A stretch of 64,000 nt of DNA from Cognatishimia activa. Lineage in GTDB: Bacteria; Pseudomonadota; Alphaproteobacteria; Rhodobacterales; Rhodobacteraceae. The translations under genes were made by a program, and so were the position numbers. The stretch spans positions 2,108,001 to 2,172,000 of the forward strand of contig NZ_CP060010.1 of the NCBI RefSeq assembly GCF_017798205.1. The letters run 5' to 3'. Position 1 is the first letter of the stretch, and each line of letters begins with the position of its first letter. Of the stretch, positions 1 through 64,000 are shown piece after piece. The notes under the pieces are model-generated. The model saw only the letters and a list, made by a program, of their open reading frames with translations, ran no database searches and had not been told where the DNA came from.

Positions 1-1278
1 ATAGTCTTCATTCACCGTGATGCGCTGACAGGTGCCAATGGCCTCAGTCGTCGTAACAACCGTTCCCGCGCCATCGGTGAAAAAGCCGGTGCGAGAGAAT
101 TTCGGACGGCGTACTTCCAGACCAGACAGCAGGTCGATGTCATCCAGCAATTCAAGCCCCGCATCCGGTGCCAAAGTCCCTCCGATGCGTGTGAACGACG
201 TCCGCATTTCGCCAAGAATCCGGCGGCGGCGCTCTTCGTCTCCGGTTGGCCAGACAAGGGTGAAGCCTTTGATTTGACCATCCCGCAGGCCGACTTCGGT
301 GAAGGAAACGATCTCGTCATCCGCGCCTTCCAGAGTGAAACCGTTCTTGGTCAGACGACGATCACCGTCCAGCGGCACAATCTTGAGCGTTTGCATGATC
401 TCATAGAGGCCTGCCAGCGTAGTGCGGTTACCGTCCTGAGAAATCAGGATCACCTGCGCGTCAATGTCGCCGCGTGGTTTGAAGGTGACGAAGGGGTAGA
501 TCGGGTCGGTCTTCGTGACAACACCGGTCGGGATCTGGATCTCGATGCCAGAGTCAAACTCAGTCACCAAACGCATGTCCATACCGTCCAAGATCGCATT
601 ATAGGCCCGCAGGATCTCGGCACGCTGTAAGGTCGACATAACGCCAGTTGGCTCATATCCGTTGTCTTCCTGCCACGCAGCCATCGCGTTGCGGGTTCCG
701 CGTCCATAGGCTCCGTCGATTGCGGAATTATAGAAGCCAGCCCATTGCAACAGACGCTGAAGGTCTTTCTTTTGCTCGCGATTGAGCTGATCTTCAGATG
801 CCCGCGCTTCGCGCACCGTTTCGCCGGGATCTCTGAACTCTGGTTCTACTGGGACAACTGGAACTGGCGTTGCCACCACTTCCGTGGTCGCGGTTTCTTC
901 AACCGCTGTCTCTTCTTCGGTCGCGGCGACCGCCGGTGCTGCCCCGAGCGTGGTATTCAGAGGCCAGAATTGTTCGTCAAACGCCGAAGAGAAGGTGATG
1001 TAGGAATCGCGCGGGATCAGATTGCGCCGGCGCAAGTCTCGCAGCCGACGATCCGCTGTCACGCGATCAAACGGGCCAATGGCAATGGCGTACCACCCGC
1101 CACCTAGGGCAAAACCATTCACGTCCTCAAGATCCTGCGCATAGCGTTGCGCTTCGACGGTGGCCTCGGTAAGGCTCGGGCGGGCTTTGATCTGAACCCA
1201 AACACCGCTTGATTGCGCAGATGCAAATTGCGCGCCAAGCAGCAGGGCAAAGACAAAAGAAAGAAACTTAAAACGCAT
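1..1278 (-). CDS. Secreted SPOR/peptidoglycan-binding, trypsin-like peptidase protein (partial, 3' end off the left edge)
   Basis: My own reverse-strand translation stays open from an ATG at 1278 to base 1 (426 codons, no stop). It begins with a signal peptide (MRFKFLSFVFALLLG, cleaved near ASAQS). A SPOR-like segment follows (residues about 25-100), then an acidic/Val-Thr linker. A PG_binding_1-type domain comes next (LQRLLQWAGFYNSAIDGAYG, near residue 170). At the left edge is the start of a trypsin-like domain (SRTGFFTDGAGTVVTTTEAI). The protein is probably periplasmic and binds cell wall. Where DegP-like proteases have the catalytic His (TNAHVV), this one reads TTTEAI, so it may be catalytically inactive. 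A second in-frame ATG at 1287 would add three residues. It is divergent from glyQ. The domain order is seen; the function is inferred. Confidence 0.75.
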   Translation of the reverse strand, partial: MRFKFLSFVFALLLGAQFASAQSSGVWVQIKARPSLTEATVEAQRYAQDLEDVNGFALGGGWYAIAIGPFDRVTADRRLRDLRRRNLIPRDSYITFSSAFDEQFWPLNTTLGAAPAVAATEEETAVEETATTEVVATPVPVVPVEPEFRDPGETVREARASEDQLNREQKKDLQRLLQWAGFYNSAIDGAYGRGTRNAMAAWQEDNGYEPTGVMSTLQRAEILRAYNAILDGMDMRLVTEFDSGIEIQIPTGVVTKTDPIYPFVTFKPRGDIDAQVILISQDGNRTTLAGLYEIMQTLKIVPLDGDRRLTKNGFTLEGADDEIVSFTEVGLRDGQIKGFTLVWPTGDEERRRRILGEMRTSFTRIGGTLAPDAGLELLDDIDLLSGLEVRRPKFSRTGFFTDGAGTVVTTTEAIGTCQRITVNEDY

Positions 1279-1434
1279 CGATAACATGGCCCTTTGGCTA
1301 CGGAAATTTCCTGTCCCGCGCAGTTTTACCAATTCTCAAGGGGCATGCACTCGAAAATTGAGCTTTCGTGCAATTGACCCGCCCGTGTGTTGCGCATAGG
1401 AACTAAACGCGTTTGATATGGGCAAGGCAGAGCA

Positions 1435-2361
1435 ATGACAGACGGTAAACCCAAGTCTTTCCAAGAGATCATTTTGCGGCTTCAGAGCTACTGGGCGGCA
1501 AAGGGATGTGCGATTATGCAGCCTTACGACATGGAAGTGGGCGCGGGCACGTTTCACCCGGCGACCACCCTGCGTTCTTTGGGTAGCAAACCTTGGGCCG
1601 CGGCCTATGTTCAGCCGTCTCGCCGTCCGACCGATGGGCGCTATGGTGAGAACCCCAACCGCTTGCAGCACTACTATCAGTATCAGGTCTTGATCAAACC
1701 CAGCCCGCCGAACCTGCAAGAGCTGTATCTTGGGTCGCTCGAGGCGATCGGCATCGATATGGAGCTTCACGACATCCGCTTTGTTGAGGATGACTGGGAA
1801 AGCCCTACGCTCGGTGCTTGGGGTCTGGGCTGGGAAGTCTGGTGTGACGGGATGGAAGTCAGCCAGTTCACTTATTTCCAGCAAGTTGGCGGTCATGATT
1901 GCCATCCGGTTTCTGGCGAGCTGACCTACGGGCTCGAGCGTCTGGCGATGTATGTGCTGGGCGTGGACCACGTGATGGACATGCCGTTTAATGACCCGTC
2001 AGCGCCGATTGCTTTGACATACGGTGATGTCTTCAAGCAAACCGAAGAAGAATACGCACGTTGGAATTTCGACGTTGCGAATACAGAGGTTTTGCTGCGT
2101 CACTTTGAGGAAGCTGAAGCGGAATGCGAAGCGATCCTGAGCCAAGAGCACGACGATCCCAAAACCGGTAAACGCATCATCATGGCGCATCCGGCCTATG
2201 ATCAATGCATCAAGGCGAGCCATATCTTCAACCTGCTCGATGCACGCGGTGTGATTTCTGTCACGGAACGTCAGGCTTACATTGGCCGTGTGCGGGCGCT
2301 GGCCAAGAAATGCGCCGATGCCTTTGTCTTGACCGAAGCAGGTGGCGGAGCGGCCGCGTGA
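1435..2361 (+). CDS. glyQ: Glycine--tRNA ligase alpha subunit
   Basis: This is the catalytic alpha chain of the alpha2beta2 glycyl-tRNA synthetase, which charges tRNA-Gly with glycine using ATP. The 308-residue protein has the normal family length. The start [20 protein letters not shown] and the [15 protein letters not shown] and [17 protein letters not shown] segments are typical class II aminoacyl-tRNA synthetase motifs of GlyQ. The beta subunit gene follows about 530 bp downstream, separated only by a small membrane-protein gene whose GTG start overlaps the glyQ stop. The three genes therefore look like one transcript. Confidence 0.97.
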
Positions 2362-2882
2362 ACGGAAAAATCGTCGGAGCATTCATTCTAATGACGGCAT
2401 TGGCAGCGGGCATCGCGCTTTATGTGTTTCAGGTCTATGCCTTTTATGAACCCGTAGAGGCCTCGGGCGACGCGGACGTTCAGATGACCCTGCTGGCCAG
2501 CAATCAGCCCGAAGCGATCCTCTATGAGAACTTTGAAGCGATTGATGCCGACAGCTCTCCGATCCGCTATCGCGCCTGTTTCACGACGACCATGAGCCAG
2601 CCTCTGCTGACCGAGACATATAAGCCCTACGACAAAGCCGTGCCAAATGTGGCGCCGGGCTGGTTTGACTGTTTCAACGCGGATGAAATCGGCGCGGCGC
2701 TGTCCAGCGGCGAGGCATTGGCCTTTCTGGGCACCGAAAACATTCACTATGGCATCGACCGCGTGATCGCTGTGATGCCCGACGGCCGGGGCTTTGCCTG
2801 GCACCAGATCAACCCTTGCGGAGAGACCGTTTTTGACGGCGATCCCGCTCCGGCGGGATGTCCGCCGCAACCCGAAGGCTGA
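2358..2882 (+). CDS. DUF6446-type membrane-anchored protein between glyQ and glyS
   Basis: The start is a GTG at 2358 that overlaps the TGA of glyQ (GTGA), with GGAG seven bases upstream. An earlier ATG at 2205 in the same frame lies wholly inside glyQ and is rejected. The 174-residue product has one N-terminal membrane helix ([20 protein letters not shown]), then a roughly 150-residue periplasmic part with several cysteines (RACFTTT, FDCFNAD, NPCGET, AGCPP). I recognise it as the small family found between glyQ and glyS in Rhodobacterales (DUF6446, from memory). Function is unknown. Its location ties its expression to glycyl-tRNA synthetase but does not prove a role there. Confidence 0.85.
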
Positions 2883-2887
2883 GTGAT

Positions 2888-5110
2888 ATGCCCGATCTTT
2901 TGATTGAACTTTTCTCCGAGGAAATCCCCGCGCGTATGCAGGCGCGGGCGGCCGAGGATCTGAAAAAGCGCGTGACCGATGGGTTGGTGGCCGCGGGTCT
3001 GACCTATGCGCATGCCTCAAGCTTTTCGACCCCGCGGCGTCTGACCCTCGCGCTTGAGGGGATGTTGGCTGAAAGCCCAACGGTGCGCGAAGAGCGCAAA
3101 GGTCCCAAAGTGGGCGCGCCGGAGAAGGCCATCGAAGGTTTCCTGCGCGGCGCTGGCCTCACCATGGATCAGCTTGAAGAACGCGACACGCCGAAGGGCG
3201 CGGTTTACTTTGCGACCATCGAGAAAACCGGGCGACCGGCTGCCGAGATCGTGGCTGAGGTTCTGGAAGACACGATCCGCAATTTCCCATGGCCCAAGGC
3301 GATGCGTTGGGGGGCAGGGGCTTTGCGTTGGGTACGGCCTTTGCATTCGATCCTGTGCTTGATCACGGATGAAGCGGGTGCGACCGTCGTGCCGATGGAT
3401 GTGGACGGGATTGCGGCCGGTGATACCACCGAAGGCCACCGCTTCATGGGCACTGGCCGTTTTGCGGTGACCTCCTTTGAGGATTATGAGGCGCGACTGA
3501 AGCGCAATCACGTGATCCTGAACGCCACCGAGCGCGCCGAAGCGATCTGGGCTGATGCGCAGAATTTGGCCTTCGCGCAGGGCCTAGAAGTGGTTGAGGA
3601 CAAAGGCCTTTTAGCCGAGGTCGCTGGGCTTGTGGAATGGCCGGTGACCCTGATGGGCGACATCGCCGAGGATTTCTTGGGTCTGCCGCCTGAGGTGCTA
3701 CAGACCTCAATGAAAGAACACCAGAAGTTCTTCTCCGTGAAGAACCCCAAAACGGGCCGGATCGAGAAATTCATCACCGTCGCCAACCGCGAGACCGCCG
3801 ACCAGGGCGCGACCATTCTGGCGGGCAACCAGAAGGTTTTGTTCGCGCGCTTGTCTGACGCCAAGTTCTTCTGGGAGAACGACGTGCGCATCGCCAAGAC
3901 TGGCGCGAGCGAGTGGCTGGAGAAGCTCACCCATGTGACCTTCCACAACAAACTCGGCAGCCAGGGTGAGCGGATCGACCGCATCGCAGCACTTGCCCGC
4001 GAAATCGCGCCGATTGTGGGGGCGGATGCGGATCTGGCCGAAAAGGCCGCGCGCTGGGCCAAGGCGGATCTCAGCTCTGAGATGGTCTATGAGTTCCCAG
4101 AGCTGCAGGGTCTGATGGGCCAGTATTATGCAGAATACGCCGGCCATGAGGCCGAAGTCGCGGCAGCAGCGACCGAGCATTACTCGCCGCTGGGGCCATC
4201 GGATGATGTGCCGACCGCGCCGGTGTCTGTGGCCGTGGCGCTGGCGGATAAACTGGACGTACTGACAGGCTTCTGGGCGATTGATGAAAAGCCGACGGGG
4301 TCGAAAGATCCGTTTGCGCTGCGCCGAGCGGCGTTGGGTGTCATTCGGTTGGTGCTTGAAAATGGTGTTCAAACCAAATTGGATCGCTTTTTTGATACCC
4401 AGCTTATTCGCCACAAAGTAAAGTTGAACGAAGATACTTTGGACAGTGGCGAAACGGCCATGCTCAAAGATCTGCTGACCGAAATCGCACGACATGGCGT
4501 GTTTGGTGCAGCTCTTGAGACGGTCAAACAGAAGTCGGCTGAAAGCCGAGCACCAGAGGTCGTTGCGCCTGTTCCCGATATTTCCGATGACCTTTTGGGC
4601 TTCTTCCACGACCGCCTCAAAGTTTTCCTGCGCGACCAAGGCATTCGCCATGACGTCATCGACGCCTGCATTGCGATGGAGGGCAATGACGACATCGCTC
4701 TGCTCGTGAACCGTGCACAGGCGTTGCAGGCCTTCCTTGGCACGGATGACGGTGAAAACCTGCTGCAGGGCTTCAAACGCGCCAACAACATCCTGACCCA
4801 AGCCGAGGAAAAGGATGGCGTCGAATATTCCTTCGGGGCCGAGGTGAAATTCGCCGAAGACGCCGCCGAGAAAGATCTGTTTGCTGCGCTCGATAAGTTC
4901 GAGGCTCCGATTGCCGAGGCCATCCGGGGCGAGGATTTCGCCGCCGCAATGGCAGGCCTCGCAGGTCTGCGCGCGCCGATTGATGCTTTCTTTGAGGCCG
5001 TTCAGGTCAACAGCGACAACGACGTGGTGCGCCGCAATCGCCTGAACCTGCTGAACCGGATCCGCGTGCTTTGCGGCTCGGTCGCCGATCTGACCCGCGT
5101 TGAGGGCTAA
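2888..5110 (+). CDS. glyS: Glycine--tRNA ligase beta subunit
   Basis: This is the beta chain of the tetrameric glycyl-tRNA synthetase and carries the tRNA-binding regions. The start is the ATG at 2888 (MPDLLIELFSEEIPARMQ), the usual family N-terminus; ten extra upstream codons are not family-like. At 740 residues it is close to alphaproteobacterial GlyS length. The core ELQGLMGQYYAEYAGH resembles the HD-related region of the family, and the C-terminus contains the DALR-like anticodon-binding segment (FFEAVQVNSDNDVVRRNRL). Its TAA stop overlaps the TAG of the converging EI24-type gene by four bases (CTAA). Confidence 0.96.
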   Translation: MPDLLIELFSEEIPARMQARAAEDLKKRVTDGLVAAGLTYAHASSFSTPRRLTLALEGMLAESPTVREERKGPKVGAPEKAIEGFLRGAGLTMDQLEERDTPKGAVYFATIEKTGRPAAEIVAEVLEDTIRNFPWPKAMRWGAGALRWVRPLHSILCLITDEAGATVVPMDVDGIAAGDTTEGHRFMGTGRFAVTSFEDYEARLKRNHVILNATERAEAIWADAQNLAFAQGLEVVEDKGLLAEVAGLVEWPVTLMGDIAEDFLGLPPEVLQTSMKEHQKFFSVKNPKTGRIEKFITVANRETADQGATILAGNQKVLFARLSDAKFFWENDVRIAKTGASEWLEKLTHVTFHNKLGSQGERIDRIAALAREIAPIVGADADLAEKAARWAKADLSSEMVYEFPELQGLMGQYYAEYAGHEAEVAAAATEHYSPLGPSDDVPTAPVSVAVALADKLDVLTGFWAIDEKPTGSKDPFALRRAALGVIRLVLENGVQTKLDRFFDTQLIRHKVKLNEDTLDSGETAMLKDLLTEIARHGVFGAALETVKQKSAESRAPEVVAPVPDISDDLLGFFHDRLKVFLRDQGIRHDVIDACIAMEGNDDIALLVNRAQALQAFLGTDDGENLLQGFKRANNILTQAEEKDGVEYSFGAEVKFAEDAAEKDLFAALDKFEAPIAEAIRGEDFAAAMAGLAGLRAPIDAFFEAVQVNSDNDVVRRNRLNLLNRIRVLCGSVADLTRVEG

Positions 5111-5811
5111 GAGCGCTCTTCGAGTGTGTGAAACAGGTGGGTAAACGTCGCAGCCCCGAGAATTGGGATCAAGAGGTTCACCAAAGGCACCGACAGCGGG
5201 ATCGCCATCAGCGTTCCCGCGAGCCAGATGGTGGCGAAATGTTCGCGGCGTAGCTCTTTGGCACCGTCACGGCCAATGCGGCGCATGGCTGCGATAAAGA
5301 AATATTCGCGACCCAGAAGGAAGCCGTTCAGTCCCCAGAAGATCAGAGGCGCAAAAGGCGGCAGCGCCAAATAGATCAGCAAAGCCAATATATTGGCTCC
5401 GATGAGGACGCCTAGAAAGTTGACCGTATCCTTCATAGCCTCGCTGAACGGTACAGGATCAGCGGGCGGTAGATAGGCGAAATGCCTGTCCTCAACGGCA
5501 CTCGCAATTCGATCAAGGAAGAGCGACGTAAAGGCCGAAGCCACGGGCACCATCAAAAAGACCGACAGCAGGATGATCGCAAAGAACGAGGTCGCGTTGA
5601 TGATCCACGCGCCCCATCCACCTTCGCCCATTTGCGCTGCGGCCAGATCGTAGAGGCCGAGCGTATTCAGAACGGCCAAGAGGCCGAAATAAGCTGCGAT
5701 CAACAGGCCGATTGTCAGCCCAAGCCCCAGAAACAGCACATTGCGAAACCGGGGATCGCCCAGCTGTCCAAGTGCCTTGAAAAAGCTGGAAAATATTACG
5801 CCGAGTGCCAT
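5107..5811 (-). CDS. EI24/CysZ-like multi-pass membrane protein
   Basis: The product is a 234-residue membrane protein with about six hydrophobic segments, including a first helix near residues 25-48 and a strongly hydrophobic SFFAIILLSVFLMVPVASAF. The pattern and the motif FTSLFLDRIASAVEDRHF match the EI24 domain family (formerly DUF540), which includes the sulfate permease CysZ. There is no sulfur-assimilation neighbour, so a sulfate role is not supported. Its start overlaps the 3' end of the upstream nitroreductase gene by 16 bases, which implies a shared transcript. It converges on glyS with overlapping stop codons. Confidence 0.85.
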   Translation of the reverse strand: MALGVIFSSFFKALGQLGDPRFRNVLFLGLGLTIGLLIAAYFGLLAVLNTLGLYDLAAAQMGEGGWGAWIINATSFFAIILLSVFLMVPVASAFTSLFLDRIASAVEDRHFAYLPPADPVPFSEAMKDTVNFLGVLIGANILALLIYLALPPFAPLIFWGLNGFLLGREYFFIAAMRRIGRDGAKELRREHFATIWLAGTLMAIPLSVPLVNLLIPILGAATFTHLFHTLEERS

Positions 5812-6374
5812 GTGACCTTCGCCTCTAGATCGGGACGTGGACGCTCTGGAGGCGCGGATTTCTCGGTGCCGATGTGGATCAGACCCGCCACACGCTCATG
5901 CGGTGCAAGGCCGAGGCCTTGTTCGACAAACTCGCGGTCGTGGCTCGCCCAGCCCGACAACCAATTCGCGCCCCATCCGGCGGCCAAGGCTGCGTTCAAC
6001 AGCGCCAGACAGACGGCACCCGCCGAATAGGTCTGCTCGATCGCGGGGATTTTCTCTGAAATCACAGGGCTTTCGACAACGACCACGGCGAGGCCGCTGG
6101 TTTCATATTGCATCGCCCCTTTGTCGATATCGGCTTGGTCTTTGCCCAACCGCGCGCCGCAATCCCGCGCCAATGGGGCGAGCTGCGCCAAAGCCGCGCG
6201 GTCCAGAACCATCAAGCGCCAAGGCTCGAGTTTGCCGTGATCCGGCGTGCGCAGTGCGGCCGTCAGGATCGGTTCCAACGCAGCGCGATCAGGCACCGGA
6301 TCGATCAGCGTCTTTTGCGGTCGGGATCGGCGCGACAAGAGGAAACCGAGGGCGGCTTGGTTGCGGTCAGGCAT
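5796..6374 (-). CDS. Nitroreductase family protein (YdjA-like)
   Basis: This is a 192-residue FMN-dependent NAD(P)H oxidoreductase of the small nitroreductase class. It has the early arginine-rich FMN contact SRRSRPQKTL, the RTPDHGKLEPWRLMVL segment (typical R/A-P-N/D-H-x-x-x-P-W) and the C-terminal WLSGWASHDREF...LGLAPHERVAGLIHIGT. Length fits the YdjA branch. The physiological substrate cannot be told from sequence. It lies 58 bp downstream of the histone-deacetylase-like gene and overlaps the EI24 gene, so all of these may be co-transcribed. Confidence 0.9.
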   Translation of the reverse strand: MPDRNQAALGFLLSRRSRPQKTLIDPVPDRAALEPILTAALRTPDHGKLEPWRLMVLDRAALAQLAPLARDCGARLGKDQADIDKGAMQYETSGLAVVVVESPVISEKIPAIEQTYSAGAVCLALLNAALAAGWGANWLSGWASHDREFVEQGLGLAPHERVAGLIHIGTEKSAPPERPRPDLEAKVTWHSA

Positions 6375-6432
6375 AAATGACGGGGCCTTTCAAAAAAGTC
6401 TTAGGCCAGATGTCATTGTTCCTGACGCGATT

Positions 6433-7554
6433 TCAACCTTTCGGGGGCGGGTTTTTGAAGGTTTCCGCCATTTCGCGGATCAGCTCGGCATAAAACGCCT
6501 GCGTCCGTGCGTTGGGTTGGCGGGTGCGCAGGGTGGCTTCCATCGGGTCGGGGGCTGCGATGTCGCTTTGGGCCAGTTCGGTCATGACTGCATGGCCGCA
6601 GAACGGGACATAGGCCTCGGAATAGCCGCCCTCATGCACGCAGACTACGCGACCGTCGCAGATATCATCGGCGAGGCGCATCACCTGTTTGGTCATCGCC
6701 GCAAAGGTCTCGGCTGTAGCCATCATCCGCGAGAGGGGATCAAAGGCCGAGGCATCAAAGCCGCAGGCCACAATGATTATATCCGGCGCGAAATCATTCA
6801 AAGCAGGCAATACGATGTCCTGCATGGTCATCAGATAGCCGTCATGGCCGACCCCGGGTGGGAGGGGGATGTTGATATTAGCCCCAAGCCCCGCACCGCG
6901 CCCGCGATCCGTGATGTCTCCGGTATCCAGCGGGTAGTTCTTTTCCTGATGGATCGAGATCGTCAGAACGTCGCCTCGGTCATAGTACACCGCCTCGGTG
7001 CCGTTACCGTGGTGGACGTCCCAATCCAGAACGGCGACACGCGGGATCAGGCCCTCGGCCTGCGCGGCTTCAATCGCGATGCCGATATTATTGAGCAAAC
7101 AGAAACCGTTAGGCCAATCAGGCAGGCAATGATGCCCCGGCGGACGGCACAGCGCATAGGCGTTGTTGAGCTCGCCTTTTGCCACGGCGGACACCGCAGC
7201 TTTGGCAAGACCCGAGGAACGCGACGCGATCTCAAACGCGCCTGGACCGAAGGGCGTACGCAGGCCCAGTTCTCCGCCCCCCGCATCCGAGGTGGCTTTG
7301 AATTCCTTGAGGTAGCTCTCTGGATGAACGCGGGCGAGGTCGTCCCATGTGGCGCTCTCGGCGCCCGACATGAACAGTTGTTCAGACAGTCCCGTGATGT
7401 CCAAAAGGTTTTTAAACCGTCGTTTGGTTTCAGGCCCCTCTGGCAAGCCTCCGGCGACCATGGGCTGCACCAAACCTCCGACGGGCAGGGTCAGCGCATA
7501 GTTGCCGCCTGCGTGCCAAAAGGTCTCTTCCGCCCAGAAAAACCCGGTCGCCAT
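6433..7554 (-). CDS. Class II histone deacetylase-like hydrolase
   Basis: This is a 373-residue zinc-dependent deacetylase of the arginase/deacetylase fold. In bacteria such enzymes act on acetylated small molecules (polyamines, acetoin-type substrates) or proteins. Visible motifs are RPPGHHCLPDWPNGFCLLNN (paired active-site His), VLDWDVHHGNGTEAVYY (zinc-binding Asp/His), ACGFDASAFDPLSRM (second zinc Asp) and VHEGGYSEAYVPF near the end. It is 12 bp downstream of a 77-residue gene of unknown function, so the two are probably translated from one message. The exact substrate is unknown. Confidence 0.93.
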   Translation of the reverse strand: MATGFFWAEETFWHAGGNYALTLPVGGLVQPMVAGGLPEGPETKRRFKNLLDITGLSEQLFMSGAESATWDDLARVHPESYLKEFKATSDAGGGELGLRTPFGPGAFEIASRSSGLAKAAVSAVAKGELNNAYALCRPPGHHCLPDWPNGFCLLNNIGIAIEAAQAEGLIPRVAVLDWDVHHGNGTEAVYYDRGDVLTISIHQEKNYPLDTGDITDRGRGAGLGANINIPLPPGVGHDGYLMTMQDIVLPALNDFAPDIIIVACGFDASAFDPLSRMMATAETFAAMTKQVMRLADDICDGRVVCVHEGGYSEAYVPFCGHAVMTELAQSDIAAPDPMEATLRTRQPNARTQAFYAELIREMAETFKNPPPKG

Positions 7555-7566
7555 GTCGCTTTCTCC

Positions 7567-7800
7567 TCAGTCGCGCGCGATCTTGTAAACGCCCTCAGGC
7601 AGGTCCAACGCGGCGGCCAGATCCTCGGCCATATCAATCGACAGGGTGATCTTCTGCACCCGATCGCTGCGCTCGTCATATTGTTCGATGGTGATGCAGT
7701 CTTCAAAAAGGTTAATCACCACATCCTCTTGAAGATGCGCGCCCTTTTCATCGACAAGCGTCACAACGGTGCTGTCAAATTCGTGCTCGATACTAAACAT
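7567..7800 (-). CDS. Conserved-type small acidic protein, unknown function
   Basis: The 77-residue acidic protein starts MFSIEHEFDSTVVTLVDEK and ends LAAALDLPEGVYKIARD. It has no signal peptide, no membrane helix and no cysteine pairs. The alternating pattern suggests a small beta sandwich with one C-terminal helix. It sits directly upstream of the histone-deacetylase-like gene on the same strand with a 12 bp gap. I do not recognise a named family. The strand is supported by the tight operon spacing and sensible amino-acid composition. Confidence 0.65.
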   Translation of the reverse strand: MFSIEHEFDSTVVTLVDEKGAHLQEDVVINLFEDCITIEQYDERSDRVQKITLSIDMAEDLAAALDLPEGVYKIARD

Positions 7801-7908
7801 ATCGCCAGCCTAACGCGCCGATGCGCGCTTGCAAGACATCATTGGAAAGTGACTTGGAATTGCGCGCCCTCAGAGCCTATATTTGTGGCCAAGAACAGAG
7901 GCCCATCG

Positions 7909-8604
7909 ATGCATTTTAAACTTTCAGCTTTATTATTGGCGTCATCCGTCTTGGCCGGATGCGTAGAGCCAACCAGCGCGCCGCCTGCGCAATCCACGCC
8001 CGTGGGGCCTAGCGCAAGCGACGAAGCCCGATACACGCGCGTGGTCAGCCGCATGGAACCCGTCATCGAACGCGAATGTGTGGCACGCGTGGCGTCCAAC
8101 GTGAACTGCGATTTCGCTATTATTCTGGACGAGGATCCGGCCAAAGGCTCGAACGCCTATCAAACACTGGATCGCAACGGTCGGCCAATCCTCGCATTTA
8201 CGGCCCAGATCCTGCCAGAGTTTCAGAACGACGATGAGTTGGCCTTTGTTCTGGGCCATGAGGCGGCGCACCATATCGCAGGCCACATTGCCGAAACACG
8301 CACCACCGCGACCACCGGCGCGATCCTGGGTGGGGCGATTGCGATTGTCTTGGGCGGTGGGCAATCTGCCGTCGACATCGGCATGGATCTCGGTACCACG
8401 GTCGGCGCGCGCGCCTATTCCAAGGACCACGAACTCGAAGCCGACCGCCTTGGCGCGATCTTGACGCAGCGCTCGGGATACAACGCTATCCGGGGCGCGC
8501 AGTTCTTTGAACGCATCCCTGATCCCGGAGACCGTTTCCTCGGCACCCACCCGCCCAATGCGCAGCGGATCGCTGTGGTGACCGAGACGGTTCAGGGGCT
8601 TTAG
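7909..8604 (+). CDS. M48 family zinc metallopeptidase, lipoprotein
   Basis: The real start is the ATG at 7909. A much longer open frame reaching back to 6247 is antisense to the deacetylase and is discarded. The 231-residue product has a lipoprotein signal (ALLLASSVLAGC, lipid on Cys near residue 20). It then has the M48 zinc site HEAAHHIAGH and the downstream glutamate ligand in HELEADRLG. The short length and lone catalytic domain resemble periplasmic BepA/LoiP-type quality-control proteases. Its TAG stop abuts the GTG of the YigZ-type gene, suggesting co-transcription. Confidence 0.92.
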   Translation: MHFKLSALLLASSVLAGCVEPTSAPPAQSTPVGPSASDEARYTRVVSRMEPVIERECVARVASNVNCDFAIILDEDPAKGSNAYQTLDRNGRPILAFTAQILPEFQNDDELAFVLGHEAAHHIAGHIAETRTTATTGAILGGAIAIVLGGGQSAVDIGMDLGTTVGARAYSKDHELEADRLGAILTQRSGYNAIRGAQFFERIPDPGDRFLGTHPPNAQRIAVVTETVQGL

Positions 8605-8958
8605 GTGAAGCAGATCCTCAATGTGGTCACGGATCGCGGCAGCAAATATGCGGTCAGCGGCTGCCCTGTTGAAAGTCGCGCTGATATTGACGCGGCGCTC
8701 AAGGACTTAAAACGCAACAAGAAGTTCGCCAAGGCCACGCACAACACTTGGGCTGCGGTTCTGTCAGATGGCACACCGCTTAAGGGCGACGACGGCGAAA
8801 GCGGTGCGGGGCTTGTGATTGTGCGGATGCTAGAGCGCGCGGAGTTGACGGATCACCTGATCGTCGTCACCCGCTGGTATGGCGGCGTGAAACTCGGCGG
8901 AGATCGGTTTCGGCGGGTGCAGGATTGTGTGGCGGCCTATTTGGACACGCTCGGATAA
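8605..8958 (+). CDS. YigZ/IMPACT N-terminal family protein
   Basis: This 117-residue protein carries the UPF0029 domain shared by YigZ and the N-terminal half of eukaryotic IMPACT. Motifs are [27 protein letters not shown] and [16 protein letters not shown], followed by [16 protein letters not shown] (family signature T-R-Y-x-G-G-x-x-L-G). It starts at a GTG immediately after the TAG of the M48 gene, with AGGGG about ten bases upstream. Full-length YigZ is near 200 residues; this one lacks the C-terminal DUF1949 domain. The biochemical role is unsettled in the family. Confidence 0.88.
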
Positions 8959-9008
8959 GCGACATTTGGGAATTCCCAAACCCCATGAAACCCGCTACAT
9001 GCCACCCC

Positions 9009-10397
9009 ATGTCGCAAAACCCACCAAATCTCCGCCCGGACCTTGCCAACGCGCAGGTCTCCTCTGACACCCGCGCCGGTCAGCCGACCATCGGCATGGT
9101 CAGCCTCGGCTGCCCCAAAGCGCTTGTGGACAGCGAGCGGATCCTCACGCGATTGCGCGCCGAGGGCTATGGCATCTCGCCCGACTATTCCGGCGCGGAT
9201 GCGGTGATTGTGAACACTTGCGGCTTTCTGGATTCCGCCAAAGCCGAGAGCCTGGATGCCATCGGCGAGGCCCTCGCCGAGAACGGCAAAGTCATCGTAA
9301 CCGGCTGCCTTGGAGCAGAGCCCGACTACATCCGCGAGCATCACCCCAAAATCCTCGCCGTCACCGGTCCGCATCAATATGAACAGGTGCTGGATGCAGT
9401 CCATGGCGCAGTCCCGCCGTCCCCAGATCCGTTTATCGACCTGCTGCCCAGCTCCAGTGTGCAGCTGACGCCGCGCCACTATAGCTATCTCAAGATTTCC
9501 GAGGGCTGTAACCACAAGTGCAAGTTCTGCATCATCCCCGACATGCGCGGCAAGTTGGCGTCACGTCCCGCCCATGCGGTGTTGCGCGAGGCGGAGAAGC
9601 TGGTGGAGGCCGGGGTTAAAGAACTCTTAGTGATTTCCCAGGATACCTCGGCCTACGGGCTGGATCGCAAATATTCAACGCACCCGTGGAAAGACCGCGA
9701 GGTGCGCAGTCACATCACCGATCTGGCGCGAGAATTGGGGCAGTTTGGGGCTTGGGTGCGGTTGCATTACGTCTACCCGTACCCACATGTGCGCGATCTG
9801 ATCCCGTTGATGGCAGAGGGGTTGATCCTGCCCTATCTGGATATCCCGTTTCAGCATTCCCACCCGGACACGCTCAAACGCATGGCGCGGCCGGCGCATA
9901 CGGCTAAGACGTTGGATGAGATCGCGAAATGGCGATCCGATTGCCCAGACATCACGCTGCGCTCGACTTTTATCGTGGGTTATCCGGGGGAAACCGAGGC
10001 CGAGTTCCAGCACCTTTTGGATTGGATGGATGAGGCTCAACTGGATCGCGTGGGCTGTTTTCAATACGAGAACGTGGATGGCGCGCGGTCCAATGATCTT
10101 CCGGATCACGTGGCGCCTGAGGTCAAGCAAGATCGCTGGGAGCGCTTTATGGAGAAAGCACAGGCAATCTCTCAGGCCAAGCTGGCGGCGAAAGTCGGCT
10201 CGGTTCAACAGGTCATTGTCGATGATATCGATGAGGACGGGATCGCGACCTGTCGGACCAAAGCGGATGCGCCTGAGATTGACGGGAACCTCTTTATTGA
10301 TGAGGGAACCGATGGGCTGTCGGTCGGAGATCTGGTGACAGTGATTGTCGATGAGGCGGGGGAATATGATTTGTGGGGGACGCTGGGCACTGGATAG
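9009..10397 (+). CDS. rimO: Ribosomal protein S12 methylthiotransferase RimO
   Basis: This is a radical-SAM enzyme that adds a methylthio group to the conserved Asp of ribosomal protein S12. From the ATG at 9009 the product is 462 residues, the family norm; an in-frame ATG at 8985 would add eight. It has the N-terminal UPF0004 domain ([36 protein letters not shown] supplying three Fe-S cysteines). The radical-SAM cluster motif CNHKCKFC follows, with a C-terminal TRAM domain (about residues 385-460). The S12 gene is not in this window. Confidence 0.96.
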
Positions 10398-10576
10398 AAC
10401 GGTGCTTTTGCTCAGCGGTTCAATACCATCAGTGCGGGTTCGATAGCCAATTTTTTATGGCTTTGACGGCTGTGTCCGGCGATCCAAGCGCCTTATCGCC
10501 CAAGGCACAGGCCTCCGGACTTGCCCAAGACCTTCTCAGCAGCTACCGATAACGCAGCTAATTCCAGAGGGCTCCC

Positions 10577-12496
10577 ATGTTCCGCATTCTTCGCATCCTT
10601 CTTTCTATTGTTGCTGTCTTGGTCATCGCCATCGGCGCGCTGATTTTCTTCTTGCCCGGCGAGCAAATCGCGCGATTGGCCTCGGATCAGCTCAAAGAGC
10701 AATTCGGGCGTGATCTGACTATCGAAGGCGATGTGCAACTGAGCTTTTTCCCGACCTTGGGGATATCGACCGGACCGGTCACGCTGTCTAACGCCAGTTG
10801 GTCCTCGAATGGTCCGATGTTTCAGGCCCAAGGCGCGAAGATCGGCGTGGATGCGATGGCGCTGATTGGTGGCAATACGCATATCAAAAACATCACCCTG
10901 ACCGCGCCGGATATCTTGCTGGAACAGAATGGAGCGGGGCAGGCCAACTGGGATGATTTCACCGGTCAGTCCGCGGCGGACGCAACTGCCGCGACCGATG
11001 AGGGGGCCGAAGAGGGCGCGGCCTTCACCTTGGATCAGATCCAGATCACCAACGCGCGTATTCGCTATCTGGATCCCAACGGCACCAACGTGGATATCCC
11101 GGATCTGACCGCAGATTTCGGTTGGGGCGAAGGAGCGGCGACTTTGGCGGCGACTGTGGTCATGGGCGGGGCTCCAATTGACGCAAGCATTGAAATCGGA
11201 GACCTGAACGACCTGATCGCAGGCGATGTAACTCAGGTGAAACTGGCCGCAGATGTGGGTCAAAACAAACTCAGTTTCGATGGTTTGGCCTCTACAACGC
11301 CTGAAGCCGATGGTCAGTTCAGTGCAGAACTGCCGAACCCGTCCGAGCTGTTTGCAGCCCTTGGCCAAGCCGATGCAGGTCTGCCGCCTACCGATTTCAA
11401 AGGACTGGTGACTCTGACCAAGGACAGCGTTTTCAGCCTGCGCGGAGGGCGTATCACGCTGGACGGCAATGACCTAAGTGCCGAAGCGGACGTAAACTTT
11501 TCTGGCAAGCCGAATGTTGTCGCGAGCATCTCGGCAGGCGCGCTTGACCTCAAACCTTACTTGGGTGGCGAGACGGCGGGCGCGAGCTCTTCCGAGGCAA
11601 GCGCGGGCTGGCCCACCGATCCAATCGACGCAAGCGCCTTAGGATTGTTTGACGGCAAGATCACTCTTTCTGCCTCCTCTATCGATCTTGGCAGCCTGAA
11701 CTTTGGCTCCTCGCGCGTTGCCATCGATGTCGACAATTCCCGCGCGGTAGCGACGCTCCATCAGCTAACCGGCTATGAGGGCACTGTCACGGGCCAGTTC
11801 GTGGCCAACAATCGTAGCGGATTTTCCGTGGGCGGCGACATGACCATGAGCGACCTCGCGCTGCAGGGGCTCTTGTCTGACCTGATCGGAAGTGACCGTT
11901 TCACAGGTGCCGCGAATGCGCGGATGGCCTTTGTGGGGTCAGGCAGTTCTGTTGATGCGATCATGAACTCTTTGCGTGGTGATGGATCTTTGTCAGTCGG
12001 GAACGGGACCATTTCGGGACTAGATCTGGACCAATTGTTCCGGGGGCGTCCGAATTCCGGCACTACGATCTTTGACTCAATGAGCGCAAGCTGGACTATT
12101 GATGCGGGTGTTTTGACCAACAATGATCTGTTGATGGATCTGCCGAATGTGCAAGCCAAGGGCGCAGGCACCATCGGCCTTGGCGCGCAGAACCTGGATT
12201 ATACATTTACGCCGCAACTGAAGAATGAGTCAGATACAGGCTTCTCCTTCCCTGTTCGCGTGACGGGCCCTTGGGCGTCCCCAAGCATTCGCCCAGACCT
12301 TGAAGCCGTGGCAAAACAGAACTTTCAGGAAGAGATCGACAAGCTCGAAGACAAGGCTGTGGAGGCCGTTGCTGATCGTCTGGGCACGACTGCGGATCAA
12401 GTTGAGAATCTGGGGCAAAACCTTGAGCAAGAGCTTCAGAACAAGCTTGAAGAAGAGGTTGGCAATCGACTCAAGAACCTCTTAGGCGGCAACTGA
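10577..12496 (+). CDS. AsmA family envelope protein
   Basis: The 639-residue protein has an N-terminal membrane anchor (ILLSIVAVLVIAIGALIFFL). The classical AsmA start follows, LASDQLKEQFGRDLTIEGDVQLSFFPTLGIS. Long beta-rich repeats come next, and a C-terminal AsmA_2-type part (FTGAANARMAFVGSGSSVDAIMNSLRGDGS). It ends in a charged, coiled-coil-like tail (EEIDKLEDKAVEAV to NRLKNLLGGN). AsmA proteins sit in the inner membrane facing the periplasm and are linked to phospholipid transport and outer-membrane assembly. A strong terminator follows at once, so the gene is probably monocistronic. Confidence 0.92.
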   Translation: MFRILRILLSIVAVLVIAIGALIFFLPGEQIARLASDQLKEQFGRDLTIEGDVQLSFFPTLGISTGPVTLSNASWSSNGPMFQAQGAKIGVDAMALIGGNTHIKNITLTAPDILLEQNGAGQANWDDFTGQSAADATAATDEGAEEGAAFTLDQIQITNARIRYLDPNGTNVDIPDLTADFGWGEGAATLAATVVMGGAPIDASIEIGDLNDLIAGDVTQVKLAADVGQNKLSFDGLASTTPEADGQFSAELPNPSELFAALGQADAGLPPTDFKGLVTLTKDSVFSLRGGRITLDGNDLSAEADVNFSGKPNVVASISAGALDLKPYLGGETAGASSSEASAGWPTDPIDASALGLFDGKITLSASSIDLGSLNFGSSRVAIDVDNSRAVATLHQLTGYEGTVTGQFVANNRSGFSVGGDMTMSDLALQGLLSDLIGSDRFTGAANARMAFVGSGSSVDAIMNSLRGDGSLSVGNGTISGLDLDQLFRGRPNSGTTIFDSMSASWTIDAGVLTNNDLLMDLPNVQAKGAGTIGLGAQNLDYTFTPQLKNESDTGFSFPVRVTGPWASPSIRPDLEAVAKQNFQEEIDKLEDKAVEAVADRLGTTADQVENLGQNLEQELQNKLEEEVGNRLKNLLGGN

Positions 12497-12514
12497 TCCA
12501 GCCTAAATCCAAAC

Positions 12515-12546
12515 AAAAAGCCCCGGCGAAGAACCGGGGCTTTTTT
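12515..12546. terminator. Bidirectional rho-independent terminator between AsmA and gcrA
   Basis: A GCCCCGG / CCGGGGC stem with a seven-base loop is flanked by five A on the left and six T on the right. It can stop transcription from both converging genes, AsmA on the plus strand and gcrA on the minus strand. Confidence 0.92.
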
Positions 12547-12563
12547 GAATTCTGAAACCGAAC

Positions 12564-13148
12564 TTAGCGGCGACGGTCGCGGCGCGAAGACATCGGCTGG
12601 AAAGCCACGCCTACATGGGCCTCGCAATAAGGTTTGCCTGCTTGTACCGGCAGACCGCAGAACCAGAAGTGATCCGTGGCCGGGTCGCCAACAGGCCATT
12701 TGCAGGTGCGCTCAGTCAGTTCCATCAAAGTCAGCTTTTTGGCTTTCTTCTCGACCTCATTCACCTTGGCCAGCGCTTCTGGGCTGATCTCATTGGCCGA
12801 CGGTTGAGGTGGCAGAGGCTGGCCTGCTGGAATGATCGCCTTGCGATTTGCCGGAGTTGCAGCCGGACGCTGAGGCACCGCAGGTTCGGTCTTCATCTCT
12901 GGCATCGGGTCGGCTTTGGGTTTGGCTGCGGCCTTCGGTTTTGGAGCTGCCTTAGGCTTGGCTTCGGCCTTTGTTGCGCTGTCAGATTTGGTCGAAGTGG
13001 TCGCGCGGTTGGACAAACCCAAACGGTGGACTTTGCCAATCACAGCGTTACGGGTCACGCCGCCAAGTTCCTTGGCGATCTGGCTGGCCGACTGGCCTTC
13101 GCCCCACATTTTTTTCAGAAGCTCGACGCGCTCATCAGTCCAGGACAT
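12564..13148 (-). CDS. gcrA: GcrA cell-cycle regulator
   Basis: GcrA is an alphaproteobacterial transcription factor that binds sigma70-RNA polymerase and acts at promoters with CcrM-methylated GANTC sites. The start MSWTDERVELLKKMWGEG at 13148 is the invariant family N-terminus; 21 upstream in-frame residues are not family-like. The helix-turn-helix is QSASQIAKELGGVTRNAVIGK. A long Lys/Ala/Pro linker follows (about residues 45-95). The C-terminal sigma-interacting region has CKWPVGDPATDHFWFCGLP with metal-ligand-like cysteines, then CEAHVGVAF. At 194 residues it is a little longer than the Caulobacter protein because of the linker. Confidence 0.96.
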   Translation of the reverse strand: MSWTDERVELLKKMWGEGQSASQIAKELGGVTRNAVIGKVHRLGLSNRATTSTKSDSATKAEAKPKAAPKPKAAAKPKADPMPEMKTEPAVPQRPAATPANRKAIIPAGQPLPPQPSANEISPEALAKVNEVEKKAKKLTLMELTERTCKWPVGDPATDHFWFCGLPVQAGKPYCEAHVGVAFQPMSSRRDRRR

Positions 13149-13276
13149 CTTTGGTTCCTTGCCTTTATCGGTGGCATGCGGGCAGGCTGCGCCGCTTTTT
13201 CGGTCAGTCACCTATTTTAGTCACGCCACGCGCAGTTACAAGGCGCAGAATCAGGAATCAGCCCAGGATTTCAGAA

Positions 13277-14161
13277 TCATTTGACCTGTTGCGCATTCAC
13301 CGTCTCGCGCCAGACGAGGATTGCCGCGCCCGCGATGATCAAAAGCGCGCCCGATATGCTGATGATATCGGGAATGACGCCAAAGATGAGGCCATCATAG
13401 AGCGTGGCAAAGGCCAGTGTCGTGTAAAAGAACGGGGCGACAAAGCCGGTGTCCGCGCGCGCAATCGCGTTAATAAAGCAGCTCTGCGCCGCCGCCATCA
13501 GGAATCCGACGCCGGCCAGCGCGGCCCATTGCAGGGGCGTTGGGGAAATCCAGACGAAATAGGCTACGGCTGACGCAATCGTGCAACCAATGATATTGTT
13601 GACCAAAAGGATCTGTAGCGGCCCTTCGCGTCCGCTGAGCAGTTTGATGAAAATCAACTCTGCCCCCAAGAGAGCCGCCGACCCCAAAGCCAGAAGCGCT
13701 CCGAATTCGATCACGCCAGCACTCGGGCGGGTCAAAAGCATGGCACCGGCAAAGGCAATGATAGCGGACATCACGCGCCATTTGCCAATCCGCTCACCTA
13801 GCAATGGGATTGCGAGCAACATGCCAATCACGGGATTTAGGAAACTGATCGCGGTGGCGTCGGATAGGGGAATGAAGGCCGCCGCCGCAAACATCAGTGT
13901 GACGCCGCCCCAGCCAAAGGTGGATCTGCCAAGATGAAGCCCCAGATGCGTGCGTTTAAACCGCGGCCGCATAATCAAAACCGCCGTGGAAATCGCGATC
14001 AGGGCAAAGATAAAGCGCCCCTGGCTGATCTGAAACGCATGGAGCGGCGGGCCCAGCGCTTCGGTGCCGAGGGCTTTGGCCAAGAGGGTCGTACCCGCCA
14101 CAAAACTAGAGGCAAGCACAGTCAGGGCTGCAGCAAGAGTGGGATTGGGCAACACAGTCAT
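13277..14161 (-). CDS. DMT-superfamily (EamA) transporter
   Basis: The 294-residue inner-membrane protein has ten predicted helices arranged as two EamA repeats, a typical drug/metabolite exporter layout. Hydrophobic segments include ALTVLASSFVAGTTLLA, SDATAISFLNPVIGMLLAIP and ALLALGSAALLGAELIFI. I take the ATG at 14161 (MTVLPNPTLAAAL). The ATG at 14212 would add an arginine-rich lead that is unlikely. The substrate cannot be inferred. It is divergent from argD. Confidence 0.9.
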   Translation of the reverse strand: MTVLPNPTLAAALTVLASSFVAGTTLLAKALGTEALGPPLHAFQISQGRFIFALIAISTAVLIMRPRFKRTHLGLHLGRSTFGWGGVTLMFAAAAFIPLSDATAISFLNPVIGMLLAIPLLGERIGKWRVMSAIIAFAGAMLLTRPSAGVIEFGALLALGSAALLGAELIFIKLLSGREGPLQILLVNNIIGCTIASAVAYFVWISPTPLQWAALAGVGFLMAAAQSCFINAIARADTGFVAPFFYTTLAFATLYDGLIFGVIPDIISISGALLIIAGAAILVWRETVNAQQVK

Positions 14162-14479
14162 GATCCGAGTGGTGCGCCTTTCGTGTGGGCTCTGCAAGGG
14201 GAAAGCACGCATTGCCCGCGCGCCGCGATTTCAAAGAGGGTTCTCAAAGGCCCGATGTGCGTGTATCAGCGCCTCATGGCGATTCTTGCGACATATATCC
14301 GCGTCCGACGACTGCGATAAATTTCCCTCCTGCACATGACGTGCAGGCGCGCCTCTCGTGTTGGCGAAATGCCGACCAAACCTCACTAAACATCCGCAAA
14401 ACACCGCAAGCCTGCGCACAGCCGTTGACAGTTCCTGTCCTGTGTTGCACGCACAAATTTCTAGAAAAAGGACCACGCT
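14162..14479. other. Divergent intergenic region between the EamA gene and argD
   Basis: This 318 bp stretch has no convincing gene. It contains an inverted repeat, CCTGCAC (14329-14335) and GTGCAGG (14341-14347), with a five-base loop. A TTGACA hexamer lies at 14425-14430, 50 bp before the argD start, but without a good -10 at 16-18 bp. The argD ribosome-binding site is AAGGA, about eight bases before its ATG. The inverted repeat could be an operator for either gene; no regulator is identifiable. Confidence 0.4.
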
Positions 14480-15658
14480 ATGATCCCCGCTGTTCTACCG
14501 ACCTATAATCGGGCCCCGCTGAACTTCGTCAAAGGCGAAGGCAGCTGGATGATCGAGGCGGATGGCCGACGTTTTCTGGATCTGGGCGCAGGGATTGCGG
14601 TGAATGTCTTGGGGCATGCCAACCCGAAACTGGTCGCCGCGTTGACCCAACAGGCGGAAAGTCTTTGGCATGTGTCCAACCTCTATCAGATCCCTCAGCA
14701 AGAAGCTCTGGCGGCCAAGCTGGTCGACGCGAGTTTCGCGGATACGGTCTTTTTTACCAATTCCGGCACAGAGTCCTGTGAGCTCGCCGTCAAAATGGCG
14801 CGGAAATATTGGTATGAGAAGGGCGAGACCGAGAAGACCCAGATCATCGCGTTCGAAGGCGCGTTTCATGGCCGGTCTTCCGCCGGTATCGCGGCAGCCG
14901 GTAGCGAGAAGATGACCAAGGGCTTTGGTCCATTGCTGCCCGGATTCACCCAGCTGCCTTGGGGCGATGTAGACGCCCTCGCGGCTGCAATTGATGAATC
15001 CACAGCCGCCGTCATCCTTGAGCCTGTGCAAGGCGAGGGCGGCATTCGTCCAATGGAAGACGCTGATCTGCGCGCGATCCGCACGCTTTGCGACGACGCT
15101 GGCATCTTGTTGATCCTCGACGAAGTCCAGTGTGGCGTGGGCCGGACGGGCAAGCTCTTTGCCCATGAATGGGCGGGCATTGCGCCCGATATCATGATGG
15201 TCGCTAAAGGCATTGGCGGGGGCTTCCCTCTGGGTGCCGTTTTGGCGACAGAAAACGCGGCCTCTGGCATGACAGCGGGCACCCATGGCTCGACCTATGG
15301 CGGCAACCCGCTGGCGTGTGCTGTGGGCAATGCGGTGATGGACGAAGTCGCAACGCCTGAGTTTCTCGAAGACGTGAACCGTCGCGCGGGGTTGCTGCGT
15401 CAAAAGCTCGAAGGTCTGGTTGCGGCCAATCCCGAGGTTTTCGAAGGCGTTCGAGGCGCGGGTCTGATGCTCGGCTTGAAATGCAAAGCGAACTGCATGG
15501 ATGTGGTGAACGCGGGCTATGAGAGCCTTGTGGTCACCGTGCCAGCCGCCGACAATGTCGTGCGTTTATTGCCGCCTCTGAACATCTCTGACGACGAAAT
15601 TAACGAAGCTGTGGCCCGCATCGACGCGGCCGCACAGTCTTTGACAGCCAAAGCTTGA
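14480..15658 (+). CDS. argD: Acetylornithine/succinyldiaminopimelate-type aminotransferase
   Basis: This PLP-dependent class III aminotransferase converts N-acetylglutamate semialdehyde to acetylornithine in arginine synthesis. The 392-residue length is typical. Motifs are [50 protein letters not shown] and the PLP lysine in [13 protein letters not shown], followed by [14 protein letters not shown]. The next gene, ten bases downstream, is ornithine carbamoyltransferase, which supports the arginine role over a general omega-aminotransferase. Confidence 0.93.
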
Positions 15659-15668
15659 GGGCCGAGAT

Positions 15669-16595
15669 ATGACCCATTTTCTAGATATCCACAAAACCGA
15701 TCCTGCGGATCTGCGGTCGATGATCGACACAGCGCGCACGATGAAAGAGGCGCGCGCGGGCCTACCTAAGGGCACACCGGATGCGGATCAGCCTCTGGCC
15801 AACCACATGGTTGCGCTGATCTTTGAAAAGCCGTCGACCCGGACACGCGTGTCCTTTGACGTGGGCGTGCGCCAGATGGGCGGGCAGACCATGGTGCTGT
15901 CAGGAAAAGAGATGCAGCTTGGCCATGGCGAGACGATTGCCGACACCGCGCGGGTTCTAAGCCGCTATGTCGATCTAATAATGATCCGGACGTTTGAAGA
16001 GCAGACCCTGCTTGAACTCGCAGAATACGCGGATGTGCCGGTGATCAACGGTCTGACAGATCGCACCCATCCCTGCCAGATCATGGCCGATATCCTAACC
16101 TATGAGGAGCATCGCGGCTCGATCAAAGGCAAAAAGGTTGTGTGGTCGGGTGACGGCAACAACGTCTTTGCAAGCTTTGCCCATGCGGCCGGTCAGTTCG
16201 GGTTTGATCTGACATTTACGGGGCCGGAACAGCTTGATCCAGAAGAAGAGTTTCTGGAACTGGCGCGCTCGAAAGGCAGCAACGTGGTGATCGAACGCGA
16301 TCCGCAGAAGGCCGTTGAAGGCGCGGATCTGGTGGTCACGGACACTTGGGTGTCCATGCACGACGCGCAATCCGCGCGGGAACGTCGCCACAATCTGCTG
16401 CGGCCGTATCAGGTGGATGATGCTCTGATGAGCCATGCGAAGTCGGATTCACTGTTCATGCACTGCTTGCCAGCGCACCGTGACGAAGAGGCGACGTCTT
16501 CGGTCATGGACGGTCCGCATTCCGTGATCTTTGATGAGGCTGAAAACCGTCTGCATGCGCAGAAGGCGATTATGCGCTGGTGTTTGGGGAAATAG
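15669..16595 (+). CDS. argF: Ornithine carbamoyltransferase
   Basis: This enzyme makes citrulline from ornithine and carbamoyl phosphate. The 308-residue protein has the carbamoyl-phosphate motif [14 protein letters not shown], the [11 protein letters not shown] segment, the ornithine-binding DTWVSMHD region and the catalytic HCLPAHR. It follows argD by ten bases with GAGGG upstream and is surely in the same operon. After its stop lie two overlapping hairpins and a repeat-like sequence shared with hrpB. Confidence 0.96.
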
Positions 16596-16604
16596 GGTAG
16601 AGCG

Positions 16605-16662
16605 AAGGGGCTTTGCCCCCTTGGCCGATGGCCAATTCCCCCAGGATATTTTGAGCAAGAGA
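16605..16662. repeat. Short palindromic 3'-flanking repeat element, copy 1
   Basis: Two overlapping hairpins (AAGGGG/CCCCTT at 16605-16622 and TTGGCC/GGCCAA at 16621-16635) are followed by CCCCCAGGATATTTTGAGCA and AGAGAAAA. The last part resembles a second copy after hisA at 52760-52790 (GAGTATTTTTGGCAAGATGAA). Both copies sit directly after a stop codon of a minus-strand gene (hrpB, hisA). From memory, similar strings occur often in Rhodobacterales intergenic regions. It may serve as an argF terminator on the plus strand. Confidence 0.5.
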
Positions 16663-16669
16663 AAAGGGT

Positions 16670-19105
16670 CTACTTGCGCGGTTTGGCGCGCAGGGTGGGG
16701 TCGGCTTGTGTTGGGTCTTCGGGCCAGGGATGTTTGGGATAGCGGCCCCGCATGTCTTTGCGCACGTCGGCGTAAGAGCTCGCCCAGAAGCCGGGGATAT
16801 CGAGTGTGGTTTGTACCGGCCTGCGGGCTGGCGAGAGCAGCGTGACACGTAGAGGCGTATTACCCACCATCGGGTGGGTGGTCTGGCCGAAGAGTTCTTG
16901 CAGCCTGAGGCTTATTTCGGGATGTTCACCGGCGTAGTCGATTGGGATTTTGTTTCCCAAAGGTGTTGTGAAATGCGCCGGTGCGAGGCGGTCTAGCGTC
17001 TGGGTTTGAGCGTAGTCCAGGCGCGCGCGCAGGGCATTTAGGCAGTCGAAACTGCGCCATTGGGCGGCGGTTTTGATCCCGTTGATATAGGGGAGCAACC
17101 AATCTTCGAGTGTGTCCAAAAGCGCGTCCTGCGACATATCAGGGAGGTCTTTGCCGGCGTCTCGGGCCAAAGTGACACGCGCTATGAACCTGTTGGCCGC
17201 GTCACTCAGCACCAGTCCGATCTCTCGTATTCCATCGAGCATCGCGGTGGCTATGGCTTCGTCAGGGGCGTCTTTCCAGATTTGGTCTGACAGCGCGATC
17301 GCCCCGAGCCGTTCTTGGCGACGCGCAACAACGCGGCCGTCGCGTTTGGACCAACTGCACGTCTCTTCCCATACAATCCGGTCGCCAAAGAGGCCCCTGA
17401 TATCTGACTCGCTGATGGTCACCGCCTGCCGGATCTTGGCCTCACGTGGATTGCCGTCCAGATCCGTTGCCACGATCAATCGCGCCGAGGCCATTGGGTC
17501 GTCTTCGGCCATGATAGCCCCCTTGCCGCCGGACAACACAAAGCGCGGCGCATCGCCTTTGCGGTGCAAGCCGATGCGGTCGGGATAGGCGAGGGCGGCC
17601 ATTTCTCCGAGGCTCATTGGGGATGATGTGCCAATCCCTTTGGCGAGGCGCTTGGCCTCGTCTTTGATCGTGTGAAGGGCGCCGCGGTTGACTTGATAGG
17701 GACGGCGGCTTTCGAAACCTTTCAGGTCTGCGAGTGCTTCGACCCGTAGGCCAAGGTCGCAGGGCGCGCCGCGAGATAGCGGATCTCGGGCTGCCAAGAG
17801 AGCCGCCAGCGGGGCGGCCTGTTGCCCTGCGGTCAAAAGCATATGCGCAAGGCGCGGGTGCAGTGGCAGCTTGGCAATCGCGCGGCCATGATCTGTGATC
17901 TGTCCGCGTGCATCCAATGCGCCGAGCATTGCCAAAAGCGCACGCGCCTCTGATAGCGTGGCCGCATTCGGGGGCGTGAGGAAAGCAAGATCAGCAGCCT
18001 CCGCCCCCCATTGCGCCAGCTCCAGCGCCAGCCCAGTCAGGTCCGCACTTTCGATTTCGGCCGGAGGGTAGGCCTGCAAAGCGCCTTCCTCGCCTTTGGT
18101 CCAAAGCCGATAGCAGACACCTTCGGCAACACGCCCGGCGCGCCCTTGGCGTTGCGTGGCTTCTGCGCGGGTGACTTTTTCGGTGACCAGCCGCGACATG
18201 CCGGAACCCGGATCAAATCGCGCCCGCCGCGCGCGGCCTGCGTCCACGACAACGCGGACATCCTGAATGGTCAGAGAGGTCTCGGCGATTGAAGTGGCTA
18301 GTACGACCTTTCGCCCGGAAGACGCGGGTTGGATGGCGGCCCGTTGGGCTTTGAAATCCATCGCACCAAAGAGCATGTGGATCTGGCAATCAGGTGGCAA
18401 AGACAGCTGGTTGGCGACACGGCGGATCTCGCCTTCTCCGGGCAGAAAGACCAGCACGCCGCCGTGGGTTTCCTCAACGGCCCTCTCGATGAGCGCGGCG
18501 CAAGCCTGTTCCAAGCGCATGTCTTTGCGCACAGGCGCGTCGAGCCAGCGCGTTTCAACCGGAAAGCTGCGCCCGTCAGACGAGATCATCGGCGCGTCGC
18601 CCATGAGTTTCGCGACAGGTGCTGCGTCCAAAGTTGCGGACATGGCCAGCAGGATCAAATCGTCCCTCAGGGCCTCGCGAACCTCAAGACACAGGGCAAG
18701 CCCAAGGTCGGCATTCAAAGACCGCTCGTGAAATTCATCGAAGATAACCGCGCCAACGCCTGTCAACTCGGGGTCGCTTTGCAGCATGCGGGTTAGGATG
18801 CCCTCGGTGACGACCTCGATGCGGGTGGTCTTCGAGGTTTTGGTCTCTCCGCGGACGCGGTATCCGACGGTTTGGCCGACGGCTTCGCCCAAAGTCTGAG
18901 CCATGCGTTCGGCCGCTGCCCGCGCCGCGAGGCGACGGGGTTCCAGCATCAGGATCTTGCCCTCGCTCAGCCCCGCTCGTAGCATTTCCAGCGGCACGAC
19001 TGTTGTTTTCCCGGCCCCCGGCGGCGCCTGCAAAACGGCATGTCCCGTATCGCGCAAAGCGCGCAGCAGATCTGGGATAGCAGAGTGGATCGGCAGCTCG
19101 GTCAT
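16670..19105 (-). CDS. hrpB: ATP-dependent helicase HrpB
   Basis: This is an 811-residue DEAH-box superfamily 2 helicase. It has Walker A (APPGAGKTTVVPLEML), motif II variant DEFHERSLN, motif III SATLD, and motif VI-like EATQRQGRAGRVAEGVCYRLW. A helicase-associated HA2/OB region follows, then the HrpB-specific C-terminal domain (SLRLQELFGQTTHPMVGNTP). Length matches the family. The cellular role of HrpB is poorly defined; RNA or RNP remodelling is assumed from the helicase class. It is divergent from meaB with 139 bp between them. Confidence 0.95.
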   Translation of the reverse strand: MTELPIHSAIPDLLRALRDTGHAVLQAPPGAGKTTVVPLEMLRAGLSEGKILMLEPRRLAARAAAERMAQTLGEAVGQTVGYRVRGETKTSKTTRIEVVTEGILTRMLQSDPELTGVGAVIFDEFHERSLNADLGLALCLEVREALRDDLILLAMSATLDAAPVAKLMGDAPMISSDGRSFPVETRWLDAPVRKDMRLEQACAALIERAVEETHGGVLVFLPGEGEIRRVANQLSLPPDCQIHMLFGAMDFKAQRAAIQPASSGRKVVLATSIAETSLTIQDVRVVVDAGRARRARFDPGSGMSRLVTEKVTRAEATQRQGRAGRVAEGVCYRLWTKGEEGALQAYPPAEIESADLTGLALELAQWGAEAADLAFLTPPNAATLSEARALLAMLGALDARGQITDHGRAIAKLPLHPRLAHMLLTAGQQAAPLAALLAARDPLSRGAPCDLGLRVEALADLKGFESRRPYQVNRGALHTIKDEAKRLAKGIGTSSPMSLGEMAALAYPDRIGLHRKGDAPRFVLSGGKGAIMAEDDPMASARLIVATDLDGNPREAKIRQAVTISESDIRGLFGDRIVWEETCSWSKRDGRVVARRQERLGAIALSDQIWKDAPDEAIATAMLDGIREIGLVLSDAANRFIARVTLARDAGKDLPDMSQDALLDTLEDWLLPYINGIKTAAQWRSFDCLNALRARLDYAQTQTLDRLAPAHFTTPLGNKIPIDYAGEHPEISLRLQELFGQTTHPMVGNTPLRVTLLSPARRPVQTTLDIPGFWASSYADVRKDMRGRYPKHPWPEDPTQADPTLRAKPRK

Positions 19106-19244
19106 GCTGCTTTATCGGGCAAGCCCAAGGGGGCGTAAAGCGCCAATCCGATGCGACAGAGACGCCAGGCTGCGAGGTTGGGCTGGACAGAGCCACCCGG
19201 CGCGGGCATGAAAGCAGCCCAAAGACCATAGGATCGCGACCGCA

Positions 19245-20228
19245 ATGGATATCACTGAACTTCGGGACAGGATTTTGAACCAAGACCGCCGGGCTTTGGC
19301 GCGGGCGATTACTCTGGTGGAAAGCGGCCGCAGTGACCATCGCGAACAGGCGGCTGCGCTTTTGGACGCGCTTCGCCCTGCAGGGAGGCAGGCGATCCGG
19401 ATCGGTCTGTCTGGCACGCCGGGCGTCGGAAAATCCACGTTTATCGAGAGCTTTGGCATGTTTCTGACCGCGCAAGGGATGCGCGTGGCGGTTCTGGCCG
19501 TGGATCCGTCCTCGGCGCGCTCTGGCGGCTCGATCCTGGGCGATAAGACGCGGATGGAACGCTTGAGTCGCGATAAGAACGCCTTTATTCGCCCATCCCC
19601 TAGCCAGACCCATTTGGGCGGCGTGGCGCGCCGGACTCGCGAGGCGGTTGCGCTCTGTGAGGCTGCGAATTTTGACGTTGTTCTGATCGAAACCGTTGGC
19701 GTCGGGCAATCCGAAACGGTTGTCTCAGAGATGTCGGACCTTTTCCTCTTGCTCTTGGCCCCCGCGGGTGGCGACGAATTGCAAGGCGTGAAGCGCGGCA
19801 TCATGGAAATGGCGGATCTGATCCTCGTGAACAAGGCCGACGGAGACCTGAAGGCCACCGCGACGCGAACCTGTGCGGACTATTCCGGAGCGCTGCGTCT
19901 GTTGCGCAAGCGCCCGCAGGATCCTGAAGGATTCCCTAAGGCCATGACTGTTTCAGCGATTGAGGAAAACGGTCTAGATGAAGCTTGGGCGCAAATGAGC
20001 GAACTGACCTCATGGCGGCGCGCACAGGGACAGTGGGACAGTCGACGCGCCGCTCAGGCCCGCCATTGGTTCATCGAAGAGCTGCGGCAAACGGTTCTGG
20101 CGCAGTTGGAAACCCCGAAAGCCCTTCAGGAAATCAACGGGTTGGCTGCGGATGTGGCCGAAAACAAGCTGAGCCCAAGTGCGGCTGCTGACCGCGTGCT
20201 TAAGGCGCTGCACATCCCGCAAGCCTAG
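19245..20228 (+). CDS. meaB: Methylmalonyl-CoA mutase-associated GTPase MeaB
   Basis: This G3E-family P-loop GTPase protects and reloads the B12-dependent methylmalonyl-CoA mutase. The 327-residue protein has Walker A GLSGTPGVGKSTFIE, the DPSSARSGGSILGDKTRM switch segment, ETVGVGQSE and the guanine-specificity motif NKADGD. The C-terminal dimerisation helix is present. The mutase genes are not in this window. The start MDITELRDRILNQDRRALAR fits the family N-terminus. Confidence 0.95.
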   Translation: MDITELRDRILNQDRRALARAITLVESGRSDHREQAAALLDALRPAGRQAIRIGLSGTPGVGKSTFIESFGMFLTAQGMRVAVLAVDPSSARSGGSILGDKTRMERLSRDKNAFIRPSPSQTHLGGVARRTREAVALCEAANFDVVLIETVGVGQSETVVSEMSDLFLLLLAPAGGDELQGVKRGIMEMADLILVNKADGDLKATATRTCADYSGALRLLRKRPQDPEGFPKAMTVSAIEENGLDEAWAQMSELTSWRRAQGQWDSRRAAQARHWFIEELRQTVLAQLETPKALQEINGLAADVAENKLSPSAAADRVLKALHIPQA

Positions 20229-20298
20229 GATTTCAACCGCGCCTTTGGTAAATACGCAAAAGCCTCTGCGCGATTGTCATTTACCTGTCGTGAATCAC

Positions 20299-20327
20299 TT
20301 GACCTCGCCCGGATTCAGGCCTAAAGA
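20299..20327 (+). promoter_or_regulatory. Putative sigma70 promoter of rpmB
   Basis: TTGACC (20299-20304), a 17-base spacer and TAAAGA (20322-20327) lie about 95 bp upstream of the rpmB start. The transcript would begin near 20334 and carry a leader with two stem-loops. Confidence 0.5.
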
Positions 20328-20343
20328 CGCCCAACGAAATTCC

Positions 20344-20396
20344 GGGCGCTGTCTAAAGCGGCGCCCATTTGTATTCAAAGGCCTCGATTGGCCTTT
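20344..20396 (+). promoter_or_regulatory. Two leader stem-loops upstream of rpmB
   Basis: The first stem is GGGCGC/GCGCCC (20344-20366, 11-base loop). The second is AAAGGCC/GGCCTTT (20377-20396, six-base loop) and ends in TTTT. They lie between the putative promoter and the ribosome-binding site (ACGAGG). Ribosomal-protein leaders are often autoregulatory targets; that role here is only an inference. Confidence 0.45.
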
Positions 20397-20420
20397 TGAC
20401 CGAAACACGAGGATGAACCC

Positions 20421-20711
20421 ATGTCGCGCCGTTGCGAACTGACCGGAAAAGGCCCAATGACTGGCAACAATGTCAGCCACGCCAACAACAAAACCAAGCG
20501 TCGCTTCCTGCCGAACCTGAACGACGTGACCCTGCAATCCGAAGTGCTGGGCCGTGGCGTTAAGCTGCGCATCTCTGCTGCGGCTCTGCGCACCGTCGAC
20601 CACCGCGGTGGTCTGGACGCGTTCATGGCGAAAGCAAAAGACAGCGAGCTGTCTGACAACGCTCTGAAAATCAAAAAAGAGATCGCAAAAGCGCAGGCTG
20701 CTCAAGCCTAA
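20421..20711 (+). CDS. rpmB: 50S ribosomal protein L28
   Basis: This is a 96-residue bacterial L28 of the large ribosomal subunit. It starts [20 protein letters not shown] and continues with [15 protein letters not shown], followed by the conserved [20 protein letters not shown]. The CXXC zinc-ribbon form is absent: there is a single early Cys. The length matches alphaproteobacterial L28, which has a C-terminal helical extension. A strong terminator follows 33 bp downstream. Confidence 0.98.
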
Positions 20712-20743
20712 GCTGATCTCGTCCATCACTGGACAGTGATTTG

Positions 20744-20778
20744 AGCCCCGTCTGATCTCAGGCGGGGCTGTTTCCTTT
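20744..20778 (+). terminator. Rho-independent terminator of rpmB
   Basis: A long stem, AGCCCCG with CGGGGCT, encloses an inner CTGA/TCAG stem with a two-base apex. It is followed by GTTTCCTTTT. Confidence 0.85.
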
Positions 20779-20821
20779 TGTCGCTTTTCAAATGCGGCTT
20801 TCAGCGGATATATCGCGCGTG

Positions 20822-21169
20822 ATGACTCGACTTCGTACCCATATCGCCTTTGTGCTGATCTTTGTGCTGACCCTGACGGGGCACAGCATGGCGATCGCGC
20901 GTGGGGCATCTGGGCCTGCGGGCTTTATGGAGCTTTGTACCGGCGCTGGCCCTGTCATGGTGGTCATCGACGAGAACGGAGAACCAACTGGCGAGAGCCA
21001 TATCTGTCCCGAGTTCTCTTTGATGCTGCAGCATGCTCTGGGCGGAGACGCCCTTGTGCTCGTGGCCGCAGAATTTTCTGCCACGCGCCTCGGCTGTTTC
21101 ACCAAGCGCCAAGCTGCGTCTATTGCGCGACTTTCGCCTTCTGCGCGTGGGCCTCCGACGCTGGTTTGA
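20822..21169 (+). CDS. Small secreted cysteine-containing protein, DUF2946-like, paired with a copper chaperone
   Basis: The 115-residue product from the ATG at 20822 (an earlier ATG at 20792 is possible) has an N-terminal hydrophobic segment (HIAFVLIFVLTLTGHSMA). Then come ELCTGAGPVMVVIDENGEP and ESHICPEFSLML, with single cysteines about 35 residues apart, and a late GCF. This resembles small DUF2946 proteins found beside copper-handling genes. It is 45 bp upstream of a PCu(A)C copper chaperone gene on the same strand. A role in periplasmic copper handling is inferred from that pairing. Confidence 0.7.
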   Translation: MTRLRTHIAFVLIFVLTLTGHSMAIARGASGPAGFMELCTGAGPVMVVIDENGEPTGESHICPEFSLMLQHALGGDALVLVAAEFSATRLGCFTKRQAASIARLSPSARGPPTLV

Positions 21170-21214
21170 ATCCCTCTTTTCCTTTCAAACCAATATCCTA
21201 CGCCGGAGACTCCT

Positions 21215-21724
21215 ATGTCCGTTAAATCCCTGACACTTGCGGCTGTCGCTGCTGCTTCTTTCGCTGCGCCTGCTTTTGCCGACACGCATATTATGATCCG
21301 CGACCCTTACGCGCGCTCTGCTGGCAAAGCTGCCAAAGCGGGCGCGGCCTTTATGACCATCATGAACCACGGCGATGAGGCGGATCGCCTGATCTCTGTT
21401 GTGTCCGATGCAGCGGCCCGCGTTGAATTGCACACCCACAAGGAAATCGGCGACGGCGTGATGAAGATGATGCACGTCGAAGACGGCTTCGAAGTGCCCG
21501 CCGAAGGCGCACGTATGCTGGATCGTGGTGGAGACCACGTCATGTTCATGGGGCTGACCCAGCCATGGGAGCAAGGCGATGTGTTGACCGTCACATTCAC
21601 CTTTGAGAAATCCGGAGAGATGGTGGTTGAAATTCCCGTCGATCTGGAACGCAAAGCCGGCATGGGACATGAGCATATGAACCACGGCGAAGATCACAGC
21701 GGCCACGGGGGCCACGATCACTAA
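21215..21724 (+). CDS. PCu(A)C periplasmic copper chaperone
   Basis: The 169-residue exported protein has a clear signal peptide (LAAVAAASFAAPAFADTH). The cupredoxin-like PCu(A)C domain has the copper ligands: HTHKEIGDGVMKMMHV supplies His/Met, and GGDHVMFMGL supplies the downstream His-x-Met. The extra His/Met-rich tail (HEHMNHGEDHSGHGGHDH) likely binds more copper. Relatives deliver Cu(I) to the CuA site of cytochrome c oxidase. It is probably co-transcribed with the small cysteine protein upstream and ends at a terminator. Confidence 0.92.
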   Translation: MSVKSLTLAAVAAASFAAPAFADTHIMIRDPYARSAGKAAKAGAAFMTIMNHGDEADRLISVVSDAAARVELHTHKEIGDGVMKMMHVEDGFEVPAEGARMLDRGGDHVMFMGLTQPWEQGDVLTVTFTFEKSGEMVVEIPVDLERKAGMGHEHMNHGEDHSGHGGHDH

Positions 21725-21746
21725 GCCAAGCAAAAACTGCACAGAC

Positions 21747-21776
21747 AGGCCAGTGGTTTCTCTGGCCTTTTCTTTA
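21747..21776 (+). terminator. Rho-independent terminator after the copper chaperone gene
   Basis: The stem is AGGCCAG/CTGGCCT with an eight-base loop, followed by TTTTCTTT. Its tail overlaps the last codon of the converging sirtuin gene. Confidence 0.75.
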
Positions 21777-22466
21777 TCGTGCCAGTTCTTCTTGCACCCA
21801 GGCGGGCACAATTTCTGAGGCCGGTCCAAAGCGACATTCCGCAAACCGCGAGGCACCTGCTGAGGGTTCCAGGTTCAACTCAATAGTGTGGGCTCCGAAG
21901 TGATCGGCTTCGGCGACAAAATTCGCCGCCGGATAGACTTCGCCCGATGTGCCGATCGAGACGAAGACGTCGGCTTTGCTCAGTGCCTCGGCGATCCGCT
22001 CCATGTGGTAAGGGATCTCTCCGAACCAGACCACATCGGGGCGCGTGCTGGGAGCGCCGCAGGCAGGGCAGGCGTCTGAAGGGGTCATCTTGAGCGGAGC
22101 CTCCCAGCGATGGTCGCAAGACGCACAGAGCGCGCCATTCAGGCGACCATGCATGTGCAGGATTGATGTGCTGCTGGCTTTTTCATGCAGGGAATCAACG
22201 TTTTGCGTGACGATCAACAGCTCGCCGTCCAGTTTCGCCCCTAACTCTGCCAAGGCGAGATGCGCGGCGTTTGGCACAGCCTCTGCAGCCTGTGCACGGC
22301 GCGCGTTATAGAAATCATGCACCAGCTTCGGATTGCGCGCAAAGCCTTCGGGTGTGGCGACATCCTCGATCCGGTGCTGCGCCCAAAGCCCGCCTTCGTC
22401 GCGAAAGGTGCCAAGGCCACTTTCCGCGGAAATACCTGCGCCGGTGAGGGTCACGATATTGGTCAT
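21774..22466 (-). CDS. cobB: NAD-dependent protein deacylase (sirtuin, CobB type)
   Basis: This is a 230-residue Sir2-family enzyme that removes acyl groups from lysines using NAD. The start is the ATG at 22466 (MTNIVTLTGAGISAESGLGT); 29 earlier in-frame residues are arginine-rich and not family-like. Motifs are GAGISAESGLGTFRDEGG (NAD binding), TQNVDSLHEKA, the active-site HMHGRLNG, two CXXC pairs for zinc (CASCDHRW, CPACGAP) and GTSGEVYPAANF. The residues FYNARRAQ fit the Tyr/Arg pair that gives class III sirtuins desuccinylase activity, though this is tentative. Confidence 0.94.
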   Translation of the reverse strand: MTNIVTLTGAGISAESGLGTFRDEGGLWAQHRIEDVATPEGFARNPKLVHDFYNARRAQAAEAVPNAAHLALAELGAKLDGELLIVTQNVDSLHEKASSTSILHMHGRLNGALCASCDHRWEAPLKMTPSDACPACGAPSTRPDVVWFGEIPYHMERIAEALSKADVFVSIGTSGEVYPAANFVAEADHFGAHTIELNLEPSAGASRFAECRFGPASEIVPAWVQEELAR

Positions 22467-22524
22467 AGAGGACGGCCTGTGCTGGTGGTAGGGTCGCCTC
22501 AGCATTGCACGAAGGAAGAAGTCT

Positions 22525-22953
22525 ATGAAGGTGCTCTTTGTCTGCCTTGGCAATATTTGCCGCAGCCCCTCGGCCGAAGGTGTGTTTCGCGAGGTATCTC
22601 AGGCCGAGACAGACAGCGCAGGCACCGGAGGCTGGCATGTCGGATCGCCGCCCTACGGTCCGATGTTAGAGGCAGCAGCGCGGCGGGGCTATGATTTCTC
22701 GGACCTGCGGGCGCGGCAGTTCAGGGTGCGGGACTTTGAGGATTTTGACCTGATCATCGGCATGGATGCCAACAACATACGCGACATCGAGGCCCTACGG
22801 CCTGAGGGGAATGACACTCCGGTGCGGCTGTTCACGGAGTATGGGAACACGGACATGATCGAAGTCCCCGATCCCTATTACACGCGTGATTTCGATGGCG
22901 CGCTTGACCTGATCGAAATCTGCGCCGATGGGCTGAAACGCGACATCGGCTGA
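22525..22953 (+). CDS. Low-molecular-weight protein-tyrosine phosphatase
   Basis: The 142-residue protein has the LMW-PTP P-loop at its N-terminus (VLFVCLGNICRSPSAEG, Cys7 nucleophile and Arg13). The acid/base Asp is in VPDPYYTRDFDGALDLIE. Such enzymes often act on bacterial tyrosine kinases of polysaccharide export or on arsenate, but no kinase or arsenic gene is near. It is divergent from cobB with 58 bp between the starts. Confidence 0.94.
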   Translation: MKVLFVCLGNICRSPSAEGVFREVSQAETDSAGTGGWHVGSPPYGPMLEAAARRGYDFSDLRARQFRVRDFEDFDLIIGMDANNIRDIEALRPEGNDTPVRLFTEYGNTDMIEVPDPYYTRDFDGALDLIEICADGLKRDIG

Positions 22954-22974
22954 TTTAAGAAAATCAAAATCAGA

Positions 22975-23940
22975 TTAGCTGTTCAGTAAACGCAATTCGC
23001 CTTTCAGGAAGGGCTGTTTTTGAACCAACGGAGTGATCATGCGGTCGCCCACAAGCTGGCGCAGACTCTGTCGCACATTCAGCGGCACGGCATCGGCCCA
23101 ATCGCTGCTGGCAAAGACAGAAATCTGACGGTGGAACTGTCCAAAGGGTAGGGGATGCGCCACCACGTCGTCGTGAAACCGCGCCGCCCGCATGAACCCC
23201 AAGGGCGTCGTGATCGACCACCCAATGCCGCGCGCGACACAGGCCATCAAAGCCATATGGCTGCCGATCTCAAACCGGTCTCCGAGGTCTTGTTTATACC
23301 GCGACAGATGCGCGTCGATCTGGCGAGAGATTAGTTGACGGCGTTCATAGCGCAAGAAGGGGAGGCCTTGGATAATATCTTCGACCGACTTGCCGCGTGG
23401 CGTTTGGGACGTTGGCGTCACAAGGATGAAAGGATCGCGAACGAGTGGATATTCTATAATGCCCTCAAGGACTTCGCCGGAACTCGCGGCAACGCCGAGG
23501 TGTAGGCTTTGATCCTTAAGGTCTGCGAGAATGTCGTGGCTGGCCGCCGTCACCATGCGGAAGCTGCAGTTGGTGAGGCTTTCTGCCAAAGCGGTCACCA
23601 GACGCGGTGTGATGTCATTGTCAAAATCATCAATGATCCCAATCGACAAGGATGTCAGATGGGTTAAGTCCATCACCGAAAGTTCGGATTGCGCAAGCCT
23701 GAGTTCTGACAAAACCGACCGCGTATGGCGCAGGAAATTCCGCCCCGCTGGCGTCAAGACCATGGGCCGCGTGCCGTGATCTACCAACGCGACGTCCAGG
23801 GCGGTTTCCAGATTGCGCAGCTGCTGGCTGACGGCAGGTTGGCTCAGGCCCGTCGCTTCTGAGGCCTGAGCGACAGAGCCATGGGTGGCCAGCGCCTCAA
23901 ACACCTCAAGCCCCCGCAATGTGACGCCTTTTTTGAGCAT
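22975..23940 (-). CDS. LysR-type transcriptional regulator
   Basis: The 321-residue regulator has an N-terminal winged helix-turn-helix (LRGLEVFEALATHGSVAQAS with TGLSQPAVSQQLRNLETALD). A LysR substrate-binding domain covers residues about 95-300. The effector and targets are unknown. It converges with the phosphatase gene, and its upstream neighbour is the small secreted-protein gene on the same strand, 72 bp away, so any classical divergent LysR target is absent. Confidence 0.92.
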   Translation of the reverse strand: MLKKGVTLRGLEVFEALATHGSVAQASEATGLSQPAVSQQLRNLETALDVALVDHGTRPMVLTPAGRNFLRHTRSVLSELRLAQSELSVMDLTHLTSLSIGIIDDFDNDITPRLVTALAESLTNCSFRMVTAASHDILADLKDQSLHLGVAASSGEVLEGIIEYPLVRDPFILVTPTSQTPRGKSVEDIIQGLPFLRYERRQLISRQIDAHLSRYKQDLGDRFEIGSHMALMACVARGIGWSITTPLGFMRAARFHDDVVAHPLPFGQFHRQISVFASSDWADAVPLNVRQSLRQLVGDRMITPLVQKQPFLKGELRLLNS

Positions 23941-24011
23941 AGCTCCGCCCTCACAGATTTGGATTTCTCAAATCTATGCGTAAATGAGACTAAACGCAAA
24001 AGGGATGCGGA

Positions 24012-24329
24012 TCAGACGCCTTTGCACATGACTTCGGCGGTGTCGCCAAAGGCCTTGTAGCGTTCCCAAAAGATCTCATGCGAGCGCGCGCGTGACGTGC
24101 GAATTTCCTGCGCCATATGCGGGTCGCGGAAAAACTTGGCCGCAAGGCGCTGGTCGGCCCGAGACAGCGACTGATTGGCGACGTGCTGCAGACACGTGCA
24201 CATGCGCCAGGATGCGGCCTCTCGGTCGGACCTTACGCATGCGCTGGCAATGACGCCCGCGCTTGCAGAGGTGGAGGTGACCACGGAAATTAACAAAGCG
24301 CCCGCGGCGCCTTTCAGGAAGAGTTTCAT
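24012..24329 (-). CDS. Small secreted four-cysteine protein (family often labelled arginine transporter without basis)
   Basis: From the ATG at 24329, which has GAGG six bases upstream, the product is 105 residues. A signal peptide (FLKGAAGALLISVVTSTSASA) is followed by IASACVRSDREAASWRMCTCLQHVA. The rest is helical and charged and ends in AEVMCKGV. Four cysteines in the mature part suggest disulfides. I recall close relatives across Rhodobacteraceae carrying the database name arginine transporter; nothing in this sequence (no membrane helices, tiny size) supports transport. The function is unknown. Confidence 0.7.
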   Translation of the reverse strand: MKLFLKGAAGALLISVVTSTSASAGVIASACVRSDREAASWRMCTCLQHVANQSLSRADQRLAAKFFRDPHMAQEIRTSRARSHEIFWERYKAFGDTAEVMCKGV

Positions 24330-24506
24330 GCTTTGCCTCATAGTGCCGACTTTTGCGGCTTTTGTTTGCGGGCAGTATGCCTGAATTTTTCACTCTTTTA
24401 AAGGTTGAACATTCGGGCTGATTTCAGACCTAACGGGTACTCTTGAAAAATCAGTGGCCTCGGGCCTCTTTGTCGCGTTAGGCTTGCCTTAGAAATAGGA
24501 GACCTC

Positions 24507-24830
24507 ATGCCAGCAATTGCCAAACGCAACGATTACCAGACTGTTATCACGACCTTTGAAATGACGCCGGGGACGTGTCAGGACCTCATAGATGCCCTGA
24601 ACGAAGCCTATGCGGATTTCATTTCCAAACAGCCGGGTTTTATTGCTGCGGGGCTACATGTGAATGACGCGCAGACGCGCATTGCCAACTATTCTCAATG
24701 GGAGAAGCGCGAAGATTTTCAGGCGATGTTACGCACTCCCGAGATGCGCGAGCGCAATAGACATATCTCGGCGCTGTGTAAGAATTTCGAGCCGGTCATG
24801 TATGATGTGATCGACACCTATCGAACCTAG
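24507..24830 (+). CDS. Antibiotic biosynthesis monooxygenase (ABM) domain protein
   Basis: This 107-residue single-domain ABM protein has a dimeric alpha-beta barrel of the ferredoxin-like fold. Recognisable features are VITTFEMTPGTCQDLIDALN, SKQPGFIAAGLHVNDAQTRIANYSQWE and the later AMLRTPEMRERNRHI. ABM proteins range from quinol monooxygenases to heme-degrading enzymes; the exact reaction cannot be assigned. An AGGAG ribosome-binding site precedes the ATG. The universal-stress gene follows nine bases downstream, so the two likely form an operon. Confidence 0.85.
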   Translation: MPAIAKRNDYQTVITTFEMTPGTCQDLIDALNEAYADFISKQPGFIAAGLHVNDAQTRIANYSQWEKREDFQAMLRTPEMRERNRHISALCKNFEPVMYDVIDTYRT

Positions 24831-24839
24831 GCCCCCCCA

Positions 24840-25247
24840 ATGTACGCGCATATTCTCATGCCGGTGAGTTTGGATGAAGGGGCGGATCTTGCCCCCAAAC
24901 TTGCTGTGGCCCGCCAACTGGCGGGCGAAGATGCGCGCGTGACGCTGCTGCATGTGATGGGAAATATTCCAGAGTATGCCAGCAGCTATCTGCCCCATGG
25001 GTATCAGGACGAGACGCGGGCTCAGATTGAGTCTGCCCTCACTGAAATCGGTGGCAGCCTGAGCAATGTTGAGGGGGTCGTGTTGAACGGAAAGCCTGTT
25101 CAGGTGATCCCGGACTTTGCGAGATCCAAAGATGTGGATTGCGTGATCCTATCCGTCAGCCCCGAAAGTCGGCGAGAGCTAAAATCGGTCGAAACCATTG
25201 CGCAATTGCTGCGTCAGCTGAACTGCGCGGTCCATATTCTGCGATAA
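24840..25247 (+). CDS. Universal stress protein (UspA family)
   Basis: The 135-residue protein has the Usp fold: an N-terminal strand HILMPVSLDEGADLAPKLAVA, then VTLLHVMG, and the C-terminal SKDVDCVILSVSPESRRE. The usual ATP-binding G-x2-G-x9-G-S/T pattern is not present as such, so it may be of the non-nucleotide-binding type. It is probably co-transcribed with the ABM gene. Downstream is the long AT-rich stretch with DnaA boxes. Confidence 0.85.
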   Translation: MYAHILMPVSLDEGADLAPKLAVARQLAGEDARVTLLHVMGNIPEYASSYLPHGYQDETRAQIESALTEIGGSLSNVEGVVLNGKPVQVIPDFARSKDVDCVILSVSPESRRELKSVETIAQLLRQLNCAVHILR

Positions 25248-25403
25248 ATCCTGAAAATTTGATGCGCTTTGTCGTGCAGCTCGTGCTGCTGAGGTCGACA
25301 TTTCGTCCATTTGGACGACCTGAGCGCGCATTTTCTCTAAATCACTGATATTTATCGTCTTTTCGGGTTGCGCAATAGCGCTTGCGCTCGTAGATTAACT
25401 TTC

Positions 25404-25412
25404 TGTGGATAA
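25404..25412 (-). promoter_or_regulatory. DnaA box 1 (perfect TTATCCACA on the minus strand)
   Basis: TGTGGATAA is read on the plus strand, the exact complement of the high-affinity DnaA box. Confidence 0.8.
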
Positions 25413-25486
25413 GTCATTTTCGCGGTTTCACGCTATTTTTGCCTGGTGAACCGATGACTGTTTCTCGATTTGAATAAATCACCGAG

Positions 25487-25495
25487 TTTTCCACA
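25487..25495 (+). promoter_or_regulatory. DnaA box 2 (variant TTTTCCACA)
   Basis: It fits the relaxed consensus TTWTNCACA and lies in the opposite orientation to the other three boxes. Confidence 0.6.
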
Positions 25496-25530
25496 TTTTT
25501 GTTCGAATATGAAAATTATAGTTCATCCAA

Positions 25531-25539
25531 TGTGGATAA
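25531..25539 (-). promoter_or_regulatory. DnaA box 3 (perfect TTATCCACA on the minus strand)
   Basis: TGTGGATAA on the plus strand, in the most AT-rich 60 bases of the region (18 G or C in 25501-25560). Confidence 0.8.
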
Positions 25540-25567
25540 ATATCGCATTTGAGTCCAAAAATTGGAA

Positions 25568-25576
25568 TGTGGATAA
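25568..25576 (-). promoter_or_regulatory. DnaA box 4 (perfect TTATCCACA on the minus strand)
   Basis: TGTGGATAA on the plus strand, 37 bp from box 3 and in the same orientation. Confidence 0.8.
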
Positions 25577-25803
25577 GTCGATTTGGCAGCGTGTTTGCCG
25601 CTCAAAGCGGTCATTTTAGACCGAAATTCGGGGTGTCTTATAGGATAATTTGGCTTCGGTTTTGGTGCTCTTTTTGCAAGATCCCGAGTGTCGTTGTTCT
25701 CAATTGGACAAATGTTCGAAATTTCATGAACTTAAGACGCGTTCTTTATAGATTAGTGGGCCGTAATCTCTGAAAACCAAGCAAAGTGGGCACAAAGGAC
25801 GTG

Positions 25804-27975
25804 CTAACGCCCGCGTCGCCTCACATTGCCGCCACGCTGACCAGGGCGGCCCGCGGTTGATCGGCCTTTGGTCGCCGTATCCGCCGCAGCATCAATCGCG
25901 GATTGCCGTGCAAGAGGGTCGTCCGCGACTGCCAGATCCACCGCCTCAAGCCGCTTTACTTCGTCGCGAAGACGTGCGGCTTCCTCGAACTCAAGGTTCT
26001 CGGCAGCTTTGCGCATCTCTTCCCTCAGGCCCTGCAGATGGGCTTCAAGGTTTGCGCCATGCATTGGTTTGTCGATGGTGGCTGTCACGCGGTTCATGTC
26101 GGTGTCGCCCTGATAGAGCCCCGCCAGAACATCTTCGACGTTCTTTTTAACGGTTGCAGGCGTGATGCCGTGCTCTTCGTTATAGGCGATCTGCTTTTCG
26201 CGACGGCGCTCGGTTTCCTTCAGCGCACGCTCCATCGAGCCGGTAATGCGGTCGGCATACATGATGACACGCCCGTCAGCATTCCTCGCGGCGCGGCCGA
26301 TGGTCTGGATCAGAGACGTTTCAGAGCGCAGGAAACCCTCTTTGTCTGCGTCCAGAATGGCGACCAGCCCACATTCGGGAATGTCCAAGCCCTCGCGCAG
26401 AAGGTTGATCCCGATTAAGACGTCAAAGGCCCCAAGACGCAGGTCGCGCAGGATCTCGATCCGCTCGAGCGTATCGATGTCGCTGTGCATGTAGCGCACT
26501 TTGATGCCCTGTTCATGCAGGTATTCGGTGAGGTCCTCGGCCATGCGCTTGGTGAGCGTCGTCACTAATGTGCGGAACCCGTTGGCGGTGACTTTGCGCA
26601 CTTCGTCTAGCAAATCATCGACCTGCATCTCGACAGGGCGGATTTCGACCTCTGGATCCAACAGACCCGTCGGGCGGATCACCTGTTCAGTAAAGACGCC
26701 GCCGGATTGCTCCAGCTCCCAATTGGCGGGGGTGGCCGAGACAAACACCGACTGCGGGCGCATCGCGTCCCATTCCTCGAACTTCAGAGGGCGGTTGTCC
26801 ATACACGAGGGCAGGCGGAACCCATGCTCGGCCAGCGTGAACTTGCGCCGATGGTCCCCGCGATACATGCCGCCGATCTGAGGCACAGAGACGTGGCTTT
26901 CATCAGCAAAGACAATCGCGTTGTCGGGGATGAACTCAAACAGGGTGGGGGGCGGCTCACCCGGCGCACGGCCCGTCAGATAGCGTGAATAGTTCTCGAT
27001 CCCGTTGCAAAAGCCCTGCGCCTCAAGCATCTCGAGGTCAAAGTTGGTGCGCTGCTCCAGACGCTGCGCTTCCAGAAGTTTGCCGTCATCCACCAATTGG
27101 TCGAGCCGGATCTTGAGCTCTTTTTTGATGTTCAGAATAGCCTGGTTCAGCGTCGGCTTTGGCGTCACATAGTGAGAATTTGCATAGACCCGGATTTTTT
27201 CAAAAGTGTCCGTCTTTTCACCCGTCAGCGGGTCAAATTCCGTGATCCCCTCCAGTTCCTCACCAAAGAAAGACAAGCGCCAGGCGCGGTCTTCGAGGTG
27301 GGCAGGGAAGATTTCCAGACTGTCACCACGCACGCGGAAAGATCCGCGCTGGAACGCCTGATCATTACGCCGGTACTGTTGCGCCACCAGATCCGCCATG
27401 ACCTGTCGCTGATCATAGTCTTGACCCACGACCAGATCCTGCGTCATCGCGGAATAGGTCTCCACTGAACCAATACCGTAGATACAGCTGACCGAGGCCA
27501 CGATGATCACATCATCCCGCTCCAGCAAAGCGCGGGTCGCAGAGTGACGCATCCGGTCGATCTGTTCGTTAATCTGGCTTTCTTTTTCGATATAAGTGTC
27601 AGACCGGGGAACATAGGCTTCTGGCTGATAGTAGTCGTAGAACGACACGAAATATTCGACCGAGTTCTCGGGAAAGAAGCCTTTGAATTCGCCATAAAGC
27701 TGGGCCGCAAGCGTTTTGTTCGGCGCCAGAATAATCGCGGGGCGCTGCGTTTCCTCGATGACCTTGGCCATTGTGAACGTCTTGCCGGTGCCGGTTGCGC
27801 CCAACAGGACTTGATCGCGCTCTCCGTCGAAAACACCTTGGCTCAGCTCTGCAATCGCCGTGGGTTGGTCGCCAGCAGGGTCAAATTCCGTCGCCATGAC
27901 AAAGCGTTTGCCGCCCTCGAGCTTTTCGCGCGGAGCGTTTTGGACGGGCGTGCTGTCGGAATTGGCGTAAGGCAA
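25804..27975 (-). CDS. uvrB: Excinuclease ABC subunit B
   Basis: UvrB is the damage-verifying helicase-like core of nucleotide excision repair; it partners UvrA and UvrC. The 723-residue protein has Walker A ([16 protein letters not shown]), the beta-hairpin region ([20 protein letters not shown]), DEAD-like DESHV, and the helicase motif [13 protein letters not shown]-terminal UVR motif ([20 protein letters not shown]) is followed by a basic Gly/Arg tail. The start codon is TTG at 27975, supported by AGGAG six bases upstream; the first in-frame ATG would remove 26 residues. Confidence 0.96.
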
Positions 27976-28009
27976 ATTGCGCTCCTATTCTTGGGCCCTA
28001 ATGTGCGAT

Positions 28010-28039
28010 CTTTAAGGTCAGGTGCAAGCCTGCTGTCAA
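28010..28039 (-). promoter_or_regulatory. Putative sigma70 promoter of uvrB
   Basis: On the minus strand TTGACA (28039-28034), an 18-base spacer and TTAAAG (28015-28010) lie 35-64 bases upstream of the TTG start. Confidence 0.5.
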
Positions 28040-28082
28040 ACTTACAACAGGTTAGCGCTAAATTCCTGTCGGTTTTTGACAG
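28033..28082. promoter_or_regulatory. Nested inverted repeat upstream of uvrB
   Basis: Three nested symmetric elements share a centre near 28057: CTGTCAAA/TTTGACAG, ACAGG/CCTGT and the perfect palindrome TTAGCGCTAA (28052-28061). The left arm overlaps the putative -35 hexamer of uvrB. It could be a regulator site or a hairpin. Confidence 0.5.
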
Positions 28083-28207
28083 TAGGGGGGCGGTTTTCTG
28101 GTGGTGACAGAATGTCGCAGTTTGGGTGAGGGGCGACTGCTAGACAAGGTGTGTTTACCCTACGTAAGGCGCGGAACCTACTGGTCTTACTTAGAAAATG
28201 TCAATCG

Positions 28208-28223
28208 TTGTACATTTGTACAA
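28208..28223. promoter_or_regulatory. Operator-like palindrome TTGTACA-N2-TGTACAA
   Basis: Perfect 7-bp arms are separated by two bases. The site is about 230 bp from uvrB and 300 bp from the complex I subunit gene, so its target is unclear. Confidence 0.35.
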
Positions 28224-28520
28224 ATGCGACGGTGGCGTTGGTAAGGAAATACCTCGCAAAAACAAAGTGATATTCCGTAAGTTTTTTTCGCATCCGTCTG
28301 TTGCACATAATTTGCAATGACACGTATATTTCTTGTGCAAGCAGCGCTTGGTTGCTGCTCGGTTCACATTTACCCCTCGCTCCCCGTGGACTGGACGGCA
28401 ACCAAGTCTAACCTTTCCCTCCAAAATTCACCGACATCGACAGGGTGCAATCTTGCGCTTTTCTCCCTTGCTCGAAAGCCAATATTTCGGGATAAAGCGC
28501 TCAGGACGAAGGAGCCCGAA

Positions 28521-28832
28521 ATGATCGCACGTATCTATCAGCCTGCCCGCAATGCCATGACTTCTGGCACTGCAAATACCAAAACATGGGTGCTGGAATT
28601 TGCGCAGGCCTCAAGCCGCGACATTGATCCATTGATGGGCTGGACCGGATCTGACGACACGCAGTCTCAGGTCAAAATGACCTTCGCGTCCAAAGAGGCC
28701 GCGCTTGACTATGCCAAAGACCACGGCATCGAGGTTCAGGTGACAGATCCCCACAAGCGCAAGCCCAACATCCGCGCGCGCGGATATGGGGAAAATTTCG
28801 CACCTGATCGCCGTGCACCTTGGACGCACTAA
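28521..28832 (+). CDS. ETC complex I subunit-like protein (NDUFS4-type conserved region)
   Basis: The 103-residue product from the ATG at 28521 (GGAG about seven bases upstream) matches the small alphaproteobacterial relative of the mitochondrial complex I 18 kDa subunit. Its features are [46 protein letters not shown] and the conserved end [16 protein letters not shown]. It is an accessory NADH:ubiquinone oxidoreductase subunit typical of alphaproteobacteria. Upstream in-frame codons back to 28317 are not family-like and are rejected. It converges on the MarR gene with a three-base gap. Confidence 0.92.
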
Positions 28833-28835
28833 GCC

Positions 28836-29297
28836 TTATTTGACGTCGTCCTTAAGGATCCGCGTCAGCGCGCGGTCCAAACCGTCGAGATCATCTCCCA
28901 AACGGGCTTCAAAGTCCTTCTGTAAGGCGATCACCATTGGGATGAGCTCAGCCATTAGCGCTTCGCCATCCTCAGTGAGTTCGATATGAACAAGGCGACG
29001 GTCCATTGTGTCCGCGCGTTTCGTTAACAAGCCGCGGTCTTTAAGCCGGTCGGCTGCGCGGCTGACCTTGGACTTCTCCATGGTTACACGGGCTTCAATA
29101 TCCCGAACCGAGGCTTTGCCTTCTTTCATTAAATGCGCAAGCACGCGCCATTCCGGAATCGAAAGACCGAATTTCTCGCGATAGATCGCCGCGACCTCTT
29201 CGCTGTAGGCGCGCGCAGCAACAGCAAGGCGGTACGGAATGAAATCCGCGATGTCAAAATTCGTGGCGCTGATGCCCTGATTTTCCTGATCTGTCAT
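28836..29297 (-). CDS. MarR-family transcriptional regulator
   Basis: The 153-residue protein, taken from the ATG at 29297 (MTDQENQGISATNFDIADF), has a winged helix-turn-helix. The parts are SIPEWRVLAHLMKEGKASVR, DIEARVTMEKSKVSRAADRL and a wing with TKRADTMDRRLVHIELTEDG. The DxRxxxV/I wing signature is present (DRRLVHI). The effector and target are unknown. A start 25 codons upstream would give a cysteine/proline-rich lead and is rejected. Confidence 0.92.
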   Translation of the reverse strand: MTDQENQGISATNFDIADFIPYRLAVAARAYSEEVAAIYREKFGLSIPEWRVLAHLMKEGKASVRDIEARVTMEKSKVSRAADRLKDRGLLTKRADTMDRRLVHIELTEDGEALMAELIPMVIALQKDFEARLGDDLDGLDRALTRILKDDVK

Positions 29298-29506
29298 GGT
29301 TTTTCGCGGTGCCCGTGGGCATCCTCCCTCCGCAATTGGCACGGTCTTCGCACGAAACGCACAATTTTTCAAATCTAGGGCGACGTTCCAATTCGTGCCT
29401 GCGAATGACGGTTCCTCAGGGCGTTGAAACTTCGGTTAAAACTTTGGACGCCTTGGACAAGAGGTGGTTTGACAAATCGCGATCAAGCGGCGAAACACAT
29501 CTCAGC

Positions 29507-29583
29507 GGTCCCTTAGCTCAACTGGATAGAGCAGCTGACTTCTAATCAGCAGGTTCAGGGTTCGAGTCCTTGAGGGATCGCCA
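29507..29583 (+). tRNA. tRNA-Arg (TCT anticodon)
   Basis: The 77-base cloverleaf has acceptor GGTCCCT/AGGGATC (one G-T pair) and discriminator G, with CCA encoded. The anticodon stem is GCTGA/TCAGC around loop CTTCTAA, anticodon TCT, and the T-arm carries GGTTCGAGTCC. A TTGACA at 29469-29474 may be its -35 element. Confidence 0.96.
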
Positions 29584-29763
29584 GCATATCTAAAACTCTT
29601 GAACGTTTTGTCGTCGAACCCTGAAAGAATGGGTTCGGAAGCCGATCTTAGGTGCATTTCGCTGGGGCATATTTTTGGAAACCCTGAGCCGCTTATTCTA
29701 TCAGGTTTGGCGCAAGTGCATGGCTCGCGGCTCAAGGTCATTCCAATGTTGGTAGTGCTACAG

Positions 29764-30774
29764 CTACGCAGCCACAGGCAGTTCCTTCACCAAGCTGCGC
29801 GCGATCAAGCCTTCCCAGTTGCGCTCAAAGACACCCGCGACACGTTCTGACAGGCGGGCCTGCGAGTCTGGGATCTTGCTCAGATCTGCGGTCAGGCTGG
29901 CATCAATAGCCCGCGTCCAATCCGCAACGGTGTTGCGCGCGACGCGATGCGCGCCGTCTTCGAGTTGATCGCAAAGCCCATCCACAGGGGCCACCAAGGT
30001 CCGGCGACGTGCGGCGAGTGCTTCTTGCGCGACCAGCCCATAGGCCTCCCACCGAGAGGGTAGCAAGACGGCCTGCACCTCTGACATGGCGCGGACGGGG
30101 TCCGGGGCGTGGCCTTCCAATGTGATGCGCGGGTCGATCTGAGCCATGCGCTCCAATTCTTCGTGCTGACCACCGCGCCCAAAAATACGCAGACGCGCGT
30201 CAGGTTCCTGGCACTGGCTGAACGCCATGATCAGCGTATCAAACCCCTTCTGAGGTTCCAGCCGCCCGATGGCCCCAAACACGCGACAAGGGCCTGTGGG
30301 AGCCTCGAGCGCTGCGAAAGCCGAAAGGTCTACGGCCGAGCGAATGACACAAGACCGTTCCGGGGCCACAAGATCGCGAGTCACCAGCCAGCTGTATTGC
30401 GCGCGGCTGACGCCAACCACTGTGTCAAACAGAGAATAGGCCGTACGCAGCAGGGAAAAGAACCTTTCGCGTTTGGCCACATTCAGGGCTGTGAAGCTTT
30501 GAGTATAGCTGTGCTCGACATGAATCAGCGAAATGTTTGGATGTTTGGCGCGCAGGGCAATCAATCCCGCCAAGCCACGCCAGCTGACAGTCAGGTGTGA
30601 GACGATCAAATCCGCCTCAATCACCGGCACGTCGGCGGCGTTCTTGGGGATGACACGAATTTCATGATCCGCTTGATTTGCCAACCGCTGCGAGTTGCAG
30701 ATATGGGTCACGACGCGAGTTACGCCGCCTGTGGTAGTGTCGTCCAGCAGATGTACAATACGTGGTTTACTCAT
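29764..30774 (-). CDS. Glycosyltransferase family 4-type protein
   Basis: The 336-residue GT-B enzyme starts at the ATG at 30774 (MSKPRIVHLLDDTTTGGVTR), which carries the Gly-rich donor-fold entry. The C-terminal half has GAIGRLEPQKGFDTLIMAFS and the nucleotide-sugar motif SRWEAYGLVAQEALAARR (E-x7-E). It presumably adds a sugar to the lipid-linked repeat unit at the inner membrane. It overlaps the next gene of the locus by eight bases and is the last in a four-gene minus-strand run. Confidence 0.9.
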   Translation of the reverse strand: MSKPRIVHLLDDTTTGGVTRVVTHICNSQRLANQADHEIRVIPKNAADVPVIEADLIVSHLTVSWRGLAGLIALRAKHPNISLIHVEHSYTQSFTALNVAKRERFFSLLRTAYSLFDTVVGVSRAQYSWLVTRDLVAPERSCVIRSAVDLSAFAALEAPTGPCRVFGAIGRLEPQKGFDTLIMAFSQCQEPDARLRIFGRGGQHEELERMAQIDPRITLEGHAPDPVRAMSEVQAVLLPSRWEAYGLVAQEALAARRRTLVAPVDGLCDQLEDGAHRVARNTVADWTRAIDASLTADLSKIPDSQARLSERVAGVFERNWEGLIARSLVKELPVAA

Positions 30775-31807
30775 AATGATCTCCCTTAAGGATGGGGTGA
30801 AAATGGGACTGCGAACTCTGTCGCAGTGTAGGCACATTGGCCTTAACAAGCGCTTTCTGCGCGGGGGCGGAAACTTTGAAGAGCGAGGCCACCGGAGCCG
30901 CCAAAATCGTGACGCCCGACTTGATGGGTTCGGCCCAAAGCGGCTCGTAAGACTGTGACCAAGCCCGTTTCAGATAGGCGCGGGCGGTTTTGCCATCGCC
31001 ATTGCTGATGGCACGGCGCGCCAGATACCGCAGTTGGTAGGCGCGTGCCGCAGGTTCGTGGCGGGCGAAAAAAGCCGGGTGAAGGCTGCGATGCTTTGCA
31101 ATCACATTTTCCCAGGAGTCCAATTGGCGCTCGGTCTTGGCAGAGAGCCCGTCGCCCGCGACCCGATAATAGGTCAGCAGACCTCGGATGCCTTCAAAAT
31201 CCCAATCGGTCAGAAGCGCGATGCGCAGCCAGCATTCGATGTCCTCGGACTGGCGGAAGGTCTCGTCGAAATAGGAAAAGGCGGAATAGGCCTCGTGATG
31301 CACATAGGCGATGTCATCAAACACCGCGCGACGAATGACGGCGGAGGAGCCGTTCCCAATCGGGTTGCGCTTCAGAATATGAGCCGCTGTCACGCCGCGC
31401 AGCCTTGGTGACTGTTTGACCGACAAAAGACGACCCTCTGCGTCGATCATCTGAGAGCCCGCATAGCTCACGCCGACATTCGGTTTGCGATCAAGGTGGC
31501 GAATATGGCGACGCAGCTTGTCAGGGTGCCAGAGGTCGTCGGCATCGCAAAACCCGATGAACTCACCGCTGGACTCGGCAATCCCTCGATTGCGCGCGCC
31601 GGAAAGGCCTCGGTTGGCCTGTTGGATATACCAAAACCGGCGATCGTCTAGGAATTGCTCGGCGACCTGTTTGGTATTGTCGGTAGAGCCGTCATCCACA
31701 ATGATGACCTCAAAGTCCTGATAGGTTTGGTCCTGCAGCGAGGTCAGCGTGGCACCAAGGGTTGCGGCGACGTTGAAAGCAGGGACGACGATGGTTGCGC
31801 GATACAT
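30767..31807 (-). CDS. Glycosyltransferase family 2 protein
   Basis: The 346-residue GT-A enzyme has ATIVVPAFNVAATLGATL, the nucleotide-binding IIVDDGSTDNT, GLSGARNRGIAESSGEFIGF and the DXD-like FCDADDLWHPDKL. The C-terminal helical tail is of a kind shared with its neighbour and may touch the membrane. It lies 11 bases downstream of another family 2 gene and overlaps the family 4 gene, so it is part of the exopolysaccharide operon. Confidence 0.92.
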   Translation of the reverse strand: MYRATIVVPAFNVAATLGATLTSLQDQTYQDFEVIIVDDGSTDNTKQVAEQFLDDRRFWYIQQANRGLSGARNRGIAESSGEFIGFCDADDLWHPDKLRRHIRHLDRKPNVGVSYAGSQMIDAEGRLLSVKQSPRLRGVTAAHILKRNPIGNGSSAVIRRAVFDDIAYVHHEAYSAFSYFDETFRQSEDIECWLRIALLTDWDFEGIRGLLTYYRVAGDGLSAKTERQLDSWENVIAKHRSLHPAFFARHEPAARAYQLRYLARRAISNGDGKTARAYLKRAWSQSYEPLWAEPIKSGVTILAAPVASLFKVSAPAQKALVKANVPTLRQSSQSHFHPILKGDHYE

Positions 31808-31818
31808 TTTGGCCTCGA

Positions 31819-32736
31819 TTACTTAGAGAAGATTTTGCGTTGGACGGGTGCCGGCAGCAGCGGCGCGGCAAAGGCCGCAATCGCAGTGGCTGCACCGCGA
31901 CGAAGTGGAAAGAGAAAACCGCGTGGACTCTTCAGCAGGCCTTGCAGAGCCAGCCCGCGTGCCACGCCACGCCCCTGATCCAGACGCAGCGCGCGGCGGG
32001 CCAGATAGCGTAGGTAGACGGCTTCTTGCGCGGCATTGGGGGTAAATCCAAACCGTGCCGCCGTGGTAAGTGCCAAATCCCGGGAATGCGCCATCCTGCG
32101 CAGATCGGCCGACAAACCGCCTGTCGAGGTGCGATACCAGACGAGGAGGCGATCAATCGGTTGAATAGTCGCGCCCATTCCAACAATGCGGATCAGCCAT
32201 TCCAGGTCTTCGTTGTGAACGAGGCCTTCGGCAAAACCACCGCAACGTTCAAAGACTGTGCGCCGTACTGCGATATTGCTCATGGTGCAGACGGGATTTT
32301 CGCCCATCAACTCTGGGATCGAAAGTTCCGAAGTGCCGACTGTGGACGTCGTATCGATATCCCCAAATCTTTGGAAAAAGGCGATCTGGCCATAGGCTCC
32401 GTCGATGCGGCTGTCAGAGAATGCTTTGTCCAAAATGCTCAGTTTGGTTTCGACCCACAGATCGTCCGCGTCGCAAAAACACAAGATTGTCCCCCGCGCA
32501 GCCTCGACACCGCGATTGCGCGCGACGCTTGGCCCTGCATTGTCTTGGCGTATCACTTGGATCCGTGCCTCCGCCATCGCCCAACTTTGAAGGCGCTGCA
32601 CGGTGCCATCGCTGGACCCGTCATCGACACAGATCAGCTCCCAATCCCAACGGGTCTGTGCGACTACGGCGGCGATTGTCGCATCCACCGTGTCCACAGC
32701 ATTGAAACAAGGCATGATGATCGAAAACTTTGGCAT
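31819..32736 (-). CDS. Glycosyltransferase family 2 protein
   Basis: The 305-residue enzyme starts at the ATG at 32736 (MPKFSIIMPCFNAVDTVDAT). It has CVDDGSSDGTVQRL, GPSVARNRGVEAARGTILCF and FCDADDLWVETKLS, nearly the same layout as the neighbouring family 2 enzyme, so the two look like paralogues with different sugar specificities. An 85-codon upstream extension in frame overlaps the flippase and is not family-like. Only two bases separate it from the flippase stop. Confidence 0.92.
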   Translation of the reverse strand: MPKFSIIMPCFNAVDTVDATIAAVVAQTRWDWELICVDDGSSDGTVQRLQSWAMAEARIQVIRQDNAGPSVARNRGVEAARGTILCFCDADDLWVETKLSILDKAFSDSRIDGAYGQIAFFQRFGDIDTTSTVGTSELSIPELMGENPVCTMSNIAVRRTVFERCGGFAEGLVHNEDLEWLIRIVGMGATIQPIDRLLVWYRTSTGGLSADLRRMAHSRDLALTTAARFGFTPNAAQEAVYLRYLARRALRLDQGRGVARGLALQGLLKSPRGFLFPLRRGAATAIAAFAAPLLPAPVQRKIFSK

Positions 32737-32738
32737 GT

Positions 32739-33971
32739 TTAAATCTCCTGAACTGGCTTGCTGAGGGACGGCAAAAATAGGGGGGCGCTGGCCAGCAACA
32801 GGACGGCCGATGTGGTGACCAGGTAACCGGTTGCCATCGCGGTCAGCCCCATGGGTGCGGTTATGACGGCGGACAGGGTAAGCATCAGAACAAGCAGCGC
32901 ATCGACACCCAATTCGATCTCTGGCTGCCCTCTCAGGCGCAGGCGCGCGGCCGCAACGGTCCAGAGCGTTAGGGGCAGAGCACAGAGACACAGGATCGAA
33001 ACCGCGGGTACCACGTCGGCCCAGCTGTCTCCCAGCAAGAGCGGCACGTAAGTTGGAGCCAACAGCGCTTGTGCGATGATGAAAGGGGAAATGACGATCA
33101 GGCTTAGGATCCCCGATTGGCGAGCATCCACGTCCAGGCGCAGGCTTTGGCTTAGGTGGGAAAAAGCAATTTTAGCAAGTGCCGAGGCATAGGACGTGGC
33201 GATGTTCAGACCAGCATTGAAGGCCATGAAATAGAGCCCTAGCCCCTCGGCACCGAGCAAAGCTCCAACGATCAGCTTGTCAGAATGCATGCGCATCGCT
33301 TTGACCGCTTCAACACCCAGAACTGGTAGGCCATAGCGGACAAACGGGGCGATAGGCTCTGGCGTAACAGCAGCGCATTTGCGCCAGGGACGCAGGCGGC
33401 GCACCGCGATCAGCCAGATAGGCGCGGTCAACACGCGAGGCAGGATCAATACAATGGGCGAGGGCAGAACAATGGCCAATAGAATGGTCAGGACGTTCGC
33501 GCTGACAATCTGAACGCCTGCAATGGTGGCCACTTGGGGATGTCTGCCCTCGCGCACGGCCAAGGCGACCTGCACCTGTCCCCCTGGCATGAAAAGATAT
33601 TCCAAAGCGGCAACGGCCACGAGGCCCGCGATCACCGGAAATCCGCATGCAAAAAGCACGGCAGCCAGTCCGATTTGGAACGCAATCAGTGCCAGTGCCC
33701 AGCGCCAGAAAATCCAATGGGCGCGGGCGGCTGTCGCTTCCAGCTCGTCATCGCTCGCCGCGATAATTCGTTGCCCGACGCCATTTTCTGTCAGCGCCTT
33801 GATGGTTTCGCAAATCGCGAAGGCAGCAGCCGCGAGGCCAACCTGCTCGGGCGCAAGCATGCGAGCGATCACGACAACGACGAAAAGGCGAGAGATCTTG
33901 GCAACCATTTCTGAGGCGCCATAGGACATAAGTCCTTTCAAATACGCTTTATGAACCGCGGATACTTGCAC
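32739..33971 (-). CDS. Lipopolysaccharide/exopolysaccharide flippase (Wzx type)
   Basis: The 410-residue polytopic membrane protein has about 12 hydrophobic segments. The N-terminus GLMSYGASEMVAKISRLFVV and the segment RYGLPVLGVEAVKAMRMHSDKLIVGALLG fit the oligosaccharide flippase family (MOP superfamily). It should move the lipid-linked repeat unit across the inner membrane. It is the first gene of the minus-strand run of the locus and is divergent from the export lipoprotein gene, with 193 bp between them. Confidence 0.9.
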   Translation of the reverse strand: MQVSAVHKAYLKGLMSYGASEMVAKISRLFVVVVIARMLAPEQVGLAAAAFAICETIKALTENGVGQRIIAASDDELEATAARAHWIFWRWALALIAFQIGLAAVLFACGFPVIAGLVAVAALEYLFMPGGQVQVALAVREGRHPQVATIAGVQIVSANVLTILLAIVLPSPIVLILPRVLTAPIWLIAVRRLRPWRKCAAVTPEPIAPFVRYGLPVLGVEAVKAMRMHSDKLIVGALLGAEGLGLYFMAFNAGLNIATSYASALAKIAFSHLSQSLRLDVDARQSGILSLIVISPFIIAQALLAPTYVPLLLGDSWADVVPAVSILCLCALPLTLWTVAAARLRLRGQPEIELGVDALLVLMLTLSAVITAPMGLTAMATGYLVTTSAVLLLASAPLFLPSLSKPVQEI

Positions 33972-34164
33972 TTGACACCTCTTGTGATTGCCTCTTCACT
34001 TTAGAGGGAGTGCGTGCGCTAAAAGGCTCCGCAAACGGTCAATGTTTGTCACACAAGCAGCAACGCCAACCCATTGGGATAGGTGTGTTCGCCAGAGTAG
34101 TTGAAGGGTGTGTGGAGGTTTCTTCGTTAATGTTAAGAGTATGTTCACTATTGGGATTTGATCA

Positions 34165-35364
34165 GTGATTAACGGATTTAAACAGGCAGTCTCAGCGCTG
34201 ACACTCATCGCAGTAGCGGGCTGCGCCACCGTGCGCACCCCTTACAATGTAGAACCTGTCAGTAGAGGCCACGCCTATCAGGCGCAGTATCGAGAGATCA
34301 CGACGCCGCAGGACAATCGGTTCCTACGATCTGTTGAAATGAACCAAGTGCCGTGTTTGCCTTTACGGGGCGGTATCGCGGGCAAGAGCATCGCGATCGA
34401 AACGTTGCTTGGAGAGAAACTGACGCGGAACGACTTGCTGGATGTGCGCATTGGCACCGACGAAGAATTGTCCGGTAAATATGTGATTTCGCGTGACGGC
34501 ACACTGAAGGTGCCGTTTATGCCTTCAATACAAGCGCAGGGTCGCTCGGGTCCGGAAATAGAACGCGCTCTGGCCAAGGCGCTGGAGCAAACGGGTCTCT
34601 ATGACACAGCACCGCCGATCTCTGTGCGCGTGGCTGATTTTGCGTCTGTCAGCGTTGGCGTGTCGGGCGCGGTCTTTGAGCCCCATCAGGTCGAAATTGG
34701 CGGGGTAGGGGACACAATCGACACCAACCGAGCCCAAGCGCTGGGAGCCTCGACCGAGGCACGTAATCTCTCTGCTGCGCTGCGCAACGCAGGTGGCATT
34801 CGGCCCGACGCAGATATCTCTGCAGTCGAACTGCGACGTGGGGGTAAACTCTATAAAATCGACATGCGCGGCGTCTTTGAAGGGCGCAATATGGTGGATG
34901 TCATGCTTTTGACCGGAGATCAGGTCTTTGTGCCGTCGCGCCAGTGTTTTCAGGACGATCTGATGCGTCCCAGCCCGATTAGCCCACCTGGTGTGTCTTT
35001 GTTCCTCTCAAACCTGACGCAACCCGCGACGGGCAACGCGCCTTCGGCCATCGGACGCACGGTGCGAGAGATTCCCTATGGTACGCGACACATGCAAGCG
35101 GTGATCGACACGAACTGTGTGGGGGGTGCGAGAACGACCAGCGCACATCGCTCGGCGATCCTTATGTCGCGCAATCCTGTGACAGGTGTCTCTGTGGTGA
35201 TCGAGAGAGATATCGAGGACATGCTGCGGCGCGCGGATCGGGATGACTATGATCCCTACATGCTGCCCGGCGACGGGATCGCCTGTTATGACAGCACCGT
35301 CACAAACGTTGCAGAAGCTGCGCGTGTTCTTGGGATGTTGGCAGTGGGTGCGGCGCTGAACTAA
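34165..35364 (+). CDS. Outer-membrane polysaccharide export lipoprotein (Wza/OPX family)
   Basis: The 399-residue protein starts with GTG at 34165. A lipoprotein signal (ALTLIAVAGCATVRTPYN) is followed by a polysaccharide-export domain (LDVRIGTDEELSGKYVISRD, then DGTLKVPFMPSIQAQG). SLBB-like repeats follow (VSVGVSGAVFEPHQVEIGG and LRRGGKLYKIDMRGVFEGR). It would form the outer-membrane exit pore. Its stop overlaps that of the converging hybrid kinase by four bases (CTAA). The ribosome-binding site is weak. Confidence 0.9.
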   Translation: MINGFKQAVSALTLIAVAGCATVRTPYNVEPVSRGHAYQAQYREITTPQDNRFLRSVEMNQVPCLPLRGGIAGKSIAIETLLGEKLTRNDLLDVRIGTDEELSGKYVISRDGTLKVPFMPSIQAQGRSGPEIERALAKALEQTGLYDTAPPISVRVADFASVSVGVSGAVFEPHQVEIGGVGDTIDTNRAQALGASTEARNLSAALRNAGGIRPDADISAVELRRGGKLYKIDMRGVFEGRNMVDVMLLTGDQVFVPSRQCFQDDLMRPSPISPPGVSLFLSNLTQPATGNAPSAIGRTVREIPYGTRHMQAVIDTNCVGGARTTSAHRSAILMSRNPVTGVSVVIERDIEDMLRRADRDDYDPYMLPGDGIACYDSTVTNVAEAARVLGMLAVGAALN

Positions 35365-37865
35365 AGCGTCGCGCGCGTTTCTGTCCAAACTTCAACCAGC
35401 TCCGAGAGATACATTTCCACGTCGCCTCGTTTGGCGGCGTTCTCAGATTTGCGGAGCGCGTCCTGAAACGCCTTGGCGCCAAACATCGCTGCCGTGCTGA
35501 TAAGTTTGTGACAATGATGCTCGACATCCCCTGGCGGTGTGTCCCCAGCCTTGATCCATTCGATCAATTTGTCCGCCTCATCGCGGAACCGGGCCAGGAA
35601 AGCGTCATAGTTGTCGCCCAACAGGTCGCGGGCTTCGTTCGTTGGGAGCTGCGCAGATGAGCCTTTCATCATCGGACGCACATGACCAACCATAACCGCT
35701 TGCAGGGCTGAGCGCAGCTCGTCCATCTGGATCGGCTTGCCGATGAACCCATCCATGCCGTTCTGCAAGAAACGGTCCTTGTCTTCTGGCAGAACATTGG
35801 CGGAAAAGGCGAGGATCGGTGTGGTTTTGGTAGCCTCGATCTCTGAACGCATCTTTTGCGTGGCCGTCAGCCCGTCCATGCGGGGCATATTGATGTCCAT
35901 CAAGATCACATCGAACACCTGATGCTGAACGGCCTCAAGAGCTTGCAGGCCATCCTCGGCCAGCGTCACCGTATGCCCTTCTTTCTCAAGCATTTTTTGC
36001 GCGACAAAGGCGTTCATGTCGTTGTCTTCTGCCAAAAGTATCCGCAGCCCTGGCATCGGTGCGTTCTTTTGGTCCTCCAGCTCTGTTTCGGCCGGAGCCT
36101 CGACGATCTGCAAAGGAACAGAGAACCAGAACACGCTGCCTTCACCCGGTGTACTTTCCAATCCAATCTCGCCCTTCAATAGGTTTACCAAGCGCGTCGC
36201 AATACCCAGGCCCAAACCCGTGCCGCCGGTCGCTGGCCCTGCGCTCTCAAAATCCTCAAAGATCCGCTGCTGATCGGCTTCGGCGATACCAACCCCCGTA
36301 TCGATGACGCGAAACTCGATTGATGTGTCATGAGTTTCGATCTCGATCTCTACACGACCGCCTTTTGTGAATTTGATCGCATTTCCAACAAGGTTCAAAA
36401 GGATCTGCTCAATGTGATTTCGGTCAGATCGCATCCAGTCCACTGGGGCCCCAAGAAAGCGCCAACTCAGTGTGGTTTGGTGCCGTTCTGCAGGCCCACT
36501 TTGCCCATCAAGGATCTCTTGGACAAGCTGACCCACGTGGAAGCTGCTCATCCTGACGGGCATCTTGCCGCTTTCAAACCGCGCCACATCAAGAACCGAG
36601 TTCACGTGTTTCATCAACTGGCGACCAGAGATTTCCATGTTGTCCTGATACTGTGACTGCTCACGCGACAGTCGCGTGTCGCCAAGCAATGTCAGATTGC
36701 CCAACAACCCGTTAAGCGGCGTCCGGATTTCGTGGCTCATGACGGCAAGGAAGTCGGATTTCGCCTTCTCGCCGGCCAGTGCCAGGTCACGTGCCTCGCG
36801 GAGCTCTTCTTCGGTCCGTACGCGCTCCGAAATATCGCGCAGAAAGGCGATGATGATTTCTCCGTCCAGAGTCTGTGCGCTTTCCAAGGCCAATTCCACG
36901 GGAAACTCTGTCCCATCCGCACGGCAAGCCGAGATTTGAATGTGCCCATGTCCCACGAGCCGTTTTTCCCCGGTCGCCTGCATGCGCTCCATACCTTGTT
37001 GGTGGGCTGCACGCATGCCGTGCGGCACAATCAAATCCCGGATCAGCTTGCCTTTGATGTCTTCGAGCTTATAGCCAAACGTGCGTTCCGCTGCGGCGTT
37101 GAAGTCGATCACATGCCCTAAGGAATCTGACACGATCACGCTGTCCAGAGACGTTTCCAAAATAGTCTCCATCCGTGCGTTCGCGCTGACCAAAGCATGG
37201 CTTTGTCTGCGCAATTGTCGGTTGGTGGTACGTGAATAAAGCGTCAAGATCGCAAGCAATACCAGCAACATGCCCGACGCTGCGGACAGCTCTAACATCG
37301 TGTTGGCGAGCCGATTGCGTAGCAAATCGGACTGTTCGGCAAAATACCCGAGCCCAGAGATATATAGCGCGCGAACCGATGGCCTTAGTGCAAGCGTTTT
37401 GTCCAAGATGCTCGGTAGGCTAGACACCAAATGAGCATCCGAGCTGTCCATGATATTCGCGGTGCTATCTAGGAAAGCCTGGATCAGGTCCGTCGCCTCT
37501 CCGAACTTTTTCTCAACCCGAGCATCATTGAAAAGTCGCCCCTCGGATACGATAGAAAGGCGGCTATAGAAAACGTCGAAATCCTTGCGCAGATCGGAAA
37601 GATTTGGGGTTGTTGCGCCGACTTGGTTTTCAAGCGTCAACGCAAAATCCAGAAACTCGATTTCGACTTGCGAAAGCGTCCATTGCACTGTGTCGCGCTT
37701 TGCCGACCTGAGTTCGCTAAGATCGCGCGCAACCGACCCCGCAAGGAAAATAATCACAGCCAGACACGCGACGGCTGCACCAAAGAAAATCAGCTGCGCG
37801 GCACGAAAATTGCCATCAAGTTTGGTCACGATATAACTTTCTGCCCAAGCTTTCGCTTGATGCAA
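35361..37865 (-). CDS. Membrane hybrid histidine kinase with PAS, receiver and Hpt domains
   Basis: The 834-residue sensor has membrane helices near residues 23-46 and 195-215 enclosing a helical periplasmic domain of about 150 residues. A PAS domain follows (240-360). HisKA has FLAVMSHEIRTPLNG with the phospho-His. HATPase has NAIKFTKGG and GTGLGLGIATRLV. The receiver has DVILMDINMPRMDG. A C-terminal Hpt carries HHCHKLISTAAMFGA. The start is TTG at 37865, directly after the extended reading frame of the small gene upstream; GTG at 37829 is an alternative. It presumably feeds phosphate to a separate response regulator. Confidence 0.93.
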   Translation of the reverse strand: MHQAKAWAESYIVTKLDGNFRAAQLIFFGAAVACLAVIIFLAGSVARDLSELRSAKRDTVQWTLSQVEIEFLDFALTLENQVGATTPNLSDLRKDFDVFYSRLSIVSEGRLFNDARVEKKFGEATDLIQAFLDSTANIMDSSDAHLVSSLPSILDKTLALRPSVRALYISGLGYFAEQSDLLRNRLANTMLELSAASGMLLVLLAILTLYSRTTNRQLRRQSHALVSANARMETILETSLDSVIVSDSLGHVIDFNAAAERTFGYKLEDIKGKLIRDLIVPHGMRAAHQQGMERMQATGEKRLVGHGHIQISACRADGTEFPVELALESAQTLDGEIIIAFLRDISERVRTEEELREARDLALAGEKAKSDFLAVMSHEIRTPLNGLLGNLTLLGDTRLSREQSQYQDNMEISGRQLMKHVNSVLDVARFESGKMPVRMSSFHVGQLVQEILDGQSGPAERHQTTLSWRFLGAPVDWMRSDRNHIEQILLNLVGNAIKFTKGGRVEIEIETHDTSIEFRVIDTGVGIAEADQQRIFEDFESAGPATGGTGLGLGIATRLVNLLKGEIGLESTPGEGSVFWFSVPLQIVEAPAETELEDQKNAPMPGLRILLAEDNDMNAFVAQKMLEKEGHTVTLAEDGLQALEAVQHQVFDVILMDINMPRMDGLTATQKMRSEIEATKTTPILAFSANVLPEDKDRFLQNGMDGFIGKPIQMDELRSALQAVMVGHVRPMMKGSSAQLPTNEARDLLGDNYDAFLARFRDEADKLIEWIKAGDTPPGDVEHHCHKLISTAAMFGAKAFQDALRKSENAAKRGDVEMYLSELVEVWTETRATL

Positions 37866-37910
37866 TTACTCTTGGATCTGGATCTTATTAAGCTGCCAAA
37901 TGCTGCGAGA

Positions 37911-38354
37911 TTAAATCGTTTCTGTGCGGAATTTTGCATCGCTGTCGAAAGGATAAACAACCCACAAGGGGCCTTTGTCCCGGCGGGACATTGTTTCACC
38001 ATTCATCAAATATGCAACAATAGGGCCGCCATCAACGGCGTCGCTCGCCGGAATGGTGATCGAGTAATCGTTGATCGCGGTTGCCTGGATCGTGTTCCCC
38101 TCAGCATCAAGATGCTGCAACAGATCGCTCAACAAAACACCAGTGAACTGGTGGACCCCATCGGTCCAGAGGGTAGACGTCTCAATCTCTGTCGCTCCCA
38201 AAACTTTGAGATCTTGCAGCGTGAAACATGTCACTTTGGTGGTAGTGGCTTGCAGGATATGATCATCGGATGAACATTCCATGGCATGTGCCGACACCGG
38301 CACATTTAGCGTGAGTGTGGTTAAAAGTGCCCAAAGTGAATGTTTAAAACGCAT
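37911..38354 (-). CDS. Small secreted oxidoreductase molybdopterin-binding-like protein, C-terminus apparently truncated by a stop codon
   Basis: The 147-residue product has a signal peptide (LWALLTTLTLNVPVSAHA), then TLQDLKVLGATEIETSTLWT. It ends with MSRRDKGPLWVVYPFDSDAK and FRTETI before a TAA. Past that TAA the same frame reads SRSIWQLNKIQIQE and stops at 37866, one base before the TTG of the hybrid kinase. As I recall, relatives end ...TETIYSRSIWQL, so the TAA sits exactly where a Tyr codon (TAT or TAC) is expected. I infer a recent nonsense change removing about 15 residues. The fold is that of a sulfite-oxidase-like pterin domain, without evidence of cofactor binding. Confidence 0.75.
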   Translation of the reverse strand: MRFKHSLWALLTTLTLNVPVSAHAMECSSDDHILQATTTKVTCFTLQDLKVLGATEIETSTLWTDGVHQFTGVLLSDLLQHLDAEGNTIQATAINDYSITIPASDAVDGGPIVAYLMNGETMSRRDKGPLWVVYPFDSDAKFRTETI

Positions 38355-38453
38355 CTATGCCTCCATCTGGTGGGCACATAGTGGCAGAAAATTTCATCCT
38401 TTCTCTGCCTCGAGAGAATAGAGACCTATCCGACTGGGTAGGTCTCTCTTTTC

Positions 38454-39824
38454 TTAGTAGGCACCTCGACCGGTCAGGACAGCACGCAGGGTGAGTCCGA
38501 TGATCATAATATCCAGCATAGCTGAGCGAGATCGCGCATAGGCCAGATCCATTTCGATCATCTGATCAAAGCCAATGTCGGCGCGGCCCGAAACTTGCCA
38601 CAGGCCGGTTAGACCAGGTTTTGTACCAAGGCGTTTTTTGGCATGGTCCGAGTAGGCGGCAACTTCGCTCGGAAGGCCAGGGCGTGGCCCCACAATGGAC
38701 ATGTTGCCTAGCAAGACGTTGAAAATCTGAGGCAATTCATCAATCGAATAGCGGCGCAAAAACCGTCCGATCCGTGTGATGCGCGGGTCATCTTTGGCTT
38801 TGAAGCAGACGCCGGCGCGGTCGGACTGTGCTTCAAGCGACTTCCGTCTCTGCTCTGCGTCCGCATACATTGACCGGAACTTGTATATCGTGAAATGACG
38901 CCCGTTTTGCCCAACACGCGTCTGGCTGAAGACCGGATTGCCCCGGCTCTCTATCCGAATGGCAAGAGTGATCGCGAGAAATATCGGTGCCAACAAGAGG
39001 AGCGCGGTCAAACTCAGGCAAAAATCCATTGCACGCTTGGCACTGTCACGCAGGGTGATTTGTTTCATTTGCGCGATAGCGACACGCGCTAAGAAAGTTA
39101 CATTGCCAATCAAATACCGTCCCGCAAGGCGCCGAGGCTCCATAGCCAGCCGCCAGACCCACTCCATACGCGCTTCACGTATAAACGCGGGTGCCCGAGA
39201 AACATTGCCAGCCCAGAAGTCCAAAAGAGCACCAACACCCATCGCCAGCCGAACATTCAAGTCTTCAAAGTGGCGGTCAATCCACAGCTCTTGCAGGGGC
39301 ACGCCCAAGGCCACCAGCAAAATATCGGCGCCGGAGGCGTTGATGTCTTCGACAGCTCCAACAAGCCCGCCGAAACCATCGCGTGTTCCTGCAATCTGAA
39401 GGTCTGGGAATTGCGTAGAGAGTCTTTGAGCCGCACGCTCTGCGGTTCCGGTCTCTCCGCCAAGCAAGTAGACCCGCAAGCCTTTTTCCGCAGCCATCCG
39501 CATCAGGTGCGGACCAAGGTCGGTTCCATTTAGATTTTCTTTCAGTGGAGCGGACGCAACCTTTGAAGCGATTTCAATTCCGATGCCATCGGGTAAGATT
39601 AGGTCCGAGCGGTGTAGGGCGTGTGCATAGTCTTCGGACCGCGATGCCACGTTCATGCAGTGCGCGTTCATGAATGCTACGCGACGACGACCTGGGGCGA
39701 CGAGGGCTTGCACCACGTCCGGCGTGGTCGCGTTAACCATGTCAAAGCCAAGGACATGCGATGTCTCTAGTTCCGGCCTCACCGATACCTGAGAAAAAAT
39801 TTCGTCCGCTCTGTAGTGTTTCAT
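38454..39824 (-). CDS. Fused WecG/TagA-type glycosyltransferase and phosphoglycosyl transferase
   Basis: This 456-residue protein contains two enzymes. Residues about 25-235 are a WecG/TagA/CpsF glycosyltransferase (NAHCMNVASRSEDYAHAL, LILPDGIGIEIASK, VALGVPLQELWIDRHF). Residues about 260-456 are a bacterial sugar transferase of the WbaP/ExoY type. That half has a hydrophobic helix (LSLTALLLLAPIFLAITLAI), FTIYKFRSMYADAEQ, SIDELPQIFNVLLG, SIVGPRPGLPSEV and KPGLTGLWQVSGR. The second half should load the first sugar phosphate onto undecaprenyl phosphate, and the first half should add the next sugar. These are usually separate proteins. Confidence 0.93.
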   Translation of the reverse strand: MKHYRADEIFSQVSVRPELETSHVLGFDMVNATTPDVVQALVAPGRRRVAFMNAHCMNVASRSEDYAHALHRSDLILPDGIGIEIASKVASAPLKENLNGTDLGPHLMRMAAEKGLRVYLLGGETGTAERAAQRLSTQFPDLQIAGTRDGFGGLVGAVEDINASGADILLVALGVPLQELWIDRHFEDLNVRLAMGVGALLDFWAGNVSRAPAFIREARMEWVWRLAMEPRRLAGRYLIGNVTFLARVAIAQMKQITLRDSAKRAMDFCLSLTALLLLAPIFLAITLAIRIESRGNPVFSQTRVGQNGRHFTIYKFRSMYADAEQRRKSLEAQSDRAGVCFKAKDDPRITRIGRFLRRYSIDELPQIFNVLLGNMSIVGPRPGLPSEVAAYSDHAKKRLGTKPGLTGLWQVSGRADIGFDQMIEMDLAYARSRSAMLDIMIIGLTLRAVLTGRGAY

Positions 39825-40085
39825 TCCGCTTCTCCGAGTTGGTCACTGGGATCAGCATGGTAAATTCGATGGGAGAACACCTCAGCAAAGATGGACAACA
39901 AAACGGATTTTTGTGAACTTTGTCGCCCAGTGGGGAACAATGATCTATTCGTTAATCTTGGGCCCTATCCCATCGGATGAGGCCGTTAACCACATTTTAC
40001 ACCTTCTTGCTCCAAAAATGAGCCACATTTATACACGATAGGACAGAAGGCCTACTTCCTAGTTTGGTTAACAAGGACTTTAAGT

Positions 40086-40700
40086 ATGAGAATTCTAATT
40101 GCTGACGACCACGATCTGCTGCGCGACTCTCTAGTGGCATTCATGCAGGCCGAGGGAAACATCGACACGGATACAGCTGCAAACCTCGATGAGGCTTGCG
40201 CGTTGATTGACGGGCACTACACCTACGATCTGGTGCTGCTCGATTATAACATGCCTGGCATGAACGGGCTTGAGGGCCTGAAGACAGCCGCAGATCGCAA
40301 TGGCGTGCACCGCGTTGCTTTGATGTCGGGCGAAGCAAGCCGCGAGATTGCTGAGCAGGCGCTTGAGATGGGTGCTATCGGCTTCATCCCCAAGACGCTG
40401 CCCGCAAAATCCTTGGTGAACGCGATCAAATTCATGGCCATGGGTGAAAAATACGCACCTTTGGACTTTATGACTGCAGAGCCAGAACCAAACAATCACC
40501 CGCTTCTCAAGTCGCTGACGGATCGAGAAACGCAGGTGCTTAAGGGCCTGACCGAAGGCAAATCCAACAAGGAAATCGCCCGCGACCTAGAGCTGTCAGA
40601 GCCAACAGTGAAGCTGCATGTGAAAACGCTCTATCGTAAAATTGACGTGTCCAACCGCACGCAGGCCGCGATGGTCGCACGCGATCAGGGCGTCTTTTAA
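40086..40700 (+). CDS. NarL/LuxR-type response regulator
   Basis: The 204-residue regulator has a receiver domain (MRILIADDHDLLRDSLVAFM, phospho-Asp in VLLDYNMPGMNG, Lys in IPKTLPAKSL). A C-terminal LuxR helix-turn-helix follows (LTDRETQVLKGLTEGKSNKE, with LSEPTVKLHVKTLYRKI). No kinase is adjacent; the hybrid kinase two genes away could be its partner through the Hpt domain. It lies divergent from the fused glycosyltransferase and upstream of the chain-length gene, so control of the polysaccharide locus is plausible. Confidence 0.93.
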   Translation: MRILIADDHDLLRDSLVAFMQAEGNIDTDTAANLDEACALIDGHYTYDLVLLDYNMPGMNGLEGLKTAADRNGVHRVALMSGEASREIAEQALEMGAIGFIPKTLPAKSLVNAIKFMAMGEKYAPLDFMTAEPEPNNHPLLKSLTDRETQVLKGLTEGKSNKEIARDLELSEPTVKLHVKTLYRKIDVSNRTQAAMVARDQGVF

Positions 40701-40711
40701 GCCAAACGGAT

Positions 40712-40745
40712 AGGGGCGACCCAAACGCCCCTCTTTCCCTCCTTT
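40712..40745 (+). terminator. Possible terminator after the response-regulator gene
   Basis: The stem is AGGGGCG/CGCCCCT with a seven-base loop (40712-40732), followed by a pyrimidine-rich stretch CTTTCCCTCCTTTTT. Confidence 0.6.
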
Positions 40746-40809
40746 TTCTCCCCAGAAAACAAACGCTTGGTGGTGCAATCTGCTCTCAAAGAAAAGAGAG
40801 ATCCACCCA

Positions 40810-42249
40810 ATGGCATTTTACTCCGACATAGAGCCAGCTGCACCGCTGACCTTCCGGACCCTGATCCGCAAGTTGAGATCAAAAAGCGCACGCGCGTTGT
40901 TGTTCAAGCGCGTTTTTCGCTACATCACGGTCTTTAGCATCTGGTGTGGCGTGATTTGGTCGCCGATCGTGACTTATCTTTCCTCAGCTGCACCGGTCTA
41001 TACATCTTCGATGTCGTTGATCCTGCCGGGGGCGGGGGTCTCGGCCTCCGTCAATATGGAAGGTATCGGTCAGGCCAGCTCTTTTGCATCTTCGGCCTTT
41101 GCCTCCAACTCGATCAGCCCCACTCAAACCTACAAACGACTGATCCGTGCCGACCGGATCATGCAATCCGCGGCAGATCAGCTGTCGATCCAACGTCGGG
41201 ATTTGCCTCTGCCCAAAGTGACGCTGGTAGACCAGACCGGCTTGATCCACATCGAGCTGACGGGCCCTTCACCGATCGAAGCCCAAGCCCGCGCTGAGGC
41301 CGTGTTAAGCTCGTTTTTTCACGAGGTGGAACTGCTTCGCAACGATGACCAAATGGTCCGCGAAGAAGGCGCGATCCGAGCGATTGAGGAATATCGCAAC
41401 TCGGTCCTGTCCACGCGAGAAGCGGTGAGTGATCTGCGCAATCAAACTGGGTTTCTGTCGCGCGATCAGTTCAATGCACAGGTCGAAGAAAACGATAACC
41501 GTTACGCCAAACTGATCGAACTGCGTGCACAGCTCGAAGAAAAAACAGCTTATGTTCAAGCGCTGGAGGCCAGTGTGGGCTTCTCTGCAACCTATGCCGC
41601 CCGCGCTTTGGATCTCTATTCCGATCATCAATACCTCGCCCTGGTCGAGGACGCCGCGACCAAGCGGACAGAGCTCCGAGAAGCGCGGTCCAGCTACGGA
41701 TCCCGCCACCCAGAACTGCGTCGCGCCGAAGCCGCCTACACGGATGCACAACGCGCCACACTGCGCATGGCAAGCACACTCACGGGATTGCCTGCGTTCG
41801 AAGCAGAACGCCTGAATGTTTCTCAATTCGGAGACAGAACGGCCCTGCTGGCAAAACTGGTGGAATGCGAGGCAGAGCGGGCGGGTGTTCAGGCGCAATA
41901 TAGTGCTTTGAACACCCGTCACCTTGCTGAAAAGGCGCGCTTGGAAAAAGCGGCCATTGCGGCTGCCCAGCTCGAGGACCTGCAGAGGGATTTTCAGGTG
42001 GCTGAGGCTGTCTTTGCCTCCGCAATTGCGCGGGCGCAATCCTCGAAGGCCGATGTTTTTGCATCCTATCCTCTGGTGCAGGTCCTGGAAAACCCGTCCT
42101 TGCCAGACCGTCCAAGCTCCCCGCGCAAAAAGCTTGCGGTTATCGCGGGCGTTGGGGCGACGTTTTTGATGGTGATCGCTCTGACACTGGGGTGGGTGCG
42201 CCGCAGCCTCATTGCCTGGCTGATCGGTGTGAAACGCCGCGATGGATGA
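40810..42249 (+). CDS. Wzz/Wzc-like polysaccharide chain-length protein without kinase domain
   Basis: The 479-residue protein has a first membrane segment near residues 40-65 (FSIWCGVIWSPIVTYLSSAA). A long coiled-coil periplasmic part follows, then a second helix (KLAVIAGVGATFLMVIALTL) after the proline-rich ENPSLPDRPSSPRKK, the typical co-polymerase signature. There is no C-terminal Walker/tyrosine kinase domain, so it belongs to the kinase-free class of polysaccharide co-polymerases. It overlaps the next gene (polymerase) by eight bases, so the two are translationally coupled. Confidence 0.88.
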   Translation: MAFYSDIEPAAPLTFRTLIRKLRSKSARALLFKRVFRYITVFSIWCGVIWSPIVTYLSSAAPVYTSSMSLILPGAGVSASVNMEGIGQASSFASSAFASNSISPTQTYKRLIRADRIMQSAADQLSIQRRDLPLPKVTLVDQTGLIHIELTGPSPIEAQARAEAVLSSFFHEVELLRNDDQMVREEGAIRAIEEYRNSVLSTREAVSDLRNQTGFLSRDQFNAQVEENDNRYAKLIELRAQLEEKTAYVQALEASVGFSATYAARALDLYSDHQYLALVEDAATKRTELREARSSYGSRHPELRRAEAAYTDAQRATLRMASTLTGLPAFEAERLNVSQFGDRTALLAKLVECEAERAGVQAQYSALNTRHLAEKARLEKAAIAAAQLEDLQRDFQVAEAVFASAIARAQSSKADVFASYPLVQVLENPSLPDRPSSPRKKLAVIAGVGATFLMVIALTLGWVRRSLIAWLIGVKRRDG

Positions 42250-43543
42250 TCTGACCCCCCAAAATCCGGCAGAGGCCATCGTTTACAAAAGCCTTGCATG
42301 GACCTGGCCCTTCTACGCCATCGGAGGCCTCTATGTTGTTGGCCCAGTCCTTGGCTGGACATTGGGTGGCTTGGCCTTGGCGGCCTTGTATTTGGGCCCC
42401 GCGACGCGCGCGGATTTGCGGCCACACCCCATTCCACCAGTCATTTGGTTCTGGGTCATCGGGATGCTGGCCATGTTGCCCATCCTTTGGATTGGACATG
42501 TGAACTGGGGGTTTGGCACCAAAACGGTGATCCGCTCGACCATCGGTTGGGCCAAGGGTTGGGCCTTGATGGCACTGTTTCCGCTGGCGGGGGCGATTCT
42601 GCCGATCCGGCGAGAAATCCTGATCCGCGGGCAATGCGTCGTCGGGCTCTGGATCCTGATCCTCGCGCCACTGATGATTGTTGCGCCTTATGCGGGGTTG
42701 CCGGGCAAGATCTTTGTCTCACCCCTAAAGGCTGTCGGCGGGCCGGGGCCTGAGTATTTCACCGTCTTTCTGTATTCCATCGACCCGTCGAGTGGCGCGG
42801 CGCGCTGGCAGTTCTATGCACCTTGGTCTCCTTTCGCGGCCCTATTGGGCGTGTTGATGGTGCTCTTTGCGATGGAAGAAAAGGTGGTGAAATGGAAAGC
42901 CATAGGCATCGCGGCGGGCACCTTGATGGTCTTGGCGTCAAAGTCGCGCATGGGGTTGGTTGGGCTTGTCTTCTGCACCATCCCGCCAAGCCTTTTGCCA
43001 CAGCTTGGCAAGCGCTGGGCGTGGTTTGCGCTGTCGGGCATTCTGGTCAGCATTGGTTTGACGGTTGACCGGCTGATACAGGGCGTCGGCTCTGCCATAG
43101 ACACTTTCAAAAACGCACGCGCTGACAGCACACGGGTGCGCGCAACCCTTCAGCGGATTGCCGAGGAACATTGGCGCGAAGAGGCGGTTTGGTTCGGTCA
43201 CGGGCGAGTCGCGCCTGGACCGCATCTGGTGGAATACATGCCAATCGGCAGCCATCACACCTGGTATGGGCTGTTGTTTGTAAAAGGGCTGACAGGTCTC
43301 CTGGCCTTGTTGATCCCCTTGGTCTTTCAGATCTTTCTCGCCTTTGCCGATGCGCTCACCTCGACCCGAGGTCGCTTGCCCTTGGGCTTTGCTTTGGTCG
43401 TCATCTTGCTGTCATTTGGCGAGAACATTGAGATCCAAGCCTATCTCTTGTGGCCTGGCCTCATGATCTGGGGAATCCACGCCAGAGAGGTCGCAGAAAA
43501 GCCATTCCTGCCGGGGCTTGTCCCGGGCAATGCCCCAGCTTGA
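42242..43543 (+). CDS. O-antigen ligase/polymerase-like membrane protein (Wzy type)
   Basis: The 433-residue membrane protein has about 11 hydrophobic segments. A long periplasmic loop near residues 265-345 contains RVRATLQRIAEEHWREEAVW and the family-type GSHHTWYGLLFVKGLTGLLA. This matches the Wzy_C/O-antigen ligase region. It would link repeat units into the polymer or transfer polymer to an acceptor. It overlaps the chain-length gene by eight bases and closes the polysaccharide locus. Confidence 0.87.
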   Translation: MDDLTPQNPAEAIVYKSLAWTWPFYAIGGLYVVGPVLGWTLGGLALAALYLGPATRADLRPHPIPPVIWFWVIGMLAMLPILWIGHVNWGFGTKTVIRSTIGWAKGWALMALFPLAGAILPIRREILIRGQCVVGLWILILAPLMIVAPYAGLPGKIFVSPLKAVGGPGPEYFTVFLYSIDPSSGAARWQFYAPWSPFAALLGVLMVLFAMEEKVVKWKAIGIAAGTLMVLASKSRMGLVGLVFCTIPPSLLPQLGKRWAWFALSGILVSIGLTVDRLIQGVGSAIDTFKNARADSTRVRATLQRIAEEHWREEAVWFGHGRVAPGPHLVEYMPIGSHHTWYGLLFVKGLTGLLALLIPLVFQIFLAFADALTSTRGRLPLGFALVVILLSFGENIEIQAYLLWPGLMIWGIHAREVAEKPFLPGLVPGNAPA

Positions 43544-43607
43544 GGGGCGCGACACAGCCGACACCAGGCCTTGCCGCATTGCATCTTACTGTTCCGATTT
43601 GGAAAAA

Positions 43608-43691
43608 TGGTGGGCGACCTTGGAATCGAACCAAGCGTGAGTCGCCTCGAGGGAGTTACAGTCCCCTGCCACACCTTGCGGCCTGTCGCCC
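43608..43691 (-). tRNA. tRNA-Tyr (GTA anticodon)
   Basis: The 84-base type II tRNA on the minus strand has acceptor GGGCGAC/GTCGCCC, discriminator A and encoded CCA. The anticodon stem GGGGA is followed by loop CTGTAAC (anticodon GTA), then a long variable arm (CTCGAGGCGACTCACG), and the T-arm is CTTGG/CCAAG around TTCGATT. Confidence 0.95.
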
Positions 43692-43825
43692 ACCGGTCGG
43701 CAGTAGCTGCCGAATGTGAGGGGCTGATTACAGGCCATGTCAGGGGGCGTCAACAAGAAAATCGCTTGCAGATCAGCGCGACATTGCCCATTGCTGAGCG
43801 CCATATCACAGCGCAGGTGAAGATC

Positions 43826-44602
43826 ATGAAAAAACCCAAGTGGGTCGTTGAAAAAGAGCAGGCGAAAAAGGCGCAAAACGCCGAGACGGTCTGGCTGTTT
43901 GGGTTGCATGCGGTCCGCGATGCGTTGCTCAATCCTGCGCGCGAAAAGCTGCGGTTGATGGTCACGAAGAACGCGCATGACAAACTGGCGGATGCAATTG
44001 AAACGGCTGGGATTGCGCCGGAAATGGTGGATCCGCGCAAGTTCAAAGCGCCGATTGATCCGCAATCCGTGCATCAGGGCGCGGCTTTGGAAGTGAAACC
44101 ATTGAATTGGGGACGTCTCGCGGATCGGGCGATTCCTGACGATGACACGACGCCGCGTCTGGTGCTTTTGGATCGGGTCACAGACCCTCACAATGTGGGG
44201 GCTATCTTGCGCTCGGCAGAAGTGTTCGGAGCGCAGGCCGTCATTGGTACGCGGCATCATTCGGCACCAGAGACCGGAGCCTTGGCCAAAACCGCGTCGG
44301 GTGCCTTGGAACGTCAGCCGTACCTGCGGATGCGCAACCTTGCAGATACAATCGTTGAACTGCAGGGCATGGGGTATTTGGTTCTGGGACTGGATGGTGA
44401 AGCAGAGCTGACCATCGAGGACGCACTCGACGGCAAACGCGATCGCGCTGTTGCGCTGGTCTTGGGCGCCGAAGGGCCGGGCCTGCGGCAAAAGACCAAA
44501 GAGACCGTGGATCAACTCGTGAAAATCGACTTCGCGCGGGGGTTCGGGTCACTGAATGTGTCCAACGCAGCGGCCGTCGCACTCTATGCCGCCAAGCCGT
44601 AA
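43826..44602 (+). CDS. rlmB: 23S rRNA (guanosine-2'-O-)-methyltransferase RlmB
   Basis: This SpoU/TrmH-family methylase acts on G2251 of 23S rRNA. The 258-residue product from the ATG at 43826 has an N-terminal L30e-like substrate domain (LFGLHAVRDALLNPAREKL). The SPOUT core motifs are LLDRVTDPHNVGAILRSAEV, VLGAEGPGLRQ and SLNVSNAAAVALYA. In-frame codons upstream to 43571 run through the antisense of tRNA-Tyr and are rejected. Two long palindromes follow the stop. Confidence 0.95.
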   Translation: MKKPKWVVEKEQAKKAQNAETVWLFGLHAVRDALLNPAREKLRLMVTKNAHDKLADAIETAGIAPEMVDPRKFKAPIDPQSVHQGAALEVKPLNWGRLADRAIPDDDTTPRLVLLDRVTDPHNVGAILRSAEVFGAQAVIGTRHHSAPETGALAKTASGALERQPYLRMRNLADTIVELQGMGYLVLGLDGEAELTIEDALDGKRDRAVALVLGAEGPGLRQKTKETVDQLVKIDFARGFGSLNVSNAAAVALYAAKP

Positions 44603-44603
44603 C

Positions 44604-44649
44604 TCGATTTCTTTAAAAGAAATCGACATCGGAAACTTTCAAAGTTTCC
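44604..44649. repeat. Two tandem palindromes after rlmB
   Basis: TCGATTTCTTT and its exact complement are separated by one base (44604-44626). Four bases later, GGAAACTTT and its complement are separated by one base (44631-44649). Neither is followed by a T tract, so they are not standard terminators. They look like a mobile or repeated intergenic palindrome. Confidence 0.6.
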
Positions 44650-44718
44650 GCCCCCGCCTTGCCTTGAAACGCGTCAAATAAACGCGATATCTGAAACAGA
44701 GTGAGGAGAGGAGCACCC

Positions 44719-45039
44719 ATGGGCCAGAAAATCGCCACCTGCTGTTACTGCGGGACCCGCGCGGCTTTATCGCTTCATGGCAAGGTGCAACATGAACTTG
44801 CCTGCTCGTCTTGCGGCGCACCTTTGCACGATCTGAAAATGATGCCCGTGAAGCCCAAAAGCCACGAGGTACACTATTCTAAGCCCTTGAAACAAAAGAA
44901 ATCCAAAGGGCACAAGAAATACGATCGTGATGACTACTATCGCAACAAAGATCGCAAAAAGAAGAAGTCCAAAAAGCTGAAAAGCTGGGGTGAAAAGCTC
45001 TTTGACGGGGTTGATGATCTCTTCGATATTTTCGACTAG
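44719..45039 (+). CDS. Zinc-ribbon protein with a lysine-rich linker and acidic tail, unknown function
   Basis: The 106-residue product from the ATG at 44719 begins with a compact zinc ribbon (CCYCGTRAAL then CSSCGAPLHDL, two CXXC-like pairs). A strongly basic stretch (about residues 50-90, LKQKKSKGHKKYDRDDYY and KDRKKKKSKKLK) follows, and an acidic end (FDGVDDLFDIFD). The basic part could bind nucleic acid. GAGGAGAGGAGC upstream is a strong ribosome-binding site. I recognise similar small proteins in Rhodobacterales but no assigned function. Confidence 0.75.
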   Translation: MGQKIATCCYCGTRAALSLHGKVQHELACSSCGAPLHDLKMMPVKPKSHEVHYSKPLKQKKSKGHKKYDRDDYYRNKDRKKKKSKKLKSWGEKLFDGVDDLFDIFD

Positions 45040-45143
45040 GTGCGTTTGAAACATTCTTCGCAAGCGCTCACAAAGCCGTGGGCGGGGATGTCACAGCCAA
45101 TTTGCACACATATTGTCATGCCATCGCAACGATGGAGACCCCT

Positions 45144-45602
45144 ATGCTGACCCGCCGCACCTTTGTTTTGACCGCCATGGCCGCCCCTGCCGCAGGCATC
45201 CTTGCAACGCCTGCACTCGCCATGACCCCCGAAGTTTTCGCCGTCGATGGCCTAGCCATTCGTGGCTATGACCCTGTCGCCTATTTCAAAGAACAAACCG
45301 ATGTCGAAGGTTCCGCCGAGTACGCTATCACGTGGAAAGGGGCCGAGTGGCGCTTTGCCAGTGCCGAGAACCTCGCAGACTTCGAAGCCAACCCAGAGCG
45401 TTGGGCACCCCAATATGGCGGCTACTGTGCCTTTGCCGTCGCCAAAGGGTACACCGCCAAGACCGAGGCAAACGCCTGGTCGATTCACAACGACAAGCTT
45501 TATCTGAACTTCAGCCGTGCTGTCCGTGCCCGTTGGGCGTTGAACAAGGAAGGCTTCATCAAAGACGCTGACGCAAACTGGCCGAAAGTGCTGAACGCGT
45601 AA
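45144..45602 (+). CDS. Tat-exported YHS domain protein
   Basis: The 152-residue protein from the ATG at 45144 (GGAG upstream) has a twin-arginine-type signal (LTRRTFVLTAMAAPAAGILA). A YHS-like domain follows with IRGYDPVAYFKE, TWKGAEWRFASAENLADFEA and APQYGGYCAFAVAKGYTAKT. The last contains the YGGYC motif, and a DKLYLNFS segment follows it. YHS domains are linked to metal handling, often copper. The substrate is unknown. An ATG at 45132 would add four residues. Confidence 0.88.
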   Translation: MLTRRTFVLTAMAAPAAGILATPALAMTPEVFAVDGLAIRGYDPVAYFKEQTDVEGSAEYAITWKGAEWRFASAENLADFEANPERWAPQYGGYCAFAVAKGYTAKTEANAWSIHNDKLYLNFSRAVRARWALNKEGFIKDADANWPKVLNA

Positions 45603-45719
45603 CGATATGTTCACAAGCATATTACATGCTCTTCATTCCTCTCGTGGACGCACTATCTCATGAGAGAGGGGCAAGATCGGAACTCTTGCCTCTGACTTCA
45701 CTGTCCCTCGTTCCGTGAC

Positions 45720-45752
45720 TGCGCCTGGACTTCGGTCTGGGCGCATTTTTTG
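45720..45752 (+). terminator. Rho-independent terminator upstream of the CoA-binding gene
   Basis: The stem TGCGCC(T)GGAC pairs with GTCT(G)GGCGCA through a TTCG tetraloop, followed by six T. It ends transcription from the YHS gene. A second stem (GGCAAGA/TCTTGCC, 45670-45690) lies just before it. Confidence 0.85.
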
Positions 45753-45789
45753 TTTTGCTTTCATGGATTTGCTTTCTAGGGTGCAAGGC

Positions 45790-46260
45790 ATGGAAACTTA
45801 TGATGATGCCTTTCTGAAATCCGTTCTGCAGCGCACCAAGACCGTGGCGGTCGTTGGCGTGTCCATGAATTCCGTGCGGCCCAGCTACTATGTCGCACGA
45901 TACTTGGGGTTGAAGGGGTTCAAAGTCATTCCGGTCAATCCGGGCCATGCGGGCAAAATGCTGTTCGGCCAGACCGTAAGGGCGTCGCTCTCCGAGATCG
46001 ACGAGCCTGTGGATATGGTCGACATCTTTCGCAGGTCCGAGGCGGTGCCACCTATTGTCGACGAGGCGATGGAGCATCTTAAGGGCCTTAAGACCATCTG
46101 GATGCAGATCGGGGTCGAGCATGCTGAAGCCGCCGCCAAGGCGCGGGCTGCGGGACTTGATGTGATCATGAACCGCTGTCCCAAGATAGAATATCAGCGC
46201 CTTTTTGGCGAGCTGCGCATGGGCGGGTTCGCGACGGGGATTATTTCGTCAAAACTCTAG
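45790..46260 (+). CDS. CoA-binding domain protein (YccU type)
   Basis: The 156-residue protein from the ATG at 45790 has a Rossmann-like CoA_binding_2 domain (TVAVVGVSMNSVRPSYYVAR, FKVIPVNPGHAG, VDMVDIFRRSEAVPPIVDEA, IWMQIGVEHAEAA and VIMNRCPKIEY). It is soluble and of unknown physiological role; the family resembles the CoA-binding domain of succinyl-CoA synthetase. Its TAG overlaps the stop of the converging TetR gene (CTAG). Confidence 0.93.
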   Translation: METYDDAFLKSVLQRTKTVAVVGVSMNSVRPSYYVARYLGLKGFKVIPVNPGHAGKMLFGQTVRASLSEIDEPVDMVDIFRRSEAVPPIVDEAMEHLKGLKTIWMQIGVEHAEAAAKARAAGLDVIMNRCPKIEYQRLFGELRMGGFATGIISSKL

Positions 46261-46925
46261 GTCGCGTGGGCCATCGCAAAGGCGCGAAACTCTTCCAGCG
46301 CCTCTGGATCGGCGTCGTGGCCCGTAAACCCATTGAGATACCCCGCAACGCGACCGAAACGTACGTCCATAGACTCGCGCACATCCAAAGCGTGATAGCC
46401 GATTTGCATGTAGTAGAGGATCCGCGCGCGGCATTCGGCGTCATAGGCTTCGTAGTCATGCCGCAGAAACATCTCGGTCACCGCATGCAGCCGCGTCTGA
46501 TCGGCCAGATCAATGCGCGCGCGCACCGCCACATCCCGACGCGCCCATTCCCGAACCGCGAAATCCAAACCGTGGTCAAACAGGCTCGTGTCCACGAAAC
46601 AGCGGAAAAAGTTGCAGGCTCCTTCGCTGATCGTCCGCGAGGGCTGGCCGCATTTGCTGACCAAAGTCTTGGTGTTGCGCGCCTCCCATTCCTGCAGAAG
46701 TGCTTCTAAAAGGTCGCGGCGGTTCTCAAAATACCAATAGAAACTGGACCGCGAGACACCAAGCTTCTCGGCCAAGATCGCGATCTTGATTTCGCCCACG
46801 CCCTCATCCACCAGCACATTGCGCGCCAAGTTCAGCCAGTCCTCGCGGGTGACTTTGACATTGCCAACCAGAGGCGCACGCGCGGGATCATCGCGCACAA
46901 GGGTAGGGGGTTTGCGTTTGCTCAT
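46257..46925 (-). CDS. TetR-family regulator of the betaine-demethylation operon
   Basis: The 222-residue protein has an N-terminal helix-turn-helix (TREDWLNLARNVLVDEGVGE, LAEKLGVSRSSFYWYFENRR). A ligand-binding helical domain with an aromatic- and Arg-rich middle (FFRCFVDTSLFDHGLDFAVR) follows. It is the last gene of a three-gene minus-strand run (dehydrogenase, MttB, TetR), 17 bases after mttB. The palindromic operator upstream of the dehydrogenase at 50952-51004 is its likely site, giving autoregulation. The ligand is unknown, probably a methylated amine. Confidence 0.88.
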   Translation of the reverse strand: MSKRKPPTLVRDDPARAPLVGNVKVTREDWLNLARNVLVDEGVGEIKIAILAEKLGVSRSSFYWYFENRRDLLEALLQEWEARNTKTLVSKCGQPSRTISEGACNFFRCFVDTSLFDHGLDFAVREWARRDVAVRARIDLADQTRLHAVTEMFLRHDYEAYDAECRARILYYMQIGYHALDVRESMDVRFGRVAGYLNGFTGHDADPEALEEFRAFAMAHAT

Positions 46926-46942
46926 CTGTTAACTTTCGGGAA

Positions 46943-48499
46943 CTAGCTTTCAGGAGGAGCGCCACCCTCTGATTTCCGCTTGTCGATGAAATTGCGCAGA
47001 GCCTCGACCCGCGTCTCATCCACCTCAGGCCGTTTATCCGCCGCGAGAATGGATTTCCAGACCGCTGTGGCGCGGGTGTTGGTGTCCTGCGCTCCGCGTT
47101 CCGTCCAAGTGCCGAAATTGGCGTAGTCATGCACAACCGGCTCATAGAACTCGGAATTATAGCGTTCCATCGTTTGGCTAGAGGCGAAGAAATGGCCTGA
47201 CGGGTCGACTTCGGACAAAGCATTGTGGAAGCCGATCTCGTCTGCCGTCGCGGTCTTGCCCGCGCAGAGTTCAGCCACCATGTTCAACACTTCGGCGTCG
47301 GTCACCAATTTCTCGTAAGACACTGTTAAACCGCCCTCAAGCCAGCCCGCCGCGTGAATCACCACCGTCGCGCCCGCCATCAAACATCCCCAAAGCCCCA
47401 TCTGGTTCTCATTGGCCGCCTGCACGTCATTCATATTGCTCGCAGAGCCCGCGGCCGACCGCCAGGGAAGGCCAAGGTGCCGAGCGAGCTGCCCCGCGGC
47501 GAGCGAGGCCTGGAAATGGCTTGGTGTGCCAAAAGCAGGTGCGCCGGACTTCATGTCCACATTGCTGGTAAAGGTCCCGTAACAAATCGGCGCGCCGGGT
47601 CTGGTGAGTTGCACCAGAGTGATAGCCGCCAAGGCTTCAGCGTGACTCAGCGTAATCGACCCCGCCACTGTGATCGGCGCCATCGCCCCCATCAGCGTAA
47701 AGGGCGTGACAATCGACATCTGTCCGAATTTGGCGAAGTCAATCAGCCCCTGCGCCATCGGGATGTCCAAAGTGCGCGGGCTGTTGGTATTGATGATCGT
47801 GTAATTCCAAGGGTTTGCCTGGAATGCATCATCAGAGATCCCACGGAAGTCGCGGATCATCTCAAAACAATCCATCACCTGTGGCGTGCCGCGCGAGAAG
47901 GTAAAGGGGAACTTGTCGCTCAGCGTCAGCTGCATGTCCGACGTGAAATAATGCCGTTCGTGGATCGGCACATCCTGCGGCTCGACCTGCGGCGAAATCA
48001 TCTGAAACACATCAAAATGATGGGTCAGCTGGATGTATTCCTTATAGTCTCGCGCCGATCCCGGTCTGCGGCCCCGTTCCAGATCCGTCGCATTCGGAGC
48101 CCCCGCGCCGGGTTGAAACACCAGCGACCCCAGCTCCAGTGTGATATCGCGATGCCGCGCGCCCGCCATGCCCTTGATCGACTTGGGTGCCGAGGCCACC
48201 GCCGCCTCGACCATGTCGCGGCCGATATAGACCATCTCGGTGCTTTCATCGACCCGCGCGCCGCCCTTGGCATAGATCTTGCGCGCCTCTGGCAAGAGCA
48301 CCTTGATGCCGAGCTCTTCGAGCGTCCTAAGGGCCGTCTCGTGCATGTTGGCTATCTCGTCGGCCGAGAACACATCCATCGTGGGAAACGGGTTCTTGAG
48401 CTGACGATAGTTCACCTCCCTCAGAGGGGCGGCGGCCTCGGGTTTCGCCCCTCGGCCGCGCCGACCGCTGCGCGATCGGCCTTGTGTGGCCTCTGTCAT
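46943..48499 (-). CDS. Trimethylamine methyltransferase (MttB) family protein, non-pyrrolysine type
   Basis: The 518-residue protein is a full-length MttB superfamily member read without any internal TAG, so it belongs to the non-pyrrolysine branch. Characterised members of that branch move a methyl group from glycine betaine or proline betaine to a corrinoid protein. Features are NPFPTMDVFSADEIANMHET, VFQPGAGAPNATDLERGRRP, NTNSPRTLDIPMAQGLI and AAGSASNMNDVQAANENQMG. The N-terminus has a basic Gly/Arg lead. Its start is one base from the dehydrogenase stop. No corrinoid protein gene is nearby, so the methyl acceptor is an open question. Confidence 0.92.
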   Translation of the reverse strand: MTEATQGRSRSGRRGRGAKPEAAAPLREVNYRQLKNPFPTMDVFSADEIANMHETALRTLEELGIKVLLPEARKIYAKGGARVDESTEMVYIGRDMVEAAVASAPKSIKGMAGARHRDITLELGSLVFQPGAGAPNATDLERGRRPGSARDYKEYIQLTHHFDVFQMISPQVEPQDVPIHERHYFTSDMQLTLSDKFPFTFSRGTPQVMDCFEMIRDFRGISDDAFQANPWNYTIINTNSPRTLDIPMAQGLIDFAKFGQMSIVTPFTLMGAMAPITVAGSITLSHAEALAAITLVQLTRPGAPICYGTFTSNVDMKSGAPAFGTPSHFQASLAAGQLARHLGLPWRSAAGSASNMNDVQAANENQMGLWGCLMAGATVVIHAAGWLEGGLTVSYEKLVTDAEVLNMVAELCAGKTATADEIGFHNALSEVDPSGHFFASSQTMERYNSEFYEPVVHDYANFGTWTERGAQDTNTRATAVWKSILAADKRPEVDETRVEALRNFIDKRKSEGGAPPES

Positions 48500-48500
48500 A

Positions 48501-50906
48501 TCAGCCTCTCATTGCCGCGCCGGTTGGGTCGTATGGCGACGGCGCAATGACCTTTGCCGCTTTTTCGACCCCAACGATATGGACTTGCAAATCGGTGCCT
48601 TCGTCTGCGACCTCTTGGTTGACCATGGCAATCGCCAGTGACTTGCCGACCGTGTGCCCATAGCCGCCCGAGGTGACAAAGCCGACTTTCTTGCCGTCTT
48701 GCCAGACCGGTTCATAGCCTGAGGCATCCGCATCCGAGGCGTCAATTTCCAGCGTCACCTCTACCTGTGCAGGTCCATTGCCGTCGCGCTCTGCAATCGC
48801 AGCATCCCGTCCGATGAAGTCGCCCTTGTCCCAAGCAATCCAGCGATCCATTCCGGTCTGTGCGGCCGTGTAGAGCTGCGTGAATTCCGCAGACCAGATG
48901 CCAAAACTCTTCTCCAACCGCAGCGACAGCAAAGCATTGAACCCATACTCGCGGATACCCAGATCCGCACCCGCTTCAAGCAGCATCCGGCGCAGGGTGA
49001 TGTGGTCGCCATAGCGGCAGTTGATCTCATAGCCGAGCTCGCCCGCCACCGACATCCGCGCCACTTTCGCGCGGATCATGCCGATGTCGAACTGTCCACA
49101 TCCCATGAATTTCAGATCGCCAATCGGACCATCCGTCAGTTTCTCGATCACCTTGCGGGAATTTGGCCCCGCCAGCGAGAAACCGCAGGTCTCTTCGCCC
49201 AGATCGCGGACGGTGACGCCCTCCATCATGTGGTCCTCAAACCAACGCATGTGCCATTCGCGCAGGTAATAGGACCCCATGATCCACCAAGATCCATCGC
49301 CCCAGTGGAACACGGTCAGATCGCCCTTGAGACGCCCTGTCTCTGCCAGCATCGGCGCGAGTTTCGCGCGGCCCGGTTTGGGCAGGGTGCAGGCCATAAC
49401 TTTGTCGAGCCACGCCTCTGCATTTGGTCCTGTGACCTCAAACCGCGAAAACGCCGAGATATCCAAAAGGCCCACGGACTCGCGCACCGCCTTACATTCC
49501 GCCGCCACATGTTCAAACGCGTTAGACCGCTTGAGCGTTGGAGTTTCCTCAAACCCCTTGGGCGCAAAATAAAGCGGCACTTCCATGTCCCAGCTCTGGC
49601 CCCAAACCGCGCCTGCCTCGTTCATTTCCGAATGCGCCGGCGCCATTTTCAAAGGCCGACCCGCAGGAAGTTGCTCGTTCGGATAGGTCATCACGAAGCG
49701 GCGGGAATAGAATTGGCCCGTGGTTTCTTTGATGTACTGTTTGTTCTCGGCAAACTTGCCATAACGCGCCACGTCCATGCCATAGACGTCGGCCTCGGGT
49801 TCTCCGTGGATCATCCATTCCGCCAGAGATTTGCCGACGCCGCCGCCTTGCAGGAAGCCCGCCATGACTGCGCAAGCACACCAATAGCCGGGCTTGCCGC
49901 GTACAGGGCCAACCAGAGGGTTGCCGTCGGGCGAGAAGGTAAAGGCCCCGTTGACCCAGGTCTTGACGCCCACGTTCTGCAGGTCCGGATAGCGTTCAAA
50001 CCCGAGGATCAGCTCTTTTTCGATCCGATCAGGGTCTTCTTGCTGCAGCTCAAAGCCATATTCCCAAGGCGCGCCGTCCATGTTCCAGTGCTGGTGGTCG
50101 ATCTCGTAGATGCCCAGCAGGATGCCCTTTTGGTCCTGCCGCATATAGGTAAAGCCTTCGAGGTCGACGGTCATCGGGACTTCGAAGTCGAGCTTTTCCA
50201 GCGCGGGAATTGTGTCGGACACGAGGTAGTGGTGGTTGAGCGGGGAGACAGGCAGCTCGATCCCCGCCATACGGCCCACTTGCTTGGCCCAGAGGCCCGC
50301 TGCGTTGACGACATGTTCGGTGTGGATCGTGCCTTTCTCGGTTACAACCTGCCAGCCGCCCTCGACCTGATGGAGTTCGAGCACGCGGTTATGTTCAATC
50401 ACCTCAGCGCCGCGTTTCTTGGCGGCGGTGGCGTAGGCGTGGACAGTGCCGGTGGTGTCTACATAGCCCTCGCGGTCGGCCCACATACCACCGAGCATGC
50501 CGTCTGTGGACATGATCGGGCAGAGCTCGCCTGCTTCTTTCGGGGTCACAAGGCGGACGTCTTCGATGCCGATGGACTGGAAGGTGCGATAGGCCGATTG
50601 CAGCCATTCCCAACGGTCGGGCGTGCCCGCCATGGTGAGGCCTCCGGTCATATGAAGGCCGATGTCCTGACCTGATTCTTCCTGAATTTCGCTGAGAAGG
50701 TCGATGGTATAGGCCTGAAGGGCCGCGATATTGGGGTCTGCGTTCAAGGCGTGAATACCGCCCGCTGCGTGCCAGCTAGAGCCTGCAGTTAGGATCGAGC
50801 GTTCGATCAAACACACGTCTTTCCAGCCAAATTTCGCCAGATGGTATAGAACGGATGCGCCGACGACGCCTCCACCGATGACGACTGCGCGGTAGTGAGA
50901 TTTCAT
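48501..50906 (-). CDS. FAD-dependent dimethylglycine/sarcosine dehydrogenase-like protein
   Basis: The 801-residue enzyme has an FAD-binding DAO domain (VVIGGGVVGASVLYHLA). It has the SSWHAAGG motif whose His46 is the likely covalent-flavin residue, an FAO_M linker domain, then GCV_T and GCV_T_C folate-binding domains (about residues 430-790, VTSGGYGHTVGKSLAIAMVN). It oxidises an N-methyl group and passes the carbon to tetrahydrofolate. With MttB beside it, the operon suggests stepwise betaine demethylation. It is the first gene of the operon, preceded by a palindromic operator. Confidence 0.93.
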   Translation of the reverse strand: MKSHYRAVVIGGGVVGASVLYHLAKFGWKDVCLIERSILTAGSSWHAAGGIHALNADPNIAALQAYTIDLLSEIQEESGQDIGLHMTGGLTMAGTPDRWEWLQSAYRTFQSIGIEDVRLVTPKEAGELCPIMSTDGMLGGMWADREGYVDTTGTVHAYATAAKKRGAEVIEHNRVLELHQVEGGWQVVTEKGTIHTEHVVNAAGLWAKQVGRMAGIELPVSPLNHHYLVSDTIPALEKLDFEVPMTVDLEGFTYMRQDQKGILLGIYEIDHQHWNMDGAPWEYGFELQQEDPDRIEKELILGFERYPDLQNVGVKTWVNGAFTFSPDGNPLVGPVRGKPGYWCACAVMAGFLQGGGVGKSLAEWMIHGEPEADVYGMDVARYGKFAENKQYIKETTGQFYSRRFVMTYPNEQLPAGRPLKMAPAHSEMNEAGAVWGQSWDMEVPLYFAPKGFEETPTLKRSNAFEHVAAECKAVRESVGLLDISAFSRFEVTGPNAEAWLDKVMACTLPKPGRAKLAPMLAETGRLKGDLTVFHWGDGSWWIMGSYYLREWHMRWFEDHMMEGVTVRDLGEETCGFSLAGPNSRKVIEKLTDGPIGDLKFMGCGQFDIGMIRAKVARMSVAGELGYEINCRYGDHITLRRMLLEAGADLGIREYGFNALLSLRLEKSFGIWSAEFTQLYTAAQTGMDRWIAWDKGDFIGRDAAIAERDGNGPAQVEVTLEIDASDADASGYEPVWQDGKKVGFVTSGGYGHTVGKSLAIAMVNQEVADEGTDLQVHIVGVEKAAKVIAPSPYDPTGAAMRG

Positions 50907-50951
50907 GACATTCCTCCCCGGACGGCCCGCGATTTTTGGCGGGCGGCATGT

Positions 50952-51004
50952 TACTAAACAGATCTGTCTAGTACTCTGCGTGGGAATGGGCAGGTCTGTC
51001 TAGT
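50952..51004. promoter_or_regulatory. TetR-type operator pair upstream of the dehydrogenase-MttB-TetR operon
   Basis: A 22-bp palindrome (50952-50973, core ACAGATCTGT) matches in 10 of 11 pairs. A second site repeats its right half TCTGTCTAGT exactly at 50995-51004, 32 bp from the first at 50963-50972. Both lie 45-100 bp upstream of the operon start. Confidence 0.75.
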
Positions 51005-51042
51005 TCTATATGCGACAGAATATGGGCTGGGTTTTGCCGTTT

Positions 51043-51360
51043 TCAGGATTTTGCGCGAGAGGCTTTTTCCGCGATGCCGCTGGTGCCTTGGCGTTTTTCG
51101 AGCTCTGCAAGCACTTCATCCAGTGACACGCCGCGCGATTGCAGCATGACGAGCAGGTGGAAAAGCACGTCAGCAGATTCCGCAATCAAACCTTGGCGGT
51201 TATCTTTGACCGCCTCGATGATGGCCTCCACCGCCTCTTCGCCAAACTTCTCGGCGCATTTCTCGGGGCCTTTGGCCAAAAGCTTGGCCGTCCAGCTGCT
51301 GTCCGGGTCGGCTTTGGCGCGTTGGGCGATGGTTTCTGCGAGGTCGTTCAGGGTGCTCAT
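51043..51360 (-). CDS. hisE: Phosphoribosyl-ATP diphosphatase
   Basis: HisE hydrolyses phosphoribosyl-ATP to phosphoribosyl-AMP in histidine synthesis. The 105-residue product from the ATG at 51360 ([20 protein letters not shown]) has the MazG-like motif [16 protein letters not shown] and [13 protein letters not shown]. The start overlaps the hisF stop (ATGA). The upstream in-frame extension to 51723 lies inside hisF and is rejected. It is a stand-alone HisE rather than a HisIE fusion. Confidence 0.95.
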
Positions 51361-52154
51361 GTCAGCCTCATTGGAATACCATTGGCGATCATATGCGCCT
51401 TGGCTTCGCCCACAGTATAGTCCCCAAAGTGGAAAATCGAGGCCGCGAGCACGGCACTTGCCCCGCCTTTGGTAACGCCTTCGACGAGGTGATCCAGATT
51501 GCCAACGCCGCCTGAGGCGATCACCGGCACATTGACCGCATCCGAGATCGCGCGGGTGAGGGGCAGGTTGAATCCAGATTTCGTCCCGTCGCGGTCCATT
51601 GAGGTCAGAAGGATTTCTCCTGCGCCTTTTGCTGCCACGAGTTTGGCGAATTCGACCGCATCGATGAGGTTGCCGTCTGAATCCAGAGCCTCTTTGCGGC
51701 CGCCGTGGGTGAAGATGCCCCATTTGTTTGGGGTGCCGTTTTCGTCATGGCCCACGGTTTTCGCGTCAATGGCGCAGACGATGCACTGGCTGCCGAATTG
51801 GTCGGCGGACTCTGCGATCACATCGGGATTTGCCACGGCTGCAGAGTTGAAAGAGACCTTGTCAGCCCCTGCCAAAAGCAGCGCCCGCACGTCATCTTTG
51901 CTGCGCACACCGCCCCCGACCGTCAGAGGGACAAAACACTGTTCCGCAGTACGCTGGACCATATCAAACATGGTGCCGCGGTTTTCATGGGTTGCGTGGA
52001 TGTCGAGAAAACAGATCTCATCCGCCCCCGCCGCGTCATAGGCACGGGCGGCTTCGACCGGGTCTCCGGCGTCGCGCAGGCCGACGAAGTTCACGCCTTT
52101 GACGACACGGCCGTCGGCGACATCAAGGCAGGGGATCAAGCGGGTTTTCAGCAT
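51357..52154 (-). CDS. hisF: Imidazole glycerol phosphate synthase cyclase subunit
   Basis: HisF is the barrel subunit that joins ammonia from HisH to PRFAR to form IGP and AICAR. At 265 residues it is about ten longer than most HisF. It has the catalytic Asp11 region ([20 protein letters not shown]), [26 protein letters not shown] (second catalytic Asp) and [16 protein letters not shown]. The extra length lies after FTHGGRKEA, where a short Asp/Asn-rich insertion is seen. It is four bases overlapped with hisE and downstream of the DUF2867 gene. Confidence 0.96.
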
Positions 52155-52188
52155 TCAGGGCACCTCTTGGCGTCCTCTTAGCCAGAAT

Positions 52189-52662
52189 TCACGCCGTCGC
52201 CAATGGGGGATATGTCCGTGCGACCCGCGCAACGCAGTTTCGCACGATTAATTTGTGAAACGGCATGATCGCATTGAGGTAAATCTTACCACCCAGATTG
52301 TTGGTTTTGACCCATGTTCCCATGGAAACGTTCTGACCGTCAGAGATAAGCGAAATCCGGAAATTCAGGTGTTTGTCGTCAAAACCTAAGATCAGCTCGT
52401 CAGACGTTTCCTCAACCAAAGGAAAGATCCCGAACATCTCGTTTGAATGTTCGCCAGAGGTCGCCAAACCAAAGGGCGACACGATGATGTGGCGTAGAGT
52501 CAGAAGGCTATGAACCCATGCTGGAAAGCTCGTGGCCGTTTCTGCAGCATCCCTGAGGGACACTGTTGCTTTGGCTGCATAGCAGTCGCAGAAGTCTCCT
52601 TCGGACATATATGCGTGCAACAGGCTGTGGTCGGGCAGGGGGATCGCGGACACTTTGGGCAT
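52189..52662 (-). CDS. DUF2867 family protein
   Basis: The 157-residue protein starts at the ATG at 52662 with GGAG eight bases upstream; an ATG at 52674 would add four residues. Features are ADP-free beta-rich segments such as LTLRHIIVSPFGL, GIFPLVEETSDELILGFDD and NLGGKIYLNAIMPFHKLIVR, which match the DUF2867 family as I know it. There is no signal peptide or membrane helix. It sits between hisA and hisF on the same strand, which is unusual for a histidine operon, and the role is unknown. Confidence 0.82.
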   Translation of the reverse strand: MPKVSAIPLPDHSLLHAYMSEGDFCDCYAAKATVSLRDAAETATSFPAWVHSLLTLRHIIVSPFGLATSGEHSNEMFGIFPLVEETSDELILGFDDKHLNFRISLISDGQNVSMGTWVKTNNLGGKIYLNAIMPFHKLIVRNCVARVARTYPPLATA

Positions 52663-52759
52663 ACTTGGCTCCAATCGCTAAAATACACGACCTAGATGGG
52701 GATTTGCCTTTGCGTTTTCATGGGGCGCGATGTCGCAAGCCGGTTGTTTGTTGGCAACC

Positions 52760-52790
52760 AGGGGAATTGAGTATTTTTGGCAAGATGAAG
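52760..52790. repeat. Short 3'-flanking repeat element, copy 2
   Basis: AGGGGAATTGAGTATTTTTG followed by GCAAGATGAAG resembles the tail of the element after hrpB (16633-16662). A small stem GGTTG/CAACC (52742-52759) precedes it, as hairpins precede copy 1. It lies directly beyond the hisA stop on the minus strand. Confidence 0.5.
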
Positions 52791-52792
52791 GC

Positions 52793-53515
52793 TTAGGACT
52801 TCAACAGCGCAAGCGCCTCGGCGAGGTCAATCGCACCATCGTAGAGAGCGCGGCCCGAGATAGCGCCGTTTAGAGGCGCACCGCAGGATTTCAGCGCGCG
52901 CAGGTCGTCCAGCGAGGAGACCCCGCCAGATGCGATCACCGGGATGTCGACCGCATTGGCGAGATCGGCCGTGGATTGCACATTCGGGCCTTTCATCGCG
53001 CCATCGCGCAGGATGTCGGTGTAGATGATCGCTGCGACGCCTGCATCCTCAAAGGATTTCGCGAGGTCGGTGACCTGGACGTCGGTTTCCTCGGCCCAGC
53101 CTTTGGTGGCGACAAAGCCGTTGCGGGCGTCGATGCCGACGGCAACCTGACCGGGGAAGGCTTTGGCAGCTTCGCGCACGAGGTCTGGGTTTTCCACGGC
53201 GACAGTGCCAAGGATCACGCGGGCAAGGCCTTGGGTCAGCCACATCTCGATGGTGGCCATGTCGCGGATACCGCCGCCGAGTTGGGCAGGTACTTTGGTT
53301 TGCGACAGGATCTCTTTCACGGGCGCTGCGTTCACTGGTTCGCCCGCGAAAGCGCCGTTGAGGTCCACAAGGTGCAGCCACTCGCACCCTGCCTCGACGA
53401 ACTCGAGTGCTTGGGCGGCGGGGTTCTCGTTGAACACGGTCGTCTTGTCCATATCCCCATGCAAAAGGCGCACAGCATTGCCGTCTTTGAGGTCGATTGC
53501 AGGGTAGAGGATCAT
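52793..53515 (-). CDS. hisA: Phosphoribosylformimino-AICAR isomerase
   Basis: HisA opens the ring of ProFAR to PRFAR. The 240-residue product from the ATG at 53515 ([20 protein letters not shown]) has the family N-terminus. An ATG at 53524 adds three residues but has its AGG directly against it, while spacing favours 53515. Catalytic Asp8 (AIDLKDG) and Asp about 127 ([10 protein letters not shown]) are present, as are QLGGGIRD and [15 protein letters not shown]. It lies downstream of hisH, with the plus-strand DUF2147 gene between the two. Confidence 0.95.
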
Positions 53516-53669
53516 GGCGCGCATCCTGTTTTGTCAGGGCAGAGAACTGCTGTATTTTGGTCACGGGGGCTTTCGCACGCGAGGATGTGAAATGCAACCT
53601 GACCCAAAGTCAGGGTTGATCGAAAATCGTCTCTGTCTCATGATTTTCGCAAAATTGGGAGGAAATACT

Positions 53670-54062
53670 ATGAAACATGTTCTGATCGCAGCCGCTGCGA
53701 CTGTTTTTGGAGCAACAATGGCTCTGGCGGATCCGGTGCATGGCACCTGGCAAACCGCGAAAGATGACAATGGCAACTATGGCCACATCGAAGTCACCAA
53801 CTGCGGGTCCACCATCTGTGGCACTTTGGTGAAGTCCTTTAATCCGGATGGCAGCAACCTTGTGACCGACAATATCGGTAAGAAGATCATCTGGGACATG
53901 GAGAACCTGGGTGGCGGCAACTATGGCAAGGGCAAAATCTGGTCGCCTGACCGTGACAAGACTTACAAGTCCAAGATGGTTCTCAGCGGCAACAGCTTGT
54001 CCGTGTCTGGCTGTGTTCTGGGCATTTGCCGTGACGGCGGCACCTGGAAACGTGTGAACTAA
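53670..54062 (+). CDS. DUF2147 family secreted protein
   Basis: The 130-residue product from the ATG at 53670 (GGGAGG upstream) has a signal peptide (LIAAAATVFGATMALADPVH). The DUF2147 pattern GTWQTAKDDNGNYGHIEVTN, CGSTICGTLV, GKGKIWSPDRDKTYKSKM and GCVLGICRDGGTWKRV follows. The four cysteines could form two disulfides. The family is secreted and lipocalin-like, with no firm function. In-frame codons back to 53514 lack a signal and are rejected. It ends at a terminator and is transcribed against the his genes. Confidence 0.9.
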   Translation: MKHVLIAAAATVFGATMALADPVHGTWQTAKDDNGNYGHIEVTNCGSTICGTLVKSFNPDGSNLVTDNIGKKIIWDMENLGGGNYGKGKIWSPDRDKTYKSKMVLSGNSLSVSGCVLGICRDGGTWKRVN

Positions 54063-54083
54063 ATCAACGTGATTTCAAAGAAG

Positions 54084-54112
54084 AAAGAGCGCTCTTTAGG
54101 CGCTCTTTTTTG
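54084..54112 (+). terminator. Rho-independent terminator of the DUF2147 gene
   Basis: The stem is AGAGCGC/GCGCTCT (54086-54106) with a seven-base loop, followed by TTTTTTG and preceded by several A. It may also serve hisH on the other strand. Confidence 0.85.
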
Positions 54113-54118
54113 TTGCTG

Positions 54119-54757
54119 CTATGGCGTCCAGGTCAGGAAATTGCCGATCATTTTTAGCCCGACATGCTGGCTTTTTTCCGGGTGGAACTGCATGCCCACC
54201 ATCGTCTCGCGCCCGATGATGGCTGTGATGTCCTGACCGTAGTCCACATAGGCGATGCGGTCCTCAGGACGATGGGTTTTGAAGTGGTAAGAGTGCACAA
54301 AATAGGTGTGATCGCCGCTTTCGACACCGTCGAGCAGAGGGTGCGCCTGTTCTATCACAAGGTTGTTCCAGCCCATGTGGGGCACCTTTAGGCTGGCATC
54401 GCTTGGTTCGATCTTTTCAACATCTCCAGCGACCCAATTCAGACCCGGTGTCATTTCGTATTCATGTCCTGTGGTTGCCATCAGCTGCATGCCGACACAG
54501 ATGCCCAAGAAAGGACGGCCTTTAGTTTCAACCGCTTCAACCATCGCGTCATAAATGCCTTTATGGCCGCGCAACTCAGCGGCACAGGCGGGAAAAGCTC
54601 CGTCACCAGGCAGAACAATCCGGTCCGCACGCGCGACGGTGTCCGCATCAGAGGTTACCACGACTTCGCCCGCGTCCAATTCTTGCGCCATGCGTTGAAA
54701 GGCCTTTTCTGCGGAATGCAGATTGCCGCTTTCATAGTCGATGATGGCTGTCAGCAT
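54119..54757 (-). CDS. hisH: Imidazole glycerol phosphate synthase glutaminase subunit
   Basis: HisH supplies ammonia from glutamine to HisF. The 212-residue class I amidotransferase has the nucleophile Cys in LGICVGMQLMATTG, the oxyanion region LPGDGAFPACAAEL and the His-Glu pair in GMQFHPEKSQHVG. It starts MLTAIIDYESGNLHSAEKAF, the usual family start. Between hisB and hisH sits the TetR/DUF2306 pair, which splits the histidine cluster. Confidence 0.96.
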   Translation of the reverse strand: MLTAIIDYESGNLHSAEKAFQRMAQELDAGEVVVTSDADTVARADRIVLPGDGAFPACAAELRGHKGIYDAMVEAVETKGRPFLGICVGMQLMATTGHEYEMTPGLNWVAGDVEKIEPSDASLKVPHMGWNNLVIEQAHPLLDGVESGDHTYFVHSYHFKTHRPEDRIAYVDYGQDITAIIGRETMVGMQFHPEKSQHVGLKMIGNFLTWTP

Positions 54758-54813
54758 GGCATGCGGGTCCTTTGATCACTTGCGCTCTCAGTTGCCGCCA
54801 AAAGCGGGCAGGG

Positions 54814-55419
54814 TCAAGAGGGAGGGCTGCCGACGCGCTCCAAGAGCGCCATGACCTCGTCAAAGGGACCGATGTCGATGTCCGGCGGAGGGGATCCGAA
54901 TTCCCCAGCGATGTAAAGCAGGGTGAAGCCGTGAATCAGTGACCAGACCTGTGCCTCGATCACGCGTTCGTCGGTGCCTTCCGGCACAAATGGGGCGCAG
55001 ACGCCGCGTAGGATCAGATAGGCATGGGCTTCGTTTTTACCTTCAGGGTTTGCGATGGCCGCGAGTCCGTCAAAGCCAAAGATCACGTTCAACAGCCCTC
55101 GGTGGGTAAGGCCGAATTGCAGATACCCGCGACAGATCGATTTGAGGCGACCCCGCGCGGATTGTTCGCCTCTATCGATGGCCTCCTGCAAGTGATTGGA
55201 AAATCTATTAAAAGCCTCGGTCGCGATGGCCTGTTTTAATCCGGGTAGCCCATCAAAATGATGCGCCGGAGCCGCGTGCGAAACCCCTGCGCGCGCAGCG
55301 CATTTTCGCAAAGTAAGCGCGTCGATCCCGCCTTCTTCCAAGAGCTCAAGCCCCGCTTTGATCAAGGCGGGACGCAGGTTTCCGTGGTGGTGTTTCTTAG
55401 CTGGAGTGATGGCGCGCAT
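54814..55419 (-). CDS. TetR-family regulator divergent from a DUF2306 membrane protein
   Basis: The 201-residue regulator has a helix-turn-helix (LIKAGLELLEEGGIDALTLR, CAARAGVSHAAPAHHFDGLP). A WHG-type C-terminal domain follows (LKSICRGYLQFGLTHRGLLN and IEAQVWSLIHGFTLLYIAGE). Three repeats of a palindromic site lie between it and the DUF2306 gene, the expected local operator. It probably represses that gene and itself. Its ligand is unknown. Confidence 0.92.
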   Translation of the reverse strand: MRAITPAKKHHHGNLRPALIKAGLELLEEGGIDALTLRKCAARAGVSHAAPAHHFDGLPGLKQAIATEAFNRFSNHLQEAIDRGEQSARGRLKSICRGYLQFGLTHRGLLNVIFGFDGLAAIANPEGKNEAHAYLILRGVCAPFVPEGTDERVIEAQVWSLIHGFTLLYIAGEFGSPPPDIDIGPFDEVMALLERVGSPPS

Positions 55420-55441
55420 GAACCCTAATTGCGTGACTGGG

Positions 55442-55499
55442 TTGACAGCGTCAAGTTAAAATGATTTTTACAGCGTCAAGTTAAAGTTGACAGTGTCAG
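55442..55499. promoter_or_regulatory. Three copies of a TetR-type operator (TTGACAGCGTCAA-like)
   Basis: Box 1 is TTGACAGCGTCAA (55442-55454), with palindromic arms TTGAC/GTCAA. Box 2 is TTTACAGCGTCAA (55467-55479). Box 3 is TTGACAGTGTCAG (55487-55499), with arms TGACA/TGTCA. The starts are 25 and 20 bp apart, and AGTTAAA follows boxes 1 and 2. They lie between the divergent TetR and DUF2306 genes. Confidence 0.75.
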
Positions 55500-55516
55500 G
55501 TTTGGGGGTTGCTACG

Positions 55517-56137
55517 ATGATGCAAAACACAGCAATGAGATGGGGTTTAGGGGTTCTATGGGCGCTGACTTTTGTGGTCGTTCTGGCGTCGCTTCGGTTT
55601 GCCTTTGTAGCGTTAGAGTTCGTGCAACCGGCAATGATCTATCACGCGTTGGAGCGCCCGTTGGTGTTTTACGGACATGTCGTCGGAGCCACCATCGCTT
55701 TGGCTCTGGTCCCATTTCAGTTCTGCGCACGGCTGAGGATGCGCCGCCTGACGTTGCACCGTTGGCTTGGGCGTTTCTATGCCGTCGCCATTTTGTTCGG
55801 CGGCTTATCGGGTGTCTGGTTGGCGATGACAACGCAGGCTGGTGCCGTCGCAGGCGCTGGCTTTGCTGTTCTGGGGGTGGCTTGGCTCTATGTCACTGGC
55901 AACGCGGTGCGGCTGGCAATGGTCGGGGACATCACCGCGCATCGCCGTTGGATGATCCGCTCAGCAGCGTTGACTTTGGCGGCCGTCACATTGCGCATTT
56001 ACCTGCCGATCCTGGCAGCCACTCTAGGGTTTGAAACCGGATACACGCTGGTGGCCTGGCTCTGCTGGGTGCCTAACGCGCTCTTTGCAGAATGGATCCT
56101 GCGCCGCGACGGGCAACGCAGGGCAGTACCTGCCTAA
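55517..56137 (+). CDS. DUF2306 membrane protein
   Basis: The 206-residue multi-pass membrane protein starts at the ATG at 55517 ([20 protein letters not shown]). It has about six hydrophobic segments. It also has [37 protein letters not shown] and [19 protein letters not shown], which carry conserved His residues (GHVVG, HRWLGR, HRRWMIR). That is the signature of DUF2306/cytochrome-b561-like small heme-type proteins, though heme binding is not shown. It is likely under the divergent TetR. Its stop overlaps that of hisB. Confidence 0.88.
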
Positions 56138-56721
56138 AGCGTGCCCTTGGTAGACGGGATGTCGCCAGCTTTGCGCGGATCGGTTTCGACCGCGATGCGC
56201 AACGCCCGCGCCACAGCTTTGAACGCAGCCTCCACGATGTGGTGGCTGTTCAACCCATGGATCTGGTCCACATGCAGGGTGATCCCGCCGTGGGTCGCAA
56301 AAGCCGTAAAGAACTCACGCACCAGTTCGGTGTCAAACTGACCAATTTTCTGGGTCGGAATGTCCATATTCCAAACAAGGAACGGACGCGCTGACAGATC
56401 CAACGCACAACGCACCTGCGCGTCATCCATCGGCAAATGACACTCGCCATAACGCCGGATACCGCGTTTGTCGCCAAGCGCCAGCACCAAGGCCTGACCC
56501 AACGCGATCCCCGTGTCCTCGACCGTGTGGTGATCATCGATGTGATAATCGCCCTCAGCGCGGATGGTCATATCAATCAGAGAATGGCGCGACAGTTGAT
56601 CCAGCATGTGATCAAAGAAACCGACACCCGTCTGATTGTCATAGCTTCCGGTGCCGTCGAGATTGATCTCGACGTCGATCTTGGTTTCCGCAGTGGTGCG
56701 AGAGACGCTGGCTGTCCGCAT
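56134..56721 (-). CDS. hisB: Imidazoleglycerol-phosphate dehydratase
   Basis: HisB dehydrates IGP to imidazole acetol phosphate and binds two manganese ions. The 195-residue monofunctional enzyme has [43 protein letters not shown]-like replaced by [14 protein letters not shown], and [20 protein letters not shown]. Paired metal-binding His are visible in DDHHTVED and NSHHIVE. It is the first his gene of the minus-strand run. Confidence 0.96.
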
Positions 56722-56811
56722 TAGGCCTGTCCTTACATTATCGTCACGGCCTTATAGGCACGCCTGCGCGAATGTCCAAGCTATTGCGTGATCTATTAGA
56801 AGTTTGACCGA

Positions 56812-56886
56812 TGGAGCGGGCGAGGCGATTCGAACGCCCGACCCTAACCTTGGCAAGGTTATGCTCTACCCCTGAGCTACGCCCGC
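56812..56886 (-). tRNA. tRNA-Gly (GCC anticodon), copy 1
   Basis: The 75-base cloverleaf on the minus strand has acceptor GCGGGCG/CGCCCGC, discriminator T, encoded CCA, anticodon loop TTGCCAA with GCC, and T-loop TTCGAAT. Copy 2 is identical. Confidence 0.97.
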
Positions 56887-56932
56887 AAACCATCGTCATA
56901 TCTGATGCATGGGTGGTGCATCTGTCCCTAAT

Positions 56933-57007
56933 TGGAGCGGGCGAGGCGATTCGAACGCCCGACCCTAACCTTGGCAAGGTTATGCTCTACCCCTGAGCTA
57001 CGCCCGC
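56933..57007 (-). tRNA. tRNA-Gly (GCC anticodon), copy 2
   Basis: It is identical to copy 1 and separated from it by 46 bp; it lies upstream in the minus-strand direction, so the two may be one transcript. Confidence 0.97.
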
Positions 57008-57128
57008 TTCCTTAGGTGAGGCGTGGGATATAAACTCTGCTCGGAAGCCGCAAGGGAAAAAATGCAGCGATGTCAAAAAAATGTAAAATGGCGCGACGGA
57101 AGTCATTGGCTCGGGCGTTCTATTTGCC

Positions 57129-57509
57129 ATGAAGACGGTTGATCCAACATATCCCCGCCTGACACGCCGCAGCTTTTGCGCGATGGCCTTGGCCTTGCCG
57201 AGCTTGGCGTTCGCCCATGACGATCATGGGACCGCAGACATCATTGCGGATGCTGCGGTCGTAAGCTTTGATGGCACTGACCTGACACTGAAACTGTCGA
57301 TCTATAACAGGTCTGCCCATGCCGTGACCCTTTTCGCGGTGTCTGCGCCCGGGGCCATGGGCGCTGAGGCGCTGTTTGTGACCATAGACAGCAGCACCCA
57401 GGCTGAGGCGCGTGCGACCTTGCGTTTTGAGGGCGCGGTTCCGGGCATTTTCACAGCTGTTCTGGACTTTGGCGAAGACGGGCAGGGGCCTGTGTTGGTG
57501 ATGCCTTAG
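57129..57509 (+). CDS. Small Tat-type secreted protein, unknown function
   Basis: The 126-residue product has a twin-arginine-like signal (LTRRSFCAMALALPSLAFA), then HDDHGTADIIADAAVVSFDG and a beta-rich domain (TLKLSIYNRSAHAVTLFAVS). The layout is cupredoxin-like, but the Met/His ligands of PCu(A)C proteins are missing; only HDDHG at the mature N-terminus could bind metal. It lies 22 bases before the YHYH gene, and the two are likely co-transcribed. I do not recognise a named family. Confidence 0.7.
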   Translation: MKTVDPTYPRLTRRSFCAMALALPSLAFAHDDHGTADIIADAAVVSFDGTDLTLKLSIYNRSAHAVTLFAVSAPGAMGAEALFVTIDSSTQAEARATLRFEGAVPGIFTAVLDFGEDGQGPVLVMP

Positions 57510-57531
57510 GAGAGCATCGAGGAGTAGAGCA

Positions 57532-58431
57532 ATGTCCAAAACCACAAAGATCACAGCGGCGCTCGTCGCCAGCACCCTGACCCTTGGGTTGGTGGTGCAG
57601 GCCGACGCGCAAGGCAGGCCACCTGCACGCGCCCATACCGCCACCGAGGCGCAGGATTTATCTCTGGCACGCGCCACGCAGACCAAATCCGGTGGGACGG
57701 TGTCTATAACTGTGCGCGGCAACAAGCGCATCATTGCGTCAAACGGCATTCCCGAACACCAAGTTGGCCGGTTCCCCAGTCGCGGCAACCCAAATCGGAT
57801 CTCATCGCAAAACTATCGCTTTTCGATGCCAACCAATCCGCGTCTGCGCAATTCACCGACCCAACAGCGCGGGGTGCTCTTTGGCGTCGCCGTGAATGGA
57901 GTGCCTTTTGATCCGGGTACGGCCGAAGTCTGGAAGGGCAACCGGCGTTCGGGCTGGAACTATGAAGCTTTGGGAGGCGCGATCCCGCTGGGGTTGGACG
58001 CCAACTACGGTCATGTTCAACCTACCGGCGCCTATCACTACCACGGGCTTCCGGTTGGCTTGATGCAAGAACTGGGCTGGTCGAAATCCAAAGCCTCGCC
58101 GTTGATCGGCTATGCGGCGGATGGCTTTCCGATCTACGCGATTACGGCTGAGGTGAATGGCAAAGTGGTTGAGATGACCAGCTCCTATCGCTTGAAATCG
58201 GGCAACCGCCCGGGCGGATCTCAGCCGTCCGGAGACTATGACGGCACCTTCGTGCAGGACTACGTCTATGTCGAAGGCGCAGGCACTCTGGATGAGTGCA
58301 ATGGCGCAATGGTGACGACGGCCGAGTATCCGAACGGCACCTACGCCTATTTCCTGACCAACGACTTTCCCGTGATCCCACGCTGTCACATGGGATCGCC
58401 TGACAGCAGCTTTAGCAAGCGGCGTCGTTGA
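57532..58431 (+). CDS. YHYH domain secreted protein
   Basis: The 299-residue exported protein has a signal peptide (ITAALVASTLTLGLVVQADA). The YHYH domain has GLDANYGHVQPTGAYHYHGL, SPLIGYAADGFPIYAITAEV, DYDGTFVQDYVYVEGAGTLD, then ECNGAMVTTAEYPNGTYAYF and PVIPRCHMGSPDSSF. The His-rich motif and the conserved aromatic pattern are family hallmarks, and the function is not established. It probably forms an operon with the small Tat-type protein. GGAG precedes the ATG. It converges on the MAPEG gene with a three-base gap. Confidence 0.92.
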   Translation: MSKTTKITAALVASTLTLGLVVQADAQGRPPARAHTATEAQDLSLARATQTKSGGTVSITVRGNKRIIASNGIPEHQVGRFPSRGNPNRISSQNYRFSMPTNPRLRNSPTQQRGVLFGVAVNGVPFDPGTAEVWKGNRRSGWNYEALGGAIPLGLDANYGHVQPTGAYHYHGLPVGLMQELGWSKSKASPLIGYAADGFPIYAITAEVNGKVVEMTSSYRLKSGNRPGGSQPSGDYDGTFVQDYVYVEGAGTLDECNGAMVTTAEYPNGTYAYFLTNDFPVIPRCHMGSPDSSFSKRRR

Positions 58432-58434
58432 GGA

Positions 58435-58824
58435 TCAGAGCAAAGCGGCCAGCAGCAAAGCAATGCTGGTCGCGATGAGCTGGATGAAGGTCAGCACCAT
58501 ACCCAGCTGACGCATCGGCAGGTTCATCGGCTTTGACGCAAACCCATAGGCATGGGCCGCGCGGCCCAAAAGCAGGCAGAGCCCCATCGCGTGGACAAAG
58601 ACCACATTGCCGCCCTGCATTTCCAGAATCAGTAAAAGCAGCAACCCAAGGGGCGCATACTCCGCGCAATTGGCTTGCGCTCGCATACGACGCAAAAGGC
58701 TGCGATCGCCTTCATCGCCCAGAGATAGTTTATTGGCGCGTCTATAGGCGATTACACGCCAGCAGAGGGCGAAAAAGATCAGGGCAATTAGAGAAGCGTA
58801 AATCGGGGTGATCGTAACGGACAT
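58435..58824 (-). CDS. MAPEG family membrane protein
   Basis: The 129-residue protein has four membrane helices. The family signature in the first loop is RRMRAQANCAEYAPLGLLLL, close to the E-N/R-x-A-P pattern of MAPEG glutathione S-transferases. The third segment has LLLGRAAHAYGF. Bacterial members are of unknown substrate. It stands alone on the minus strand. Confidence 0.9.
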   Translation of the reverse strand: MSVTITPIYASLIALIFFALCWRVIAYRRANKLSLGDEGDRSLLRRMRAQANCAEYAPLGLLLLLILEMQGGNVVFVHAMGLCLLLGRAAHAYGFASKPMNLPMRQLGMVLTFIQLIATSIALLLAALL

Positions 58825-58914
58825 GGCTCTTCGCTTATTTTATGCGCTCATCGCGTGAAATGAACCTTAGAGCCCACTAAGCAAAGGTCAAACCAAGTCG
58901 ATCCTAACTTTGCG

Positions 58915-59478
58915 TCAATTGTTAGTGGCGTTCAGAGCGAAGTAATTATCCAGATCAGCCAGCGAGACATCCGTTGAGAAACAAATAGGGCGTTCCCCAG
59001 ACCATTTGGTCCAGGCACTGGTATAGCCGCATTGTCGACCACTTTTGGATATTTGATATGGACAAGAACACTCTTGTCCGCGCGCCTCTAGATCGCGTTG
59101 AACAATCGCCTCCTTTGCCGCGCGCACTTGGGACGGGGGGAATGCACGCCCTTGCAGGTCAATGGGGCCGCTTTTGTTGGCGAGAATAGGTGGGTTCGTG
59201 AAGTCGCCCTTGAGATACTTGGCCCACATCCAGCCCCGAATGTAGTGGCCGCTGTTGATACCGCTGACAAAGTGCCATTTCTCGCCAAAATTGTGCAAGT
59301 GAAGTTCTGAGTCTTTCTGGAAACTGCCAAGCTTAACTCCGTCAAAAGAGTTAACGGACCTGATGGCGACGCTAGGTTCGTCTACAAATAGGATTATCGG
59401 AATAGCTTTGACCGAGTCTGATGCGACTACTAAGCTTGCGTTAAAGCACAGTAGAGCAACGAAAAAAGAAAACTTCAT
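58915..59478 (-). CDS. Secreted SH3-like protein with a C-terminal cysteine cluster
   Basis: The 187-residue protein has a signal peptide (FVALLCFNASLVVAS). A bacterial SH3-like domain follows (AIRSVNSFDGVKLGSFQKDS and WHFVSGINSGHYIRGWMWAK). The C-terminal cysteine cluster CSCPYQISKSGRQCGYTSAW, with KWSGERPICF, is a pattern I have seen at the end of other secreted alphaproteobacterial proteins. The ATG is preceded by GGGAGG and seven T, and this Shine-Dalgarno is the right arm of the hairpin that ends the pyruvate carboxylase gene. A TTAA-N7-TTAA site lies 28-42 bases upstream of the ATG. Confidence 0.75.
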   Translation of the reverse strand: MKFSFFVALLCFNASLVVASDSVKAIPIILFVDEPSVAIRSVNSFDGVKLGSFQKDSELHLHNFGEKWHFVSGINSGHYIRGWMWAKYLKGDFTNPPILANKSGPIDLQGRAFPPSQVRAAKEAIVQRDLEARGQECSCPYQISKSGRQCGYTSAWTKWSGERPICFSTDVSLADLDNYFALNATNN

Positions 59479-59507
59479 AAAAAAACCTCCCGCAATCGCG
59501 GGAGGTT
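59478..59507 (-). terminator. Terminator of pyruvate carboxylase that overlaps the next gene's ribosome-binding site
   Basis: On the minus strand AACCTCCCGC / GCGGGAGGTT (59507-59484, four-base loop) is followed by a T tract and then directly by the ATG at 59478. It is a textbook rho-independent terminator, and its right arm supplies GGGAGG for the SH3-like gene. Confidence 0.9.
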
Positions 59508-59520
59508 AACAGATTATTAA
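59506..59520. promoter_or_regulatory. CtrA-type box TTAA-N7-TTAA
   Basis: TTAACAGATTATTAA is an exact match to the consensus TTAA-N7-TTAA, followed by C as in many CtrA sites. It lies between the pyc stop (59538) and the SH3-like gene start (59478). Confidence 0.5.
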
Positions 59521-59537
59521 CTTTTGAGAAGAGCAGC

Positions 59538-62500
59538 TTACTCCAGCTCGACCAACAGGTCTTTGGCGTCGATCTGACCGCCCGCCTGAACATGCACCGC
59601 CTTCACAACCGCGTCTCGCTCTGCGTGAATGCCGGTTTCCATCTTCATTGCTTCGATGGTGAGAAGAAGATCGCCTTCCTTCACCTCTTGGCCGACAACG
59701 GCCCCAACAGAGGCCACGACGCCGGGCATCGGCGCACCAACATGGTTGGCATTGCCGACTTCGGCTTTTGGCCGCGCGGCGGTTGCCGATTTCACCAGAC
59801 GGTTTGGTACGCGGATCACACGCGGCTGACCGTTCAGTTCAAAGAAGACCTTCACTTCGCCGTTCTCATCGGTCTCGCCCACGGCTTGCAGACGAATTTC
59901 CAGCGTCTTGCCTGGATCGATCTCTGCTGTGATCTCTTCGCCCGGCTCCATGCCATAGAAGAATGTCCGGGTCGGTAGAGTCCGCACAGGACCATACTGA
60001 CGGTGACGCCCCATGTAGTCCTTAAAGACCTTCGGATACATCAGATAGCCATTAAGATCCTCGTCGTCGACGCTGAAACCCTCAAGCTCTTTGGAGAGCT
60101 CGGCGCGGGTGGCCTCGATGTCCACGGGCGCCAGATGCGCGCCGGGGCGTTCCACATTCGGCTGCTCGCCTTTCAGAACCTTGTCGACGATGCTTTCCGG
60201 GAAACCGCCCGGAGGCTGACCCAGGTTGCCGCGCATCATGTCGACGACCGAGTCAGGGAAGGCCACGTCGCGGCTTGGATCCTCGACCTCTTCGCGGCTT
60301 AGGCCTTGGCTCACCATCATCAGGGCCATGTCGCCAACCACTTTGGAGGACGGCGTGACTTTGACGATATCGCCAAACATCTGGTTCACATCCGCATAGG
60401 TCTGCGCAACCTCGTGCCAACGTTCTTCAAGGCCAAGGCTGCGGGCCTGTGCTTTGAGGTTGGTGAACTGGCCGCCGGGCATTTCGTGCAGGTAAACCTC
60501 AGAGGCCGGGGCCGCGATGCCGCTTTCAAAGGCGGTGTATTGCGCGCGCACCGCTTCCCAGTAGTCGCTGATTTCGCGGACAGCCGTGATGTCGATGCCG
60601 GTGTCGCGATCTGTATTGCGCAGGGCTTCGATGATCGAGCCCATGCAGGGCTGAGATGTCCCGCCCGAGAAGGCGTCCATCGCGGCATCCACCGCATCCA
60701 CGCCCGCGTCAGCCGCGGCCAAAATGGTCGCGCCCGCGATGCCCGAGGTGTCATGAGTGTGGAAATGGATTGGCAGGTTGGTTTCCTCTTTCAACGCGCG
60801 GATCAACACGCGGGCCGAGGCTGGTTTCAAAAGGCCAGACATATCCTTCAGGCCCAGCACATGTGCGCCCGCCGCTTCCAGTTCCTTTGCCATACCGACG
60901 TAATACTTCAGGTCATATTTCGCACGGTTCGGGTCCAGAATGTCACCGGTGTAGCAGATCGTGCCTTCACAGATCTTGCCGCTTTCCACGACCGCATCCA
61001 TGGCAACACGCATGTTTTCAACCCAGTTAAGGCTGTCAAACACGCGGAAGACGTCGATGCCTTTCGCGGCCTCCGCCACAAAGCTCTGCACGACGTTGTC
61101 AGGGTAGTTGGTGTAGCCAACGCCATTAGACGCGCGCAGCAGCATCTGGGTCATCAAGTTCGGCATCGCTTCGCGCAGATCGCGCAGACGTTGCCATGGG
61201 CATTCCTGTAAGAAACGGTAAGCCACATCAAAGGTCGCGCCGCCCCAGCACTCCATCGAGAAAAGCTGCGGCAGGTTCGCGGCATAGCTTGGCGCGACTT
61301 TCAGCATATCGATAGACCGCATGCGGGTCGCGAGCAGAGACTGATGACCATCCCGCATGGTGGTGTCGGTCAGCAGAAGCTGTTTCTGCTTTTTCATCCA
61401 ATCGGCAACCGCCTGTGCGCCCTTTTGCTCAAGCAAGTTGCGCGTGCCCATCGCAGGCTCTGCGCGTTTGGCGGGGGCAACGGCGGGTTTGAGATCGGCC
61501 GCGGGGGCCGCGCGGCCTTCGGTTTCGGGATGCCCGTTGACCGAAATATCGGCGATATAGGTCAGAACCTTGGTGCCGCGATCCCGACGTTTCTTGAAGC
61601 GGAACAGATCCTCGGTCTCGTCAATGAATTTGGTGGTGTATTCATTGGACAGGAAGGTCGGGTGCTTGAGCAGGTTTTCGACAAAAGCGATGTTCGTGGA
61701 GACACCGCGCACACGGAATTCGCGCAAGGCACGGTCCATCCGCGCAATCGCTTTTTCTGGCGTTGGGGCCCAAGCGGTCACTTTGGTCAAAAGCGAGTCA
61801 TAATAGCGCGTGATGACGCCGCCCGCATAAGCCGTGCCGCCGTCCAGACGAATACCCATGCCGGTTGCCGAGCGATAGGCGGTGATCCGGCCATAGTCGG
61901 GAATGAAGTTGTTCAGCGGATCCTCGGTCGTCACACGTGTCTGCAGCGCATGCCCGTTCAGGCGCACCTCGTCCTGCGCCGATTTGCCAGTTGCCTCGGC
62001 AATCGTCTTGCCCTCGGCAATCAGGATCTGAGACTGCACGATGTCGATACCAGTCACCTCTTCGGTCACCGTATGTTCGACCTGCACGCGCGGGTTTACT
62101 TCGATGAAGTAGAACTTGCCGCTTTCCATATCCATCAGGAATTCGACCGTGCCCGCGCATTCATAATTCACGTGCTTACAGATCTTGTAGCCGAGCTCGC
62201 AGATCTCTTGACGCTGTTCATCGGTCAGATAGGGGGCAGGGGCGCGTTCCACGACCTTCTGGTTGCGGCGCTGAACGGAACAATCGCGTTCAAACAGATG
62301 GTACATGCCGCCGTGTTTGTCACCGAGGATCTGCACCTCGACGTGACGCGCGCGGGTGATCATCTTTTCCAGATAGCCCTCGCCATTGCCAAAGGCAGCT
62401 TCGGCTTCGCGACGGCCCTCAAGGACTTTTTCTTCAAGCTCATCTTCGCCGAAAATCGGACGCATGCCGCGACCGCCGCCACCCCAGGATGCCTTGAGCA

Positions 62501-62975
62501 TCAGAGGATAGCCTACCTCTTTCGCTTCTGCTTTGATCGCGTCCATGTCATCGCCAAGCACTTCGGTTGCCGGGATGACCGGCACGCCCGCCTCAATCGC
62601 CACACGACGGGCGCTGGCTTTGTCGCCAAGTGCCCGCATGGTCTCAGCTTTGGGGCCGATGAAGGTGATGCCGTTGGCAGCACAGGCATCCACGAAATCC
62701 GGGTTCTCAGACAAGAGGCCATAACCCGGGTGGATCGCATCCGCCCCGCATTCCCGCGCCACGCGAATGATTTCGTCAATCGAGAGATAGGCGGCCACAG
62801 GCCCCATGCCTTCGCCGATGCGATAGGCCTCGTCGGCTTTAAATCGATGCAGGCCCAGCTTGTCCTCTTCGGCGAAAACCGCGACCGTCTGCTTGCCCAT
62901 TTCATTGGCCGCACGCATGACGCGGATTGCGATTTCACCTCGGTTGGCGACGAGAATTTTCTTAAATTCTGTCAT
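59538..62975 (-). CDS. pyc: Pyruvate carboxylase
   Basis: The single-chain biotin enzyme makes oxaloacetate from pyruvate, feeding the TCA cycle. The 1145-residue protein has the biotin carboxylase domain (about residues 1-450, ILVANRGEIAIRVMRAANEM, ATP-grasp GGGGRGMRP, EVNPRVQVEHTVTEEVTG). The carboxyltransferase domain (about 530-830) has TTMRDGHQSLLATRMRS and metal-binding HFHTHDTSG. The allosteric/tetramerisation region and the biotin domain with EAMKMETGIHA follow. It is flanked by an overlapping terminator downstream and a 261 bp gene-free region upstream. Confidence 0.97.
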   Translation of the reverse strand: MTEFKKILVANRGEIAIRVMRAANEMGKQTVAVFAEEDKLGLHRFKADEAYRIGEGMGPVAAYLSIDEIIRVARECGADAIHPGYGLLSENPDFVDACAANGITFIGPKAETMRALGDKASARRVAIEAGVPVIPATEVLGDDMDAIKAEAKEVGYPLMLKASWGGGGRGMRPIFGEDELEEKVLEGRREAEAAFGNGEGYLEKMITRARHVEVQILGDKHGGMYHLFERDCSVQRRNQKVVERAPAPYLTDEQRQEICELGYKICKHVNYECAGTVEFLMDMESGKFYFIEVNPRVQVEHTVTEEVTGIDIVQSQILIAEGKTIAEATGKSAQDEVRLNGHALQTRVTTEDPLNNFIPDYGRITAYRSATGMGIRLDGGTAYAGGVITRYYDSLLTKVTAWAPTPEKAIARMDRALREFRVRGVSTNIAFVENLLKHPTFLSNEYTTKFIDETEDLFRFKKRRDRGTKVLTYIADISVNGHPETEGRAAPAADLKPAVAPAKRAEPAMGTRNLLEQKGAQAVADWMKKQKQLLLTDTTMRDGHQSLLATRMRSIDMLKVAPSYAANLPQLFSMECWGGATFDVAYRFLQECPWQRLRDLREAMPNLMTQMLLRASNGVGYTNYPDNVVQSFVAEAAKGIDVFRVFDSLNWVENMRVAMDAVVESGKICEGTICYTGDILDPNRAKYDLKYYVGMAKELEAAGAHVLGLKDMSGLLKPASARVLIRALKEETNLPIHFHTHDTSGIAGATILAAADAGVDAVDAAMDAFSGGTSQPCMGSIIEALRNTDRDTGIDITAVREISDYWEAVRAQYTAFESGIAAPASEVYLHEMPGGQFTNLKAQARSLGLEERWHEVAQTYADVNQMFGDIVKVTPSSKVVGDMALMMVSQGLSREEVEDPSRDVAFPDSVVDMMRGNLGQPPGGFPESIVDKVLKGEQPNVERPGAHLAPVDIEATRAELSKELEGFSVDDEDLNGYLMYPKVFKDYMGRHRQYGPVRTLPTRTFFYGMEPGEEITAEIDPGKTLEIRLQAVGETDENGEVKVFFELNGQPRVIRVPNRLVKSATAARPKAEVGNANHVGAPMPGVVASVGAVVGQEVKEGDLLLTIEAMKMETGIHAERDAVVKAVHVQAGGQIDAKDLLVELE

Positions 62976-63236
62976 ATCGGACCCTCTCCCTTGGTACCAG
63001 TTTCTGCACTTGCGAAAGGGTTAGGGAGTGAAAACCTCTGAGGCAATACCCAATACGACGGATTTATGACGATCTCGTCGAATAAATCGGCGTTTTATCC
63101 GCCATCTCAGAAAAAAATTCAGGATCTTGTTAGGTCGTTGCTTTCGCAAGGAAAAAATCTCCCAAAAGCCATTGCGAACGCAATGATTTCTTCGATTCGA
63201 AACATTGCAGCTGCAGCATTTTCGCGATGTTTGAGG

Positions 63237-64000
63237 TCACTCCGCGGCCATTGACGATGAGGGCGACACGGGCTTTGGTTTTGTTGCTGGTAGCTTGGCT
63301 TGCGTCTCTCCGTAGATGCGGACCTGATTGCGGCCACCGTCTTTCGCTGCATAGAGCGCTTCGTCTGCCTGGCGCAGTAGGGCCTGGATATCGCGTTCAT
63401 TGTCGGGAAAACAGGCGACCCCTGCCGAGATCGTCACGGTCGGCAGGTGCTTTTCCTGATAGAGCACGCGCATCGCTTCGACTTTTTCGCGCAGTTTATT
63501 CGCGCGGGCCTCGACGGTTTTTAGATCGCTGCCGGGCCAGATCAACATGAACTCTTCGCCACCCATACGGCAGGCGACATCCTCGCCATCGCAGGCGTCC
63601 TGCAGACAGCTTGCCACTTCGCTCAGGACGTTATCACCCGCGTCATGGCCGTGATTGTCGTTGAACTTCTTAAAGTGATCCACATCCAGATAGATCATAT
63701 AGACCTTTTCGCCTTTTGCCTTGGCAGCGTTTAGGAGGCGGCGCAGACGGTCCAGCATATAGCGGCGATTGAACAGACCTGTCAGAGGATCGCGCGTTGA
63801 CTGTTCTTGAAGCTGATCGCGCATGCGCACATTGGCAATTGCCATCGAAATCTGTTCGGCACACATCTGCGCCAGTTTCTTACATTTGTAGAAATCCTTG
63901 TTGCTGGATGTCTTGCGGCGCCGCAAATTCATCAGCCCAACAGTTTCCCCATGCGCTAGGATCGGAAAACAGTAGTAGGGGCGATCATCATGAGGCTCCG
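63237..64000 (-). CDS. GAF-GGDEF diguanylate cyclase-like protein (partial, N-terminus off the right edge)
   Basis: The minus-strand reading frame is open to base 64000 without an upstream stop. The visible part begins with the end of a GAF domain (DDRPYYCFPILAHGETVGLM and CKKLAQMCAEQISMAIANVR). A full GGDEF domain follows (STRDPLTGLFNRRYMLDRLR, IYLDVDHFKKFNDNHGHDAG, active site RMGGEEFMLIWPG). The I-site, expected as RxxD five residues before GGEEF, reads DGED, so product inhibition may be lost. An ATG at 63932 lies within the GAF part and is not the true start. Confidence 0.88.
   Translation of the reverse strand, partial: EPHDDRPYYCFPILAHGETVGLMNLRRRKTSSNKDFYKCKKLAQMCAEQISMAIANVRMRDQLQEQSTRDPLTGLFNRRYMLDRLRRLLNAAKAKGEKVYMIYLDVDHFKKFNDNHGHDAGDNVLSEVASCLQDACDGEDVACRMGGEEFMLIWPGSDLKTVEARANKLREKVEAMRVLYQEKHLPTVTISAGVACFPDNERDIQALLRQADEALYAAKDGGRNQVRIYGETQAKLPATKPKPVSPSSSMAAE

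Follow-up and report, generated by a model that had tools for sequence, protein, structure and literature searches.

The window analysed here is a stretch of 64,000 nucleotides from the chromosome of Cognatishimia activa (NZ_CP060010.1, positions 2,108,001 to 2,172,000); five-digit coordinates refer to the window and those in the millions to the chromosome. Within it, a Usp-family gene on the plus strand (stop at 25247) and uvrB on the minus strand (stop at 25804) converge on an intergenic gap, so that both of its borders are gene 3' ends, as the original prediction for this DNA had stated. DnaA is the protein that starts replication and DnaA boxes are its docking sites; four are found in the gap. 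The features are given below with reference to a genus sample of nine genomes (G000 to G008), in which G000 is the window's own genome and G004 that of a sister species.

24840 to 25247, plus strand: Usp-family gene (PF00582), 3' end adjoining the gap
25248 to 25803, no strand: intergenic gap of 556 bp between converging genes, 42% GC
25404 to 25412, plus strand: box D (letters counted from uvrB), perfect DnaA box TGTGGATAA; 9 of 9 bases kept in G004
25487 to 25495, entered as plus strand: box C, inverted near-box TTTTCCACA; perfect in G004, with a one-mismatch counterpart in G001 and G003
25496 to 25530, no strand: B-C spacer, 35 bp inside the inverted pair
25531 to 25539, plus strand: box B, perfect DnaA box, 44 bp start to start from box C
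25551 to 25555, no strand: the only GANTC of the gap (GAGTC), situated between boxes A and B; the aligned G004 bases are also GANTC
25568 to 25576, plus strand: box A, perfect DnaA box at a distance of 37 bp from box B, with all 9 bases the same in G004
25804 to 27975, minus strand: uvrB, 723 aa, 3' end adjoining the gap

The box group and its rarity

The sequence TGTGGATAA occurs on the plus strand at 25404, 25531 and 25568 and has no other copy in the window, and the inverted near-box TTTTCCACA at 25487 points in the direction opposite to these three perfect boxes. All four fit within 173 bp, exactly where they had been predicted. The GC content given in that prediction, 39%, is close, yet it equals neither the value for the whole gap (42%) nor that for the 173-bp box segment (35%). 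Boxes A and D are parts of a 20-nt direct repeat (85%).

The chromosome, a single contig of 3,252,335 bases, has 28 perfect boxes (roughly one in every 116 kb), against a reversed-control count of 11. The gap is the only place at which more than one of the 28 is found; all others stand alone. Sites of the form TTWTNCACA number 152 genome-wide, with positions listed for 100 of the 152 places. Three perfect boxes were reached in none of 100 dinucleotide shuffles of the window, and the four boxes observed in the gap at up to one mismatch compare with a mean of 0.12 and a maximum of 2 in 3000 dinucleotide shuffles. DnaA itself is encoded once in the genome, at 1578029, and carries GGRDHTTV, a signature typical of a box-binding DnaA.

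Other features of the gap were sought by simple means. No Rfam match was returned up to E 1 within 25100-26000, and an RNA feature at the gap was rejected at that level. Neither a promoter-like site (sigma-70 consensus scan only; shuffle mean 0.8) nor a terminator-like site (simple scan; shuffle mean 1.2) was detected there; with both counts at zero, under the shuffle means, a promoter or intrinsic terminator was rejected at the level of these scans. The full CtrA site TTAAN7TTAA is absent from the gap, and GANTC occurs in it once. The exact IHF consensus WATCAANNNNTTR is found on neither strand of the gap, although the IHF of this species may have its own preference, and no one-mismatch IHF site lies at a place common to G000 and G004. 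On the other side of the Usp gene, an ABM-family protein is encoded at 24507-24830; its identity in six relatives of the genus is 71-94%, and it has many relatives in other roseobacters.

Conservation within the genus and beyond

The original prediction had proposed looking for the cluster at the same place in related genomes, and the outcome speaks for its non-origin alternative: the full set is present in G004 and part of it in G001 and G003, though G005, G006 and G008 (three of the nine genus members) have no box in the gap. In G004, whose UvrB is 99% identical, the four boxes follow one another as in the window, in unchanged orientation and at unchanged distances (37/44/83 bp). Of their 36 bases, 34 are identical, versus 271 of the 520 other positions of the gap (52%; Fisher p 1e-7; bases facing an alignment gap scored as different). 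The same comparison gives 199 identical fourfold sites out of 359 in uvrB (55%), so that outside the boxes the gap seems to evolve almost neutrally. Spacing and orientation are exactly maintained although the DNA that separates the boxes has diverged, apart from portions of the B-C spacer, in which the blocks TGAACTATA and TCGAACAAAA (minus-strand reading) are identical in G004.

G001 and G003 keep the 44-bp inverted pair, each box with a single mismatch; in G007 three near-boxes are arranged differently, and G002 has one perfect box. Outside G000 and G004, the gaps of the seven remaining genomes (ends set by hand from ORF lists) together contain 8 near-boxes where 0.37 were expected from shuffles, and a 44-bp inverted pair arose in none of 3000 shuffle sets. 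A DNA search with the whole gap gave a match in two of the nine genomes, namely the window's own and G004. The cluster looks to be under selection, judged from these alignments, and within the genus only.

In six of the nine genomes (G001, G002, G003, G006, G007 and G008; loci L082-L084 and L086-L088) a small membrane-protein-like gene lies between uvrB and the Usp gene on the strand of uvrB. It has no Pfam match, and no match to it was found anywhere in the genomes of G000, G004 and G005. The original prediction had judged promoter control by DnaA unlikely. In the window the boxes are not in front of a gene, since both flanking genes end at the gap, and the judgement is correct for G000 and G004, which have the full cluster; it does not extend to G001, G002, G003 and G007, in which the small gene begins beyond the boxes as seen from the uvrB stop. 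Since G000 and G004 keep the full cluster, apparently under selection, without this gene, its control is not the present role of the cluster, which may nevertheless have begun in that way.

Beyond the genus, the cluster was found behind uvrB in none of 29 other genera. These were taken by best UvrB score from 188 matching genomes, the window's own among them, with about 1.5 kb of sequence behind uvrB per genome (740 bp in L052). Near-boxes at this place number none in 22 genera, one in six and two, 743 bp apart, in one. Across the family, the 44-bp inverted pair at up to two mismatches occurs in 11 of 394 genomes, including the window's own, versus 3 of 394 for the reversed control; in six of the ten other genomes it is on a different contig than uvrB or hundreds of kb away. 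These counts give no family-wide signal, and conservation of the pair at that level was rejected. Among 80 named loci, uvrB was recognisable in 38 and the cluster is present only in L089, with a single near-box in one other; L141 comprises 756 bases only. As L089 is the same contig as G004 with the same boxes, it is no independent witness.

Perfect direct box pairs 10-40 bp apart are found at 18 places in 17 of 295 family genomes, against 1 for the reversed control. Comparison of the 17 places other than the window's own was limited to the window and 60 kb around the origin; at least one of them, L187, is at oriC by its neighbours. The scatter of pairs and groups over the family suggests that off-origin clusters may arise and vanish at different places. 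Several were noted individually. In G285 (L174:1459-1642), two ORFs flank a 184-bp group of three perfect boxes and one near-box, in no recognised origin neighbourhood, and in G301 (L178:1447-1531) three perfect boxes in the same direction lie within 85 bp. A perfect pair in G257 (L177:1501-1530) stands beside ORFs with counterparts at 15789-18187 of the window. Two perfect boxes 21 bp apart are common to G001 and G002 (L169:4224-4253 and L170:4131-4160) and precede a short ORF; no such pair is listed for the window's genome. The listing of box places elsewhere in the genus extends as far as part of G006, so that further clusters may occur in G006, G007 and G008. The ORF beside this pair is presumably gatB-like.

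The replication origin

Only one other group of four boxes (at up to one mismatch) within 250 bp was found in the sampled sequence, which amounts to 740 kb of the genome, window included. It lies at 1282138-1282342 and is followed by two more boxes up to 1282570 (L014:18138-18570). It lies between ORFs that we take to be rho and maf/aroE, and further ORFs of L014 near it appear to be of the parAB and gidAB types. Four of its boxes are spaced 25/116/183 bp, alike in G000, G001 and G002, and G003 has a perfect box pair 183 bp apart. With assumed KOPS and parS sequences, three perfect parS sites were found, only at 1.2747-1.2789 Mb, with a fourth place at two mismatches; the reversed control gave one place. 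In the 740-kb sample, the direction of the KOPS-like sequence GGGNAGGG switches near 1.28-1.30 Mb and again between 2.895 and 2.960 Mb, with 64 plus and 7 minus sites on one arm and 3 plus and 50 minus on the other (arm limits of 1.2825 and 2.92 Mb chosen after inspection of the sampled data). Cumulative GC skew is lowest near 1.30 Mb in the contiguous stretch, about 18 kb from the group at 1282138-1282570, with a second minimum at about 1.28 Mb; its sign agrees overall with KOPS, single stretches being noisy and some of the wrong sign. The group at 1282138-1282570 is therefore the probable oriC of the genome. Proximity to parAB was among the criteria by which oriC was placed in a survey of Rhodobacteraceae (PMC6699656, excerpts).

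The window cluster lies 851 kb from the probable oriC, which is 26% of the genome and about halfway along the right arm. The original prediction had allowed that it could be oriC. In favour of an origin here, or of a second active one, perfect boxes are denser than at 1282138-1282570 and they lie in AT-rich DNA. Against it, KOPS-like sites across the window number 11 plus and 0 minus, and the polarity switches seen in the sampled stretches lie near 1.28-1.30 and 2.90-2.96 Mb. Neither origin-linked genes nor parS were found near the cluster, and the candidate 851 kb away combines parS, parAB- and gidAB-type genes, rho, a box spacing common to G000, G001 and G002 and a polarity switch. The proposal is contradicted by this evidence, and we regard origin activity at the window cluster as extremely improbable.

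Possible roles of the cluster

DnaA sites outside oriC help to time replication in Escherichia coli and Bacillus subtilis. The alternative named in the original prediction, a non-origin DnaA-binding locus, fits the arrangement, which is kept in G004 and partly in two other species. On present sequence data, the cluster is a real, genus-restricted and apparently selected element, distinct from the origin, whose function is most likely the control of DnaA. Within this class we favour a locus of the titration type, a reading that may well be correct and in which our confidence is about even. For it speak the status of the gap as the sole place with several perfect boxes among 28, the selective conservation in G004 and the unchanged polarity of the window; against it, the full set is known only in G000 and G004, part of one genus, and in none of the 29 other genera.

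As a titration locus, the three perfect boxes and the inverted near-box would be bound by DnaA as a cooperative group. Because the flanking genes both end here and the site is half-way along the arm, 851 kb from oriC, the cluster would be duplicated in the middle of the replication period, with a twofold increase each time in a high-affinity DnaA sink remote from oriC. The level of free DnaA could then be set in part by the cluster, which would damp early re-initiation.

The closest model for such a role is found in the DnaA-box clusters (DBCs) of B. subtilis. Like the window cluster, these lie in non-coding DNA, consist of several DnaA boxes and are separate from oriC, and they are proposed to lower free DnaA; the window has the corresponding arrangement, several boxes within a few hundred bases (173 bp), remote from the probable oriC. 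They belong to an unrelated lineage, differ in sequence and have been tested, whereas the present cluster is known from sequence. In PMC5010248 (extracts), the B. subtilis clusters are described as shown only to titrate DnaA-ATP, and one of them is reported to work best near oriC, unlike the mid-arm position seen here. It is also possible that pure titration is too weak to account for the exact spacing, since one four-box site adds little to 28 perfect boxes and 152 TTWTNCACA sites. The exact spacing suggests more than a passive sink, which makes an action like that of DARS or datA the main rival.

In that reading, which we consider unlikely, the pair B-C and the outer boxes A and D would fix the geometry of DnaA and lead to ADP release or ATP hydrolysis; the conserved 35-bp spacer might be occupied by a protein that bends DNA. 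The cluster resembles E. coli DARS1 and DARS2 in being non-coding and off oriC, with several boxes that include an opposing pair and a spacing conserved in the lineage; it is mid-arm, and DARS2 is likewise well away from oriC. Conservation of spacing and orientation while the inter-box sequence changed, together with the partly conserved B-C spacer, argues for this rival. The possible likeness to DARS, whose core comprises three boxes with two of them opposed, is one of described layout: the cluster has an inverted pair and two further boxes, at distances of 37, 44 and 83 bp. Boxes I and II of DARS cores are in opposing orientation (PMC8682772, excerpts), and the spacing around the IHF site matters in datA (PMC4585315, excerpts). 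With datA the cluster also shares four to five boxes in a non-coding gap with conserved spacing. However, datA depends on an IHF site flanked by boxes that are themselves essential (PMC4585315 and PMC10950094, both in excerpts) and DARS2 requires IHF and Fis (PMC4585315, same excerpts), whereas the gap has no exact IHF consensus, nor a near-match shared by G000 and G004. A distance of 44 bp within the pair would also be wide for direct contact without bending, and datA is near oriC (PMC5010248, extracts), in contrast to the window cluster.

An element acting on transcription is rather unlikely. It could originally have given DnaA control of the small gene, in keeping with the boxes that precede this gene in four relatives, or could now form a roadblock to read-out from the converging genes, a possibility raised by the lack of an intrinsic terminator in the simple scan. 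DnaA on its box is reported to block RNA polymerase (titles by Schaefer and Messer among the references of PMC10950094). Yet the two species with the full, best-matching cluster are without the small gene, G006 and G008 have the gene and no box, and promoter-like sites fall below the shuffle mean. Boxes adjoin uvrB in E. coli too, but there they are in the uvrB promoter (PMC6015884, abstract), and here they are behind its 3' end. The full set in two species only, and the absence of boxes from a third of the genus sample, would suit a chance cluster or a functionless relic. This we hold to be very unlikely, as conservation of the box bases greatly exceeds that of the other gap positions and that of fourfold sites, and none of 3000 shuffles matched the observed numbers.

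A bolder scheme, in our view distinctly unlikely, could conceivably join several of these elements. The four boxes would form a mid-arm nucleoprotein switch around the 44-bp inverted pair, by which DnaA is altered in its nucleotide state; Rhodobacteraceae would thereby have a first DnaA-activity control site of a separate kind. It would have grown from the promoter region of the small gene, which then disappeared, the boxes being retained and refined.

No report of an off-origin DnaA cluster in Rhodobacteraceae was found in a search of openly available literature, and this is weak evidence for novelty. Novelty is further tempered by the occurrence of DARS-like sequences in many proteobacteria, those like DARS1 and DARS2 being described as conserved in many species (PMC10380432, excerpts). 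The higher density of perfect boxes at the window cluster than at the probable oriC calls for caution with origin finders based on DnaA boxes. The cluster provides a short, precisely spaced candidate in a marine relative of the roseobacters, which would allow a test of whether off-origin DnaA clusters matter in alphaproteobacteria.
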